A DNA stretch of 64,000 nt. Origin: Gammaproteobacteria bacterium. GTDB lineage: Bacteria; Pseudomonadota; Gammaproteobacteria; Burkholderiales; Thiobacillaceae. The position numbers and the translations under genes were made by a program. The stretch spans positions 620,001 to 684,000 of the forward strand of contig JAHJNN010000017.1 in assembly GCA_018820765.1 (NCBI GenBank). The letters are read 5' to 3'. Under the pieces are notes generated by a model. The model saw only the letters and a list, made by a program, of their open reading frames with translations. It ran no database searches and had not been told where the DNA came from. Of this stretch, positions 1-64,000 are shown piece after piece; within the stretch, counting starts at the first letter, position 1, and each line of letters begins with the position of its first letter.

Positions 1-4703
<4,703 letters not shown>

Positions 4704-4725
4704 GGTTCCGTATGCTCAGGCAACA

Positions 4726-4751
4726 GCGGCTTGCCCAAATGGGCAAGCCGC
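4726..4751. promoter_or_regulatory. Perfect 11-bp inverted repeat in the gltB leader
   Basis: Arms GCGGCTTGCCC (4726-4736) and GGGCAAGCCGC (4741-4751) are exact complements around a 4-base loop. On neither strand is it followed by a T-run (an A/T tract lies on the gltB-distal side), so it does not read as an intrinsic terminator of gltB. Position, 22 bp before the gltB ATG, suggests an operator or a leader hairpin affecting gltBD expression. Function is inferred only. Confidence 0.5.
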
Positions 4752-4955
4752 AAAAATTTAAGCGAAAAGTGCGGCATTTTAATCCCTCGCGCCGCATGCG
4801 GCAATGATTGCCTCAGGCAAGGCCTTGCCGCGGCAAGGGTTTCCGCGCCGACCGGGGTCAAGGGTAGGAGTCGGATCGCCGGTGGAAATTCCAGGCGTAC
4901 CCGGTGAAAGTCCGGTTTTCCTATCCTGTATCGAGGGGCGCCGAAGGAGACGGGC

Positions 4956-5804
4956 ATGAAGCTGTTGAACTGGAACATCCAATGGGGCCGCGGCCTGGAC
5001 GGCGAGGTCGATCTCGCGCGCATCCTGCGGACCATTCGGCAACTGGGCGACTTCGACCTTATCTGCCTGCAGGAAGTCGCAGTCAACTTCCCCGGCCTGC
5101 CCGGCAGCCGCGGCGAAGACCAGGTCGCCGAACTGTCCGCCGGCCTGCCCGGCTATACCGCGATCTACGGCGTGGCAACCGATGTGCCCGACGGCCGCGG
5201 CGGCCGCAGCCAGTTCGGCAACGTCATCTTTTCCCGCCTGCCGGTCGGCCAGGTGTGGCGGCGTCTTCTCCCGTGGCCTGCCGAGTTCGACGTGCCCAGC
5301 ATGCAGCGCGTGCTGGTGGAAGCCGTGGTGACGGCCGACATCGGCCCGCTACGCGTGATGACCACCCACCTCGAGTACTACTCGCAGCACCAGCGCCAAG
5401 CGCAGATCGACGCCATCCGCCGCCTGCACGCCGAGGCCTGCGCCATGGCGCTGCGCGTGCCGCTGCCCGAAGAACAGGGCGGTGCCTTCGAAGTGTTTCC
5501 CTGGCCCGCCGAGGCGCTGCTGTGCGGCGATATGAATTTCCCCGCATCGGCACCCGAACGATCGCAGATCCTCGCGCCGTTTCCAGGCGGCGAGCCCGGC
5601 TTTCGCGACGCCTGGGATGTGCTGCACCCCAGCAAACCGCACGCCCCCACCGTCGGCATCCACCCGGTCGATTTCGTCAAACAGCCCGAATGCTTCGACT
5701 TCGTCTTCGTCACTGAAGGACTGGCTGGCCGCCTCAGGGCGCATGGCATCGATGCCGAGACCGAAGCATCGGATCACCAGCCGGTGTGGGTCGAGTTGGT
5801 TTGA
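4956..5804 (+). CDS. Endonuclease/exonuclease/phosphatase (EEP) family protein
   Basis: A 282-residue protein of the EEP superfamily, the Mg-dependent fold shared by ExoIII-type nucleases, DNase I and inositol phosphatases. The N-terminus MKLLNWNIQWG holds the conserved Asn, LICLQEV holds the metal-binding Glu, TTHLEYYS supplies a catalytic His, LLCGDMNFP is the GDxN motif and ASDHQPVWVEL is the C-terminal SDH motif. All expected catalytic elements are therefore visible. There is no signal peptide, so a cytoplasmic role is likely. The substrate cannot be read from sequence. A GGAG ribosome-binding site precedes the ATG. It is divergent from gltB. Confidence 0.88.
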   Translation: MKLLNWNIQWGRGLDGEVDLARILRTIRQLGDFDLICLQEVAVNFPGLPGSRGEDQVAELSAGLPGYTAIYGVATDVPDGRGGRSQFGNVIFSRLPVGQVWRRLLPWPAEFDVPSMQRVLVEAVVTADIGPLRVMTTHLEYYSQHQRQAQIDAIRRLHAEACAMALRVPLPEEQGGAFEVFPWPAEALLCGDMNFPASAPERSQILAPFPGGEPGFRDAWDVLHPSKPHAPTVGIHPVDFVKQPECFDFVFVTEGLAGRLRAHGIDAETEASDHQPVWVELV

Positions 5805-5818
5805 GCGTGGATAAAGAA

Positions 5819-5848
5819 AAAGCGCTTCCGGTGAATTGGAAGCGCTTT
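5819..5848. terminator. Bidirectional intrinsic terminator between the EEP gene and tRNA-Ala
   Basis: Arms AAAGCGCTTCC (5819-5829) and GGAAGCGCTTT (5838-5848) pair perfectly around an 8-base loop. On the minus strand the stem is followed by a T-rich run (TTTTTCTTTAT), so it should end the tRNA-Ala transcript. On the plus strand it lies 14 bp after the EEP stop and has a shorter T tail. Confidence 0.8.
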
Positions 5849-5859
5849 GTCGGATGTGT

Positions 5860-5935
<76 letters not shown>

Positions 5936-5954
5936 GACAGGACGAATTATAGCT

Positions 5955-6320
5955 TTAGCGATGCGGCGCGGGAAGCGCGGCGAGGCGCGCGGGCAGATTG
6001 GGGAGGAGGCGCGCGGCGAGCCAGCCGAGCAGGACGCCGCCGCTGTTGGCCAGCGCGTCGAGTACGTCGGGCTGGCGTGCGGGGGTGAGGCCCTGCAGCA
6101 GCTCGATGGCGAGGCCGAACAGCACCACGGCGAGGGCGAGCTTCCAGCGCCGGCGGGTGACGAGTTGCGCCCACCAAAACATCAGCACGGCGTAACCGGC
6201 CAGGTGGACGAGCTTGTCGGTGTGGCCGCCGCTGGTCTCCAGCGCGGGCGGCATCAGCGAAACCAGCACGGTGAGAATGACGCCGAGCCAGCCCCCGGCG
6301 CGCCACAGGCGCTCGATCAT
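5955..6320 (-). CDS. VanZ-like small membrane protein
   Basis: A 121-residue protein with about four hydrophobic segments and the VanZ-family pattern [16 protein letters not shown] near residues 35-50 and [21 protein letters not shown] near 72-92. It resembles the small VanZ-like proteins common in proteobacteria, whose function is unknown (the name comes from a teicoplanin-resistance protein). Its ATG overlaps the lgt stop codon in an ATGA arrangement, so the two are translationally coupled, although a longer frame stays open upstream. No functional assignment beyond membrane location is justified. Confidence 0.8.
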
Positions 6321-7114
6321 GCTTGGCTTGGTGTGGGCTGGCGCTGCGCCCAGCGCAGCATGATGACGCCGGCGACGACCATTGGCAGGGAGAGCCACTG
6401 CCCCATGGAGAGCCCCAAGCCCAGCAGGCCGAGGAAGGCATCGGGTTCGCGGGCGAATTCGGCGAGGAAGCGGAACGCTCCGTAGCCGATGAGGAACACG
6501 CCGGAGACGGCGCCGACCGGGCGCGGCTTTCTCGAATACAGCCACAGGATGACGAACAGCAACAGGCCTTCGCCGGCAAACTGGTAGAGCTGCGAGGGGT
6601 GGCGCGCGATGCCGTCCGCCGCCTGAGGAAACACCATGCCCCAGGGCAGGTCGGTGGCGCGTCCCCACAGTTCGCCGTTGATGAAGTTGCCGAGCCGGCC
6701 GGCGGCCAGGCCCAGCGGCACCAGCGGGGCGATGAAATCGGTGACGGCGAGCCAGCGCAGCTTGTGCCGGTGCGCGAACAGCATCATGGCGACGAGCACG
6801 CCGAGAAAGCCGCCGTGAAAGCTCATGCCGCCTTCCCACAGCTTGATGATGTCGAGCGGGTGCGCCAGGTATTCCATCGGCTTGTAGAACAGCACGTAGC
6901 CGAGCCGCCCGCCGAGGATGACGCCGAGCACGCCGTAGAACAGCACATCGTCGAGCATCTTCGCGTTCCAGCCGGTCCACGGCCGGTGCGCGATGCACCA
7001 GCGCCCGAGCAGGATCACCTGCAGGAAGGCGAGGAGGTACATCAGGCCGTACCAGTGGATGGCGACGGGGCCGAGCTGCAGGGCGACGGGATCGAATTGC
7101 GGATGAACGAGCAT
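6317..7114 (-). CDS. lgt: Phosphatidylglycerol-prolipoprotein diacylglyceryl transferase
   Basis: This 265-residue polytopic inner-membrane enzyme transfers diacylglycerol from phosphatidylglycerol to the lipobox cysteine of prolipoproteins. The first membrane segments contain [11 protein letters not shown], and the Lgt signature [13 protein letters not shown], with the essential Arg and Asn residues, is present near the middle. [10 protein letters not shown] is another conserved block. Length and topology match the family. It is followed by an overlapping vanZ-like gene. Confidence 0.97.
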
Positions 7115-7206
7115 GGGGGCGGGGTCAGGATTCAGGGATCGGGATTCAGGGAGATCAAAGCGCAGGTAAAATGGCTGGCTGATTATAGATTGCCCGAGTG
7201 ACCATC

Positions 7207-9984
7207 ATGCCTGACTACCGTTCCTGGACTACCACCCGCGGCCGCAACATGGCCGGTGCCCGTGCGCTGTGGCGCGCCACCGGCATGACGGATGGCGACT
7301 TCAACAAGCCTATCATCGCGATCGCCAATTCGTTCACCCAGTTCGTGCCGGGCCACGTGCACCTGAAGGACATGGGCCAGCTGGTGGCGCGCGAGATCGA
7401 GGCGGCGGGCGGCGTGGCGAAGGAATTCGACACCATCGCGGTCGACGACGGCATCGCGATGGGCCACGGCGGCATGCTGTATTCGCTGCCTTCACGCGAC
7501 CTCATCGCCGACTCGGTCGAGTACATGGTCAACGCGCACTGCGCCGACGCGTTGGTGTGCATTTCCAACTGCGACAAGATCACCCCCGGAATGCTGAACG
7601 CCGCGCTGCGGCTGAACATCCCGACGGTATTCGTCTCCGGCGGGCCGATGGAGGCGGGCAAGGTGGTGTGGGAATCCAAGATCATCAAGCTCGATCTGGT
7701 CGACGCCATGGTGTCGGCGGCCGATGCCAAATTCAGCGACGAGAAGGTCGCGCAGCTGGAACGCTCGGCCTGCCCGACCTGCGGCTCGTGCTCCGGCATG
7801 TTCACCGCCAATTCGATGAACTGCCTGACCGAGGCGCTGGGCCTCTCGCTGCCCGGCAACGGCTCGATGCTGGCGACCCACGCCGACCGCAAGAACCTGT
7901 TCCTCGCCGCCGGCCGCCTGATCGTGAAAAACGCGCGCCGCTATTACGAGGACGGCGACACCTCCGTGCTGCCGCGCGCGATCGCCAGCTTCGACGCTTT
8001 CGAGAACGCCATCGCGCTCGACATCGCGATGGGCGGATCGACCAATACCGTGCTGCACCTGCTGGCTGCCGCGCACGAAGCCGGCGTCGACTTCACCATG
8101 GCCGACATCGACCGCATGAGCCGCCGCGTGCCGCACCTGTCGAAAGTGGCGCCGTCGATCCAGACCTACCACATGGAAGACGTGCACCGCGCCGGCGGCG
8201 TGATGGCGATTTTGGGTGAGTTGGAGCGCGGCGGGCTGATCCACCGCGACGTGCCGACCGTGCTGACGAAGACCCTGGGTGAACAGATCGACGTCTACGA
8301 CATCCGCCGCACCACCGACCGCGACGTGAAGGACTACTTCCGCGCCGCGCCCGGCGGCGTGCCGACGCAGACCGCGTTCTCGCAGGACCGCCGCTTCGCC
8401 AAGCTGGACGACGACCGCGTGCACGGCTGCATCCACGATATCGAGCACGCCTATTCGAAAGACGGCGGGTTGGCGGTGCTGTACGGCAACCTCGCGCTGG
8501 ACGGCTGCATCGTCAAGACCGCTGGCGTGGACGAGAGCATCTGGACCTTCTCCGGCCCGGCGCGCGTGTTCGAATCGCAGGAAGCCGCGGTCGAGGCGAT
8601 CCTCGAAGACAAGATCGTCGCCGGCGACGTGGTGGTGATCCGCTACGAAGGCCCGCGCGGCGGCCCCGGCATGCAGGAAATGCTGTATCCGACCTCGTAC
8701 CTGAAATCCAAGGGCCTGGGCAAGGCCTGCGCCTTGATCACCGACGGCCGCTTCTCCGGCGGCACCTCGGGGCTGTCCATCGGCCACGCCTCGCCGGAAG
8801 CGGCGGAAGGCGGCACCATCGGCCTGGTCGAAGAGGGCGACACGATCGAGATCGACATTCCCAATCGCCGCATCAACGTCGCCGTGAGCGAAGCCGAACT
8901 CGAGCGCCGCCGCGCCTCCATGGACGCGAAGGGTGCGCGGGCATGGAAGCCGGTCAACCGGAACAGGGAAGTGTCGGCTGCGCTGCGCGCCTACGCGGCG
9001 ATGACGACCTCGGCCGCCTTTGGTGCGGTGCGCGACGTCAGCCAGGTCGAGCATCCGACCGAAGCGCAGGAACACGCCGACCCGCTGGCGCGCTTCGCCA
9101 TCCCCGGCCAGCTGGTTTTCCGCACCGGCGCCGGCGGCCTCACCTATGCCGACATCGACAACCATGGCGGCCGCGCGACGATCTGTCTGCAGGGTGCGCA
9201 CGTGGTGAGCTTCCGGCCCAAGTCGCAGCCGGAGCCGCTGGTGTGGGTATCCGACGCCGCCAAGTTCGCGCCGGGCAAGTCCATCCGCGGCGGCGCGCCG
9301 GTGTGCTGGCCGTGGTTCGGCGCGCATGATTCGGAATCCGGCTATCCCGCGCACGGCTTCGCCCGCACCGTGGACTGGCAGGTGACCAACACGCGCCGCC
9401 GCAACGACGCCAGGACCGAAATCACCCTGCAGCTCGTCGAGAACGAACAGACCCGCGCGCAATGGCCGCACCCCTCGCGGCTGACGCTGACCGTGGTGGT
9501 GGGCGACAAGCTCGAACTGCGCCTGGCCACCACCAATACGGGCGATGCCCCGGTGAAGATCGGCGAGGCGCTGCACACCTATCTGCACATCAGCGACATC
9601 GGCGCGGTCAGCGTCACCGGGCTGGAAGGCAGCGACTACCACGACAAGGTCGACAACTTCGCGCGCAGGAAGCAGGGCGGTGCGATCGGTTTTAGCGGCG
9701 AGGTCGACCGCGTCTACGTCGACACGCCGGCCGACTGCGTCATCGTCGACCCCGGCCTCGATCGCCGCATCCGCATCGCCAAGACCGGCTCGCAGTCCAC
9801 CATCGTGTGGACGCCGTGGACCGAGAAGGCCGAGAAAATGGGCGACATGGGCCGCGGCAAGTCCGGCGCCGGCTGGCGCGAAATGGTCTGCGTCGAATCG
9901 GCCAACGCGATGGACAACGTCGTCACCGTGGCGCCGGGCGAGACGCACACGCTGGCGGTGACGTACAGCGCCGAAGCGTTGTAA
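7207..9984 (+). CDS. ilvD: Dihydroxy-acid dehydratase fused to a D-hexose-6-phosphate mutarotase domain
   Basis: One uninterrupted 925-residue frame contains two complete enzymes. Residues 1 to about 614 are dihydroxy-acid dehydratase of valine/isoleucine synthesis: [17 protein letters not shown] at the N-terminus, NCDKITPGM with Cys122, and [11 protein letters not shown] with Cys195 for the Fe-S cluster; it ends where E. coli IlvD would end (AVRDVSQV). Residues about 615-925 match YeaD-type aldose-1-epimerase-like mutarotases: [43 protein letters not shown] and VCVES. I chose ATG 7207 over the in-frame GTG at 7198 by comparison with IlvD N-termini. An in-frame GTG at 9028 could allow separate translation of the second domain. 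Confidence 0.93.
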
Positions 9985-10000
9985 TCAAAGGGAGAGCGGC

Positions 10001-10606
10001 ATGCGCGTGATTCTGGTGGCCAACCCCAAAGGCGGCAGCGGCAAATCGACGCTGTCGATCAACCTGGCAGGCTATCTGGCCTCAACGGGCAAGCGGGTGG
10101 CGCTGCTGGATCTCGACCGCCAGAAGTCGGCCACCCAGTGGCTGGCGATGCGCGACGGGGGATTGCCGGATATTGCCTTGCTGCGCGAAGGACAGAAAGG
10201 CAGCAGCGACTGGCTGGTGATTGATTCGCCCGCCGGCCTGCACGGCAAGAATCTCGAGCGTGCGCTGAAACTGGCGCACAAGGTGGTGGTGCCGATCGCG
10301 CCCTCGCTGTTCGACATTCGCGCCAGCCAGGAATTTCTCGCCGCGCTGCATGCGGAAAAGGCCGTGCGCAAGGCGCACGCCTTCGTCGGCGTGGTCGGCA
10401 TGCGGGTCGATCCGCGCACCCGCGCCGGGGTCACCCTGGAGCAGTTCATGGGCCAGCAGGACCTGCCGGTGCTGGCGCATCTGCGCAACACCCAGCACTA
10501 CGTCAACGCCGCGTTCGAGGGCAAGAGCCTGTTCGACCTGCCGCCCCACATCGCCGAGCGCGACATCGAGCAGTGGCAGGGTTTGATCGATTGGCTGGGG
10601 CGCTGA
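10001..10606 (+). CDS. Orphan ParA-family ATPase
   Basis: A 201-residue ParA/MinD-type P-loop ATPase with the deviant Walker A motif KGGSGKST at residues 10-17, the Walker A' region LLDLDRQKSATQW and the switch string VIDSPAG. No parB or partition site is visible beside it, so it is not an obvious chromosome-partition pair. Solitary ParA-like proteins of this size often position cytoplasmic or envelope complexes. It begins 16 bp after the ilvD fusion stop, with a GGGAGAG ribosome-binding site, and is probably cotranscribed with it. Confidence 0.85.
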   Translation: MRVILVANPKGGSGKSTLSINLAGYLASTGKRVALLDLDRQKSATQWLAMRDGGLPDIALLREGQKGSSDWLVIDSPAGLHGKNLERALKLAHKVVVPIAPSLFDIRASQEFLAALHAEKAVRKAHAFVGVVGMRVDPRTRAGVTLEQFMGQQDLPVLAHLRNTQHYVNAAFEGKSLFDLPPHIAERDIEQWQGLIDWLGR

Positions 10607-10616
10607 CCCCGACCCC

Positions 10617-10699
10617 GTAGGAGCGGCGTCCACGCCGCGATGTCGTGGAGCCTGCATCTTGCGCCGGTGCGTAAATCGCGGCGAGGACGCCGCTCCTAC
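10617..10699. repeat. REPIN-like pair, GTAGGAGCGGCG subtype
   Basis: Two 25-base palindromic units face each other at 10617-10641 and 10675-10699. Each begins GTAGGAGCGGCGTCC and ends GCCGCGAT, and they differ at one base. About 33 bp separates them. The same unit recurs elsewhere in this window (16654, 26521, 37964). It lies between convergent parA-like and ankyrin genes. Confidence 0.85.
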
Positions 10700-10720
10700 A
10701 TCCCGGTGATGCGGCGTTTT

Positions 10721-11296
10721 TTAGTGCGTGGTCGGCTTCATCAAATTGACCACCTGCGGCTTGGCCACCCTGGTCGACGAGCACGAACCGTCTACTGATA
10801 CGCCCAGCTGTTGCTCGGCTTCGTGCAGCAGGTTGATCACATCCACATAGAATTTGTCGTCCGCCATCATGCGCGCGGTGCGGCCGCCCTCGTTGGTGGC
10901 GAGCACGTCGGCGCCATGGTTGATCAGCCATTCCACCACCGGGGCGTCGCCGCCGCCGGCTGCCAGCATCAGCGGGGTGATGCCGAAGAAGATGCGGGCG
11001 TCGAGCGAGGCGCCGGCCTGGTGCAGCACTTCGATGACCTCGACATAGCCGCGCTCGGTTTCGCCGTTGTAGGCGGCTTTGGCCAGCGCGGTCCAGCCCT
11101 GCGGCGAAGCGGCGTTGACGTCGGCACCGGCGGCAATCAGCACCTGCACCGCGGCGACGTGGCCGCCGTGGGCGGCGTGCATCAGCGCGGTTTCGCCCGC
11201 CTCGTCGGCGGCAGCGTGATCGGCGCCGGCCTCAAGCAGGGTCTTGATCTGGGCGGCATCGCCCGTCTGGGCGGCGGTGAATAATTCCTGGGACAT
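10721..11296 (-). CDS. Ankyrin-repeat protein
   Basis: A 191-residue protein made mostly of four or five ankyrin repeats, recognisable from the pattern [61 protein letters not shown] and [17 protein letters not shown]. Such domains bind other proteins; no enzymatic motif or signal peptide is seen. I chose the ATG giving [10 protein letters not shown] because it has an AGGAGTG ribosome-binding site at proper spacing, although the frame is open upstream. It is divergent from the DUF255 gene. Confidence 0.88.
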
Positions 11297-11371
11297 GGGG
11301 CACTCCTGCATTTTTTCTGGATGGCCGAGAGCGTACAATTGTTGACTGATTTAATCAACTATTATGCGGCC

Positions 11372-13387
<2,016 letters not shown>

Positions 13388-13650
13388 GGCCTGTTAACGC
13401 TAATTTCGCGCCTGCGGCGAGGCCGATTCGGGATGCAGCCCGCGAAGCGGGGCGCGCCGCTGTGTCATTCACAGCAAGCGGCCTGCGACAAAGGGATGCG
13501 CCCGAATCGGCCCGCCCCTCCGGGTTGCCACGAGAAAGCGCGTCTGCTGCGTTGCGCCGCTTGGCAAGGGATAGCCCTTGCCGGCGCGCCACGCCTTGCA
13601 TCCATCGCTTTCTCGCGGCAACGCAGACGCGAAATTAGCGTTAACAGGCC
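13388..13650. mobile_element. MITE-like element with about 27-bp terminal inverted repeats
   Basis: The left end GGCCTGTTAACGCTAATTTC and the right end GAAATTAGCGTTAACAGGCC are exact reverse complements, extending through CGCG inward and, with a few mismatches, further. Both ends are flanked by CTAG (13384-13387 and 13651-13654), which fits a 4-bp target duplication; because CTAG is palindromic, a TA duplication with one extra base in the repeat is equally possible. Inside are further inverted pieces (CGAGAAAGCG and CGCTTTCTCG). No transposase frame is present, so it would be a non-autonomous miniature element. It fills the gap between the DUF255 and DUF2189 genes. Confidence 0.82.
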
Positions 13651-13730
13651 CTAGGCACATCAGCATTTGCTATTAGGAACCCGCGGCGGCCGCTGCTATC
13701 AAAAAAGCAGTGAAGTCATCGGGGGCGATC

Positions 13731-14528
13731 ATGAGCACACATACCGAACACCCGGTTTTCCATCCGAGGACCGCGCACATGACGCTGCCGGGCATCCGCA
13801 GCGTGACATTCGGCCAAATCCTCCACTGGCTGCGCAACGGCGCGCAGGACATGGCCAAGGCCTGGCCGCTCAGCCTGTTCTACGGCGCCGTGTTTGCGCT
13901 GCTGGGCTACGGCCTGGTACATGCCGCCTGGGGCAAGCCGCATCTGGCGATGGCGCTGACCTCCGGCTTCCTGTTCGTTGCGCCGCTGCTGGCGACCGTG
14001 TTCTATTGCGTGAGCCATCGCCTCGAGCACCATCACAAGCTGCCCAATCTGCTCGTTCCGCTGCTGTCGTGGCGCGCCAATCCCGCGTCGCTGGGGCTGT
14101 TCGCCCTGATGCTGGTGTTCGTGCTGACGGTGTGGGAGCGCATCTCGGCCATTCTGGTCGGCCTGTTTCTCAGTGGATCGGGCATCGGCGGCCTCCCCGA
14201 TCTGCTGACGCTGGATGCGGTGCGGCAGCATACCGATTTCGTGCTGGCCTATCTGGCCTTCGGCGGCGTGCTGGCGCTGATGGTGTTCAGCCTTTCCGTG
14301 GTCTCGCTGCCGATGCTGCTGCATCGCAAAGTCGATTTCGCCACCGCCCTGGTCACCAGCTTCATGGCGACCCGGCTCAACTTTCTGGTGATGCTGGCAT
14401 GGGGGGCGCTGATTGCCGCCTTGATCGTGGTCGGAATGGCGACCAATTTCATCGCCATGACGGTGATTTTTCCCTGGCTGGGGCACGCCAGCTGGCATGT
14501 CTACCGCGACCTGATCGAGCGCGAATAG
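13731..14528 (+). CDS. DUF2189-type integral membrane protein
   Basis: A 265-residue protein with about six transmembrane segments. The string ITFGQ-like VTFGQILHWLRNGAQDM followed by FYGAVFALLGYGLV, and the C-terminal block AMTVIFPWLGHASWHVYRDLI, match the DUF2189 family of predicted membrane proteins found in proteobacteria, often near respiratory genes. The function is unknown. The ATG at 13731 gives MSTHTEHPVF and has a GGGGGCG upstream; a GTG 21 bp earlier is possible. A cytochrome c gene follows. Confidence 0.75.
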   Translation: MSTHTEHPVFHPRTAHMTLPGIRSVTFGQILHWLRNGAQDMAKAWPLSLFYGAVFALLGYGLVHAAWGKPHLAMALTSGFLFVAPLLATVFYCVSHRLEHHHKLPNLLVPLLSWRANPASLGLFALMLVFVLTVWERISAILVGLFLSGSGIGGLPDLLTLDAVRQHTDFVLAYLAFGGVLALMVFSLSVVSLPMLLHRKVDFATALVTSFMATRLNFLVMLAWGALIAALIVVGMATNFIAMTVIFPWLGHASWHVYRDLIERE

Positions 14529-14656
14529 GCGCGAACACAAAATGCTGCGGGGATTAGTAGCAAACAACCAAATACTAATATTGCGCGGGCAGGGTTTTCC
14601 CTTAATATTGCATCCGTGGAGAAATGCTGATCAACCCCGACCCCCGGAGATTCGAA

Positions 14657-14968
14657 ATGAAAAAACTGATGATAACTGCAGTGTCCGCCGCGCTGTTCAT
14701 GCTGACTGGTGCGGCTTCCGCCGACCAGGCGCTGGCCCAGAAGAACGCCTGCATGTCCTGCCACGGCGTCGACAAGAAAATCGTCGGCCCGGCTTTCAAG
14801 GAAGTCGCCAAGAAATACGCCGGCGACGCCACCGCGCACGACAGGCTGGTCGCCAAGGTGAAAACCGGCGGCAAAGGCGTGTGGGGCCCGATCCCCATGC
14901 CGCCGAGCCCGCAGGTCAAGCCGGAAGATGCCAGCAAGATCATCGACTGGGTGCTGAGCCTGAAGTGA
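14657..14968 (+). CDS. Class I cytochrome c (c-551/c-552 type)
   Basis: A 103-residue periplasmic electron carrier. A signal peptide MKKLMITAVSAALFMLTGAA ends near ASA-DQ (about residue 23). The haem-binding motif CMSCH follows, and the axial methionine lies in GPIPMPPSP, the hallmark of small c-551/c8 cytochromes. LGxxx-type C-terminal helix IIDWVLSLK is typical. It is expected to shuttle electrons to terminal oxidases or denitrification enzymes. A GGAGA ribosome-binding site precedes the ATG, and a strong palindromic terminator follows the gene. Confidence 0.94.
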   Translation: MKKLMITAVSAALFMLTGAASADQALAQKNACMSCHGVDKKIVGPAFKEVAKKYAGDATAHDRLVAKVKTGGKGVWGPIPMPPSPQVKPEDASKIIDWVLSLK

Positions 14969-14987
14969 TCTGAACGCAGCATCAAGC

Positions 14988-15013
14988 AAAGGCCGACGCA
15001 TGCGTCGGCCTTT
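14988..15013 (+). terminator. Intrinsic terminator after cytochrome c
   Basis: A perfect 26-bp palindrome with arms AAAGGCCGACGCA and TGCGTCGGCCTTT, followed by TTTGTCGTTT. It lies 20 bp after the cytochrome c stop codon and separates that gene from the AGCS symporter gene. Confidence 0.85.
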
Positions 15014-15084
15014 GTCGTTTCTGGAGCCCGTTTTCGCTGCAAGTTTGTTATTGTTGCGGCCAATAACAATTGCAGGAGGAACAG

Positions 15085-16599
<1,515 letters not shown>

Positions 16600-16603
16600 G
16601 CGT

Positions 16604-16705
16604 GTAGGAGGCCCGCCCCCGGGCCGAAGCTGTGGAGACGGCGACGGTGAGTAATCGCGGCGAGGGCGCCGCTCCCACAGGTAGGAGGCTCGCCCCCGGG
16701 CCGAT
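16604..16705. repeat. REP-like cluster with three palindromic units, mixed subtypes
   Basis: Units at 16604-16627 (begins GTAGGAGGCCCGCCC), 16654-16678 (inverted GTGGGAGCGGCG type) and 16681-16705 (begins GTAGGAGGCTCGCCC, ends GGGCCGAT). Two subtypes sharing the GTAGGAG head but with different stems stand side by side. They lie between convergent AGCS and fthC genes. Confidence 0.82.
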
Positions 16706-16746
16706 TGCGAACGGTTGCGCGGTGCGGGCGATCGCAGCGGGGGCGC

Positions 16747-17340
16747 TTACCTGGTGTGGCTTGAGTTGAAGCGGTAGAGCTGGCGCTCGGTCAACACCGC
16801 GTCGAGCGGCATGTCCCAGGGTTCGTGCGGCAACGCGTCCACCCGCTGGCACTCGTAGGCGATCCCAATTAGGCGCGGCTTGCGCCACAGGCGCCGGTGC
16901 TGCATGAAGGCCAGCGTCGCGTCGTAAAAGCCGCCGCCCATCCCCAGCCGGTATCCTTCGCGGTCGAATCCCACCAGCGGAATCAGCAGCAGATCCAGCT
17001 GCCGCGCGCGCAGCGGCTTCGCGTCGATGGGCTCGGGAATGCCGTAGCGGTTGGGCTTCATCTGCGTGTCGCGGCCGACCCGTCCGAAACGCATCACCCG
17101 CCCCCGGCGCGGCAGCACCGGCAGATAGCATTCGCGCTGCATGCACAGCGCCTGGTTGATCAGCGGGTGGGCGTCGAACTCGCCGCCCTGCGGCAGGTAA
17201 AAGGCGATGCGCTGCGAACGCAGCAGCAGGCCGTGGCGCAGCGCCAGCCGCAGGGACGCACGCGCAGCCTGGCGTCGCTCGGCCGGTTTGTACGCATTGC
17301 GCGCGGCTTTGAGCTGACGTCTGAGGGTGTATTTGTCCAT
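16747..17340 (-). CDS. fthC: 5-formyltetrahydrofolate cyclo-ligase
   Basis: A 197-residue enzyme that uses ATP to convert 5-formyl-THF to 5,10-methenyl-THF. Visible family motifs are the N-terminal basic helix MDKYTLRRQLKAARN, the Arg-rich YLPQGGEFDAHPLI segment and the Mg/ATP signature RLGMGGGFYDATLAF near residues 132-146. The order zapB-like, zapA, 6S RNA, fthC is the widely conserved proteobacterial arrangement (E. coli ygfA is fthC), which supports the call. The start is the ATG at 17340; a TTG one codon upstream is less likely. Confidence 0.94.
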   Translation of the reverse strand: MDKYTLRRQLKAARNAYKPAERRQAARASLRLALRHGLLLRSQRIAFYLPQGGEFDAHPLINQALCMQRECYLPVLPRRGRVMRFGRVGRDTQMKPNRYGIPEPIDAKPLRARQLDLLLIPLVGFDREGYRLGMGGGFYDATLAFMQHRRLWRKPRLIGIAYECQRVDALPHEPWDMPLDAVLTERQLYRFNSSHTR

Positions 17341-17349
17341 CAAGAAAAA

Positions 17350-17540
17350 GATGCTCCCCGCCTGTGCCGTGACTGGCTGCGGACTCTTGAACCTGGGTCC
17401 AAGACGGCCGCGCTCAAAGACGCTTTGGGCACATGAAACGTGTCACGCGCACACCCGCATCGGAATAGATCGCAGCCTTGCACGTATGCATTGGTTCAGA
17501 GAAATTGCAACCAGCCTCGAACACCGCAGGGAGCAGCACC
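17350..17540 (-). ncRNA. ssrS: 6S RNA
   Basis: The 190-nt gap between zapA and fthC reads, on the minus strand, as a 6S RNA. The closing stem pairs TGCTCCCTGC near the 5' end with GCGGGGAGCA near the 3' end. The 5' half of the central bubble contains TTTCTCTGAACC, and the 3' half contains CCCAGGTTCAAGAGTCCGCAG, similar to the 3' domain of E. coli 6S. Position between zapA and fthC is the canonical one. 6S RNA binds sigma-70 RNA polymerase and mimics an open promoter. Ends are estimated from the stem and may be off by several bases. Confidence 0.87.
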
Positions 17541-17543
17541 AGT

Positions 17544-17846
17544 TTAGAAGAGTTTGTCCTGATCTTCCAGCACTGTATCCAGCAGCGCATTGCAATGGGT
17601 CAGGCGGCCACGCGCAGCCTCGATCTGGCCGCCGCCGCCCTGGGTCAGCAACTCGTGCGCGAGGTTGAGTCCCGCCATGATGGCGATGCGCTCGGCGCCG
17701 ATCACCTTGCTGGTGTCGCGGATTTCGCGCATTTTTTCGTCCAGGTAATCGGCCGCTGCGATCAGCGCCGACTCCTCCTCGCGCGAGCAGGCCACCTTGT
17801 AGGCGCGGCCCAGGATGTGGATTTCGATCGAGCGCGGGCCGGCCAT
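17544..17846 (-). CDS. zapA: Cell division protein ZapA
   Basis: A 100-residue ZapA, a small FtsZ-ring stabiliser. The N-terminal beta-rich part SIEIHILGRAYKVACSREEE and the following helix LIAAADYLDEKMREIRDTSKVIGAERIAIMAGLNLAHEL match the family, and the C-terminal helix is amphipathic. Its ATG overlaps the upstream zapB-like stop by one base (TGATG), so they are translationally coupled. The 6S RNA gene begins just beyond its stop, so the 6S promoter probably lies inside zapA. Confidence 0.92.
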   Translation of the reverse strand: MAGPRSIEIHILGRAYKVACSREEESALIAAADYLDEKMREIRDTSKVIGAERIAIMAGLNLAHELLTQGGGGQIEAARGRLTHCNALLDTVLEDQDKLF

Positions 17847-18043
17847 CACGCATCCTCCGGCAGGGTATCGAGCAGCGCCTGCAGTCGCGCCTTGGCAGCC
17901 TCCAGCTTCGTCGTCAGGTGCTTGTTGTCCTGCTGCGCGGACAGCAGCTGCTGGCGCAGCGCGATGTTGTCCTGCCGCAGCGTGTGGCACAGCTCGGCCA
18001 CCTGGCGGATCTTGGCTTCGAGGGTATCGAGTTCGGCATGCAT
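17846..18043 (-). CDS. zapB: ZapB-like coiled-coil cell division protein
   Basis: A 65-residue, almost wholly helical protein (MHAELDTLEAKIRQVAELCH, then heptads through LEAAKARLQALLDTLP), consistent with the TIGR02449/ZapB-like coiled-coil family that pairs with ZapA at the Z ring. The placement immediately upstream of zapA, with a one-base stop/start overlap, supports the role. It is divergent from the cobalamin riboswitch and receptor gene. Confidence 0.8.
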   Translation of the reverse strand: MHAELDTLEAKIRQVAELCHTLRQDNIALRQQLLSAQQDNKHLTTKLEAAKARLQALLDTLPEDA

Positions 18044-18095
18044 GGCGCGACTATAGGGGGCGATGTGCGGACGGTCAATCGGGCGATTAGCTGGT

Positions 18096-18101
18096 TATAA
18101 T
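18096..18101 (+). promoter_or_regulatory. -10 box of the riboswitch-receptor promoter
   Basis: A perfect TATAAT at 18096-18101, about ten bases before the start of the cobalamin riboswitch. No convincing -35 hexamer is present at 16-18 bp, so this is supported mainly by position. Confidence 0.5.
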
Positions 18102-18109
18102 GCGCGCCT

Positions 18110-18300
18110 TCAGGTGCCGACGCGGCGTTCCGCCGCCGAGGATAAACGGGAAACAGGTGCATGGCTGCAAGCCATCATGCCTGTGCTGCCCCCGCAACGG
18201 TAAGCGCTAAACGGTCCATCACACCGCCACTGGGTTCGCCCGGGAAGGCGATGCACTTCAAGCGCGAGCCCGGATACCGGCCTGGACCCCGCACGGCGCA
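18110..18300 (+). promoter_or_regulatory. Cobalamin (B12) riboswitch
   Basis: The leader of the receptor gene contains the conserved AdoCbl riboswitch elements in order: CAGGTGCC at the 5' side, GGGAAACAGGTGCATGG, the B12-box-like block CTGCCCCCGCAACGGTAA at about 18188-18205, GGGAAGGCGATGCA, and AGCCCGGATACCGGCCTG. In this class cobalamin binding represses expression of the downstream gene. Boundaries are approximate. Confidence 0.93.
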
Positions 18301-18361
18301 AGTCGTGCGGCGGATCGTGCAACGCGCCTGCGGGGAAGCAGGCGCCCAACCGGACCTCATC

Positions 18362-20419
18362 ATGCGTCAAACCACTCTCGCGCTCGCCCTGGGCGTTGCT
18401 TTCATCCCTTTCGCCCATGCGGAAACCCTGCCGGAATTCGTCGGCGAAACCATCGTCGTCACCCCCACCCGGTTTCCGCAGGCGCTCTCCGGCCAGGCCG
18501 CCAATACCACCGTGATCACCCGGCAGGACATCGAGAACAGCCCGCAGGCCACGCTGCCGGAAATCCTGGCGCTGCAGGCCGGCATCGGCATGCGCGACCT
18601 GTACGGCAACAATGCCGCTGCCAGCACGGTCGACCTGCGCGGCTTCGGCGCCGCCGGCGACCAGAACACCCTGATCCTGCTGGACGGACGCCGCCTCAAC
18701 GATATCGACCTCTCGGCGATCGACTGGGCGGCGCTGCCGCTGTCCACGATCGAGCGCATCGAGATCGTGCGCGGCGGTTCCAGCGTGCTGCATGGCGCGG
18801 GCGCCGTGGCCGGCGTCATCAACATCATCACCCGTTCCCCGCTCAGGCAAACCAACCAGGCCGTCGGCAAGCTGCAGCTGGGCAGCTTCAACACCCGCGA
18901 TGTTCAGCTGACCGGCAATCTGGCGGGCGACACGGCGGGTGTCCGCATCACCGCCGACCATTACCGGTCCGATGGCTGGCGCGACAACAACGAGAGCACG
19001 CAGCGCAGCCTGAACGGGGACGCGCGCTGGAAACACGATCGGGGCGAGCTCGTCTTCAAGTTCGGCGGCGCATCGCAGACGACGCGCCTGCCTGGCCCGC
19101 GCACGGTCGAGCCCGATATCGGCCTGAACGAAGTGGCAACCGATCCCAAAGGCACCAACACGCCGCTCGACTGGGCGAAACGCAAGGGCTATCAGGCAGG
19201 CTTGAGCAACAGCCTCGAATTCGGACGCAATCACGTGATGCTCGACCTGGACTACCGCAACAAGCAGCAGCAGGCTTACTTCGACTTCGGCGGCTTTCCC
19301 GAATACAAGGATGCCGATCTCGACATGTGGACTTTTTCGCCGCGCGTGCGGCTGCCGTTCGACGCGGGCGGCGTCGCGCACAGTCTGATTCTGGGCGCCG
19401 ACCTGCAGCGCTGGGATTACCGGCTGCTCACCTCGAACGCGCCGGCCAACATCGGAACCCCGATCAATCGAGTGACGGCCGAACAGAATTCGGCCGGCCT
19501 GTATGCGCGCGACGAGATGCAGTTGACTGCGGCCACGACGCTCTCGCTGGGCGGTCGCTACGAGTGGTTTGCGATCGACGCCGACGACCAGTTCGACGCG
19601 ACGGCGCCGGGCGGCCTGTTCGGCAGCGGGGCGCTGGCCGGCAGCCAGGACGAAGCCGAATACGCCTGGGAGTTGGGGGTCAACCGCCGTCTGAATTCGC
19701 AGCATGCGCTGTTTGCGCGGGCCGCGCGCAGCTTCCGCTTCGCCACCGTGGACGAGGTGTATGGCTTCTCGCCCGGCTTTGCGCATGAATTCCAGTTTCT
19801 CAGGCCGCAGACCTCGCACGACGTCCAGGCCGGATGGGAGTGGGGTAGCGGCGCCAGCCGGCTGCGCACCGCGGCGTATTACATGCGGGTGAAGGACGAG
19901 ATCCATCTCGACATTTACACGACCGGCATCGGTAACACCAATTTCGCGCCGCTGCAGCGATATGGTGTGGAACTCGAAGCGCACGGCCGCTTGAATTCGG
20001 TGGACGTGCATGCGGCCTATACGCTCGCTTTCGCCGAGTTCACAGCCGGCACGCTCGATGGCGTTGCGCTCGACGGCAAGGAGGTTCCGCTGGTTCCGCG
20101 CCACAAGCTGTCGCTCGGCGCCGTGTGGCATATCGACGGGCAGACCCGGCTGTCCGCCGACGCCCATTACGTCAGCAGCCAGCGCATGGAAAACGACGAG
20201 CCCAACCGCTTCGGCCAGAAGATCCCGGCCTATACCCTGGTTGATCTCAAGCTGATGCGGCGGATCGGCAACTGGCAACTGGCCGCGGCGCTCAACAATG
20301 TGTTCGACGAGGACTATTACACTTACGCCGTGCACAGCGCGAGCAACGCCGACCGCTTCAACGCCTATCCTCTGCCGGGCCGCAATGGCTGGGTGAGCGT
20401 GGAATACACGTTCAAATAA
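18362..20419 (+). CDS. btuB: TonB-dependent cobalamin receptor (BtuB type)
   Basis: A 685-residue outer-membrane receptor. A signal peptide MRQTTLALALGVAFIPFAHA is followed by the TonB box ETIVVTPTR at about residues 28-36, then a plug domain (TVITRQDIENSPQ, LRGFGAAGDQNTLILLDGRR, RIEIVRGGSSVLHGAGAVAGVINI) and a beta-barrel ending in an aromatic residue (VEYTFK). The cobalamin riboswitch directly upstream and the cobO gene downstream indicate corrinoid uptake, a contextual inference that overrides other possible substrates. The start was set at the ATG after the riboswitch; the frame is open through the riboswitch but that is not coding. Confidence 0.92.
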   Translation: MRQTTLALALGVAFIPFAHAETLPEFVGETIVVTPTRFPQALSGQAANTTVITRQDIENSPQATLPEILALQAGIGMRDLYGNNAAASTVDLRGFGAAGDQNTLILLDGRRLNDIDLSAIDWAALPLSTIERIEIVRGGSSVLHGAGAVAGVINIITRSPLRQTNQAVGKLQLGSFNTRDVQLTGNLAGDTAGVRITADHYRSDGWRDNNESTQRSLNGDARWKHDRGELVFKFGGASQTTRLPGPRTVEPDIGLNEVATDPKGTNTPLDWAKRKGYQAGLSNSLEFGRNHVMLDLDYRNKQQQAYFDFGGFPEYKDADLDMWTFSPRVRLPFDAGGVAHSLILGADLQRWDYRLLTSNAPANIGTPINRVTAEQNSAGLYARDEMQLTAATTLSLGGRYEWFAIDADDQFDATAPGGLFGSGALAGSQDEAEYAWELGVNRRLNSQHALFARAARSFRFATVDEVYGFSPGFAHEFQFLRPQTSHDVQAGWEWGSGASRLRTAAYYMRVKDEIHLDIYTTGIGNTNFAPLQRYGVELEAHGRLNSVDVHAAYTLAFAEFTAGTLDGVALDGKEVPLVPRHKLSLGAVWHIDGQTRLSADAHYVSSQRMENDEPNRFGQKIPAYTLVDLKLMRRIGNWQLAAALNNVFDEDYYTYAVHSASNADRFNAYPLPGRNGWVSVEYTFK

Positions 20420-20445
20420 GCGGAGGCGGAGGCGATAATGCGCGG

Positions 20446-21099
20446 ATGAGCACTGAATCCGACGCAGCCGACCGCAGCGCCCGCCATGCCGCCGGCGTGG
20501 ATCAAACAAAGGATGCGCGCCACGCGGCGCGCATGGCCCGCAAGAAGGCGCTGATCGACGCCGCGATCGCCGCCGCCAGCGACGAACGCGGGCTGCTCCT
20601 CGTCATCACCGGCAACGGCAAGGGCAAGAGCACGTCGGCCTTCGGCATGGTGGCGCGCGCGCTCGGCCACGGCATGAAGGTCGGCGTGGTGCAGTTCATC
20701 AAGAGCCGTACCGACACCGGCGAGGAAGCTTTTTTCGGCCGCCAGCCCGGCGTCGAATGGCACGTCACCGGCGACGGCTTCACCTGGGACACGCAGAACC
20801 GCGAGCAGGATATCGCCACCGCCGAGCGCGGCTGGGCGATCGCCGCGCGCATGCTGGCCGATCCGTCGTATCAGTTGGTTGTGCTGGACGAGCTGACCTA
20901 TCTCCTGAGCTACGGTTATCTCGACAGCGACCGCGTGCTCGATGCGCTGGCGCACCGGCCCGCGATGCAGCACGTCGTCGTTACCGGGCGCGCTGCGCCG
21001 CACACCCTGACCGAGCTGGCCGACACCGTGTCGGTCATCGCCGACGAGAAGCACGCGTTCCGCGCGGGCGTGAAGGCGCAGCCCGGCATCGATCTCTGA
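20446..21099 (+). CDS. cobO: Cob(I)yrinic acid a,c-diamide adenosyltransferase
   Basis: A 217-residue CobO/BtuR-type ATP:corrinoid adenosyltransferase. The P-loop VITGNGKGKSTSAFGM occupies about residues 54-69; VQFIKS, FTWDTQNREQD, LVVLDELTYLLSYGYL and HVVVTGRAAP are further family motifs. It adds the adenosyl group to scavenged or intermediate corrinoids. It follows the riboswitch-controlled receptor by 26 bp and is likely in the same B12-regulated operon. The first 30 residues are charged and variable, as is common in this family. Confidence 0.95.
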   Translation: MSTESDAADRSARHAAGVDQTKDARHAARMARKKALIDAAIAAASDERGLLLVITGNGKGKSTSAFGMVARALGHGMKVGVVQFIKSRTDTGEEAFFGRQPGVEWHVTGDGFTWDTQNREQDIATAERGWAIAARMLADPSYQLVVLDELTYLLSYGYLDSDRVLDALAHRPAMQHVVVTGRAAPHTLTELADTVSVIADEKHAFRAGVKAQPGIDL

Positions 21100-21158
21100 T
21101 TCCGTCCGATCAAGCCTGACGCGAAGACGCGTCGCAGGGCGCGCGGCATAATGGCCGG

Positions 21159-22079
21159 GTGAATCCCGCACCCTATATCGGGCGCTTTGCGCCGTCTCCC
21201 ACCGGTCCCCTGCATGCGGGCTCGCTCGTCGCGGCGGTGGCCAGCTTTCTCGACGCGCGCGCGGCGGGCGGGCGCTGGCTCGTGCGCATGGAAGATCTCG
21301 ACCGCCCGCGCTGCGAGCCCGGCGCGGCCGACACCATCCTGCGCCAGCTCGAAGCCTATGGCCTGCTCTGGGACGGCACGGTGCTGTACCAGTCGCAGCG
21401 CGACGACGCCTATGCGGCGGCGCTGGACGCGTTGCGCGGCGAGGGCGCGGCCTTCGCCTGCACCTGCAGCCGCAGCCAGCTGGCGCAGGCGCCGCGCAAC
21501 GCCGAGGGCGAGATCGTATACCCCGGCACCTGCCGCCTGCACCCGCCGCCGCGCACGGCGGCGCATGCCTGGCGGGTGCGGGTGGAGGCGCCGGGCACGC
21601 ACTTCAACGACCGCATCCGTGGCGCCCTGCAGCAGGATCTGGCGCATGACGTCGGCGACTTCATCGTCAAGCGCGCCGACGGCCTGTTCGCCTACCAGCT
21701 GGCGGTGGTGGTCGACGATGCCTTCCAGGGCGTCACCCACGTCGTGCGCGGCGCCGACCTGTTGTGGAACACCCCGCGCCAGATCTATCTGCAGATCCTG
21801 CTCGCTCTGCCGACGCCGGCCTACGCCCACGTGCCGCTCGTCACCAATGCCGCCGGCCAGAAGCTCTCGAAGCAGACCCTCGCCCCCGCCCTCCCCGAGA
21901 CCAGGCGCGGCGCCGTGCTGGCGCAGGCCCTCGCCGCCCTCGGCCATCCGCCGCCGCCTGAACTGGCAGAGGCCGAGCCGCGCGAACTGCTGACGTGGGC
22001 AAACGCTCACTGGCATATCGAAAACGTGCCGACCCGGCCCGCGGTTGCCAAGCCTGCAAGCGCAGCCGAAAATGCCTGA
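21159..22079 (+). CDS. gluQ: Glutamyl-Q tRNA(Asp) synthetase
   Basis: A 306-residue truncated GluRS homologue that attaches glutamate to queuosine in tRNA-Asp. The class I signature appears as PSPTGPLHAGSLVAAVASF, the zinc-binding site as CTCSRSQL with the partner YPGTCR, and the second signature as KLSKQT. It lacks the anticodon-binding domain of true GluRS, as expected. The start is GTG 21159 (NPAPYIGRFAPSPTG). The final bases TGA of its stop are the first unit of the seven-copy heptamer repeat. Confidence 0.93.
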   Translation: MNPAPYIGRFAPSPTGPLHAGSLVAAVASFLDARAAGGRWLVRMEDLDRPRCEPGAADTILRQLEAYGLLWDGTVLYQSQRDDAYAAALDALRGEGAAFACTCSRSQLAQAPRNAEGEIVYPGTCRLHPPPRTAAHAWRVRVEAPGTHFNDRIRGALQQDLAHDVGDFIVKRADGLFAYQLAVVVDDAFQGVTHVVRGADLLWNTPRQIYLQILLALPTPAYAHVPLVTNAAGQKLSKQTLAPALPETRRGAVLAQALAALGHPPPPELAEAEPRELLTWANAHWHIENVPTRPAVAKPASAAENA

Positions 22080-22125
22080 CCCCTGACCCCTGACCCCTGA
22101 CCCCTGACCCCTGACCCCTGACCCC
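22077..22125 (+). repeat. Seven tandem copies of TGACCCC
   Basis: Exact heptamer TGACCCC repeated seven times, beginning at the gluQ stop codon and ending five bases before the next ATG. The 7-bp unit keeps every reading frame changing between copies and puts stops in all frames on the plus strand. Confidence 0.95.
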
Positions 22126-22129
22126 TGCC

Positions 22130-22684
22130 ATGGCCCAACTCCCCCCCGCCGTCGAACAAGTCCTGCGCGTCCACGCGTCCTTCATCCACACCGTCGTCAA
22201 CGCGCTGCGCGACCGCAGCCAGTTGCCCGACCTGAGGAAGCAGCTCGACGCCGCCGAGCAGGCCGGCTGGGCGCGGCTGGTCGGCGCGCTGCGCCACGTC
22301 ATCGACGGCCGCCGCGATCCGTCGATCAAGCTGGGACTGGACGAGGAGGACAGCATCCTGCTCGACGCCATCCTGCGCGGCCTCGACAACCCCGCCACCC
22401 TTCCGGCGCTCGACGTCCAGCCGGACGGCAGCAGCGCCGCACCGGGCCTGGCAGCGCTGATCGATGCTTCGGCCCGCGGCGACGCGCAGGCGATGTCAGT
22501 GCTCGCCAACATGGCCGAACAGATGATGAAGGCGGGCGGCGACATGGCCCTGCTGGGCGGGCGCATGCGCCGACTGGTCAACGGCGAACGCGATGCCGAC
22601 CAGCTGGTTGCCGGCATGGGCCCACTGGGACGAGAGCTGCTGATCAGCCTGCTCGACGAACTGGCCAAGCTGCGTCCCCAGTGA
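22130..22684 (+). CDS. Hypothetical helical protein
   Basis: A 184-residue protein I do not recognise. It is predicted mainly alpha-helical, with no signal peptide, transmembrane segment or cysteine. Visible sections are an N-terminal helix (VEQVLRVHASFIHTVVNAL), a central acidic stretch (LGLDEEDSILLDAILRGL) and a C-terminal helical domain rich in Met and Leu (VLANMAEQMMKAGGDMALL then LLISLLDELAKL). Codon use resembles its neighbours. It follows gluQ across the heptamer repeat and precedes tRNA-Met. It is probably real because of its length and clean frame. Confidence 0.7.
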   Translation: MAQLPPAVEQVLRVHASFIHTVVNALRDRSQLPDLRKQLDAAEQAGWARLVGALRHVIDGRRDPSIKLGLDEEDSILLDAILRGLDNPATLPALDVQPDGSSAAPGLAALIDASARGDAQAMSVLANMAEQMMKAGGDMALLGGRMRRLVNGERDADQLVAGMGPLGRELLISLLDELAKLRPQ

Positions 22685-22706
22685 TTTTCCGGGGCCGGAA
22701 CGGGTT

Positions 22707-22736
22707 TTGACAGGCGCGCGCCGGCTCGGCTACAAT
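22707..22736 (+). promoter_or_regulatory. Sigma-70 promoter of tRNA-Met
   Basis: A perfect -35 box TTGACA at 22707-22712 and a -10 box TACAAT at 22731-22736, separated by 18 bp. The tRNA gene starts 32 bp after the -10 box. Confidence 0.85.
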
Positions 22737-22768
22737 GCCCGGCTTTCCGCGACCTGTCGTCGGAAAAA

Positions 22769-22845
22769 GGTGATGTAGCTCAGTCGGTTAGAGCATCGGA
22801 TTCATAATCCGGGGGTCGGCAGTTCAAGTCTGCCCATCACCACCA
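22769..22845 (+). tRNA. tRNA-Met(CAT), elongator type
   Basis: A 77-nt cloverleaf: acceptor GGTGATG pairs with CATCACC, D arm GCTCAGTCGGTTAGAGC, anticodon loop TTCATAA with anticodon CAT, T arm GGCAG-TTCAAGT-CTGCC, and encoded ACCA. The first acceptor pair G-C excludes an initiator tRNA. The overall sequence resembles betaproteobacterial elongator Met tRNAs more than tRNA-Ile2(CAT), but the latter is not fully excluded without a modification-identity check. Confidence 0.93.
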
Positions 22846-22919
22846 GATTCCCGCCTGCCGCCGTGTCCAGCCTTGCGCGGCCGCATCCGCCCCCAGTCTA
22901 TCCACTGCCCCGGCGCCCC

Positions 22920-24256
22920 ATGAAAAAGATCTACATCAAAACCTTCGGCTGTCAGATGAACGAGTACGACTCGGACAAGATGGCCGACGTGCTCAATGCG
23001 TCGGAAGGCCTGACCCCGACGTCCACCCCGGAAGACGCCGACGTCATCTTGTTCAACACCTGCTCGGTGCGCGAGAAGGCGCAGGAAAAGGTGTTCCACG
23101 ACCTCGGCCGGGTGCGCCATCTGAAGCAGCTCAACCCCAATCTCATCATCGGCGTCGGCGGCTGTGTGGCGTCGCAGGAAGGCGCGGCCATCGTCGCGCG
23201 CGCGCCCTTCGTCGACGTGGTGTTCGGCCCGCAGACCCTGCATCGTCTGCCCGAGCTGATCGCGAAGAAGCGCGAGACCGGCCGCGCCCAGGTCGACATC
23301 AGCTTTCCCGAAATCGAGAAGTTCGACCACCTGCCGCCGGCGCGGGTCGAAGGTGCGTCAGCCTTCGTCTCGATCATGGAAGGCTGCTCAAAATACTGCA
23401 CCTTCTGCGTCGTCCCCTACACCCGCGGCGAGGAAGTCTCGCGCCCGTTCGACGACGTCATCGCCGAGGTGGCGCGGCTGGCCGAGCACGGCGTGAAGGA
23501 AGTCACGCTGCTGGGACAGAACGTCAATGCCTACCAGGGTGCACTGGAAGAGGGCGGTACCGCCGACTTCGCCTTTTTATTGGAGATGGTGCACGAGATT
23601 CCCGGCATCGAGCGCATCAGGTACACCACCAGCCACCCGCGCGAAATGACGCAGCGGCTGATCGAGTGCTACGGCAAGCTGCCCAAGCTAGTGTCGCATC
23701 TTCATTTGCCGGTGCAGTCGGGTTCCGATCGCGTTCTCGCGGCGATGAAGCGCGGCCACACCGTGCTCGAGTTCAAGTCCATCGTGCGGAAATTGCGCGA
23801 GCAGCGGCCCGACCTCTGCCTGTCGTCGGACTTCATTGTCGGCTTCCCGGGCGAGACCGAGGCCGATTTCGACGCGACGATGAAGCTCATCGTCGACCTC
23901 GACTTCGACGCCAGCTTCTCCTTCATCTACAGCAAGCGCCCCGGCACCCCGGCGGCGGACTATCCTGACGATGTGACCGCTGAATTGAAGACGCAAAGGC
24001 TGATGAAACTGCAGGCGCAAATCGAGGCGCAGGCGCAGGCGGTGAACCGTGCCATGGTCGGCAGCGTGCAGCGCGTGCTGGTCGAAGGGCATGCCCGCAA
24101 GAATGCCGACGAGCTGGCCGGGCGCACCGACAACAACCGCATCGTCAACTTCGCCGGCCGGCCGCGCCTGATCGGCCGCTTCGTCGACGTCACCGTCACC
24201 CAGGCCTACCCGCACAGCCTGCGCGGCGAAGTTGCCACCACCGAGACCGAAAGCGC

Positions 24257-24260
<4 letters not shown>
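22920..24260 (+). CDS. miaB: tRNA-2-methylthio-N6-dimethylallyladenosine synthase
   Basis: A 446-residue radical-SAM methylthiotransferase. The N-terminal MTTase domain begins [17 protein letters not shown] with cysteines at FGCQMN, NTCSVRE and GGCVAS holding one 4Fe-4S cluster. The radical-SAM motif CSKYCTFC lies near residue 156, and a TRAM domain occupies the last 65 residues. MiaB modifies A37 of tRNAs reading UNN codons. I chose ATG 22920 because upstream in-frame sequence is Pro-rich and unlike the family. Its stop overlaps the TTG start of phoH. Confidence 0.96.
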
Positions 24261-25205
<945 letters not shown>

Positions 25206-25216
<11 letters not shown>

Positions 25217-25664
25217 ATTCAGCCTGTCGGTACAGTTCGCCAGCGAGGCGGATGACTTGCCGAGCCGCGCGCAAGTCCGCCGCTGGGTCGCCGCCGCGCT
25301 CGAACATAATGCAGAAATCACCGTGCGCATCGTCGACGCCGACGAGGCGCAGGCGCTCAACCAGGACTACCGCCAAAAGGGCTACGTGCCCAACGTGCTG
25401 ACCTTCGAATACGGCGAGCTGCCTTTAAACAAATCAGGCGCCCGGGTGCTGGGCGGCGACGTGGTGATCTGCGCCCCGGTGGTCGAGCGCGAAGCGCGCG
25501 AACAGGGAAAGCCGCTGAAGGACCATTACGCCCACATGACCGTCCACGGCGTGCTGCATCTGCAGGGCTACGACCATCTCGACCCCGCCGAGGCTGACAT
25601 CATGGAATCACGCGAAGCCGCTATACTGAAGCAGTTCCGAATCCCCAATCCTTACACTTCCTGA
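25206..25664 (+). CDS. ybeY: Endoribonuclease YbeY (16S rRNA maturation)
   Basis: A 152-residue single-domain metalloprotein. The zinc-binding signature HGVLHLQGYDH lies near residues 112-122, with the family blocks ITVRIVDADEAQALNQDYR and GYVPNVLTFEY upstream. It is involved in 16S rRNA 3'-end processing and ribosome quality control. A GTG start within the 3' end of phoH fits the overlapping operon design; the frame is open further upstream inside phoH but that part lacks homology. Confidence 0.94.
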
Positions 25665-25669
25665 CGCAA

Positions 25670-26524
25670 ATGGAGTCTGACAGTAGTCATAAACCGAGCT
25701 TGCTCGAGCGCATTTCCCACTGGCTGATGCGCGAACCCGAAGACCGTGAACAGCTGATCGAACTGCTGCACGGCGCCTACGAAAACAACCTGATGGATGC
25801 CGACGCCCTGGCGATGATCGAGGGCGTGCTGCAGGTGTCCGAAATGCGCGTCGGCGAGATCATGATCCCGCGCGCGCAGATGGACGTCATCGACATCAAC
25901 GATCCGCCCGAAAAGTTCATCCCCTTCGTCATCGAAACCGCGCACTCGCGCTTTCCGGTCATCGACAAGGACCGTGACGACGTCATTGGAATTCTGTTGG
26001 CGAAGGATCTGCTGCGGCATTACGCCGAGTCCGACGACGACATCCGCGGCATGCTGCGTCCGGCCGTGTTCATCCCCGAATCGAAGCGGCTGAATGTGCT
26101 GCTGAAGGAGTTCCGCTCCAACCGCAACCACATCGCCATCGTCGTCGACGAATACGGCGGCGTGGCGGGACTGGTGACGATCGAGGACGTGCTGGAGCAG
26201 ATCGTGGGCGACATCGAGGACGAATACGACTTCGACGAAACCGAGGCCAACATCATTCGCGAGCACGACGGCGTGTTCCGCGTGAAAGCCGGCACCGAAA
26301 TCGACGACTTCAACCAGACGCTCGGCGCGAATTTCTCCGACGAGGAATTCGACACCGTCGGCGGCCTCGTCGTCTCGCGCTTCGGCCACCTTCCCAAGCG
26401 CGGCGAGTCGGTGAAGTTCGACGGCTTCCTGTTCAACATCCTGCGCGCCGACAGCCGCCGCCTGCATGCGGTGCGCGTGACCCGTCTGCCGCCGGAAGAG
26501 GACGTGCAGCTGCCGCTGGTGTAG
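25670..26524 (+). CDS. corC: CBS-domain protein CorC (YbeX; magnesium/cobalt homeostasis)
   Basis: A 284-residue soluble protein. It begins with an acidic helical region (LERISHWLMREPEDREQLIELL), then a pair of CBS domains (VGEIMIPRAQMDVIDIN and RNHIAIVVDEYGGVAGLVTIEDVLEQIVGD), and ends with the CorC_HlyC domain (GLVVSRFGHLPKRGESVKFDGFLF). It is associated with Mg/Co efflux, and its place after ybeY is conserved. In many proteobacteria the apolipoprotein acyltransferase gene lnt follows; here it is absent and a REPIN-like element supplies the last bases of the stop codon. Confidence 0.94.
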   Translation: MESDSSHKPSLLERISHWLMREPEDREQLIELLHGAYENNLMDADALAMIEGVLQVSEMRVGEIMIPRAQMDVIDINDPPEKFIPFVIETAHSRFPVIDKDRDDVIGILLAKDLLRHYAESDDDIRGMLRPAVFIPESKRLNVLLKEFRSNRNHIAIVVDEYGGVAGLVTIEDVLEQIVGDIEDEYDFDETEANIIREHDGVFRVKAGTEIDDFNQTLGANFSDEEFDTVGGLVVSRFGHLPKRGESVKFDGFLFNILRADSRRLHAVRVTRLPPEEDVQLPLV

Positions 26525-26593
26525 GAGCGGCGTCCACGCCGCGATTGGTTGTTTGCGAAGGCACGAAAATCGCGCCTTGGACGGCGCTCCTAC
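26521..26593. repeat. REPIN-like pair that overlaps two stop codons
   Basis: Inverted units at 26521-26545 (GTAGGAGCGGCGTCCACG..., ends GCGAT) and 26569-26593 (starts ATCGCGCCTTGG, ends GCTCCTAC). The GTAG of the left unit contains the corC stop TAG (26522-26524), and on the other strand the GTAG of the right unit contains the stop of the convergent methyltransferase gene (26592-26590). Confidence 0.85.
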
Positions 26594-27735
26594 AGGCTGT
26601 GCCGGCGATCGCCGCGCGCGAACCCTGCCAGCGGCGCAATCCCGCCCTTGCCGAACCCGATCACCTTGAACAGCTCGCCCATCTCGGCGGGCGACACCAG
26701 CCGCTGCACTGCGTTCGCCTGCGGCAGGTAGGCCGCCGCATCGGCGGGCGGCGTCTGCATCAGCAGTTCGGTCAGCCCGCTGTTCAGCAGAAAACCCGCC
26801 TGGCTGGTGTAGCCGGCGAGTTCCAGTCCCGCCGCCGTTCCCGCCTGCGCCACCGCGCTGAAATCGACGTGTGCGGTGAGGTCGCACAATCCCGGCAGGT
26901 AGAACGGATCGTCCAGCGCATGGTGGCGGTAATGCGCGCGCAGCGTGCCCATGTGGCGCTGCGGGTGGTAGTACTCGGCGGCGGCAAAGCCGTAGTCGAT
27001 CATCAGGATCAGGCCGCGGTCGAGAGCGTGTGCGAGCGAGGCGATCAGCGCATTGGCCGCGAGATTGATCTCGGTGCAATAGCCCGGCGCCAGATTCAGC
27101 GCGTCGGCGCGGGCGCGCAGCAGGGGATCGTTGATCGGCCGGTCCTGCCAGGCGAAGGTTTCGCCGTCCAGCGCCACGCCACGCACCTGCGGCCCGGCGT
27201 CGGTCCCGTGCACCAGGTCCACCGGCAGCGCGTCGAGCACTTCGTTGCCGAGGATCACGCCATTGAAATGTTCAGGCAGTGCATCCAGCCACTGCACCCG
27301 ATCGGCAAGCTGCGGCCGTTCGCGCGCGATCGTGTCCTGCTGGCGCTGACGCAGGTCGGCGCTCACTTCCAGGATGCAATAGCGCCCCGGCAACGCGCCG
27401 ATTCGTTCCAGTTCGCCCAGCACATCCGCCGCCAGCCGCCCGCTGCCGGCCCCCAGCTCCAGCACCTCGCCGCCGGTCTCGGCCAGCACCGGTGCAATCG
27501 CGTGCGCCAGCGTGCGGCCGAACAGCGGGGTCATTTCCGGCGCGGTGACGAAGTCGCCCGCCGCGCCGAACTTCATCGCGCCGGCGGCGTAGTAGCCCAG
27601 GCCGGGCGCGTAGAGCGCCGCTTCCATGTAACGCGAAAACGGGATCCAGCCGCCCGCGTCGTCGATCAGCGAGCGCAGGTGCGCGGTCACGCGCTGGCTG
27701 TGCGCAAGGGCGTCGGGAGTGGGGGCGGGAAGCAT
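26590..27735 (-). CDS. MidA/NDUFAF7-type SAM-dependent methyltransferase
   Basis: A 381-residue class I methyltransferase of the COG1565 (MidA/NDUFAF7) family. The N-terminal helix has GGWIPFSRYMEAALYAPGLGYY and GDFVTAPEMTPLFG, both diagnostic of the family; the SAM-binding motif VLELGAGSGRLAADVL follows near residue 95; VILGNEVLDALPV is the post-motif. The eukaryotic relative methylates an arginine of respiratory complex I, but the bacterial substrate is not established. The ATG 27735 (MLPAPTPDALAHS) is preferred over upstream alternatives. The stop is provided by a repeat element. Confidence 0.88.
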   Translation of the reverse strand: MLPAPTPDALAHSQRVTAHLRSLIDDAGGWIPFSRYMEAALYAPGLGYYAAGAMKFGAAGDFVTAPEMTPLFGRTLAHAIAPVLAETGGEVLELGAGSGRLAADVLGELERIGALPGRYCILEVSADLRQRQQDTIARERPQLADRVQWLDALPEHFNGVILGNEVLDALPVDLVHGTDAGPQVRGVALDGETFAWQDRPINDPLLRARADALNLAPGYCTEINLAANALIASLAHALDRGLILMIDYGFAAAEYYHPQRHMGTLRAHYRHHALDDPFYLPGLCDLTAHVDFSAVAQAGTAAGLELAGYTSQAGFLLNSGLTELLMQTPPADAAAYLPQANAVQRLVSPAEMGELFKVIGFGKGGIAPLAGFARGDRRHSL

Positions 27736-27809
27736 GCGACGGATGACTTCAGGGATAATGCGGAATGGCTGGATAATCCAGAATCGAGTGACTATAAGGG
27801 CGAACCCCG

Positions 27810-28550
27810 ATGCAAGGCAAAGTGGCATTGATTACGGGCGGGGCCAAGCGTGTGGGCGCGGCGATCGGCCGCCTGCTGCACGCCAGCGGCGCCAATCTGA
27901 TGATTCACTACCGCAGTTCGGCCGACGAGGCGCGCGCGCTGCAGGATGAGCTGAATGACCTTCGGCCCGATTCGGTTGCGCTGATCCAGGCCGACCTGCT
28001 CGACGTCAACGGCCTGCCCAGCCTCGTCAACCAGACCGTCGCCACCTTCGGCGGGCTCGACGTGCTGGTCAACAACGCGTCGAGCTTTTACCCCACCCCG
28101 GTCGGCAGCATCACCATGAAGGACTGGGACAACCTGATGGGCAGCAACCTGATCGCGCCCCTGTTCCTGTCGCAGGCCGCCGCACCGGAACTGAGAAAAC
28201 GCCGCGGCTGCATCGTCAACATCGCCGACATCCACGCCGAGCGGCCGATGAAAAGCTACGTGGTGTATTCCGTCGCCAAGGCCGGCGTGGTCGGCCTCAC
28301 CAAGTCGCTCGCGCGCGAACTGGGGCCGCTGGTGCGCGTCAACGCCGTCGCCCCCGGCCCCATCATGTGGCCGGAAGACGACCCCAACTTCGACGAAGTC
28401 TCGCGCCAGCGCATCGTCTCCCACACCATCCTCAAGACGGCCGGCGGCCCCGACGACATCGCGCGTGCGGTGCGCTTCTTCGCCATCGACGCGCCCTACG
28501 TTACCGGTCAGGTGCTGGCGGTGGACGGCGGGCGCAACGCCAAACTTTAG
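27810..28550 (+). CDS. SDR-family pteridine reductase
   Basis: A 246-residue short-chain dehydrogenase. The cofactor motif TGGAKRVGAAIGRLLH at residues 9-24 has the basic residue after the glycine-rich turn that favours NADPH. NNASSF, the catalytic YSVAK (Tyr and Lys) and the PGPIMWPEDD loop follow. The pattern matches bacterial PTR1/FolM-like pteridine reductases, which reduce dihydropterin or dihydrofolate. It is divergent from the MidA-type gene, 74 bp away. SDR membership is certain; pteridine specificity is a family-level inference. Confidence 0.85.
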   Translation: MQGKVALITGGAKRVGAAIGRLLHASGANLMIHYRSSADEARALQDELNDLRPDSVALIQADLLDVNGLPSLVNQTVATFGGLDVLVNNASSFYPTPVGSITMKDWDNLMGSNLIAPLFLSQAAAPELRKRRGCIVNIADIHAERPMKSYVVYSVAKAGVVGLTKSLARELGPLVRVNAVAPGPIMWPEDDPNFDEVSRQRIVSHTILKTAGGPDDIARAVRFFAIDAPYVTGQVLAVDGGRNAKL

Positions 28551-28571
28551 ACGTCGCTGAACACCTGAGCC

Positions 28572-28601
28572 CGGTCATTGCGAGCAGAGCGAAGCAATCC
28601 A
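28572..28601. repeat. Dispersed repeat fragment CATTGCGAGCAGAGCGAAGC type
   Basis: The sequence GTCATTGCGAGCAGAGCGAA at 28574-28593, continuing GCAATCCA, is a motif I recognise as recurring in intergenic regions of many bacterial genomes. It occurs once here. A short hairpin (GCTGTCG/CGACAGC, 28629-28650) lies beside it. No terminator T-run is present. Confidence 0.6.
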
Positions 28602-28675
28602 TGCGCGGCGCGCAAGACCTGCCGCTACGCTGTCGCGCATCGACGACAGCGCAGCTGTGTCAGGCTCGATCGGCC

Positions 28676-29287
28676 TTAACGTTTTCCCGCCTGGTTGCGG
28701 AAATACGTGGAGCCGGAATGCACCGGCTCCGGCTCGGAAGCCTTCTCGTCGGCCGCTTCAGGCGCCGCGGTTTGTGCGGAGGCATCCGCCAGCTTGGCTA
28801 CACTGGGGCCGCCTGAAAGCATCGCCACGTCTCCGGAAAGCGTGCCGCCTTCCTCGACGCTCATCGCCCCGTAGCGGATCACGCCGCTGACCTTGCCGGT
28901 GGCGTAAATCACCAGCCGCTTGCGGGCGGTCAACTCGCCCTCGAAGTTGCCGCGCACTTCCGCCACGTCGATTTCGGCTTTGCCCGAAAACACGCCGCCT
29001 TCCGCGATGCGGATATCGCGGCTTTTCATCGAAGCTTCCACGCGGCCTTCCACCACCAGGATTTCGCAATCGGTGATTTCAGAGCCTTTCAGCTTGATGT
29101 TCGGACCCACGATGAGTTTGCTGCCCTCGTCGCTCGGACTCGTCGCGGGTTTCGCGGCCTGCGGCGCGGTTTCAGCCCGGGTGGCCGCGGCGGCCTTGGC
29201 GGTTTCGTATGCCGACTGGCTCGGCTTGGCCGAATCGGTTCTTGAATTGCTGGGGGTATTGCCGGGTTGCATAAAGTTCTTGAGCAT
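28676..29287 (-). CDS. Bactofilin-family cytoskeletal protein
   Basis: A 203-residue bactofilin. The first 70 residues are a disordered Ala/Ser/Pro-rich tail; the core (residues about 75-165) consists of short beta-helix repeats such as IVGPNIKLKGSEITDCEILV, VEGRVEAS, IAEGGVFSGKAEIDVAEVRG and SVEEGGTLSGDVAML, diagnostic of DUF583/bactofilins, which polymerise without nucleotides and scaffold envelope or cell-shape proteins. The last 35 residues are variable. The ATG 29287 gives MLKNFMQPGN and has a GAGAG upstream. No obvious partner gene is adjacent. Confidence 0.92.
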   Translation of the reverse strand: MLKNFMQPGNTPSNSRTDSAKPSQSAYETAKAAAATRAETAPQAAKPATSPSDEGSKLIVGPNIKLKGSEITDCEILVVEGRVEASMKSRDIRIAEGGVFSGKAEIDVAEVRGNFEGELTARKRLVIYATGKVSGVIRYGAMSVEEGGTLSGDVAMLSGGPSVAKLADASAQTAAPEAADEKASEPEPVHSGSTYFRNQAGKR

Positions 29288-29595
29288 GGGAATGGACTCT
29301 CTCGGTGTGCCTGATACGGGGTAATGCCCTGGTGTGGTTGCGACCGGAACTGGCCGCAACTGGCTTAAGAGCAATACGCGCGCCACCTATGTAAACCACT
29401 TGATAAACAGTCAGATACCGAATTTGCCCGGGCGGGCTCAGGGCAAAAAACCGGGCAAAACGTCGCTTAATGGCGACGCCCCATCGAGCTGATTTGAAGA
29501 ATATTCCTACAAAACAAAAAGATAGGACGGATCGCGCTTGTCCTCAAATGGCGACATGCCTATGCCCTCGGCGACGTCGCGCGCTCGCGGTACGC

Positions 29596-31008
29596 TCATA
29601 CCGTCTCACGTACGATCCCCCGGCTGACGCTTTCGCCATCCGTGGGCCGCAGCGTCCAGAACGACAGCGACGACAGCATCGTCAAGCCGCCCAGCGTCAG
29701 AAAGGCGTAGTGCAGCGCGGTCGTCACGGCCGCACGGTCGGTCTGCGGCAGGTCGCCCAGATACCAGCCCGCGATCAGCGAGCCGCAGGCCAGCCCGAAG
29801 CTCATCGACATCTGCTGCAGCGAACTGGAGATCGTGCTCGCCATGCTCGAATCGGGCGTGTCGATGTCGGCAAAGGCCATCGAATTCATGCTGGTGTATT
29901 GCAGTGAATTGAAGAAGCCCATGGCCAGCCCCAGCAGCACGATCAGCCCGATCGGCGTGGCCGGGGTCACCAGCGAGAACAGGCCGACGACGACCCCGAT
30001 CATCACGGTATTCACCATCAGCACCCGCCGGTAGCCGAAGCGCGCCAGCACCCACGAGGCGATGAACTTCATGCCCATCGCCGCCGCGGCCACCGGCATC
30101 ATCAGCAGGCCCGACTGCCAGGCGGGCATCCCCAGGCCGAGCTGGTAAAGCAGCGGCAGCAGAAACGGAAGCCCGCCTACCCCCAGGCGCGTGACGAAGC
30201 CGCCCACCACCGACACGCGAAACGTGCGCACCCGGAACAGCGCCAGGCGCAGCAGCGGATGGGCCGTCTCGCGGGCATGCAAGCCATACGCCGCCAGCAG
30301 ACTGAGGCTGAGCGCCAGCAGCACCGCCGCCGAGGTGGCGTCGACCTGATGCTCGCCAAAGATTTCCAGCAGCCAGGACAGCAGCGCCGCGCCGCTGCCG
30401 AACAGGACCAGGCCGACGACATCCAGCGGGCGCCGCGAATCGCCCCGGTAATCCGGCATGTAGCGATGCGCCAGCCACAGCGCCATCAGCCCCACCGGCA
30501 CGTTGATGAAGAAGATGTAATGCCACGAGAACCAGTGCACGATCAGGCCGCCGACCGTGGGCCCGAGCAAAGGCCCGATCAGCGCCGGGATGATGACGAA
30601 GTTCATCGCCCGCAACAGCTCCGCTTTGGGAAAGGTGCGGATGATCGTCAGCCGCCCCACCGGCATCATCATCGCCGCACCCACGCCCTGCAGGATGCGC
30701 CCCGCCACCAGCATCGGCGCGTTCAGCGCCAGCCCGCACAGGATCGAAGCCAGAGTGAACACCGCCACCGCGATGCCGAACACGCGCCGCGTGCCGTAGC
30801 GGTCCGCCATCCAGCCGCTCACCGGGATGCACACCGCCAGGCTCAGGATGTAGCTCGTCACCACCGCCTTCAGGCTCAGCGGCGTCACCTGCAGACCCTC
30901 CGCGATCGCCGGCACCGCCGTATTGACGATGGTGGTATCGAGCCCCTCCATGAACAGCGCCACAGCCACGACCCAGGGCAGGTAGGTTTTGACGGTGGCG
31001 CTGTTCAT
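29596..31008 (-). CDS. MFS drug exporter of the DHA2 (EmrB/QacA) family
   Basis: A 470-residue, multi-spanning major facilitator. The first helix carries the DHA2 motif GLDTTIVNTAVPAIA, loop 2-3 has GWMADRYGTRRVFG (motif A), and helix 5 has GPLLGPTVGGLIV (motif C of drug:H+ antiporters). About 14 transmembrane helices are expected. No EmrA membrane-fusion gene lies beside it, so it probably acts alone at the inner membrane. The ATG 31008 is preferred; a TTG 36 bp upstream is possible. It is divergent from higBA. Substrate unknown. Confidence 0.9.
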   Translation of the reverse strand: MNSATVKTYLPWVVAVALFMEGLDTTIVNTAVPAIAEGLQVTPLSLKAVVTSYILSLAVCIPVSGWMADRYGTRRVFGIAVAVFTLASILCGLALNAPMLVAGRILQGVGAAMMMPVGRLTIIRTFPKAELLRAMNFVIIPALIGPLLGPTVGGLIVHWFSWHYIFFINVPVGLMALWLAHRYMPDYRGDSRRPLDVVGLVLFGSGAALLSWLLEIFGEHQVDATSAAVLLALSLSLLAAYGLHARETAHPLLRLALFRVRTFRVSVVGGFVTRLGVGGLPFLLPLLYQLGLGMPAWQSGLLMMPVAAAAMGMKFIASWVLARFGYRRVLMVNTVMIGVVVGLFSLVTPATPIGLIVLLGLAMGFFNSLQYTSMNSMAFADIDTPDSSMASTISSSLQQMSMSFGLACGSLIAGWYLGDLPQTDRAAVTTALHYAFLTLGGLTMLSSLSFWTLRPTDGESVSRGIVRETV

Positions 31009-31070
31009 CTGTGGGTGTGAAATGGTCGTTTCCGAGCGGCTCAATTTACGTTAGCTACGGTGTTAGTCGC

Positions 31071-31099
31071 TTGACACTACTAACGCGAGGCGTTAGTGT
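31071..31099 (+). promoter_or_regulatory. higBA promoter with overlapping palindromic operator
   Basis: A -35 box TTGACA (31071-31076) and a weak -10 TAGTGT (31094-31099) are 17 bp apart. The inverted repeat ACTAACGC-GAG-GCGTTAGT (31079-31097) fills the spacer and -10, an ideal place for HigA binding. Only six bases separate the -10 from the higB ATG, suggesting a leaderless or near-leaderless mRNA. Confidence 0.7.
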
Positions 31100-31105
31100 T
31101 GCGGC

Positions 31106-31384
31106 ATGATCAAGCGATTCAAATGTCGCGAAACCCAAGCGCTGTTCGAGGGGAAACGTTCCCCGCGGTTTGCCAACATCGCAAGCGTGGCGATCCGCAA
31201 ATTGCAGATGCTACACGCGGTCGAGCGCCTGGAGTCCTTGCGCATTCCGCCGCAAAACCGGCTCGAAGCGCTCAAGGGCGACCGCAAAGGCCAATGGAGC
31301 ATCCGCGTCAATGATCTGTGGCGCGTGTGTTTTGTCTGGAAGGACGGCGCGGCATGGGACGTGGAAATCGTCGATTATCATTAG
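31106..31384 (+). CDS. higB: HigB toxin (RelE/ParE-fold mRNA interferase)
   Basis: A 92-residue HigB-type toxin. IKRFKCRETQALFEGKRSPRF at the N-terminus, the helix AIRKLQMLHAVERLESLRIPPQNRLEAL and the C-terminal strands GQWSIRVNDLWRVCFVWKDG... VEIVDYH match host-inhibition-of-growth toxins that cleave mRNA on translating ribosomes. It precedes its antitoxin, the toxin-first order characteristic of higBA. The start lies six bases after the putative -10 box. Confidence 0.93.
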   Translation: MIKRFKCRETQALFEGKRSPRFANIASVAIRKLQMLHAVERLESLRIPPQNRLEALKGDRKGQWSIRVNDLWRVCFVWKDGAAWDVEIVDYH

Positions 31385-31392
31385 GAGGCATC

Positions 31393-31695
31393 ATGGCAAA
31401 ACGTCAAATTCCGCTCGTCAGGCCAGGCGAAATCTTGCTGGAAGAATTCCTCAAGCCGCTGGGCGTGACCCAATACCGGCTGGCCAAGGAAATCGGCGTG
31501 CCGCAACGCCGCATCGGGGAAATCGTCGCCGGCAAGCGCAGCATCACCGCCGATACCGCCGCGCGCCTGGGCGTCTACTTCGGCATGGAAGCCGAGTTCT
31601 GGCTGAACCTGCAGGCGCACTATGACCTCGCGCTCACGCGCGAGGCACTGGCCGAGAATCTGGCGGCGATTCATCCGCTGGCGGCGGCAGCGTAG
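31393..31695 (+). CDS. higA: HigA antitoxin (XRE-family)
   Basis: A 100-residue HigA. The PGEILLEEFLKPLGVTQYRLAKEIGVPQRRIGEIV segment is the XRE helix-turn-helix, followed by AGKRSITADTAARLGVYFG and the dimerisation helix. It should neutralise HigB and repress the promoter through the palindrome upstream. An AGGAGG ribosome-binding site precedes the ATG, eight bases after higB. Confidence 0.95.
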   Translation: MAKRQIPLVRPGEILLEEFLKPLGVTQYRLAKEIGVPQRRIGEIVAGKRSITADTAARLGVYFGMEAEFWLNLQAHYDLALTREALAENLAAIHPLAAAA

Positions 31696-31786
31696 CCAAC
31701 CGTCTTTTATCGGGCCTGCCCCATTCATTTGGCCCCATTTGTTTCTGTATCCCTTCTCTTTGCCTGGACGTTTCACCCCTCCCGCT

Positions 31787-32920
31787 GTGCCTGACACGAA
31801 TGACCCTGTTGTGAACTGGACCGAAGCCGAGGCGCCCCGCTCGGCCCGCTGGCGCTCGGAGAGCGGCGCGCCGGCGCCCAGGCGCGTGATGGTCGCCGAC
31901 GACCGCCTCACCGCGGATGCGGCCTATCGCCTGGCCAGCGAGGGCACCGCGCTGCTGTGGCGGGGCGACTTTCAGAATGCGCGCCAATTGCTGCAGGCCA
32001 TGGCGCGCCGCATCGACCGCAAGCCGCGCAAGGCCGCTTCGTCGCCGCTTGAAGCCTTCAATTTCCATCGCCAGGCGCAGTCCCAGCGCGCCCGCACCCT
32101 GGGGATGCTGTTGCTGCCGCTGGAGGCGGATTTCAGCATCCCCCTGCGCCGCGCGCCGAACGTGAAAGAAGCCTGCGCCGAAGCCTATGGCGAGGGCGAG
32201 GTAGCCTCGGTGGTCTCGCTGCGCGAACTGCTCGGCGTGATCGGCGCCCACGAATGGCGCAAGAAAGGCGTGGACATCCCGGCGCTCGGCGAGCGCATCC
32301 ACCCGCACTACGGCGTGTTTTCGCCGGTGCGCGGCGAGTATGTGCAACTGGTGGCCGAAGCCCCGCTGCCGACCTCGAAGCTGGCCTTCGACATCGGTAC
32401 GGGAACCGGCGTGCTGGCGGCGCTGCTGGCCAAGCGAGGGGTCAAGCATGTCGTCGCCACCGACCAGGACCCGCGTGCGCTGGCCTGTGCGCGTGACAAT
32501 ATCAAGCGGCTTGGCCTCAAGGGGCGGGTGGAGGTCGTCGAGGCCGACCTGTTCCCCGAAGGGCGCGCGCCCCTCATCGTCTGCAATCCGCCCTGGCTGC
32601 CCGCGCGCGCCAACTCGCCGCTCGAACACGCGATTTACGATCCGGAAAGCCGCATGCTGCTGGGCTTTCTGAACGGGCTGGCGGCGCATTTGGAGCCCGG
32701 CGGCGAAGGCTGGCTGATCCTGTCGGATCTGGCCGAGCACCTGGGCCTTCGCTCGCGCGAGTCGCTGCTCGCCGCAATCGAGGCAGCCGGACTGAACGTC
32801 GTCGGGCGGCTGGACACCAAGCCCACGCATCCCCGCGCCGCCGACGCCACCGATCCGCTGCACGCCGCGCGCGCGGCCGAGGTCACCTCGCTCTGGCGCC
32901 TCGCGGCACGCAACCCTTAA
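31787..32920 (+). CDS. Class I SAM-dependent methyltransferase (PrmC-like catalytic motif)
   Basis: A protein of about 377 residues with an N-terminal domain of unknown fold (VADDRLTADAAYRLASEGTALLWRGDFQNAR) and a C-terminal Rossmann methyltransferase. SAM motif I is FDIGTGTGVLAALLA near residue 203; the catalytic NPPW sequence (VCNPPWLPAR) is characteristic of enzymes that methylate exocyclic amides or amines of glutamine, adenine or guanine. The substrate is unknown. The start is uncertain: GTG 31787 and GTG 31811 are both plausible, and the region between higA and 31787 looks non-coding. Confidence 0.78.
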   Translation: MPDTNDPVVNWTEAEAPRSARWRSESGAPAPRRVMVADDRLTADAAYRLASEGTALLWRGDFQNARQLLQAMARRIDRKPRKAASSPLEAFNFHRQAQSQRARTLGMLLLPLEADFSIPLRRAPNVKEACAEAYGEGEVASVVSLRELLGVIGAHEWRKKGVDIPALGERIHPHYGVFSPVRGEYVQLVAEAPLPTSKLAFDIGTGTGVLAALLAKRGVKHVVATDQDPRALACARDNIKRLGLKGRVEVVEADLFPEGRAPLIVCNPPWLPARANSPLEHAIYDPESRMLLGFLNGLAAHLEPGGEGWLILSDLAEHLGLRSRESLLAAIEAAGLNVVGRLDTKPTHPRAADATDPLHAARAAEVTSLWRLAARNP

Positions 32921-32947
32921 CCATCAACGCATCACAGGAAACGCACC

Positions 32948-34126
32948 ATGAACATGCGCCGCCATTTGTTTACCTCCGAGTCCGTTTCGGAAGGCCACCC
33001 CGACAAGATCGCCGACCAGATTTCCGACGCCATCCTCGATGCCTTTCTGGCCGAGGAACCCGAAGCCAAGGTCGCCTGCGAAACCCTCGTGGCCGACAAC
33101 CTGGTGGTGATCACCGGCGAGTTCAAAACCGTCCGCAAGGAACTCTTCGACGAGGTGCGTGACCGCGCCGAAGCAATCGCCCGCCAGGTGCTGCGCGACA
33201 TCGGTTACCGCGATGCCGAAACCGGCATCGACCCCAACACCTGCGAAGTGCAGGTGCGCTTCAACCACCAGTCGATCCAGATTCACAAAGGCATCACCCT
33301 GGCCGGCGGCGACATCGGCGCCGGCGACCAGGGCCTGATGTTCGGCTACGCCTGCGACGAAACCCCCGACCTGATGCCCTATCCCCTCTGGCTGGCGCAT
33401 CGCCTGGTGCAAAGGCAGGCCGAACTGCGCAAGTCCGGCGCCTTGCCCTGGCTGCGCCCCGATGCCAAAAGCCAGGTCACCGTCGCCTACGAAGGCCAGC
33501 AAATGGTCGGTGTCGAAACCGTGATCATTTCCACCCAGATCGCCCGCGGCCTCGATCCCGCCTGGGTCGCGCAGGAAGTCGCGCGCGAAATCGTCGACTC
33601 GCTGGTGCCGCTGGCGCTGCGCACGCCGACCTTCAGGCTGTGGGTCAACCCCGCCGGCCCGTTCGAAATCGGCGGCCCCAACGGCGATACCGGCCTCACC
33701 GGCCGCAAGATCATCGTCGACACCTACGGCGGCTCCTGCCCGCACGGCGGCGGCGCGTTTTCAGGCAAGGACCCGACCAAGGTCGACCGCTCCGCCGCCT
33801 ACATGGCGCGTTATATCGCCAAGAATCTGGTGGCGGCGGGCTATGCCAAACGCTGCCTGGTGCAGCTGGCCTATGCCATCGGCGTCGCCGAGCCGGTTTC
33901 CCTGCTGGTCGAAACCTACGGTACCGGAACCGTGCCGGATGAACAGCTGGAAGACATGGTGCGCTGCAGCTTCAAGCTGACCCCGCGCGGCATCATCGAC
34001 AGCCTCGACCTGAGGCGGCCCATCTACCGGAAGACCGCCGCGTACGGGCATTTCGGCCGGGCCGAACCGGAGTTCACCTGGGAACGGGTGGATCAGGCGG
34101 AGAAGCTGGCGGGGTTTAACGGCTGA
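32948..34126 (+). CDS. metK: S-adenosylmethionine synthetase
   Basis: A 392-residue MetK that makes SAM from ATP and methionine. [18 protein letters not shown] near residue 17, the signature [16 protein letters not shown] near residue 120, and the glycine-rich signature [19 protein letters not shown] near 263 are all intact. ATG 32948 gives [19 protein letters not shown] 32954 is an alternative. No SAM riboswitch is recognisable in the 27-bp spacer from the methyltransferase gene. Confidence 0.97.
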
Positions 34127-34141
34127 CCCTGTAGGCGATGG

Positions 34142-34438
34142 CTACGCTGCGCGGTGCTGCTCAACGTACTCGCGCAGGGCTTCATCCATGCGCGATTGCC
34201 AGCCCGCCCCCGTGGACTTGAAATACGCTACGACCTCAGGGCTGTAGCGCACCGAAACCAGCAACTTCTTGTTGTCCGACTTGGGTCGGCCGCGCAGCGT
34301 GCGCAGCGGCACCATTTCCTTCAACTGCTTCGGTGTGAGCGGTTGCGCATCCGGATCGCTGCGGGCAGCCGCAGTGATCGCCTTGTCTTCTTCCACCGTG
34401 GGCATCGCCACGGCAGGACGCTTAGATAGTTTGGACAT
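34142..34438 (-). CDS. brnA: BrnA antitoxin (BrnA/CopG-like)
   Basis: A 98-residue BrnA-family antitoxin. The C-terminal ribbon-helix-helix region SVRYSPEVVAYFKSTGAGWQSRMDEALREYVEQH is typical, and the N-terminal part is charged and flexible. It should bind BrnT and autorepress the operon. Its start overlaps the 3' end of brnT by 17 bp, the normal toxin-first brnTA order. Confidence 0.92.
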   Translation of the reverse strand: MSKLSKRPAVAMPTVEEDKAITAAARSDPDAQPLTPKQLKEMVPLRTLRGRPKSDNKKLLVSVRYSPEVVAYFKSTGAGWQSRMDEALREYVEQHRAA

Positions 34439-34691
34439 AATGTTTCACCTCGCGACGATTGGCACGGCGCAGGCTGATGATCCTTCTCGCCCTGCCGCGA
34501 TCAACAAAGGCCACGTAGTAGAGGATGCCGGTTTTCGGTGCGAGCGCTATCATTCGCGCCTCGCCGTATTCGATCCGTTCATCTACCCACACCAGCGCAG
34601 CTTCCCAATCGAGCTCGACCGCCAGTGCCAGCGAAACGCCATGCTTGTCCTGGTTCGCCAAGTCCTTGGCCGGATCGAACTCGATGTACAT
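34422..34691 (-). CDS. brnT: BrnT toxin (RelE-fold ribonuclease)
   Basis: An 89-residue BrnT. Family blocks are FDPAKDLANQDKHGVSLALAVELDW at the N-terminus, EARMIALAPKTGILYYVAFVDRG in the middle, and RRIISLRRANRREVKHY at the end, with conserved His/Arg/Lys residues of the RNase site. It is the first gene of the leftward brnTA operon and lies three bases from a 22-bp palindrome. Confidence 0.94.
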   Translation of the reverse strand: MYIEFDPAKDLANQDKHGVSLALAVELDWEAALVWVDERIEYGEARMIALAPKTGILYYVAFVDRGRARRIISLRRANRREVKHYVQTI

Positions 34692-34693
34692 GG

Positions 34694-34715
34694 ATTTAAT
34701 GTAGCTACATTAAAT
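34694..34715. promoter_or_regulatory. Perfect 22-bp palindrome upstream of brnT
   Basis: The sequence ATTTAATGTAG followed by its exact complement CTACATTAAAT lies two bases before the brnT ATG. It is AT-rich in a GC-rich genome and is a plausible BrnA operator. Confidence 0.75.
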
Positions 34716-34822
34716 TGGCTAGTCAAGCCTTAGACTGGGCAGCCTTGTGCGAAGCTCATCCGGTCGGCTACCCGGGTCAGTTCAGTCTGACTCTATTGTT
34801 CTGTTTTTGTTCTGGCTCATCC

Positions 34823-35137
34823 TCATGTGCCAGAGAACCAACGCCAGAGCCTGCGTGAGAGCTTGTTTCGATCTCGCCTCAGGTGCGGCGGAAGGTACAG
34901 ATAGATCTGATTGACTTGGGCTTCTTGACCGTGCTGCGGGGTTGAGGGTGTGGACTCGATGTCGGGATCCCACCAAACTACGCGACACGGCTGGCCGTCG
35001 GGATTAACCACCTTGGCCGCCTCAAGTCGCAGCTGTAGAGTGGAATGTGACTCCATTGCTCCCGTGAGCCACTCGATCCTTCGATAGACGCGCCAGACTA
35101 GGAATGTGAACAGTCGCAATGACTGCGGTGAGTACAA
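34823..35137 (-). CDS. Possible small hypothetical protein
   Basis: A 104-residue open frame in a stretch of lower coding potential between brnTA and the epimerase. It has a hydrophobic start (SLRLFTFLVWRVYRRIEWL) and a basic C-terminus (HLRRDRNKLSRRLWRWFSG) and resembles no family I know. No clear ribosome-binding site is visible. The rest of 34733-35261 shows no convincing gene, RNA or repeat to me; base composition is less GC-rich than elsewhere, suggesting acquired or decaying DNA. Confidence 0.25.
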   Translation of the reverse strand: MYSPQSLRLFTFLVWRVYRRIEWLTGAMESHSTLQLRLEAAKVVNPDGQPCRVVWWDPDIESTPSTPQHGQEAQVNQIYLYLPPHLRRDRNKLSRRLWRWFSGT

Positions 35138-35261
35138 CTATTAACTCATTTGTTCCCATTGTGGTTACCTCGGTTGTACACATGCGAGTGCCGATTCCGG
35201 TGGAGTTCGAGCCTTAACGTTAAGTGTTCATCCTAAATGAATAGAAGTGGGCTCTCTGAAT

Positions 35262-36269
35262 CTACTTCCCTGTGTACCCCCGATACCACTCCACCCACTT
35301 CCCGATCCCGTATTCCAGCGTCGTCGCCGGCTTGAAGCCGGTGTCGCGGATGAGGTCGTCGACGTCCGCGTAAGTCGCCTGCACGTCGCCGTCCTGCATC
35401 GGCAGGAAGTTCTTCTTCGCGGTCTGGCCGAGCGCGGTTTCGATGGTGCCGATGAAGTCCATCAGCTGCACCGGGGTGTGGTTGCCGATGTTGTAGAGGC
35501 GGTAGGGCGCGTGGCTCGATGCCGGGTCGGGGTTGTTGTGGTCGAAGTTGGGGTTGCCCTGCGGGATGCGGTCGAGCACTTTGACGGTGCCGTCGGCGAT
35601 GTCGTCGATGTAGGTGAAGTCGCGCATCATGTCGCCGTGGTTGAAGACGTCGATGGTGCGCCCTTCCAATATTGCTGAAGTGAACAGCCACGGCGACATG
35701 TCGGGCCGGCCCCAGGGGCCGTAGACGGTGAAGTAGCGCAGGCCGGTGGTGGGCAGGCCGTAGAGGTGCGAGTAGGTGTGCGCCATCAGCTCGTTGGCCT
35801 TCTTGCTGGCGGCGTACAGGCTCACCGGGTGGTTGACCGGGTCGTGGGTGGAGAACGGGATCTTGGTGTTGGCGCCGTAGACGCTGGACGAGCTGGCGTA
35901 GACGAAGTGCTTGACGCCGTGGTGGCGGCAGCCTTCGAGCAGGTTGGCGAAGCCGACGATGTTGGACTGCACGTAGGCGTGCGGATTCTTCAGCGAGTAG
36001 CGCACGCCGGCCTGTGCGGCGAGGTTGATGACGGCGTCGAAGTGACCCTTCTCGAACAGATCTTCCATCACCATGCGGTCGGAGATGTCGTCCTTGAGGA
36101 AGCGGAAGTTGGGGTAGGGCTTCAGCTGTTCCAGCCGTGCGAGCTTGAGCGCCGGCTCGTAGTAGTCGTTGAGGTTGTCGATGCCGACGACCTCGTCGCC
36201 GCGCTTGAGCAGGATTTGTGCGACGTGCATGCCGATAAATCCGGCGGAACCTGTCAGAAGAACTTTCAT
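35262..36269 (-). CDS. NAD-dependent nucleotide-sugar epimerase (UDP-glucuronate 4-epimerase-like)
   Basis: A 335-residue extended SDR. NAD-binding motif LLTGSAGFIGMHVAQ at residues 4-18, NLAAQAGVRYSL, SSSSVYG, catalytic YAASKKANEL (Tyr, Lys) and the substrate loop GLRYFTVYGPWGRPDMS match CapI/UDP-glucuronate 4-epimerases used for surface polysaccharides. It stands alone except for a remnant of a second epimerase start upstream, so the rest of the polysaccharide pathway is elsewhere. Confidence 0.9.
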   Translation of the reverse strand: MKVLLTGSAGFIGMHVAQILLKRGDEVVGIDNLNDYYEPALKLARLEQLKPYPNFRFLKDDISDRMVMEDLFEKGHFDAVINLAAQAGVRYSLKNPHAYVQSNIVGFANLLEGCRHHGVKHFVYASSSSVYGANTKIPFSTHDPVNHPVSLYAASKKANELMAHTYSHLYGLPTTGLRYFTVYGPWGRPDMSPWLFTSAILEGRTIDVFNHGDMMRDFTYIDDIADGTVKVLDRIPQGNPNFDHNNPDPASSHAPYRLYNIGNHTPVQLMDFIGTIETALGQTAKKNFLPMQDGDVQATYADVDDLIRDTGFKPATTLEYGIGKWVEWYRGYTGK

Positions 36270-36298
36270 GAATGTCTCCGCCGGTTTCAGAGAAGGCT

Positions 36299-36319
36299 AA
36301 CTTGCGCCATGCGCAAGTT
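36299..36319. repeat. Short inverted repeat upstream of the epimerase
   Basis: AACTTGCGC and GCGCAAGTT pair perfectly around CAT. It lies between the intact epimerase start and the epimerase remnant. No T-run follows on either strand. The rest of 36270-36643 holds the epimerase remnant, a pair of dispersed-repeat hairpins and the waaA leader; I see no gene in it. Confidence 0.6.
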
Positions 36320-36346
36320 AAGTGAGCGAAGCGAATGGCCGGAACT

Positions 36347-36379
36347 AAAACCGGCGGCGCCGGTGAGCAGGATTTTCAT
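36347..36379 (-). pseudogene. Remnant of a second epimerase start
   Basis: Reading leftward from 36379 gives MKILLTGAAGF, a standard epimerase N-terminus close to that of the intact neighbour (MKVLLTGSAGF). After these eleven codons the similarity stops abruptly and no epimerase frame continues. This looks like the 5' scar of a deleted or recombined tandem epimerase gene. Confidence 0.55.
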
Positions 36380-36477
36380 TGTTTGGCCTCCAAAGTCGCA
36401 TCGATTCTAGCACCCGACGGCCTGCGGCTTGAGCATGGTAACCGTCACGCACCACTGAGCTTGGCGCGCGTAGCATT

Positions 36478-36545
36478 CGTCATTCCGGCGTACGCCGGAA
36501 TCCAGTTAAAAATTCAGCTGGACCCCGGCTTGCGCCGGGGTGACG
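36478..36545. repeat. Dispersed repeat pair of CGTCATTCCGGCG type
   Basis: Two hairpins at 36478-36505 (CGTCATTCCGGCGTACGCCG...) and 36518-36545 (CTGGACCCCGGCTTGCGCCG...GTGACG) face each other. The stems are CCGGCG-TA-CGCCGG and CCCCGGC-TT-GCGCCGGGG. This motif recurs widely in bacterial intergenic DNA. It lies upstream of waaA. Confidence 0.7.
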
Positions 36546-36643
36546 CCACGGGGCGTGGTTACTGACGCGTGCCATGCGCTCGAACACATCGAAAGACACA
36601 CAGACAGCGGCAGACTTTATCGCGGCTCCTTTACAATCCGGCG

Positions 36644-37924
36644 ATGCCCAACCTGCGCTTGTTACTCGACTGGAGTCTCTACCGCCTGGCCCTGCTGCTG
36701 GCCGCGCCGCTGATTCCGCTGCGCCTGCTGTGGCGCGGGCGACGCGAGCGCGGCTACTGGAGGCACTGGGGCGAGCGGCTGGCGCTCGGCCCCGCGCCGG
36801 TCACCGGTGCGCTGTGGATTCATGCGGTGTCGGTGGGCGAGATGCGCGCGGCGCAGCCGCTGATCGATGCGCTGCGTGACGCGCACCCGGATGCCCCCGT
36901 GCTGCTCACCTGCATGACGCCGACCGGGCGCGCCACCGCCGAATCCTTGTACGGCGAGTTCGCCCGCATCGTCTATCTGCCCTACGACTACGCGGGCGCG
37001 ATGCGCCGTTTCATGCGCCGCCTGCAGCCGCGCGTCGGCATCCTGATGGAAACCGAGTTGTGGCCCAATCTCATCCATGCCGCCGCGCGGGCTGGCGTGC
37101 CGCTGGTGCTGGCGAACGCGCGGCTGTCGGAACGTTCGGCGCGCGGCTATGCGCGGCTGCCGGCGCTGACGCGGGCGTGCCTGCAGCGGATCGCGGTCGT
37201 CGCCGCGCAGACCGAAGCGGACGCCGCGCGCCTGCTCAAACTGGGGGCGGCCTCGGTTCATGTCACCGGCAATCTCAAGTTCGACATCGCGCCGCCGCCC
37301 GACCAGCTCGAACGCGGTACGGCCTGGAGAGCGAAATGGGGATCGCGTCCGGTGCTGCTGGCGGCGAGCACGCGCGAAGGCGAGGAGGCGCCGCTGTTGC
37401 GCGCGTTTGCCGACACCGCGCCGGCCGAGGTGCTGCTGGTGCTGGTACCGCGCCATCCGCAGCGCTTCGACGCGGTGGCGGCGTTGATCGAATCAGCCGG
37501 CCTGACGTACCAGCGCCGCAGCGCACTGGATGGAACGGCATTGGATGCGGACACGCAGGTGCTGCTGGGCGACAGCCTGGGCGAACTGTTTGCGTATTAC
37601 GCGGCGTGCGATGTCGCCTTCGTCGGCGGGAGCCTGATGCCGCTGGGCGGGCAGAACCTGATCGAGGCGGCGAGTGTGGGGCGGCCGGTGCTGGTGGGCC
37701 CGCACACGTTCAACTTCGAGGAAGCGACGCGGCTGGCGATCGAGGCGGGCGCGGCGATGCGGGTGAGCGATGCCGCGGCCTTGCTGGAACACGCGCTGAA
37801 GCTCTTGGGCGATGCCGCGGCACGTGCGCGCATGGGCGAGGCCGGGCTGGAGTTTGCGGCGCGCCATCGCGGCGCGGCGGCGCGCGTGGAAGTGCTGGTT
37901 TCGCCGCTGCTGAAGGCGGGTTGA
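36644..37924 (+). CDS. waaA: 3-deoxy-D-manno-octulosonic acid (Kdo) transferase
   Basis: A 426-residue WaaA that adds Kdo to lipid A precursor at the inner membrane. It has an N-terminal membrane anchor (YRLALLLAAPLIPLRLL), the string WIHAVSVGEMRAAQPLI, and the glycosyltransferase blocks ILMETELWPNL and FVGGSLMPLGGQNLIEAASVGRPVLVGPHTFNF. These match GT30 family enzymes. ATG 36644 gives MPNLRLLLDW; the frame is open upstream but lacks homology. A TACAAT lies seven bases before the ATG and may be a -10 box. Confidence 0.95.
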   Translation: MPNLRLLLDWSLYRLALLLAAPLIPLRLLWRGRRERGYWRHWGERLALGPAPVTGALWIHAVSVGEMRAAQPLIDALRDAHPDAPVLLTCMTPTGRATAESLYGEFARIVYLPYDYAGAMRRFMRRLQPRVGILMETELWPNLIHAAARAGVPLVLANARLSERSARGYARLPALTRACLQRIAVVAAQTEADAARLLKLGAASVHVTGNLKFDIAPPPDQLERGTAWRAKWGSRPVLLAASTREGEEAPLLRAFADTAPAEVLLVLVPRHPQRFDAVAALIESAGLTYQRRSALDGTALDADTQVLLGDSLGELFAYYAACDVAFVGGSLMPLGGQNLIEAASVGRPVLVGPHTFNFEEATRLAIEAGAAMRVSDAAALLEHALKLLGDAAARARMGEAGLEFAARHRGAAARVEVLVSPLLKAG

Positions 37925-37929
37925 CTGCA

Positions 37930-38038
37930 ATCGGCCCGAGGCGGGCTTCCTACATTCGTACCTGTAGGAGCGGCGCCCTCGCCGCGATTTTCGTGCCGTC
38001 GCAACCGCCCGTAATCGGCCCGGGGGCGGGCCTCCTAC
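37930..38038. repeat. REP-like cluster with three units, mixed subtypes
   Basis: Units at 37930-37953 (ATCGGCCCGAGGCGGGCTTC type, inverted), 37964-37988 (GTAGGAGCGGCGCCCTCGCC type) and 38014-38038 (ATCGGCCCGGGGGCGGGCCT type, inverted). They lie between convergent waaA and tolC. Confidence 0.82.
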
Positions 38039-38050
38039 AGGGCCGCGCGC

Positions 38051-39364
38051 TTATTGCGGCGCTGGCGGCTTCAGAAGCTGGTCGATCTCGGTCAGGTCGG
38101 CCGGGTTGAGTGATCCCACGGCGGCCTTGAGCGCGAGCCGCGACAGCAGGTAGTCGTAGCGTGCGCCGGCCAGATCGCGGCGCGCCGACAGCACCTGCTG
38201 TTCGGCGTCGAGCACGTCGAGGTTGGTGCGCACGCCGACGTCCAGCCCGAGCCGGGTGGAATCGAGCTGCGCGCGGGTGGAGACGAGCGCCTGCTCCAGC
38301 GCCTGCACGCGGGCGACGCCGCTGCTGACGTTGAGATAGGCCTGGCGAGCCTGCAGGCTGGCTTCGCGGGTGGCGTTTTCCAGATCCTGGCGTGCTCTTT
38401 CCTGGTTGGCGACGGCCTCGCGCACACGCGAGCTGGTCAGTCCGCCCTGGTAGATCGGCAGGTTGAGTTCCACGCCGATGCTTGCGGTGCGGGTGTCCAC
38501 CTGCTGGGTGCCGAAATTCTGGTTGTTGCTGATGGTGTAGCCGGCGACCGCGTCGAGCGTGGGATAGTGGCCGGCACGATTGCGCTCGATTTCCTGGTCG
38601 GCGATGACTTTGGTGACGCGCTGGATTTCGGCCTGCAGATTGCCGTCGGCGGCGATCGTGGCCCATTCGTCGATGTGGCCGCCTTCGGCTTTCAGCTGCA
38701 CCGGTTCGGCCAGCGTGTCGAGCGCACCGGCCGGCTTGCCGATGAGTTTTTCCAGTGCGCGCAGGCGGATGTTGAGGCTGTTCTGTTCGGCGATCTCCTG
38801 CGCGGTGGCGAGGTCGTAGCGCGCCTGCGCTTCGTGGGTGTCGGTGATGGTGGTGGTGCCGACTTCGAAGTTGCGCTTGGCGGCGGCCAGCTGTTCGGTG
38901 ATGGCGGCCTTCTGTGCATTGATGAAGGCGATGTTGTCCTGCGACTCCAGCACGTCGAAGTAGGCCTGCGCGACCCGCAGGATCAGATCCTGTTCGGCCA
39001 CGGCGAAGCGCAGCGCGGCGATCTTGACCTGCTCCTTGGCCTGCGCGTACGCCACCAGGTTCTGCTTGCGGAACAGGGGTTGGGCGGCGGTCAGCGACGC
39101 CCCGTTGGAATCGAAATCGGCATCGCCGCCGGCGAGGCTGGAGTCGACGCTGTTGTAGCGCACGTTGCCGCCCAGGTTGACGTTGGGCAGCAGTCCGGCA
39201 CGTCCCTGCACGGCGGCTTCCTGGCCCGCCTGATACGCCGCGCGGGCCGACGCGTATTGTGCATCGTAGGCGAGCGCGTCGCGGTAGACTTCGGACAGGT
39301 CTGCCGCATGGGCGGCGGGCGCCAGCGCGAGGCTCAGGGCAAGAAACAGGGGCTTGAGTTGCAT
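38051..39364 (-). CDS. tolC: TolC-type outer membrane efflux protein
   Basis: A 437-residue outer-membrane channel. A signal peptide MQLKPLFLALSLALAPAAHA precedes DLSEVYRDALAYDAQYASARA, the first TolC helix; two OEP domains follow with typical patterns (AYFDVLESQDNIAFINAQKAA, ARYDLATAQEI, ELNLPIYQGGLTSSRVREA, TNLDVLDAEQQVL). It would join MFP/inner membrane exporters in type I secretion or drug efflux. It is the last gene of a leftward group pcm-rhodanese-tolC, an arrangement frequent in betaproteobacteria. Confidence 0.95.
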   Translation of the reverse strand: MQLKPLFLALSLALAPAAHAADLSEVYRDALAYDAQYASARAAYQAGQEAAVQGRAGLLPNVNLGGNVRYNSVDSSLAGGDADFDSNGASLTAAQPLFRKQNLVAYAQAKEQVKIAALRFAVAEQDLILRVAQAYFDVLESQDNIAFINAQKAAITEQLAAAKRNFEVGTTTITDTHEAQARYDLATAQEIAEQNSLNIRLRALEKLIGKPAGALDTLAEPVQLKAEGGHIDEWATIAADGNLQAEIQRVTKVIADQEIERNRAGHYPTLDAVAGYTISNNQNFGTQQVDTRTASIGVELNLPIYQGGLTSSRVREAVANQERARQDLENATREASLQARQAYLNVSSGVARVQALEQALVSTRAQLDSTRLGLDVGVRTNLDVLDAEQQVLSARRDLAGARYDYLLSRLALKAAVGSLNPADLTEIDQLLKPPAPQ

Positions 39365-39393
39365 GATGATGGGATCCAGTCCTGGGTTGTCGG

Positions 39394-39711
39394 TTAGTAG
39401 CGCGGCATGGCCGGATCGACTTCGTCGGCCCAAGCGGCGATGCCGCCTGACAGGTTGATGACGTCGCCGAACCCCGCGCTTTCAAGATAGCGTGCCGCGT
39501 GATAACTGCGAACGCCATGATGGCAGATGACCACCATTTCGGCATCCTTGTTCAATTCCTGCAGGCGCGCGGGCAGCTCTTGCATCGGAATCAGGATGGC
39601 GCCGGGCAGGCGACACAGGTTCCATTCCCACGGCTCGCGCACATCGAGCAGCACCGGCGTGTGTCCGGCCTGAATATGGGCGGCGAGCTCGGCGGGGCGA
39701 AACTGGCGCAT
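39394..39711 (-). CDS. Rhodanese-domain protein
   Basis: A 105-residue single rhodanese domain. LLDVREPWEWNLCRLPGAILIPM is the family CH2A region, and the active loop is CHHGVRSYHAARYL, with the catalytic Cys at about residue 63. It may carry persulfide sulfur. It lies four bases downstream of pcm and upstream of tolC, probably in one operon. Confidence 0.93.
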   Translation of the reverse strand: MRQFRPAELAAHIQAGHTPVLLDVREPWEWNLCRLPGAILIPMQELPARLQELNKDAEMVVICHHGVRSYHAARYLESAGFGDVINLSGGIAAWADEVDPAMPRY

Positions 39712-39715
39712 CGGT

Positions 39716-40369
39716 TCAGAATACGAACAGGGCGGGGTGCGGCGCGTTCAGCAGCGGGGCCACGCAGGTTTCGAACAGGGTGACGCTGCGGGTGGTGCCC
39801 GGCGCGCTGCAGGTGATGAGCTGCGCTTCCATCACCGGGGCTTCGCCGGTGATGGCGAACAGCCGGCCGCCGACCCTGAGGCGGCGCACCAGCGCATCCG
39901 ACAGCAGCGGGGTCGAGCCGGTCAGCACGATGACGTCGAAGCCGGCCTCGTCGGGCCAGTCGCGGGCGGCGTCGCCGCTGTGCAGCACCACGTTGCCGAA
40001 GCCGTGCGCACGCAGCTTCAGCGTCGCGCTAGCGGTGAATTCTGGCACGATGTCGACCGACACCACTTCGCCGGCTTTGGAGGCCAGCAGGGCGGTGAGG
40101 TAGCCGCTGCCGGTGCCGATTTCCAGCACGCGGTCGGTGGGGCGGATATCGAGTTCCTGGATCGCCCGCGCTTCCAGCTTGGGCGTCCACATGGCCTGGC
40201 CGTGGCCGAGCGGGATTTCCATGTCGACGAAGGCCAGCGCCTTGTGCGCCTCCGGCACGAAGTCTTCGCGGCGTACCTTGAACAGCAGGTCCAGAACGTT
40301 CTGGTTCAGCACATCCCAGGGGCGGATCTGCTGTTCCACCATGTTGTAGCGCGACTGCTCGATGTCCAT
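39716..40369 (-). CDS. pcm: Protein-L-isoaspartate O-methyltransferase
   Basis: A 217-residue PCMT-family repair methyltransferase. The SAM motif VLEIGTGSGYLTALLAS lies near residues 82-98, preceded by the family string MEIPLGHGQAMWTPKLEA; the C-terminal part carries VGGRLFAITGEAP. The canonical PCMT start MVEQQI is present at residues 10-15. It methylates L-isoaspartyl residues; some members of this shorter TolC-linked group may have a different substrate. It is the first gene of the leftward group. Confidence 0.88.
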   Translation of the reverse strand: MDIEQSRYNMVEQQIRPWDVLNQNVLDLLFKVRREDFVPEAHKALAFVDMEIPLGHGQAMWTPKLEARAIQELDIRPTDRVLEIGTGSGYLTALLASKAGEVVSVDIVPEFTASATLKLRAHGFGNVVLHSGDAARDWPDEAGFDVIVLTGSTPLLSDALVRRLRVGGRLFAITGEAPVMEAQLITCSAPGTTRSVTLFETCVAPLLNAPHPALFVF

Positions 40370-40448
40370 GCGGTACCCTTGAATATCAATAAGTTAGATG
40401 GGGTCTTGCCTTGCAATTATTTCACATTTCGGCTACCTTGAGCCGCTC

Positions 40449-42561
<2,113 letters not shown>

Positions 42562-42593
42562 CGCCGCTTCCCTTCCGTTCAGCAGACGCAGAC

Positions 42594-44318
42594 GTGCATC
42601 GCGGAGGTTTCAGACTGTGGGCCGGATTCGCTGCCGTGCTGGCCTGGCTGTTCGGCACGCTGGCGAGCGCTGCGCCGCTGCCGGCGCCTCTCGACCACAC
42701 GTCGGCGATCGGCCTGTCCACCGGCTTTCTGCAGGAAACGCAAGGCCCGCTCACCCTGCCTGAGGCCATGGCGGCCTACCGCGAGGGCAAGTTCGCGCCC
42801 GGGAAAGCGCCGGTTCTGAATTTCGGCATCGGCGCGGAGCCGGTGTGGATCCATTTTGCGGTGGACAACCCGACCGCAGCGCCGGTCCACAAGAAGCTGT
42901 CGATCGAGATCGCCTGGCTCGACCGCATCGAGGTCTATTTCCGCAGCCAGGACGGGACTGTCGCGACACATCGCGCCGGCGACCGTCAGGCCTTCAAGCA
43001 GCGCCCGCTCGCGAGCCGCTATTTCGTGTTCGACCACGCGTTCGGGGCGGGCATCAGCGATGTCTTCATCCGCGTGGAAACGCCCGATCCCATGGTGGTG
43101 CCGATCTACCTGCTGAACCCGGAAACCTCGCGCATCAGGCAGACGCAGCAGGAACTCAGCTACGGCGCCGTGTATGGCTTCCTGCTCGCCCTGCTGGCCT
43201 ACAACGCGCTTCTCTTTGCCAGCCTGCGCAGTTCGCGCTACCTCTCCTACGCCATCTATCTGGCGATGTTCATGGCCATGAACATCGCCTACACCGGCCA
43301 TGGCTACGCTTGGCTGTGGCCCGAATCGCTGGCCTGGCAGCAGTGGTCCAACCCGATCCTGATGTATCTGTATGGCGTCAGCGGCCTCGTGTTCGCCATC
43401 CGCTTTCTCGACCTGCAGGTGTATTTCCCGCGGGCACGCAAGGCCGTCATCGCATTCTGCGCGGCCTTCGGCGTCCTGCTGGCGGCCACCTTCCTGCTGG
43501 ACAGCCAGACGGTCGCCCTGCTGGCGGCCTTCAGCTTCGCCTTCCTGTTCACCGGCATCATGCTGTTCCTGGGCATCATCTCGGTCCACGCAGGCCAGAA
43601 ACCGGCCAAGTATTTTCTCATCGCCGCCCTCGCCGCCATGGTGGGCGCCCTGCTGACGACGCTGTCCACCTGGGGCTTCATCCCCCACAACAGCTGGACC
43701 TTCCGCGCGGTGGAAATCGGCATGCTGCTCGATGCCACGCTGCTCGCCCTGGCGCTGGCCTACCAGTTCCGGGTCGGCCAGGAAGAGCGGCTGCGCGCCG
43801 AGCAGCTGGCGCAGCTCGATCCGCTGACGGGCCTGAACAACCGGCGTGCCTTTTACGACAAGACCAACGCCCTGTGGAGCCAGGCGGTTCGCCATGCGCA
43901 CCCCACCTCGGTCATGCTGTTCGACATCGACCGCTTCAAGCAGATCAACGACGCCCATGGCCACGCGCACGGCGACGACGTATTGAAGGCCGTCGCGCGC
44001 ATGCTCAGGGACTCGGTCCGGGAGGAAGACATCCTCGCCCGCTGGGGCGGCGAGGAGTTCATCGTGTTCCTGCCCGAAACCGGCCGCGAGAAAGGGATGG
44101 CGCTGGCGGAACGGCTGCGTGCCGCAATTGCGGGCCTGCACGTCCCGGGCGAGGCGGGCGACACCCGGGTCACGGCGAGTATCGGCATCGCCCAGGCGGA
44201 GAGCGAACACTACACGCTGGACGCGTTGATCGCCTCCGCCGACGAGTGCCTGTACCAGGCCAAGCAGCAGGGCAGGAATCGGGTAACTGGCAGCTTGGCC
44301 GGACAGGTGACGATTTGA
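42594..44318 (+). CDS. 7TMR-DISM membrane diguanylate cyclase
   Basis: A protein of about 574 residues. After a signal-like N-terminus (WAGFAAVLAWLFGTLASA) there is a periplasmic DISM-ED2-like sensory domain (about residues 45-175), seven transmembrane helices (about 185-395; the first helix is YGAVYGFLLALLAYNALLFA) and a GGDEF domain with the variant active-site motif RWGGEEFIVFLPE near residue 485. GGEEF is a normal active form, so it should make cyclic-di-GMP. The start is uncertain: GTG 42594 has no ribosome-binding site, while a CTG at 42615 has GGAGG at ideal spacing. Confidence 0.9.
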   Translation: MHRGGFRLWAGFAAVLAWLFGTLASAAPLPAPLDHTSAIGLSTGFLQETQGPLTLPEAMAAYREGKFAPGKAPVLNFGIGAEPVWIHFAVDNPTAAPVHKKLSIEIAWLDRIEVYFRSQDGTVATHRAGDRQAFKQRPLASRYFVFDHAFGAGISDVFIRVETPDPMVVPIYLLNPETSRIRQTQQELSYGAVYGFLLALLAYNALLFASLRSSRYLSYAIYLAMFMAMNIAYTGHGYAWLWPESLAWQQWSNPILMYLYGVSGLVFAIRFLDLQVYFPRARKAVIAFCAAFGVLLAATFLLDSQTVALLAAFSFAFLFTGIMLFLGIISVHAGQKPAKYFLIAALAAMVGALLTTLSTWGFIPHNSWTFRAVEIGMLLDATLLALALAYQFRVGQEERLRAEQLAQLDPLTGLNNRRAFYDKTNALWSQAVRHAHPTSVMLFDIDRFKQINDAHGHAHGDDVLKAVARMLRDSVREEDILARWGGEEFIVFLPETGREKGMALAERLRAAIAGLHVPGEAGDTRVTASIGIAQAESEHYTLDALIASADECLYQAKQQGRNRVTGSLAGQVTI

Positions 44319-44332
44319 GTTCACTGGGCGTT

Positions 44333-44374
44333 TGAATACGCCGGAGTGGCGTATATACTTAGCGTGTATATATT
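44333..44374 (+). promoter_or_regulatory. vapBC promoter with inverted repeat
   Basis: An AT-rich segment contains TATACT (44354-44359, possible -10) with TTGAAT about 15 bp upstream. The inverted repeat ATATAC (44353-44358) and GTATAT (44366-44371) surrounds the transcription start region, a likely operator for VapBC autorepression. Confidence 0.6.
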
Positions 44375-44389
44375 GTTCCGGGGACGATC

Positions 44390-44620
44390 ATGGCCATCAC
44401 TAAAGTCTTTCAAAGCGGCAACTCGCAGGCGGTCCGCATTCCGCGGGAATTCCAGTTCGATGTCGCTGAGGTTGAAATCGAGCGGCATGGCGATGAGATT
44501 GTCCTGCGCCCACCCGCGCGCAATCTGTCGGCAGCTTTCGCTGCATTGGCGGATATGCCGGAAGGCTTCTTTGCCGAAGGCCGCCAGGACACCCCGCCGC
44601 AAACGCGCGAAGGCCTGTAA
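44390..44620 (+). CDS. vapB: VapB antitoxin (AbrB/SpoVT-type)
   Basis: A 76-residue antitoxin with an N-terminal swapped-hairpin AbrB domain (AITKVFQSGNSQAVRIPREFQF... VEIERHGDEIVLRP), followed by a flexible C-terminus (FAALADMPEGFFAEGRQ) that would bind VapC. It is typical of the VapB group paired with PIN toxins. The stop overlaps the vapC ATG (TAATG), so translation is coupled. Confidence 0.94.
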   Translation: MAITKVFQSGNSQAVRIPREFQFDVAEVEIERHGDEIVLRPPARNLSAAFAALADMPEGFFAEGRQDTPPQTREGL

Positions 44621-45024
44621 TGGCGCTGCAAGCCCTGCTCGACACCAATATCTGCATCTACATCGCCCGCAAGCGGCCGCCTTCGGTGGCCGAGCGGTTT
44701 GCCCAGGCCACGCCCGGCAGCCTGGGCATTTCGCTCATCACGTGGGGCGAACTGTGTTTTGGCGCGGACAAAAGCAATGACCCTCTGCGTGCCCACGAGC
44801 GCCTTGCCCGTTTCGTGGCCGACGTACCCGTACACACACCGGGTTCGGACACGGGCCTGCATTACGGCGAGATTCGCGCAACGCTGGAGCGTGCAGGCAC
44901 GCCTATCGGCAATAACGATCTGTGGATTGCGGCCCACGCCCGCGCGCTTGGCGTCACGCTGATCAGCAACAATATCAGCGAGTTTGAGCGGGTGCCGGGG
45001 TTGCGGCTGGAAAACTGGGTGTGA
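44620..45024 (+). CDS. vapC: VapC toxin (PIN-domain ribonuclease)
   Basis: A 134-residue PIN domain. The acidic metal-binding residues are visible: Asp in [11 protein letters not shown] (residue 8), Glu in [10 protein letters not shown], Asp in [11 protein letters not shown], and the following LISNN strand. VapC toxins cleave tRNA or rRNA. It pairs with vapB just upstream and is followed by an intrinsic terminator. Confidence 0.94.
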
Positions 45025-45081
45025 AGGGGCACTGGTCTCGGCATTGAGCCAGGTAGTCACGCACTGGCTCTATAATCATGG

Positions 45082-45107
45082 GCGCGCCGCTGTGGCGCGC
45101 TTTTTTT
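45082..45107 (+). terminator. Intrinsic terminator between vapBC and uppP
   Basis: Stem GCGCGCC (45082-45088) and GGCGCGC (45094-45100) with a five-base loop, followed by seven T residues. It ends vapBC but lies directly after a perfect TATAAT (45071-45076) and 18 bp before the uppP ATG, so it could also act as an attenuator for uppP. Confidence 0.85.
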
Positions 45108-45124
45108 GTGCCCGAACCGCTCCC

Positions 45125-45955
45125 ATGGCCGACCCCACTCTGATTTTGCATGCCCTCATTCTCGGTTTCGTCGAGGGCTTCACCGAATTCCTGCCGATCT
45201 CCAGCACCGGGCACCTGATTCTGGCGGGGCAATTGCTGGGCTTCAACGGCGAGAAGGCGAAGGTGTTCATGATCGCCATCCAGCTGGCGGCGATTTTTGC
45301 GGTGGTGTTCGAATACCGGGCGCGGCTTTCGCACGTGGCGACGACGCTTCACACCGAGCCGGCGTCGCGGCGGCTGGCAATCAACCTGATGGCGGGCTTC
45401 CTGCCGGCGGCGGTGCTGGGTTTGCTGTTCTACAAGGAAATCAAACACTACCTGTTCAATCCCATGGTGGTGGCGTCGGCGCTGGTGATCGGCGGCGTGC
45501 TGATCCTGTGGGCGGAGCGGCGGAAGCATGTGATCAGCACGCCGACGGTCGACGACCTCAACTGGCGCCGTGCGCTGGCGGTGGGGTTTGCGCAGGCGCT
45601 GGCGATGGTTCCCGGCACCTCGCGCTCGGGCGCGACCATCATCGGCGGCCTGTTCCTTGGGCTGTCCAGAAAGGCGGCGGCGGAGTTCTCGTTCTTCCTC
45701 GCCATCCCGACCATGTTCGCCGCCACCGCCTACGATCTCTACAAGAACTGGCACCTGTTCGACGCCGGCGACATTCCGCTGTTCGCCATCGGTGGCGCCG
45801 CGTCCTTCGCCAGCGCACTGCTGGCGGTGCGCACGCTGATCAAGTTCGTCAGCCGTCACGACTACACGCTGTTCGCCTGGTACCGCATCGTGTTCGGCGG
45901 CATCGTGCTGGCTACCGCGTACTTCGGGCTGGTCGACTGGGGCGTGCCGGGCTGA
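45125..45955 (+). CDS. uppP: Undecaprenyl-diphosphatase (BacA family)
   Basis: A 276-residue polytopic membrane enzyme that recycles undecaprenyl pyrophosphate for cell-wall synthesis. The first catalytic motif is [17 protein letters not shown] near residues 17-33 (Glu-rich helix and SSTGH) and the second is [15 protein letters not shown] near residue 160 with the PGxSRSxxT signature. ATG 45125 gives [14 protein letters not shown]. The gene is convergent with regA and has four bases between the two stops. Confidence 0.96.
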
Positions 45956-45959
45956 TTGC

Positions 45960-46502
45960 CTAGACCGGCTTCGGCGGGTGTTTGTCGAGTTTGCGCTGCA
46001 GGGTGCGGCGGTGCATCTTGAGCGCGCGCGCGGTGGCCGAGATGTTGCCGTCGTGCTCGTTCAGCACTTTCTGGATGTGCTCCCATTCCATGCGCGCCAC
46101 CGATAAAGGCTCGGGACTGACTTCGAGTGCCGCGTCGGGCTGGTCGCGCAACAGCGCGGCGAGGATCTCGTCGGCGTCCGCCGGCTTCGCCAGGTAGTGC
46201 CGCGCGCCCAGCCGCACCGCCTCGACCGCGGTGGCGATGCTGGCATAGCCGGTGAGCACGACGATGGCGGGCGCGGGCTTGCGCGCGGCCAGCTGTTCGA
46301 CGACCTTGAGCCCCGATTCGCCCGGCAGCTTGAGATCGACGACGGCATGGCTGGGGGCGAAGCGGTCTGCCACGGACTGGGCTTCGCCGGCGTCGCGCGC
46401 CAGCGCCACCACGGCCCCGCGTTTCTGCATCGCGCGCGCGAGCGCGGCGGCAAAATCGGCATCGTCCTCGACGATCAGGAGTTTCATCGCAGCAGCATTC
46501 AT
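45960..46502 (-). CDS. regA: Redox response regulator RegA/PrrA/ActR family
   Basis: A 180-residue response regulator. The receiver domain has LLIVEDDADFAAALA, the phosphoacceptor Asp in HAVVDLKLPGESGLKV (about residue 56), and the switch Thr and Lys (VVLTGYAS, YLAKPA). The C-terminal Fis-type helix-turn-helix IQKVLNEHDGNISATARALKMHRRTLQRKL is the hallmark of RegA/PrrA. These regulators control respiration, carbon fixation and other redox genes. The ATG overlaps the regB stop (ATGA), making a coupled regBA pair; the order kinase-then-regulator is opposite to Rhodobacter, where the genes diverge. Confidence 0.92.
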   Translation of the reverse strand: MNAAAMKLLIVEDDADFAAALARAMQKRGAVVALARDAGEAQSVADRFAPSHAVVDLKLPGESGLKVVEQLAARKPAPAIVVLTGYASIATAVEAVRLGARHYLAKPADADEILAALLRDQPDAALEVSPEPLSVARMEWEHIQKVLNEHDGNISATARALKMHRRTLQRKLDKHPPKPV

Positions 46503-47755
46503 GCGGGCGGGTTCCAGGGGAGTGTGATGCGAACGCGGGTGCCGCCGCCTTCGCGTTCGGTGAGCGTCAGGCTGCCGCCCACACGCTCCAGCGTGGCGTG
46601 GGTGAGCGCGAGGCCCATGCCCCAGCCGCGCCCTTGCTTGCCGCTGAACAGCACGCGGCCGGCCTGTGCCTTCTGCTCGGCGGTGAAGCCGGGGCCACGG
46701 TCGGCAATGTCGATGACGAGCGCGTCAGCGTCCGTCTCCGCGTCGAATTCGACGGCGGCGGGCGAGGCGTCGGCCGCATTGTTCAGCACGTTCTGGATCG
46801 CCTGCTCCAGCCCCTCGGGCGGGACGAAGTCGCGGCGCTCGCGCGGCAGTCCGGTGGTGATCCGTGCATCCGGGCGCAGCACCTGCCAGCGTTCGACGAC
46901 CGCGGCGAGCCAGGCGTCGAGCGGCTGTGCGGCGGACCGGGTGTCCTGCGCGCGCGCGGCGATCTGGGTGAGGATGCGCTTGCATGCTTGCGCCTGTTTT
47001 TCGAGCAGCAGGCAATCGGCGCCGATGTCGGGGTCGTTGGCGAATTCGGCGGCGAGCTCGTGCGCGGTGGTCTGGATGGTGGCAAGCGGCGTGGCCAGTT
47101 CGTGCGCCGCCAGCGCCGCCTGGGTGCCGAGCGCGACGATGCGCTCGTCGCGCAGCTGCTTTTCGCGCAGGTCGGCCAGTTCCTGGTCGCGCGCGCGCAG
47201 CGCGGCATGCATGCGGGTGACGAAGAACGCGATCAGCGCCGCGCTGATGAGGAAGTTGAACCACATCCCGCCCAGGTGCATGCCGTAGGCCGCGACCGGG
47301 TCGGCGATCGCCAGCGGCTGGTAGACGAACAGCAGCAGCGCGTAATAGCCGCCTGCCACCGCCGCCAGCAGCCACACCCAGCACGGGCGCAGGCTGATCG
47401 CCGCGATGATGACCGGCACCAGCATCAGCGAGACGAAGGGATTGGTGGCGCCGCCGCTGAAGAACACCAGCACCGCAAACGCGGTGAGGTCGGCCAAGAG
47501 GTGCGCCAGGAATTCCATCTGCGTGGCCGGCACGTCCAGCCGCAGCCGCCATGCGGTGGACAGCGAGAACAGCCCCATCAGCACCAGCACCGCACTCATG
47601 GGAACGAGCGGCATGCGGATGCCGAGTCCCCAGTGCAGCCAGACGATGCCGACCGCCCAGCCGCTGATCAGCGACACGCGCACCGCCAGCAGGCGCCCCA
47701 GCAGGGCGCGGGCGGGCAGGGTGGACAGCAGGGTGGAATCCGCTCGGGTGGACAT
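46499..47755 (-). CDS. regB: Redox sensor histidine kinase RegB/PrrB/ActS family
   Basis: A 418-residue membrane kinase with six N-terminal transmembrane helices. The quinone-binding heptapeptide GGATNPF lies at 101-107, the phospho-accepting His218 in the H-box AAHELATPLATI, and the redox cysteine of RegB corresponds to Cys258 in QAQACKRIL. The C-terminal ATPase has NNAADASP (N-box) and GWGMGLALTHATLERVGG. All hallmark RegB features are therefore present, so it likely responds to the quinone pool or redox state. It is translationally coupled to regA. Confidence 0.94.
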   Translation of the reverse strand: MSTRADSTLLSTLPARALLGRLLAVRVSLISGWAVGIVWLHWGLGIRMPLVPMSAVLVLMGLFSLSTAWRLRLDVPATQMEFLAHLLADLTAFAVLVFFSGGATNPFVSLMLVPVIIAAISLRPCWVWLLAAVAGGYYALLLFVYQPLAIADPVAAYGMHLGGMWFNFLISAALIAFFVTRMHAALRARDQELADLREKQLRDERIVALGTQAALAAHELATPLATIQTTAHELAAEFANDPDIGADCLLLEKQAQACKRILTQIAARAQDTRSAAQPLDAWLAAVVERWQVLRPDARITTGLPRERRDFVPPEGLEQAIQNVLNNAADASPAAVEFDAETDADALVIDIADRGPGFTAEQKAQAGRVLFSGKQGRGWGMGLALTHATLERVGGSLTLTEREGGGTRVRITLPWNPPA

Positions 47756-47811
47756 GGCGGCATTGTAATGCGCGCGCCGCCGCGGGCTGCGGGCTGCGAC
47801 AATTTGTCCAA

Positions 47812-47840
47812 TTGTGCGCGGGGAATGCCTCGCCTACAGT
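47812..47840 (+). promoter_or_regulatory. Possible promoter of the small RNA
   Basis: A -10-like TACAGT (47835-47840) and a weak -35 TTGTGC (47812-47817) with 17-bp spacing face the putative small RNA. The match to consensus is modest. Confidence 0.35.
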
Positions 47841-47842
47841 GT

Positions 47843-47901
47843 GATGGCGCTTCAATGCGCACCATCCCTGCTCCCTTCCCGCCCTTTGGCGGGATTTTTT
47901 T
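47843..47901 (+). ncRNA. Putative small RNA between regB and the copper receptor
   Basis: On the plus strand, in the 183-bp gap between two minus-strand genes, a structured segment ends in an intrinsic terminator: hairpin 1 (GATGG...CCATC with inner CGC/GCG, 47843-47866), a C-rich single-stranded linker CCCTGCTCCCTTCCC, and hairpin 2 CCCGCC-CTTT-GGCGGG (47878-47893) followed by ATTTTTTT. The terminator points rightward, and no plus-strand gene precedes it, so a small transcript is the simplest explanation. The linker resembles anti-Shine-Dalgarno loops of some riboregulators. Ends are approximate. Confidence 0.5.
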
Positions 47902-47938
47902 GCGCGTGCGGTTTGCGGCGTGTCTCCGCCGCAGGCGC

Positions 47939-50239
47939 CTAGAACTGGACGTTCAGTCCGACATGGAGCGAGCGGCCCATGCCCGGAACGGCGGTGCCCC
48001 AGGCCGGGCTGCCCGCCACCGCCATCGGCGGCATGGTGATGCCCTGACCGACGTAGGCTCCGCCGAGCGGATGGTAGTAGAGCCGGTCGAACACGTTCTC
48101 GATGCCCACGTCGAGGCGCACCTTTTTCCAGGCATGGCTGCTGCGCAGGTTCAGCAAGGCGTAGCCGGGCGTTTCGATCTCGTTGCGGATGTGCGAAACC
48201 TCCGTCTTTGCATCGACCAGGTGGACTTCGGCCAGATGGGTCCAGCGCCCGTGGCGCTGCGTGACCGACAGCTTCGCGTTGAGCGGCATGATGTTGTAGA
48301 GATTGTCGTCCGGCCCGCTCGCGGTTCTGCCGCGGACGTAGCTCAGCAAGCCGTTCGCGGTGAAGCTGCCGTAGGCGGTGTTTTTCGCCAGCGGGAAATG
48401 GCCGGACACGTCGAAGCCGTAGAGCTGCGCGTCCTGGTTGTCGAACTTGAGGAAGACGAACTGGTCCGTCGCCGTCAGGTTGGCCGCGTTGCATCGCGTG
48501 CCGCTCGTCGCGGCTGTGTCGCCCGGTCCGCAGCGCCGCGCGTTGATGTAGTCGTCGACGTAGGTGTAGTAGGGGGCGATTTTCAGTCCCCATTCCGTCT
48601 GTCCGGCGTCGTGCCAGTCGAAGCTCGCGCTCACGGTGTGGGCGATCTCGGGCGCAAGGTCGAGGTTGCCGACGTAGCCGTTGCCGTCGCCGGCCAGGTT
48701 GATCATGTTCATCGCCATGCCGCCGGTGGACCAGGTGTAGCGTTCGTAGAGGTTGGGCGAGCGGGTCTTGCGGGCGTAGCCGAATTCGACGGTCTGCGTT
48801 CTGGACGGCGTGTGGCGGGCGAGCGCGGTCAGGTCCCAGTTGGCGTCGGTGCGGGCGCGGTCGCTGGCATTGAAGGCGGCCGCATCGCCGGCATAGGTGC
48901 CGTTGGCGCTGTAGCCCTGCACCGGCCCCGCATCCATCCTCACCGTTTCGTGGCGCAGGCCGATAAGGCTCAGCCATTGCGGGGCCCATTGCGCTTCCCA
49001 TTCGGCAAACGCCGCGTAGCGATCGCGCTCGCCGTCGTTGATGTTCAGGAAGGCGTTGGGCGACATGCCGCCGCTGCCGGACGGCGGCCACCAGTCGTCG
49101 AGGCGATAGCGCTGAAATTCGCTTCCGACCCGGAGGGTGTCGCGCGTGGAGAGATCGATGTCGGCCTTGAGCACGGCGCCGGTGTTCCTGCCCTCGGTGA
49201 GCATCGGCATGCCGGGTGCGTTGCCGCTGTACCAGAACGCCTTGTCCTCCAGGAAATTCATCTCGTGCTCGGTGTGCTCGCGGTACACGCGCGCTTCGAG
49301 CCGGCCCCAGTCGTATCGCCCCGTGTAGCGCAGGTTGGCCTGGGTGCTGGTGTTGTCGGTCATGTCCATGCGCTGGTTGGGGTAGCCCTGATAGGGAATG
49401 TGCTGATACCCAAGCTTCAGGTCGAGCAGATGCTGGTCATGGCGCAGCGCAACGCCGAGCGACTGGTTGGTGGACTTGTACTGCGTCGAGCCGACCTCGT
49501 CGCCCGGCAGCCACTTGGTCGAGTTGTAGAGCGACTGCGCGGTGGCGATGTAGGCCAGCCCCGCCGGCTTGAAGTCGCCGCCGGCCGTATAGTTGCCGGA
49601 CTGCGCGGTCGAGCCGCTGTAGCTCACGCTCAGCGTTTCGCCGGCGGCGGTCGCGGCGAGATTGGCGCCCACCGCGTTGCCGTTGCTGCGATAAAACGTG
49701 CCGGCTTCGCCCTTCGCCAGCGTGCCTTGCCCGGCCGCGGCGAATTCAGGCGCGGCGGACTCCACCAGGATCGTGCCGCCGATGCTGTCGCCGCCCGAAC
49801 TCACCGGCGCAATGCCGGCGAACACCTTGATGCTGCCGACCTGGGTCGGGTCGAGGTAGGAAAGCGGCGGGTTCATGTGGTTGCCGCAGGCGGAGATCAG
49901 GTCCATGCCGTCGACCTTGATGCGCAGGCGGTCGTCGGCCAGGCCGCGAATCGCCGGCAGGCTGGAAACGCCGCCGGCGCCGGTGAGGCTGACGCCGGGG
50001 CTGTCGCGCAGCAGGCTTGCCGTGTCGCTGGTGACTGCGCGCAGGGGCAGCAGCGCGTCGGCGTCGAGCGTCACGCTGTTGGGTTCGACGTCGGTGGGCT
50101 CCGAGCCGACGACGACCACGGTCATGAGGGGCGTGTCCGGCGGCACGGAAGGCGCAGCGCTCTGCGCGGCGGCGTTGTTCCACAGCGCCGACAGTGCAAG
50201 CGTGACGGCGAGGGGGAGCGGCTTTCTGGGGAGCAGCAT
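47939..50239 (-). CDS. oprC: TonB-dependent copper receptor (OprC/NosA type)
   Basis: A 766-residue outer-membrane receptor. Signal peptide MLLPRKPLPLAVTLALSALWN ending near AAAQ, TonB box MTVVVVGSEP, plug motif LPAIRGLADDRLRIKVDGMDL, then ISACGNHMNPPLSYLDP, the Cys-x3-Met segment that binds copper in Pseudomonas OprC and is typical of TonB-copper receptors. The barrel ends HVGLNVQF with an aromatic residue. It is divergent from a copper chaperone gene, which supports copper as the substrate. NosA relatives supply copper for nitrous oxide reductase. Confidence 0.9.
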   Translation of the reverse strand: MLLPRKPLPLAVTLALSALWNNAAAQSAAPSVPPDTPLMTVVVVGSEPTDVEPNSVTLDADALLPLRAVTSDTASLLRDSPGVSLTGAGGVSSLPAIRGLADDRLRIKVDGMDLISACGNHMNPPLSYLDPTQVGSIKVFAGIAPVSSGGDSIGGTILVESAAPEFAAAGQGTLAKGEAGTFYRSNGNAVGANLAATAAGETLSVSYSGSTAQSGNYTAGGDFKPAGLAYIATAQSLYNSTKWLPGDEVGSTQYKSTNQSLGVALRHDQHLLDLKLGYQHIPYQGYPNQRMDMTDNTSTQANLRYTGRYDWGRLEARVYREHTEHEMNFLEDKAFWYSGNAPGMPMLTEGRNTGAVLKADIDLSTRDTLRVGSEFQRYRLDDWWPPSGSGGMSPNAFLNINDGERDRYAAFAEWEAQWAPQWLSLIGLRHETVRMDAGPVQGYSANGTYAGDAAAFNASDRARTDANWDLTALARHTPSRTQTVEFGYARKTRSPNLYERYTWSTGGMAMNMINLAGDGNGYVGNLDLAPEIAHTVSASFDWHDAGQTEWGLKIAPYYTYVDDYINARRCGPGDTAATSGTRCNAANLTATDQFVFLKFDNQDAQLYGFDVSGHFPLAKNTAYGSFTANGLLSYVRGRTASGPDDNLYNIMPLNAKLSVTQRHGRWTHLAEVHLVDAKTEVSHIRNEIETPGYALLNLRSSHAWKKVRLDVGIENVFDRLYYHPLGGAYVGQGITMPPMAVAGSPAWGTAVPGMGRSLHVGLNVQF

Positions 50240-50356
50240 GTTTTTTTCTCGGAATAATTGAAATTTTTTCCGAGTCTAGGGAGGTCGCGCGTGCGCGAGA
50301 ATGTGGCAAATTGACGCAAGTGCGGGCCGTCCCGCGGCGGGCGCGGACCGTGCGTT

Positions 50357-50383
50357 TGCGATGCGGCAATTTGCCGCATCGCA
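50357..50383. promoter_or_regulatory. 27-bp near-perfect palindrome in the copper receptor/chaperone intergenic region
   Basis: TGCGATGCGGCAA and TTGCCGCATCGCA are exact complements around one central T. Overlapping half-copies of GCAATTTGCCGC follow at about 50381-50392, and GGCAAATTG lies at 50306-50314. The element sits between the divergent receptor and PCu(A)C genes and could be a shared operator. The regulator is unknown. Confidence 0.6.
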
Positions 50384-50480
50384 ATTTGCCGCCCGATTGC
50401 CTATCGTTTCCGTCAATCCGAAGGGCGGCGTGTCGAGTCCGCGCCCGCTTGTACCGTTTCGACTATCAATGGGAAAAAAG

Positions 50481-50954
50481 ATGAAACTGAAGATTTTGAT
50501 GTTTGCCACGATCGGCGTCCTGGCCGCGCAGCCCGCCTGGGCCGCCAACGTCAGCGTGACCGACGCGTGGGCGCGCGCCACCATGCCGGGGCAAAAGGTC
50601 AGCGGCGCCTACATGCAGATCCAGTCGGACGCCGACGCGCGCCTGGTCGGCGTATCCAGCCCGGCGGTGCCGCGGGTGGAAGTGCATGAGATGAAGATGG
50701 ACGGCGACGTGATGCGCATGCGCGAAGTGCAGGCGATCGATCTGCCGAAGGGCAAGACGGTGTCGCTGCAGCCCGGCGGCTTTCACATCATGCTGATGAA
50801 TCTCCCGAAGCCGATCGCGGCCGGCGAGATCATCCCGCTCACCCTGACGGTGGAGTCAGGCGGCAAGCGGCAGACGGTCGAGGTGAAGGCCGAGGCGCGC
50901 GACGCCATGGGCAGTGGCGCCATGTCTCACCCACCCATGCAGCACCATCATTGA
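50481..50954 (+). CDS. PCu(A)C periplasmic copper chaperone
   Basis: A 157-residue periplasmic protein. A signal peptide MKLKILMFATIGVLAAQPAWA is followed by a PCu(A)C domain whose copper ligands match the family pattern H-x10-M-x21-H-x-M exactly: His69, Met80, His102 and Met104. The C-terminus is Met/His-rich (SHPPMQHHH). These chaperones deliver Cu(I) to cytochrome oxidase or nitrous oxide reductase. A GGGA ribosome-binding site favours ATG 50481. It is divergent from the copper receptor and convergent with the RiPP operon. Confidence 0.92.
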   Translation: MKLKILMFATIGVLAAQPAWAANVSVTDAWARATMPGQKVSGAYMQIQSDADARLVGVSSPAVPRVEVHEMKMDGDVMRMREVQAIDLPKGKTVSLQPGGFHIMLMNLPKPIAAGEIIPLTLTVESGGKRQTVEVKAEARDAMGSGAMSHPPMQHHH

Positions 50955-50976
50955 ATAGGGTGCGCCGCGCGCATCC

Positions 50977-51031
50977 ATCGGCCCGAGGGCGGGCCTCCTA
51001 CGCGGCGTAGGAGGGGCGCCCCCGCCCCGGT
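50977..51031. repeat. REP-like pair, GTAGGAGG subtype
   Basis: Units at 50977-51001 (ATCGGCCCGAGGGCGGGCCT type, inverted) and 51007-51031 (GTAGGAGGGGCGCCCCCGCC type) lie back to back between the convergent PCu(A)C and DUF2063 genes, ending one base before the DUF2063 stop. Confidence 0.8.
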
Positions 51032-51805
51032 TTACTCACCTTTGCCCGGCTGACAGGCTCCCAGGATCGCGCCGCGCGCGCGTAAGTCGCCGAGCAGCGC
51101 GCCGCCGGCCTGAATCACGAGCGCGGGATCGGGATGGCGGCTCTCGGCCGCGATTTGCTTGAGTGCACTGCGGCCGGTGAGCGTGCCGGGCTCCAGCAGC
51201 GCCAGCAGCCGCGCGGTGAAGGCGTTGATTTCGCTGAACTGCACGGCGTCGTCGGCGTCGCGAAACACCAGCAGATGCGTTTCCACGGGAACGACCTTGC
51301 GGCGCGGCGCGATGCGCTGCACCGGCCAGTCGTAGCGCAGATTGGCCAGCACCGGATTCAACAGCGGCACGCCGTCGAGCAGATCGCCCGCCGCATCGAA
51401 CGCGCGATCCGCGCTGCGGTTCGACACCGACAGCACCAGCTCGATCCATTCGTAGTGCGCCAGCGCCAGCAAATAGGGCGGATCGCCGTCCGCAGGCGTC
51501 CATTCGTTCTGCAGGAACTGGATGAACTCGTCCGGGATCTGCCGGAAATAGGGCGTGCGGCTGCGGTGCGTGGCAAAGAACGCGCGCACCAGCTTCGCCC
51601 ATTTGCGCGCGCCCAGCACCTGCCGCAGCACCGGAAAGCACGCCAGCAGGAATCCTTCGATATTGTTGACGAGCAGTTCGTTGTAGACCTTCATGCGCCG
51701 CGCTTCGACGCCGGCCGGGCGCGGATGCGCCCTGGGGTCGCGGATGTGCGCGGTGAAGGCGAACTGGTAGCGCTGGAACTCAGGACGCGCGGCTGGCTTG
51801 TTCAT
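51032..51805 (-). CDS. DUF2063 partner protein of the MNIO enzyme (HvfC/BufC-like)
   Basis: A 257-residue DUF2063 protein. The N-terminal domain begins [23 protein letters not shown] and includes [29 protein letters not shown], the recognisable family region; a C-terminal winged-helix-like part contains [26 protein letters not shown]. In related systems (HvfC, MbnC-like proteins) it binds the precursor and presents it to the DUF692 enzyme. Its start overlaps the DUF692 stop by 26 bp, so translation is coupled. The DoxX-type membrane gene often found next is absent; a REP pair follows. Confidence 0.9.
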
Positions 51806-52631
51806 GTCGATGGTGTTGCGCCTGGATGCGCGCGATATGCTCGACTTCGCGCACCAGCACATCCAGCGGCGGAATGTTGAAGTCGCGCTCCAGCAGCGTC
51901 GGCGCGACGCCGTGGATGCGATAGGTTTCGTCGAGCATCGCCCACACCGGATCGATCACGTCGGCGCCGTGGGTGTCGACGATCAAATCCTCGGCCTCGA
52001 CGTAATGCCCGGCCATGTGCAGGTAGACGATGCGTTCGGTCGGCAGCGCACGGATGAATTCGAGCGGGTCGTAGCGGTGGTTCACGCTGTTGACGTAGAC
52101 GTTGTTGACGTCCAGATGCAGGTCGCAGCCGGCTTCACTGAGGACGGCGCGGATGAACGCGATCTCATCCATGTCGGCGACCGGCGACGGCGTGTAGTAC
52201 GAGGCGTTTTCGATCGCGATGCGGCGTTCCAGGATGTCCTGCGCGCGGCGGATGCGCGCAGCGACGTATTTCACCGCCTCTTCCGTGAAGGGAATCGGCA
52301 GCAGGTCGTACAGGTGCCCGTCGTCCGAGCAGTACGACAGGTGTTCGGTATAGAGCTGGATGCCGTGCGCATCCATGAATTGCCGCGTCTTCGTCAGCAG
52401 CATTTCGTCAAGCGGTGACGGTCCGCCGAGCGACAGCGACAGACCGTGGCAGACGAAGGGGTAGCGTTCGGTGAAGCCGCGCAGGTCGCGGCCGTAGGCG
52501 CCGCCCATGTCGATCCAGTTTTCCGGAGCGAGCTCGAAGAAATCGATGGCGTCGGGGACCCGGGTTTTCAGCGCGGAAATCAGTTCGCGCCGGAAGCCGA
52601 GCCCCGCGCCGGCAAGGCGCAGGGGGTTCAT
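51780..52631 (-). CDS. DUF692 multinuclear iron oxidase (MNIO; HvfB/BufB-like)
   Basis: A 283-residue TIM-barrel enzyme of the DUF692/MNIO family, which uses two or three iron ions to modify cysteines of peptides. Expected metal and catalytic residues are visible: Glu37/Asn38 in LAPENWID, His62 in [11 protein letters not shown], Glu96 in YTEHLSY, Glu141/Asn142 in [10 protein letters not shown], Asp174 in [13 protein letters not shown], His205/His209 in HMAGHYVE, Asp219 and His221 in [14 protein letters not shown] follows. It lies 12 bp after the EGKCG-repeat precursor gene, which should be its substrate. Confidence 0.95.
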
Positions 52632-52643
52632 GACTACGCCTGC

Positions 52644-52931
52644 TTATTTCTTGGCGCCGCCTTCTTCCATTTTCTTGGCGCCGCCGCACTTGCCTTCGCC
52701 GCATTTGCCTTCCTTGGCTTTGGCCTTATCGCCGCCGCACTTGCCTTCCGCTGCCTTGGCGCCGCCGCACTTGCCTTCCATGGGCTTGGCGTGATTGTCG
52801 GCCACCTGGTAGCCGGAGGCCAGGCCGGACAGCGCGAAGGGGTTTTCCGCGGCCGTGGCGAGGGGGGCGGCAGCCATGCTGGCGACGAAAGCGGTGCCGG
52901 CAGCGGCGGCGATCAGGGATTTCTTGGACAT
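52644..52931 (-). CDS. Secreted EGKCG-repeat RiPP precursor (HvfA/bufferin-like)
   Basis: A 95-residue precursor. The first 28 residues are a Sec signal peptide (MSKKSLIAAAAGTAFVASMA, then AAPLATAA). The mature part has a spacer (ENPFALSGLASGYQVADNHAKPM) and four EGKCG motifs with cysteines 55, 65, 77 and 82, separated by Gly/Ala/Lys/Asp linkers; there are no other cysteines. EGKCG is the modified core in Haemophilus HvfA and related bufferins, where MNIO enzymes turn the Cys into copper-binding groups. A GGAGAGA ribosome-binding site fixes the ATG at 52931. The upstream frame is not used. Confidence 0.92.
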   Translation of the reverse strand: MSKKSLIAAAAGTAFVASMAAAPLATAAENPFALSGLASGYQVADNHAKPMEGKCGGAKAAEGKCGGDKAKAKEGKCGEGKCGGAKKMEEGGAKK

Positions 52932-52978
52932 GTGTTCTCTCCTAACAGGTTTAAATTCAACGACGGTCAATAAAAGCC

Positions 52979-53014
52979 GGAAATTTCCAGCGTGTTGCAA
53001 AAGGCTCATGAGCC
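52979..53014. promoter_or_regulatory. Two short palindromes before the RiPP precursor gene
   Basis: GGAAATTTCC (52979-52988) and GGCTCATGAGCC (53003-53014) are perfect palindromes in the 74-bp gap between the anti-sigma and precursor genes; the second overlaps the anti-sigma stop. They may mark an internal promoter or operator. Confidence 0.35.
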
Positions 53015-53263
53015 GAGCATTTTCTGCAATTCGGTTTCGATGCGCCGCCGGGCATCAGGCGCAAGTCCGGCGGTGTCATCGGGTGCCGCCGTCTCTTCGC
53101 GAAACAGGCGGCGCATCTCCTGCAACTGGCGGTTGAAACGGGCGCAGTTCTCACAGATGGCCAGATGCAGGCGTAAGGCCATGCGGCTGGAAAGCGGCAG
53201 CCGCTCGTCCATCGCGCGCGAGGCGAGTTCCGTTGTTTCCCGGCACGTCGGCATCCATTTCAT
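53006..53263 (-). CDS. Zinc-finger anti-sigma factor
   Basis: An 85-residue cytoplasmic protein. The ZAS-type motif is His33, Cys37 and Cys40 in RLHLAICENCARF, with Cys7 in MPTCRETTE as a possible fourth ligand. It lacks a transmembrane segment, so it would sense metal or redox signals in the cytoplasm through the Cys/His cluster. Its ATG overlaps the sigma factor stop (ATGA), the usual coupled sigma/anti-sigma pair. I prefer this start over an upstream in-frame ATG, because it begins at the overlap. Confidence 0.87.
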   Translation of the reverse strand: MKWMPTCRETTELASRAMDERLPLSSRMALRLHLAICENCARFNRQLQEMRRLFREETAAPDDTAGLAPDARRRIETELQKMLGS

Positions 53264-53826
53264 GCGGCACCCACTTTCGAAAACCCGTTCAGTTCCAGGC
53301 ACTGCCGCATGAACAACCGTGCTCGGTGCAGCAGTACCCAGCAGTTGGTCGGGGTGATGTTCAGTTCCTTACAGATTTCTTCGGTCTCCATGCCGGCCAC
53401 CTCGCGCAGGCTGAATACCTGCGCCATCACCGGCTTCAGGCGGTCGGCGCATTCGTCCAGCACGCGCCGCAGCTGGCCCAGTTCCGCCTCGGTCTGCGGG
53501 TTGCCCCAAGGCCGCAGCGGCTCGGCCCAGTGGCCGTCCTGCTTGAACAGGCTGTCGACCGCTTCCTCGCCGTCCTCGTCGCGCGGGATTTCCACCTCGC
53601 GCACGTTGCGCCGGATCAGGTCGACGATCTTGTGCTTGAGGATGCCGGTGAGCCAGGTGCGCGGGCTGGCATCGCCGCTGTAGCGGGCCTGTGCCGAAAG
53701 CGCGGCGAGCAGGGTTTCCTGCACCGCGTCCTCGGCCAGTTCGTCGGAATGCAGTTGGCGGCGCGCCACGCGGAACAGGTAATCCCCGTGTTCGGCCAGC
53801 CAGGTGTGTGCGTCGAGCGTGTTCAT
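53260..53826 (-). CDS. ECF-type RNA polymerase sigma factor
   Basis: A 188-residue sigma factor. Region 2 is YLFRVARRQLHSDELAEDAVQETLLAALSA... TWLTGILKHKIVDLIRR, and region 4 is SLREVAGMETEEICKELNITPTNCWVLLHRARLFMRQCLE. It is the first gene of the leftward operon sigma, anti-sigma, RiPP precursor, DUF692, DUF2063, and so should activate that operon and itself. Region 4 carries a Cys in TPTNCWVLL and the C-terminal Cys in RQCLELNG. The promoter could not be defined confidently from the 171-bp upstream gap. Confidence 0.92.
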   Translation of the reverse strand: MNTLDAHTWLAEHGDYLFRVARRQLHSDELAEDAVQETLLAALSAQARYSGDASPRTWLTGILKHKIVDLIRRNVREVEIPRDEDGEEAVDSLFKQDGHWAEPLRPWGNPQTEAELGQLRRVLDECADRLKPVMAQVFSLREVAGMETEEICKELNITPTNCWVLLHRARLFMRQCLELNGFSKVGAA

Positions 53827-53967
53827 CGGTGATCCTTGTCACAATACCCGCGGTGCGGGCACTTTAGAGGCAGTCGTGCAAAGCGGCAACCCGCGCCCGA
53901 TTCCGCAATGCCGCATTGCAATGCCGGCCCCGGTCTCCGCTTCGCGCCGCCATTTTTATTGGCGTAA

Positions 53968-54879
<912 letters not shown>

Positions 54880-54913
54880 CCTTCGCTCTCGGCTCTCCAC
54901 TCTCGACTACAAA

Positions 54914-55369
54914 ATGCGCTACTGGCTGATGAAATCCGAACCGAGCGACGTCAGCATCGACGACCTCGCCGCCATGCCCAAGCAGAGCGTCGCCTGGTAC
55001 GGCGTGCGCAATTACCAGGCGCGCAATTTCATGCGCGACCAGATGAAGCCCGGCGACAAGGTGCTGTTCTACCATTCGTCGTGCGCCGAGCCGGGCATCG
55101 CCGGACTGGCCGAGGTCAGCGTGGCGGCGTATCCGGACGCCACCCAGTTCGATTCGAAAAACAAGTATTTCGACCCCAAGGCCACGCCTGAAACGCCGCG
55201 CTGGTTCAACGTCGACGTGAAGCTGGTGAAGAAGACGCGGCTGATGCCCTTGTCCGAAATTCGCGGCTATCCCGAACTCGCCAACATGCGCATCCTGCAA
55301 AAGGGCAACCGCCTGTCGATCACCCCGGTCGATCCGGCCGAGTACGCGTTCATCGTCAAGCAGCTCTGA
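54914..55369 (+). CDS. EVE-domain protein
   Basis: A 151-residue PUA-like EVE-domain protein. MRYWLMKSEPSDVSIDDLAA, WYGVRNYQARNFMRDQMKPGDKVLFYHSSC and LPLSEIRGYPELANMRILQKGNRLSITPV match the family (thymocyte nuclear protein 1-like), which recognises modified nucleotides. It starts 35 bp after argB and its stop overlaps the next ATG by one base (TGATG). Its function in bacteria is not firmly known. Confidence 0.94.
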   Translation: MRYWLMKSEPSDVSIDDLAAMPKQSVAWYGVRNYQARNFMRDQMKPGDKVLFYHSSCAEPGIAGLAEVSVAAYPDATQFDSKNKYFDPKATPETPRWFNVDVKLVKKTRLMPLSEIRGYPELANMRILQKGNRLSITPVDPAEYAFIVKQL

Positions 55370-56175
55370 TGCCGGAACTGGTATCCGCGCTGTTCGCGGC
55401 CTACGTCGGCCTCGGCCTGCTGGTCGGCTTCGTCGCCGGCCTCCTGGGTGTCGGCGGTGGCCTCATCATCGTGCCGGTGCTGATCATGCTGCTGCATGCG
55501 AACGACCTCGCTGCCGGCATGGAACCGCAACTGGCGCTCGGCACCTCGCTCGCCTCCATCCTGTTCACCTCGCTTTCCAGCGTGCGCGCGCACCATCGCC
55601 ACGGCGCGGTCGTCTGGCCGCTGGTGCGGCGCATCGCCCCCGGCATCGTGCTCGGCACGCTGGTTGGTGCCCTGCTGGCGGCGCAGATGTCGGCCCAGGT
55701 ATTGAAAGCGTTTTTTGTCGCCTTCCTGTTTTATGCCGCCTTCCAGATGTGGCTCGACTTCAAGCCGGCGCCGCATCGCGGGCTGCCGGGGCGCGGCGGA
55801 ACCACGCTGGCGGGCGGGGTGATCGGTGCGGTGTCGAGCTGGGTCGGCATCGGCGGCGGCACGCTGTCGGTGCCCTTCATGCTGTGGCACAACGTGACGT
55901 TGCACCGGGCGATCGCCACCTCCGCCGCAATCGGTTTCCCGATCGCCATCGCCGGCGCGACCGGCTACGTGCTGGGCGGCTGGGGCGTGCAGGGATTGCC
56001 AGAAGGCAGCCTCGGCTTTGTCTATCTGCCGGCACTCGCAGGCATCGTGGCCGGCAGCGTGCTGACCGCCCCGCTCGGCGCGCGCACCGCGCATCGCCTG
56101 CCGGTGCGGCCGCTGAAACGGATTTTTGCGCTGCTGTTGGTGACGCTGGCGCTGCGCATGGTGTGGACATACTAG
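55369..56175 (+). CDS. TauE/SafE-family sulfite/sulfonate exporter
   Basis: A 268-residue, eight-to-nine-helix membrane protein. The two internal repeats carry the glycine motifs GLLGVGGGLIIVPVLIML near residue 22 and SWVGIGGGTLSVPFML near residue 160, diagnostic of TauE/SafE (DUF81). These export sulfite, sulfoacetate or other sulfur-containing anions. It is coupled to the EVE-domain gene by a TGATG overlap. The substrate is not determined by the sequence. Confidence 0.93.
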   Translation: MPELVSALFAAYVGLGLLVGFVAGLLGVGGGLIIVPVLIMLLHANDLAAGMEPQLALGTSLASILFTSLSSVRAHHRHGAVVWPLVRRIAPGIVLGTLVGALLAAQMSAQVLKAFFVAFLFYAAFQMWLDFKPAPHRGLPGRGGTTLAGGVIGAVSSWVGIGGGTLSVPFMLWHNVTLHRAIATSAAIGFPIAIAGATGYVLGGWGVQGLPEGSLGFVYLPALAGIVAGSVLTAPLGARTAHRLPVRPLKRIFALLLVTLALRMVWTY

Positions 56176-56349
56176 CTCGCGCCAGGCTGGGCGCATGATT
56201 TAGCGCTGCGCCGCACGGATTGCACTAGATATTGAGGTGTTCCGCGAAAACCAATTTCATGCTTGAGTGGCGCTAGCGCCCACGTTAGTCTTTCGCCACA
56301 TGCCGAAAATTCATCGCATGGCCGATCAATCAAATACGCGGAGATAAAC

Positions 56350-57255
56350 ATGGCGCACCTGCAAGCTGTACGGACCACGCTGCAACCGCAGCAAAACGCA
56401 TACACGCAACTGACCACGTATTTCGATCCGCATAGCCAGATCGCCTGGGGCTACATGCATGCGGAACCTCGCCCATGTTTCACGCCCACCATTCTGCGGG
56501 AGCTGCTGTCCTGGGGGAGCAGCATGGTCGGCATGATCGACGACCCTGCACAGATGGACGTGAAATATTTCGTTCTGGCGTCGAGCGTGCCCGACGCGTT
56601 CAGCCTGGGGGGCGATCTCAATCTTTTCCTGCAGCATATCGCGGCGCGTGACCGGGACGCGCTGTATCGCTATGCCATTTCCTGCATCGATTGCTCGTAT
56701 GCGGTGCACAGCCACCTGAACCGGCCCAATGTGACGAGCATCGCCCTGGTCCAGGGACAGGCACTCGGGGGCGGGTTCGAAAGCGCACTGGCCGCCAAGG
56801 TGCTGATCGCCGAACGCGGTGCCAGGATGGGGCTGCCGGAAATCCTGTTCAATCTGTTTCCGGGCATGGGCGCGATGACCTTTTTGGGGCGCCGGGTCGG
56901 CCACCACCAGGCCGAAAAAATCATCCTCAGCGGAAAGCTCTATCTCGCCGAGGAACTGTACGACATGGGGGTGGTGGACGTGCTGGCCGAGCCGGGCGAG
57001 GGTGAAGGCGCGGTCTATGACTATGTCCGCCGCGAGGAAAAGGCCCGCAACGGGATCATGGCCCTGCGCGCCGCACGCGAGATCAGCCAGCCGGTGTCGT
57101 ACGACGAATTGGTGCGCATCACCGAGGTCTGGGTGGATGCGGCCTTGCGGCTCGAGCCGAAGGATTTGCGGATGATGGAACGGCTGGTCAGTCGGCAGAC
57201 GGGCAAGGCTGAGACGGCGATTGCGACCGTGCCGTCAAATGCCTTCAGCGCGTAA
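56350..57255 (+). CDS. rpfF: DSF synthase RpfF (crotonase family)
   Basis: A 301-residue crotonase-fold enzyme making cis-2-unsaturated fatty acid signals. The two catalytic glutamates of RpfF are present: Glu144 in LGGGFESALAA and Glu164 in GLPEILFNLFPGMGAM. LGGDLNLFL is the conserved substrate region. A GGAG ribosome-binding site seven bases before ATG 56350 gives MAHLQAV. It is convergent with rpfC, overlapping its 3' end by 21 bp, and with rpfG forms the full signal module. Confidence 0.94.
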   Translation: MAHLQAVRTTLQPQQNAYTQLTTYFDPHSQIAWGYMHAEPRPCFTPTILRELLSWGSSMVGMIDDPAQMDVKYFVLASSVPDAFSLGGDLNLFLQHIAARDRDALYRYAISCIDCSYAVHSHLNRPNVTSIALVQGQALGGGFESALAAKVLIAERGARMGLPEILFNLFPGMGAMTFLGRRVGHHQAEKIILSGKLYLAEELYDMGVVDVLAEPGEGEGAVYDYVRREEKARNGIMALRAAREISQPVSYDELVRITEVWVDAALRLEPKDLRMMERLVSRQTGKAETAIATVPSNAFSA

Positions 57256-59751
57256 CTTGCGGTCCAGATAAGTGGTCAGGGCGGTTTGCGCACCGACGAG
57301 CGCAAACCGGACTTCTTCCAGTTTCTGGCCGGCCGCCGCGCCGCTTATTTCGTAGGGCTTGATGCGTTCGGCCTCGGCGCAACACTGCGCCAGCTGGTTG
57401 GCGCCGACGTCGCTGGCGCCGCCCTTGAGCTTGTGCAGGTGGTCGCGCCACTGGCCGTAGTCCTGGGCGGTCAAGGCGAGTTCGATGTCGCGCAACGCGC
57501 GTTCGCTGTCTTCCGAAAAACTGGCCAGCAAATCCTGTACGAAGGCCGGTCCACCCATCAGGGCCAGGTCATTCAATATCGACTCTTCCAGTTCCGATGC
57601 CGGCTCTGCATGGGGGGCGGCAACGGCGTGCGACTGCTGACCGGCCAGCTGGGCGATCATCTCGACCAGTTCGCGGCTGTTGACCGGCTTGGTGAGGAAG
57701 GCGTCCGCCCCGGCGTCCTCGCAGGCCACCTGTGCTTCGGCGCGCGCGTCGGCGGTGAGCATGATGATGGGCAGATGGCCTTTTTCCATGAAGCGCCAGC
57801 GCTGCACCACCTCGGGCCCCGACAGCTGCGGCATGTGCATGTCGACGATGGCGAGGTGGTAAGGCTGGTCGGCGGATTCGAGCATGGCCAGCGCCTCCTC
57901 GCCGTCGTGCGCCAGGAAGGAGTGGTGTCCGGCGTGCTCGAGCAGACCGCGAATCACCCGCTGGTTGACCGGATTGTCCTCCGCCACCAGGATGCGCAGC
58001 CCGGCGACGTTCCCGGCCTGGGCCTGGAAATGGTTGGCCAGCGAAACCACGTTGGGGGGCATGTCGTGGCTGACCACGGCGTGAATGGCGTTGAACAGCA
58101 GCGTGGAATTGACCGGCGTCCGCAGCACCGAGGCATAGCCCGCGCGTAACAGCTGCGCATCGAGTGCCGGCTCGACGTTGAGGTCGGATTCGATGAGGAT
58201 GATGGGCAACGCCGCCAGGCTGGGGTCGTCGCGCAACAAATGCAGGAAGGCGACGGCGTCGCCCGGCAGCGCAGAGCGTTCCACCACCACCGCGCCGAGC
58301 GGTGTGCCGCCCGACAAATAGGCGGATAGTTCGGCAGCGAGCCGGGTGGTGTTGTCCACCGACACGGTCTCGGCACCCCAGTTTCGGATCACCATCTGCA
58401 GCCGGATGGTCAGCTCGGCCCCGGCCAGAATCGCCACCCGCATCGGGGCCTCGAAATGTTCGCTCGCCACCGGGACGATCGTTGTTTGCAGCGCAAACGG
58501 CAGCTCGAACCAGATGGTCGTGCCTTCGCCTTCGCGGCTGTGCAGGCCGATCTGGCCGCCCAGGGTTTCCACCAGCTGCTTGGCGATGGTCGTGCCGAGC
58601 CCGGTTCCGCCGAAGCGGCGGGTGACGGACGGATCGGCCTGGGTGAAGCTGTCGAAGATGCGCGCCTGCGCCGCTTCCGGAATGCCGATGCCGGTGTCGA
58701 CGATTTCAAAGCGCAGCCGCTGCGGCTGGCCCATCCCGACCGGGCGGATATACACATCGATCCGTCCGTGCTCGGTGAACTTGATGGCATTGCCGATGAG
58801 GTTGATGAGGACCTGGCGCAGATGGCGCGCGTCGCCGTGCAGCTGGAACGGCGTCTGCGGCGCCATGTGCGCCGCCAGAACCAGGCCCTTGCCCTGCGCC
58901 TGGGATTCCATCATTGCGGTCGTGCCGTTGATCAGGCGATGCAGGTCGAAGTCCTCGTCCGTGGTGACGATCCGGCCGGCCTCGATGCGCGAGATGTCGA
59001 GCACGTTGTCGATCAGCTCCAGCAGGGCGTGGGCCGATGCGCTGATGATGTGGGAAAACTCCTTTTGCTCCTTGTTGAGCGGGGTTTCCACCAGCAGATC
59101 GGCGACGCCGATGACGCCGTTCAGCGGTGTGCGCAGCTCATGACTCATGTTGGCGAGAAAACGGGATTTGGCCAGGCTGGCTTCATGTTCGCGCTTGACC
59201 GCGGCATGCAACTGTTTCAGCAGACTGGATGCATAAAGCGGGATCACGATGAGCGTGAGCCAGATGCCCCACCACAGCGGCGTATGCGCTTGCCAGAAGG
59301 GATTGAACTGGTAAACGATGATGAATCCGGCGACCGACGCGATCGTCGAGACATGCAGGTAGGGCATTCCATAGCGGAAGCCGTTCCCCAGGGTGACCCA
59401 CAAATACGTCGCGACGATGGGCGCGCCGGTTTCATTCGAGATCGCCAGCATGTAGGTGGCTACGGTGAAGTCATGCAGCATGCCGATGCTGCGACGGGCG
59501 ACGGAGACCTCCGTATCGAGGAGCGAACCCATCAACAGCGAGAGCGAGATGAGCGTCAGGCCCAGTCCGAGAAAATGGGCCTGCGCATCGATCGCAGGGC
59601 TGTGCTCGAGGCCCCCGAGCGAGAAATACAGGTAGAAACCCACAACGATGCACAGGCGAATCAGCGCCTGCTGAAACTCGCTGTCCGGCCGCGCACGAAT
59701 CCGCTCCTGCAGGCGTCTGGCGAAATCGGGAAGCGGGAGCCGGGTCAGCAT
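57235..59751 (-). CDS. rpfC: Hybrid sensor kinase RpfC (DSF receptor)
   Basis: An 838-residue hybrid kinase with the RpfC layout: an N-terminal membrane region with about five helices (residues 27-175), a short periplasmic/cytoplasmic linker, His204 in SHELRTPLNGVIG, an ATPase domain (NAIKFTEHG, GTGLGTTIAKQLV), a degenerate receiver-like segment, a C-terminal receiver with VDMHMPQLSGPEV, and an HPt domain with LHKLKGGASDVGA. This matches Xanthomonas RpfC, which senses DSF and phosphorylates RpfG. It is the second gene of the leftward pair, nine bases after rpfG. Confidence 0.92.
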   Translation of the reverse strand: MLTRLPLPDFARRLQERIRARPDSEFQQALIRLCIVVGFYLYFSLGGLEHSPAIDAQAHFLGLGLTLISLSLLMGSLLDTEVSVARRSIGMLHDFTVATYMLAISNETGAPIVATYLWVTLGNGFRYGMPYLHVSTIASVAGFIIVYQFNPFWQAHTPLWWGIWLTLIVIPLYASSLLKQLHAAVKREHEASLAKSRFLANMSHELRTPLNGVIGVADLLVETPLNKEQKEFSHIISASAHALLELIDNVLDISRIEAGRIVTTDEDFDLHRLINGTTAMMESQAQGKGLVLAAHMAPQTPFQLHGDARHLRQVLINLIGNAIKFTEHGRIDVYIRPVGMGQPQRLRFEIVDTGIGIPEAAQARIFDSFTQADPSVTRRFGGTGLGTTIAKQLVETLGGQIGLHSREGEGTTIWFELPFALQTTIVPVASEHFEAPMRVAILAGAELTIRLQMVIRNWGAETVSVDNTTRLAAELSAYLSGGTPLGAVVVERSALPGDAVAFLHLLRDDPSLAALPIILIESDLNVEPALDAQLLRAGYASVLRTPVNSTLLFNAIHAVVSHDMPPNVVSLANHFQAQAGNVAGLRILVAEDNPVNQRVIRGLLEHAGHHSFLAHDGEEALAMLESADQPYHLAIVDMHMPQLSGPEVVQRWRFMEKGHLPIIMLTADARAEAQVACEDAGADAFLTKPVNSRELVEMIAQLAGQQSHAVAAPHAEPASELEESILNDLALMGGPAFVQDLLASFSEDSERALRDIELALTAQDYGQWRDHLHKLKGGASDVGANQLAQCCAEAERIKPYEISGAAAGQKLEEVRFALVGAQTALTTYLDRKLRAEGI

Positions 59752-59760
59752 GCGCGCGGC

Positions 59761-60882
59761 TCAGTCGGAAAGGTCGCCCAGTTCGCGCATGATGTCGGCC
59801 ACCGTGTCGATGCGCAGCTCGAATGCACGCACACAGGCGGGGTCGAAATGTTTGCCGCTTTCGGAGCGGATGTAGTGCAGTGATTCCTGAAACGACCACG
59901 CGCGCTTGTAGGGGCGATTGGAGGTGAGTGCATCGAACACGTCGGCGACCGCCGCAATACGGGCCGGCAGGGGGATATTCTCGCCGGTCAGACCCTGCGG
60001 ATAGCCGGTGCCGTCGAATTTCTCGTGGTGGCCCAGCGCGATCACTGCGCCCATCTGCAGGTAGCGCGAAGGACTGTCATCGAGGATGCCGTGCCCGATC
60101 AGCGGGTGCGTGCGCATGATCGCCTGTTCCTCCGGCGTGTGGCGGCCGGGCTTCATCAGGATCTGATCGGGGATGCCGATCTTGCCGATGTCGTGCATCG
60201 GTGCCGCCGCTTCGATCTCGTCGCACTCCATTGCGGTGAGCTTGAGTTCCTCGGCGACCAGGCGGGCGTATTTCGCCATGCGGATGATGTGGTTGCCGGT
60301 TTCCTCGTCCCGGTATTCACCGGCCTTGGCCAGTTTCAGCAGGGTTTCGCGTTCGCGCGTGCGGACTTCGCGGGTGGCCAGCATCACCTGCTCTTCCAGC
60401 CATTGGGCGCGATCGGCCACCACCCGCTGGCTGCGGCGCAGCGCCAGCAGATTGAGGCAGCGGGCGCGGCATTCCTGCGGGTCGATCGGGCGGGTCAGAA
60501 AATCGGTGGCGCCGTTTTCCAGCGCCTGATAACGCACCTGGCGGTCTTCCACTACGGTGACGATGATGACCGGCACGTCGGCCAGGCGGCGCTCGGCGCG
60601 GATGCGGCGGGTGAACTCGATGCCGTCCATGCCCGGCATCCGGTAGTCGGTGATAATGAGATCCGGCGTCACGAGTTTCATCTGCGCCAGCGCTTCCTGC
60701 GGATCCTCGAAGCTTTCCACCACCACCCCGGGCTCCAGGGTGCGTGCCAGGCCTTCGAGCAGCCTGCGCGCGGTGCTGCGATCGTCGACGATCACCACCC
60801 GAGCGCTGCCGCGCGGGCGCACGTCTCGCGGCGGTGCGGTCGGCGGGGTCGGTGTCACGACGCGCAACGGCTTGGCGATCAC
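59761..60882 (-). CDS. rpfG: HD-GYP response regulator RpfG
   Basis: A 373-residue regulator. The receiver domain has VVIVDDRSTARRLLEGL and the phospho-accepting Asp in LIITDYRMPGMDGIEF; the output domain is an HD-GYP phosphodiesterase with MHDIGKIGIPD (HD) and HHEKFDGTGYPQGL (HHExxDGxGYP). RpfG degrades cyclic-di-GMP after phosphorylation by RpfC. It is transcribed leftward ahead of rpfC. Together they lower c-di-GMP in response to DSF. Confidence 0.96.
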   Translation of the reverse strand: MIAKPLRVVTPTPPTAPPRDVRPRGSARVVIVDDRSTARRLLEGLARTLEPGVVVESFEDPQEALAQMKLVTPDLIITDYRMPGMDGIEFTRRIRAERRLADVPVIIVTVVEDRQVRYQALENGATDFLTRPIDPQECRARCLNLLALRRSQRVVADRAQWLEEQVMLATREVRTRERETLLKLAKAGEYRDEETGNHIIRMAKYARLVAEELKLTAMECDEIEAAAPMHDIGKIGIPDQILMKPGRHTPEEQAIMRTHPLIGHGILDDSPSRYLQMGAVIALGHHEKFDGTGYPQGLTGENIPLPARIAAVADVFDALTSNRPYKRAWSFQESLHYIRSESGKHFDPACVRAFELRIDTVADIMRELGDLSD

Positions 60883-60972
60883 TCTTGTTCTACCTTGAAC
60901 GGTGGATAATTGATTGGTTTCATTGAATTATCGGGTTCGGAACTACAAACTTTAACGCGCAGGAGACGGGAA

Positions 60973-61728
60973 ATGAAGAAAAACATTTTGATTGGCCTGG
61001 CCGCCGGAGTGACGGCGCTGCTTTCGATGAGCGCCCTGGCCGCGGCCGGCGTGGCTGATTACGCCCGCGAAAAGAAGTGGGCGGACGAGGTGGTTCCCGG
61101 GCTGGTGGTGGGCGATCCGGTCTATCTGCAAACCCCGCGCGGGCACCACAAATTCCTGACCCTGTTCACGCCCGCGGCGGGCACCGCCAAGGCGGCCATT
61201 GTCGTGCACGGCCTGGGGATCCACCCCGACTGGGGCATGGTGGGAACCCTGCGCACCGAGCTGTCCGACCGTGGTTTCACCACGCTGTCGATCCAGATGC
61301 CGATCCTGGCCGTAGACGCCCAGAGCGAGGCCTATCCCCCGACCTTCCCCGAGGCGGCCGAGCGCATAGCCGAGGCGGTCGCCTTTCTCAAGGGCAAGGG
61401 TTATAAGCAGATTGCCATCGTCTCCCACAGCATGGGGTCGCGCATGAGCCACGTCTACGTGTCGGGTACGCCCGACCCGGCGGTCAAGTCGTGGGCCAGC
61501 CTGGGGATCTCGGTCGGCGACTACACGGCGCTGAAACTGCCGATCCTGGATCTCTACGGCGACAACGACCTGCCGCCGGTGCTGGCGAACGCGGCCAAGC
61601 GCAAGCAAAGCTTCGCGGCCGCGGGTTCAAGGCAGGTGAAGATCGGCCGCGCCGATCACTTCTTCACCGGCCGCGAAGGGGAAATGGTCGAGACCGTGGC
61701 GGATTTCCTGAATGCGACGCTGAAATAG
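60973..61728 (+). CDS. DUF3530-like alpha/beta hydrolase, exported
   Basis: A 251-residue protein with a signal peptide MKKNILIGLAAGVTALLSMS ending near ALA-AAG and an alpha/beta-hydrolase core: VVHGLGIHPDWGM (oxyanion-hole HG), the nucleophile-elbow variant VSHSMGSRM (Ser in SHSMGS), YGDNDLPPV with an acidic residue, and GRADHFFTGR with the His. A catalytic triad is therefore likely. It resembles DUF3530 periplasmic hydrolases of unknown substrate. An AGGAGACGGG precedes ATG 60973. A perfect hairpin terminator follows. Confidence 0.85.
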   Translation: MKKNILIGLAAGVTALLSMSALAAAGVADYAREKKWADEVVPGLVVGDPVYLQTPRGHHKFLTLFTPAAGTAKAAIVVHGLGIHPDWGMVGTLRTELSDRGFTTLSIQMPILAVDAQSEAYPPTFPEAAERIAEAVAFLKGKGYKQIAIVSHSMGSRMSHVYVSGTPDPAVKSWASLGISVGDYTALKLPILDLYGDNDLPPVLANAAKRKQSFAAAGSRQVKIGRADHFFTGREGEMVETVADFLNATLK

Positions 61729-61746
61729 GCCACGGCCGCAGCCAAC

Positions 61747-61774
61747 AAAAAGCCCCGCCGAAGCGGGGCTTTTT
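61747..61774. terminator. Bidirectional intrinsic terminator
   Basis: Arms AAAAAGCCCCGC (61747-61758) and GCGGGGCTTTTT (61763-61774) pair perfectly around CGAA. It serves the hydrolase gene on the plus strand and the convergent YeeE permease gene on the minus strand. Confidence 0.93.
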
Positions 61775-61799
61775 CGTGGGCAGGGGAACTGCGCCGGAT

Positions 61800-63062
61800 T
61801 TACACCGCCTCCAGCTTGCGCATGCCGGCGGGCAGCAGCTTGAGGTCGACCAGCGCAGTGACGAAGGCCTTCGCGAAGGTGGCGTCGGCTTCGTACACCA
61901 TCTTGTAGTACTGCACCTTCATGGTGAGGGCGCTGCCGAGCACAATGGCGACGAAGGTGAGGATGGAGCCCAGCGCCAGGGTGGAGAAGCCGGTGATCCC
62001 CTGGCCGATGGTGCAGCCCATCGACAGCACGCCGCCGAAGCCCATCAGGGTGGCGCCGATCAGATGGTTGAAGAAATCGCGGCCGGAGGCGAACCATTCA
62101 ATGCGGAAGCTGCGCGAAATCAGCGACCACAGCAGGGAACCGGCGATCACGCCGGCCAGCGCCATGATGCCGAAGGTGAGCAGGGTGCGGTCGAAGCCAT
62201 TGGCTGCGTAGCCCAGCGTTTGCCCCATCGGATTGATGAAGGTGAAGGACTGCGAGGCGAGTGCGGCGGTGGAGGCGGGCTTGACCGCGTCGGCCGGCGC
62301 ATACAGTTCCCAGTCCTGCACGTAGGATTGCAGCGACAGCACGTCGCCGTCGGCGTTCACCGTGATGTTGCTGGTGACATACCAGGCGGCGAGCACGGCG
62401 AGGCCGACCACGAGGCCGCCGAGGATGTTGTCGAAGCTGCCGCGGAACTCGGCCGACTTGAAGGCCCACACCAGCATCAGGCCGCCGATGACGGCGCCCA
62501 TCACCATGCGGCCGGTGGCGACGTTGTCGCCGAACAGCATGGCGCCGAGGTCCTGGTTGGTGGTCAGCGCGACCGCGGCCGGGTTGGTCCACGAATAGAA
62601 CAGGGTCGAATACAGCGTCTTGTCGCTGCCCGGGAAGGGATTGATCATGAAATAGGCGATCAGGGCGATGATCAGCAGCACCATGACCGACTTGAGGTTG
62701 CCGCCGCCAACGCGGATCAGCGTCTTGTTGCCGCAGCCGGAGGCGAGCGTCATGCCGATGCCGAACAGCAGGCCACCCAGCACGTTTTCCAGCCACACGA
62801 GATTGGTCTGGCGGTAGGGCGGGAAGGTGCTGCTGACGTTCACCAGGCCGGCCGCTTCGAGGCCCATCACGCCCAGCACGCCGACCGCGATGGCCAGTAT
62901 CCAGGCGCGCATGCGGCCGGTGTCGCCCATGTTGACCCAGTCGGAGACCGCACCCATGGTGCAGAAGTTGGTCTTGTTGACGACGGCGCCCATGATCAGG
63001 GCGACCGCAAAGGTCGACCACAGGAAAAACGACTGAGCGCTTGCGAAATCTTCGTAGATCAT
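61800..63062 (-). CDS. YeeE/YedE-family sulfur-compound permease
   Basis: A 420-residue membrane protein with about ten helices. Conserved cysteine motifs of the YeeE/YedE (TsuA-like) family are present: KTNFCTMGAVSDWVNMGD at about residue 30, LASGCGNKTLIRVGGGN at about residue 107, and LSMGCTIGQGITGFSTLALG in the second half. Related proteins import thiosulfate by cysteine relay. The protein is longer than the E. coli YeeE. It has its own 201-bp upstream region with no gene. Substrate is inferred from the family. Confidence 0.92.
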   Translation of the reverse strand: MIYEDFASAQSFFLWSTFAVALIMGAVVNKTNFCTMGAVSDWVNMGDTGRMRAWILAIAVGVLGVMGLEAAGLVNVSSTFPPYRQTNLVWLENVLGGLLFGIGMTLASGCGNKTLIRVGGGNLKSVMVLLIIALIAYFMINPFPGSDKTLYSTLFYSWTNPAAVALTTNQDLGAMLFGDNVATGRMVMGAVIGGLMLVWAFKSAEFRGSFDNILGGLVVGLAVLAAWYVTSNITVNADGDVLSLQSYVQDWELYAPADAVKPASTAALASQSFTFINPMGQTLGYAANGFDRTLLTFGIMALAGVIAGSLLWSLISRSFRIEWFASGRDFFNHLIGATLMGFGGVLSMGCTIGQGITGFSTLALGSILTFVAIVLGSALTMKVQYYKMVYEADATFAKAFVTALVDLKLLPAGMRKLEAV

Positions 63063-63263
63063 GACTCTATCTCTCGTTGGAATGAGGGGGAACGGCGGGT
63101 TGGAACGAGGGAAACGGCGTGCACCGCACGTGTCCGGATGGAAGGCGAAATTCTAATGGTTTCGCCCTAAATGGCAACGGATCGAGGACGTCGGGAACCG
63201 GTCCATTCTTGCCGTTTACGAAAAGACCGGTTTGTGTTTAAGGGTTGGTTCGAGAGGTAAGGC

Positions 63264-64000
63264 TCAGCCCAGCAGCCGCGTCATCGCTTCGCGATACTTC
63301 TCGCTGGTTTTGGCTACGATTTCGGCCGGCAGTTCCGGTCCGGGCGCCTGTTTGTTCCAGCCGCTGGCCTCCAGCCAGTCGCGTACGAACTGCTTGTCGA
63401 AGCTGGGCGGGTTGCTGCCGGGGCGATACTGATCGGCCGGCCAGAAACGCGACGAATCGGGCGTCAGCGCCTCGTCGATCCACACCAGTCGGCCGGCTTC
63501 GTCGAGGCCGAACTCGAACTTGGTGTCGGCGATGATGATGCCGCGGGTGAGCGCATACTCCGCAGCAGACTTGTACAGGGCCAGGCTGACGTCGCGCACC
63601 TGTTTCGCCAGGTCGGCGCCGATCAGCGCTGCCATCTGGTCGAAATCGATGTTCTCGTCGTGCGCGCCGACCGCCGCCTTGGTCGACGGCGTGAAGATCG
63701 GTTCCGGCAGGCGGTCGGCCTGCGCAAGGCCGGCGGGCAGCGCGATGCCGCACACCGACTGGCTGGCCTGGTATTCCTTCCAGCCCGATCCCACCAAGTA
63801 GCCGCGCACGATGGCCTCGATCGGCAGCGCCTTCAGTTTTCTGACCACGATGGCGCGGCCGGCGACCTGGTCGCGCTCGCTGTCGGCCACCACCGATTCC
63901 GGCGCGATGTCGAGCGCCTGGCTCGGCACGATGGCTTTCAGCTTGTCGAACCAAAAGGCCGATACCTTCGTCAGCACTTCGCCCTTGCCCGCAATCGGCG
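63264..64000 (-). CDS. purC: SAICAR synthetase (C-terminal part, runs off the window)
   Basis: The last 245 residues of PurC, which condenses CAIR with aspartate in purine synthesis. [49 protein letters not shown] and [26 protein letters not shown] are family blocks; the N-terminal ATP-grasp-like portion lies past base 64000. It is transcribed leftward. The 201 bp between it and the YeeE gene hold a GGCGAAA/TTTCGCC hairpin (63146-63168) but no gene. Confidence 0.96.

Follow-up and report, generated by a model that had tools for sequence, protein, structure and literature searches.

A predicted copper-trapping EGKCG captophorin cluster with its own ECF sigma/ZAS anti-sigma pair in a Thiobacillus-type genome

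Background

What does an operon make, and what would switch it on, when the genes for a cysteine-repeat peptide and its maturation enzymes stand behind those for an extracytoplasmic-function (ECF) sigma factor and a zinc-finger anti-sigma factor? We addressed this question for a locus within a 64,000-nucleotide stretch of DNA, the window, from a sulfur-oxidising bacterium whose genome is of the Thiobacillus type. A first-pass annotation had described the locus as an HvfABC-type RiPP operon of five genes, the first two being an ECF sigma factor and a zinc-finger anti-sigma factor of its own. We find the five genes on the minus strand in that order, with open reading frames that agree with the span (Table 1), and our analysis supports this description, with copper binding being only probable. 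Judged by its sequence relationships, the cluster is an EGKCG captophorin (oxazolin-type) cluster, and its product is most likely a small copper-trapping peptide made on release of the operon's own stress-sensing switch. The genome has a single MNIO but two precursors, only one of which lies next to HvfX, and the sigma/anti-sigma pair seems to have just one target; such a Thiobacillus is a tidy system in which to ask what induces the operon, whether the MNIO acts on both precursors and what HvfX does.

Table 1. Features of the operon and its neighbourhood (window coordinates)
Feature	Position	Strand	Remarks
Promoter-like motif, conserved	53862..53890	-	Begins 64 bases ahead of the sigma start; putatively recognised by this sigma factor
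ECF sigma factor, 188 aa	53260..53826	-	TIGR02943
ZAS zinc-finger anti-sigma factor, 85 aa	53006..53263	-	zf-HC2, NF052368
Inverted repeat, possible hairpin, between anti-sigma and precursor	52976..52991	-	Weak evidence
Precursor, 95 aa	52644..52931	-	Start 52931; four EGKCG motifs at 52683-52778
MNIO (DUF692), HvfB family	51780..52631	-	
DUF2063/RRE partner, HvfC family	51032..51805	-	Longest ORF starts at 51862
PCu(A)C copper chaperone, convergent, outside the operon	50469..50954	+	Start picked by eye
TonB-dependent receptor, OprC-like, outside the operon	47939..50239	-	CGNHM at residues 118-122, HEM at 325-327

Results and discussion

The precursor and its maturation enzymes

The precursor displays the repeated EGKCG typical of captophorin/HvfABC clusters, at residues 52-56, 62-66, 74-78 and 79-83, and its cysteines are confined to positions 55, 65, 77 and 82, bearing out the earlier claim of four repeats with no further cysteines. 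It scores 31.6 against the HvfA-type repeat model NF050137 (NCBIfam, cut-off 19.5) and 20.8 against the full-length HvfA model, below the cut-off of 95; a Pfam search returned no match, and hence it is not a DUF2282 protein. By eye, its N-terminus resembles a signal peptide. The adjoining gene, as expected of such a cluster, codes for an MNIO that matches PF05114 (344 bits, Pfam) and the HvfB model NF003818 (431, cut-off 360, NCBIfam); its closest solved relative is 3bww (E 2.7e-79), and the His/Asp/Glu-rich motifs are, by eye, kept. It falls below the cut-offs of the NCBIfam MNIO_BufB model (252.9, cut-off 310) and of the MbnB-type model TIGR04159 (30.9, cut-off 325), the latter placing it outside the methanobactin type. 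The partner protein matches PF09836 and PF22106 above cut-off (Pfam) and the HvfC model NF050145 at 282 (cut-off 142), as a DUF2063/RRE protein of these clusters should, and its closest solved relative, 3dee, is known from the literature as the partner encoded in the gonophorin cluster. The HvfC match takes in the longer reading frame only from residue 33 onwards, so that translation more likely starts at 51805 than at 51862.

The same trio of EGKCG precursor, MNIO and DUF2063 partner is found in fontiphorin and other captophorin, or Buf_EGKCG, clusters. According to the available excerpt of PMC13097082, captophorins are among the most populous RiPP classes, and the characterised EGKCG relatives contain 5-thiooxazoles and bind copper. 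In these relatives each modified EGKCG cysteine is about 4 Da lighter, and the products absorb near 305 nm. The fontiphorin cluster is also devoid of DoxX, like the window locus, whereas the accessible portion of its description makes no mention of a linked ZAS/ECF pair such as is present here. Bufferin 1 (DUF2282) clusters, as covered in the excerpt of PMC12452194, do combine MNIO and DUF2063 genes with sigma and anti-sigma genes. Nevertheless, their anti-sigma factor is NrsF whereas that of the operon studied here is a ZAS protein, and this operon has neither a DUF2282 precursor nor an MNIO that reaches the BufB cut-off.

The sigma/anti-sigma pair and its counterparts

The sigma factor contains Sigma70_r2 and r4_2 domains above cut-off (Pfam) and matches TIGR02943 at 191 bits (cut-off 162, NCBIfam), with its stop codon overlapped by the ATG of the anti-sigma gene. 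The latter's product matches zf-HC2 (28.1, cut-off 22.2, Pfam) and NF052368 (66.7, cut-off 50, NCBIfam), and the Pfam search gave no predicted membrane domain in it. Its metal site, read from the window sequence, is Cys7-x25-His33-x3-Cys37-x2-Cys40, a spacing kept in all 51 linked anti-sigma factors examined and identical to that of Neisseria MseR (numbering from the excerpt of PMC2893595), as in ZAS anti-sigma factors of the MseR/RsrA type.

The relevant part of PMC2893595 reports that Neisseria sigmaE, with MseR as its anti-sigma factor, controls the same gene set as that of the window operon, is autoregulated, is co-transcribed with the genes of its operon and also controls msrA/msrB. That operon (NMB2140-2145 / NGO1948-1943, the gonophorin cluster) likewise holds sigma, ZAS anti-sigma, precursor, MNIO and DUF2063 genes together, but places DoxX first and the sigma pair last, whereas in the window the sigma pair comes first and DoxX lies elsewhere. 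The hvf (oxazolin) cluster of Haemophilus influenzae has the same precursor, MNIO and DUF2063 families and, as here, an ECF sigma factor with a small ZAS anti-sigma factor; RpoE2/HrsE controls the same gene set (PMC7907618, in excerpt). Unlike in the window, its sigma gene lies outside the cluster, beside msrAB, and DoxX lies inside it. ECF/ZAS control of such clusters, being already known from Neisseria and Haemophilus, is not new, and because counterparts with the same type of switch exist elsewhere, the window locus clearly adds an example to a known kind of system instead of founding another.

These counterparts also bear on the inducing signal. The RsrA/MseR kind of ZAS and the RpoE2-dependent induction of the homologous Haemophilus cluster by HOCl (PMC7907618, in the part available) favour a role chiefly in oxidative or chlorine stress, with the peptide scavenging oxidants or protecting the envelope and binding copper only secondarily. 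We hold this to be possible but doubtful, given that oxidants left sigmaE expression unchanged in meningococci (PMC2893595, likewise in excerpt), that the characterised EGKCG products bind copper (PMC13097082, as excerpted), and that PCu(A)C and an OprC-like receptor adjoin the operon in many Thiobacillus loci.

Distribution of the linked pair

When the five-gene order was sought in related genomes, as had been proposed, the sigma-first arrangement was recovered in 47 of 80 near loci (the best 80 of 156 relatives of one MNIO, skewed to Thiobacillus), where L002 was scored from a partial sigma gene and has a DoxX that is part of the second cluster. One of the cultivated bacteria with this locus is T. 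thioparus (L078). The precursor was not found by the search rule in three of these 47 (L005, L029 and L030). Four more of the 80 loci have the pair last, bringing loci with a linked pair to 51; among the remaining 29, the upstream sequence is shorter than 1300 bases in three, and pieces of a sigma gene are seen in L009. The earlier suggestion that the sigma pair sets this locus apart is therefore unsupported, both on this count and because the Neisseria and Haemophilus sigma factors control the same gene set. The sigma-first order occurred in none of 40 loci sampled class-wide among the matches listed (38 places, taken at intervals of roughly four down the matches ranked by score, and two more; three with short upstream regions), for which profiles built from the near loci can miss distant sigma factors or DoxX. 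L104, L107, L116 and L118 of this sample have a sigma match in another arrangement, and loci of the Nitrosospira/Nitrosomonas type have no linked sigma gene.

The lack of a linked sigma gene in the Nitrosospira/Nitrosomonas type, and of the sigma-first order in the class-wide sample, could indicate that the sigma pair is a mere neighbour, controlling only itself or other genes, while the precursor, MNIO and partner are expressed separately. The 74-base gap between the anti-sigma and precursor genes, which holds a terminator-like inverted repeat, would fit such a separation. However, the stretch contains three terminator-like sites versus a shuffle mean of 4.0. The repeat keeps its position across loci, and single-locus shuffles are unremarkable (0.24 for the window). 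In an alignment of 29 of 33 sequences (L042, L067, L072 and L074 left out), 87.4% of cells are paired versus 83.4% on shuffling (3/500), an equivocal result; its covariation score was matched by 44 of 500 shuffles, and the consensus energy is -0.38. We also considered whether the precursor gene has an ECF promoter of the GGAA...CGTC type directly in front of it; such a sequence fits the window and L002, has an imperfect match at this position in L008 and is not conserved in the other loci. This lack of conservation, the linkage of the pair in two different arrangements among the best 80 of 156 relatives, and the transcript shared with sigmaE in Neisseria (PMC2893595, in part) render separate expression improbable.

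A conserved motif upstream of the sigma gene

A motif, GTTGYCGC-N11-GCCTCTAAAG, is conserved before the sigma gene. Allowing up to four mismatches, 30 of the 48 regions that precede sigma genes contain it (a count that takes in the window itself, L001, and in which L050 and L067 are off the usual distance) versus 4 of 960 shuffles, the motif having been spotted by eye in the same loci in which it was counted; in 28 of the 48 it lies 58-67 bases upstream of the gene. At zero or one mismatch it occurs at 15 places in 56 genus genomes, which probably overlap those loci. As all 15 sit just upstream of this sigma gene, the sigma factor looks dedicated, apparently to a single target. Its GCCTCTAAAG half is similar to the Neisseria -10 element CGTCTAAH, whereas GTTGYCGC differs from the -35 element GTMAGBWTT. 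The letters of the motif also permit a weak sigma-70 reading, TTGCCG-N17-TAAAGT (8/12); a sigma-70 scan at threshold 9 listed no such site there. A conserved element upstream of the sigma gene in other Thiobacillus loci looks, by eye, like a heat-shock promoter, which would serve a small heat-shock gene pointing the other way.

The copper neighbours

Both copper neighbours noted in the first-pass annotation, a PCu(A)C gene that converges on the operon and a TonB-dependent receptor beyond it, are indeed present and support a copper-related neighbourhood. PCu(A)C scores 131.6 bits (cut-off 29.4, Pfam), and the receptor, with OprC as its closest solved relative (E 6.9e-17), keeps CxxxM and HxM motifs like those of the OprC copper site. 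Its CGNHM aligns with that site and HxM lies outside the alignment; all 27 aligned receptors have CxxxM and 26 have HxM, the remaining one showing a gap there. Against the NCBIfam copper-receptor model TIGR01778 the receptor scores 100.8, below the cut-off of 472, and it scores higher with the haem-receptor model, yet also below cut-off. Within the best 80 of 156 MNIO relatives, PCu(A)C is convergent in 32 loci, 29 of them sigma-first, and a receptor lies within 5.5 kb in 26.

This adjacency and the OprC-like motifs had prompted the suggestion of a single regulated module, in which the sigma factor would also drive PCu(A)C and the receptor so as to co-regulate copper uptake and peptide-bound copper. 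We find this highly improbable: the 15 places with zero or one mismatch in the 56 genus genomes all precede the sigma gene, the genome has the motif only once when up to two mismatches are allowed and the window only once when up to three are, PCu(A)C lies on the opposite strand, and the receptor's strand varies between loci. What is left of the idea is the conserved adjacency of the two genes.

Proposed mechanism

We return to the reading that we consider quite probable, namely an autoregulated stress operon making an EGKCG captophorin that acts as a periplasmic copper binder. In the unstressed cell, the ECF sigma factor would be sequestered by the anti-sigma factor, a cytosolic protein with bound zinc. 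Thiol-reactive stress, such as excess Cu(I), another thiophilic metal or an oxidant like hypochlorite, would disturb the Cys/His site of the anti-sigma factor, and the freed sigma factor would then start transcription of the operon, its own gene included, at the motif in 53862-53890. The DUF2063/RRE partner would present the precursor to the MNIO, whose action on the four EGKCG cysteines would most likely yield 5-thiooxazoles, and the modified peptide would undergo Sec export and then bind copper in the periplasm.

A second locus with HvfX

The absence of DoxX remarked on earlier holds at the window locus, where no DoxX/HvfX, a frequent though not universal member of such clusters, was found, but not genome-wide: at a second locus, an EGKCG-type precursor with six cysteines, spanning 6352-6645 of L129, is accompanied by an HvfX-type DoxX and by another sigma/anti-sigma pair. 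This second locus has no MNIO, and the genome's single MNIO, at the window operon, may serve both precursors. We tentatively entertain a split captophorin system, rather unlikely on present evidence, wherein one MNIO/partner pair would act for two precursors at two loci, each with its own ECF/ZAS pair, such that different stresses would choose the peptide and HvfX would be made only together with the second. An origin of the second sigma factor by recent duplication inside Thiobacillus is unsupported by the sigma tree, in which five second-type sigma factors group together (100/100) and are linked, weakly (80/89), with two sigma factors from Methylophilaceae; in this tree, built after leaving out L029 and L030, the bootstrap is unsettled and long branches meet. 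The second locus also has a conserved TetR-operator-like palindrome.

An EGKCG-peptide operon with its own sigma and anti-sigma genes

The order and the family membership of the five minus-strand genes, read as an operon in the first-pass annotation, are confirmed (table). All four cysteines of the precursor, and no others, lie inside an EGKCG, and the protein scores below the cut-off of the full-length HvfA model of NCBIfam. With 3.44 Mb on 18 contigs and a completeness of 99.98%, the genome encodes one MNIO (the DUF692 enzyme), whose closest relatives are from Thiobacillus, with a top identity of 95%. An inverted repeat with CCGG-type arms lies between the anti-sigma and precursor genes (window 52976-52991), a position common to most aligned Thiobacillus loci; the evidence for a hairpin is weak.

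Features of the window operon and of the second sigma cluster of the same genome (locus L129)
Feature	Coordinates	Strand	Evidence
ECF sigma	window 53826-53260	minus	over cut-off, Pfam and NCBIfam
Anti-sigma	window 53263-53006	minus	over cut-off, Pfam and NCBIfam
Precursor	window 52931-52644	minus	HvfA-type repeat model over cut-off
MNIO	window 52631-51780	minus	over cut-off, Pfam and NCBIfam
DUF2063 protein	window 51805-51032 (likelier start used)	minus	over cut-off, Pfam and NCBIfam
Second locus	L129 5400-7188 (contig C9 about 91399-93187)
Sigma2 (ECF)	L129 5400-5987
Zinc-finger anti-sigma	L129 5987-6262
Second precursor, 97 aa, six KCG cysteines	L129 6352-6645		NF050137, 68 bits
HvfX-type DoxX	L129 about 6727-7188		HvfX family, 150 against cut-off 80

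Clusters of EGKCG peptide, MNIO and DUF2063 protein, often with DoxX, have been described as Buf_EGKCG/oxazolin clusters (PMC12452194) and also as captophorins with 5-thiooxazole groups, the gonophorin of Neisseria included (PMC13097082). The window DUF2063 protein is related to the Neisseria DUF2063 protein NGO1945 (structure 3dee), which has been named as the partner in the ngo cluster (PMC12452194, PMC13097082). The Neisseria operon NMB2140-2145/NGO1948-1943 contains sigmaE and MseR and is subject to autoregulation, with sigmaE expression unchanged by oxidants (PMC2893595, PMC3240639), and in Haemophilus RpoE2 and a small zinc-finger anti-sigma control a homologous four-gene cluster after HOCl (PMC7907618). 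Because these clusters are under the same kind of control, the sigma pair, previously taken to set this operon apart, is not new for EGKCG clusters. The earlier interpretation stands as to an EGKCG/MNIO cluster with its own sigma pair, but not as to the distinctiveness of that pair or joint copper control. No paper turned up in a literature search combining 'Thiobacillus' and 'MNIO'. We regard the operon as slightly above routine, owing to the second locus and to a sigma that seems dedicated.

EGKCG/EF-hand fusions have been described (PMC12452194); by eye, an EF-hand-like D-x-N-x-D-G lies between KCG motifs in the precursors of L010, L011, L019, L023, L024, L027, L032, L052, L053, L056, L062 and L067.

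The anti-sigma and a motif upstream of the sigma gene

The putative zinc-site residues of the window anti-sigma (Cys7, His33, Cys37, Cys40) have spacing identical to that of meningococcal MseR (Cys4, His30, Cys34, Cys37; PMC2893595), and this Cys-x25-His-x3-Cys-x2-Cys pattern recurs in 51/51 linked anti-sigmas and in the genome's second anti-sigma.

Upstream of the window sigma gene we found GTTGYCGC-N11-GCCTCTAAAG, which we infer to be recognized by that sigma. Allowing up to four mismatches, we found it upstream of 30 of the 48 sigma genes, 28 times at a distance of 58-67 bases from the start, whereas shuffled sequences gave 4 of 960. The count is not an independent test, since we chose the motif by eye in these very loci. 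In the window's genome, the window site is the sole one at up to two mismatches; four further sites have three, and matches equal those of the reversed control pattern (5 vs 5). Of 30 sites at up to two mismatches in the 56 genus genomes, 15 have 0-1 mismatch, and every one of these directly precedes a window-type sigma gene, as do 7 of the 15 sites with two; the eight remaining do not exceed the reversed-control yield of 12. Since the best sites precede the sigma gene and the rest are at control level, the sequence evidence makes this sigma look dedicated to its own operon. The motif is absent from L129 at up to three mismatches.

The argB-sigma spacing is 171 bases in the window (53827-53997) and about 640 in many other Thiobacillus loci (e.g. 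L005, L008). In two divergent loci, L056 and L074, the upstream bases resemble, by eye, the start of a divergent small heat-shock gene with what we presume to be a heat-shock-like promoter element.

Distribution of the sigma-first arrangement

Using profiles from the window proteins and one DoxX, we surveyed the loci of the best 80 of 156 MNIO relatives. Among these 80, sigma and anti-sigma lie upstream as in the window in 47 and after DUF2063 and DoxX in four, and neither was found in 29 (three of them short upstream); Nitrosospira/Nitrosomonas-type loci lacked a linked sigma with the same profiles. DoxX is present at 17/80 (nine sigma-first), a convergent PCu(A)C gene at 32/80 (29 sigma-first), and a TonB-dependent receptor gene within 5.5 kb at 26/80. 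In a class-wide sample of 40 loci spread among the matches listed, the same profiles detected DUF2063 in 29 and DoxX in 13, and a co-directional linked pair in none. Given 47/80 near loci against 0/40 class-wide, the sigma-first order characterises Thiobacillus and lineages close to it. A tree of the sigmas places 30 of its 56 rows, including that of the window, in a single clade (100/100, from a bootstrap that had not settled), in line with vertical inheritance.

Copper-related neighbours

The nearest solved relative of the receptor is OprC (E 6.9e-17), whose copper site is CxxxM-HxM (PMC8610252). The receptor's CGNHM aligns with CxxxM, which is present in 27/27 receptors of these loci; HxM is present in 26/27, the other having a gap. 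The receptor scores below the cut-off of the copper-receptor model TIGR01778 (100.8 vs 472), and a haem-receptor model outscores the latter, likewise below cut-off (133.7 vs 317). The receptor and PCu(A)C evidence does not show the joint control implied by the proposal that copper uptake and the peptide form a single regulated module. Adjoining the receptor gene are a response regulator and histidine kinase (45960-47755, minus strand), which by eye resemble RegA/RegB redox regulators.

A second sigma cluster

The genome encodes a second TIGR02943 sigma, 44% identical to the window's (table). A search of its locus, L129, revealed neither an MNIO nor a DUF2063 gene; the contig ends about 1.8 kb past DoxX, with an opposite-strand ORF between. 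Both precursors of this genome have NPFALS-L-GY-VA ahead of the repeats, and L..GY.[VL]A is present in 42/44 precursors of sigma-first loci. The shared motif would fit one partner protein for both precursors; a point against that reading is that fontiphorin tolerated the replacement of single residues ahead of its core by alanine (PMC13097082).

Strong sigma2 relatives (at least 71% identity, two partial) occur in 7/56 genus genomes, all seven with an MNIO and five with exactly one; sigma2, anti-sigma, precursor and DoxX occur together in four (the window's genome and L131-L133). The second cluster lies directly upstream of an MNIO cluster in L002 and genome G287 (L133), and G298 carries an MNIO on the opposite strand, a few kb from the second cluster, so the split between MNIO and second cluster, seen only in the window's genome and G278, where the contig has no MNIO, is not general. 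In L002 (3200-7588) the two clusters are fused, and the main sigma gene is a fragment.

A palindrome like ATTATGTACC-N3-TGGTTCATTAT precedes sigma2 at 7/8 loci by eye (L129 about 5345-5375, also L002, L131, L133-L136), a count that includes the near-identical pairs L002/L133 and L135/L136. The palindrome resembles a TetR-type operator; L129 also has a TetR-family gene near the cluster.
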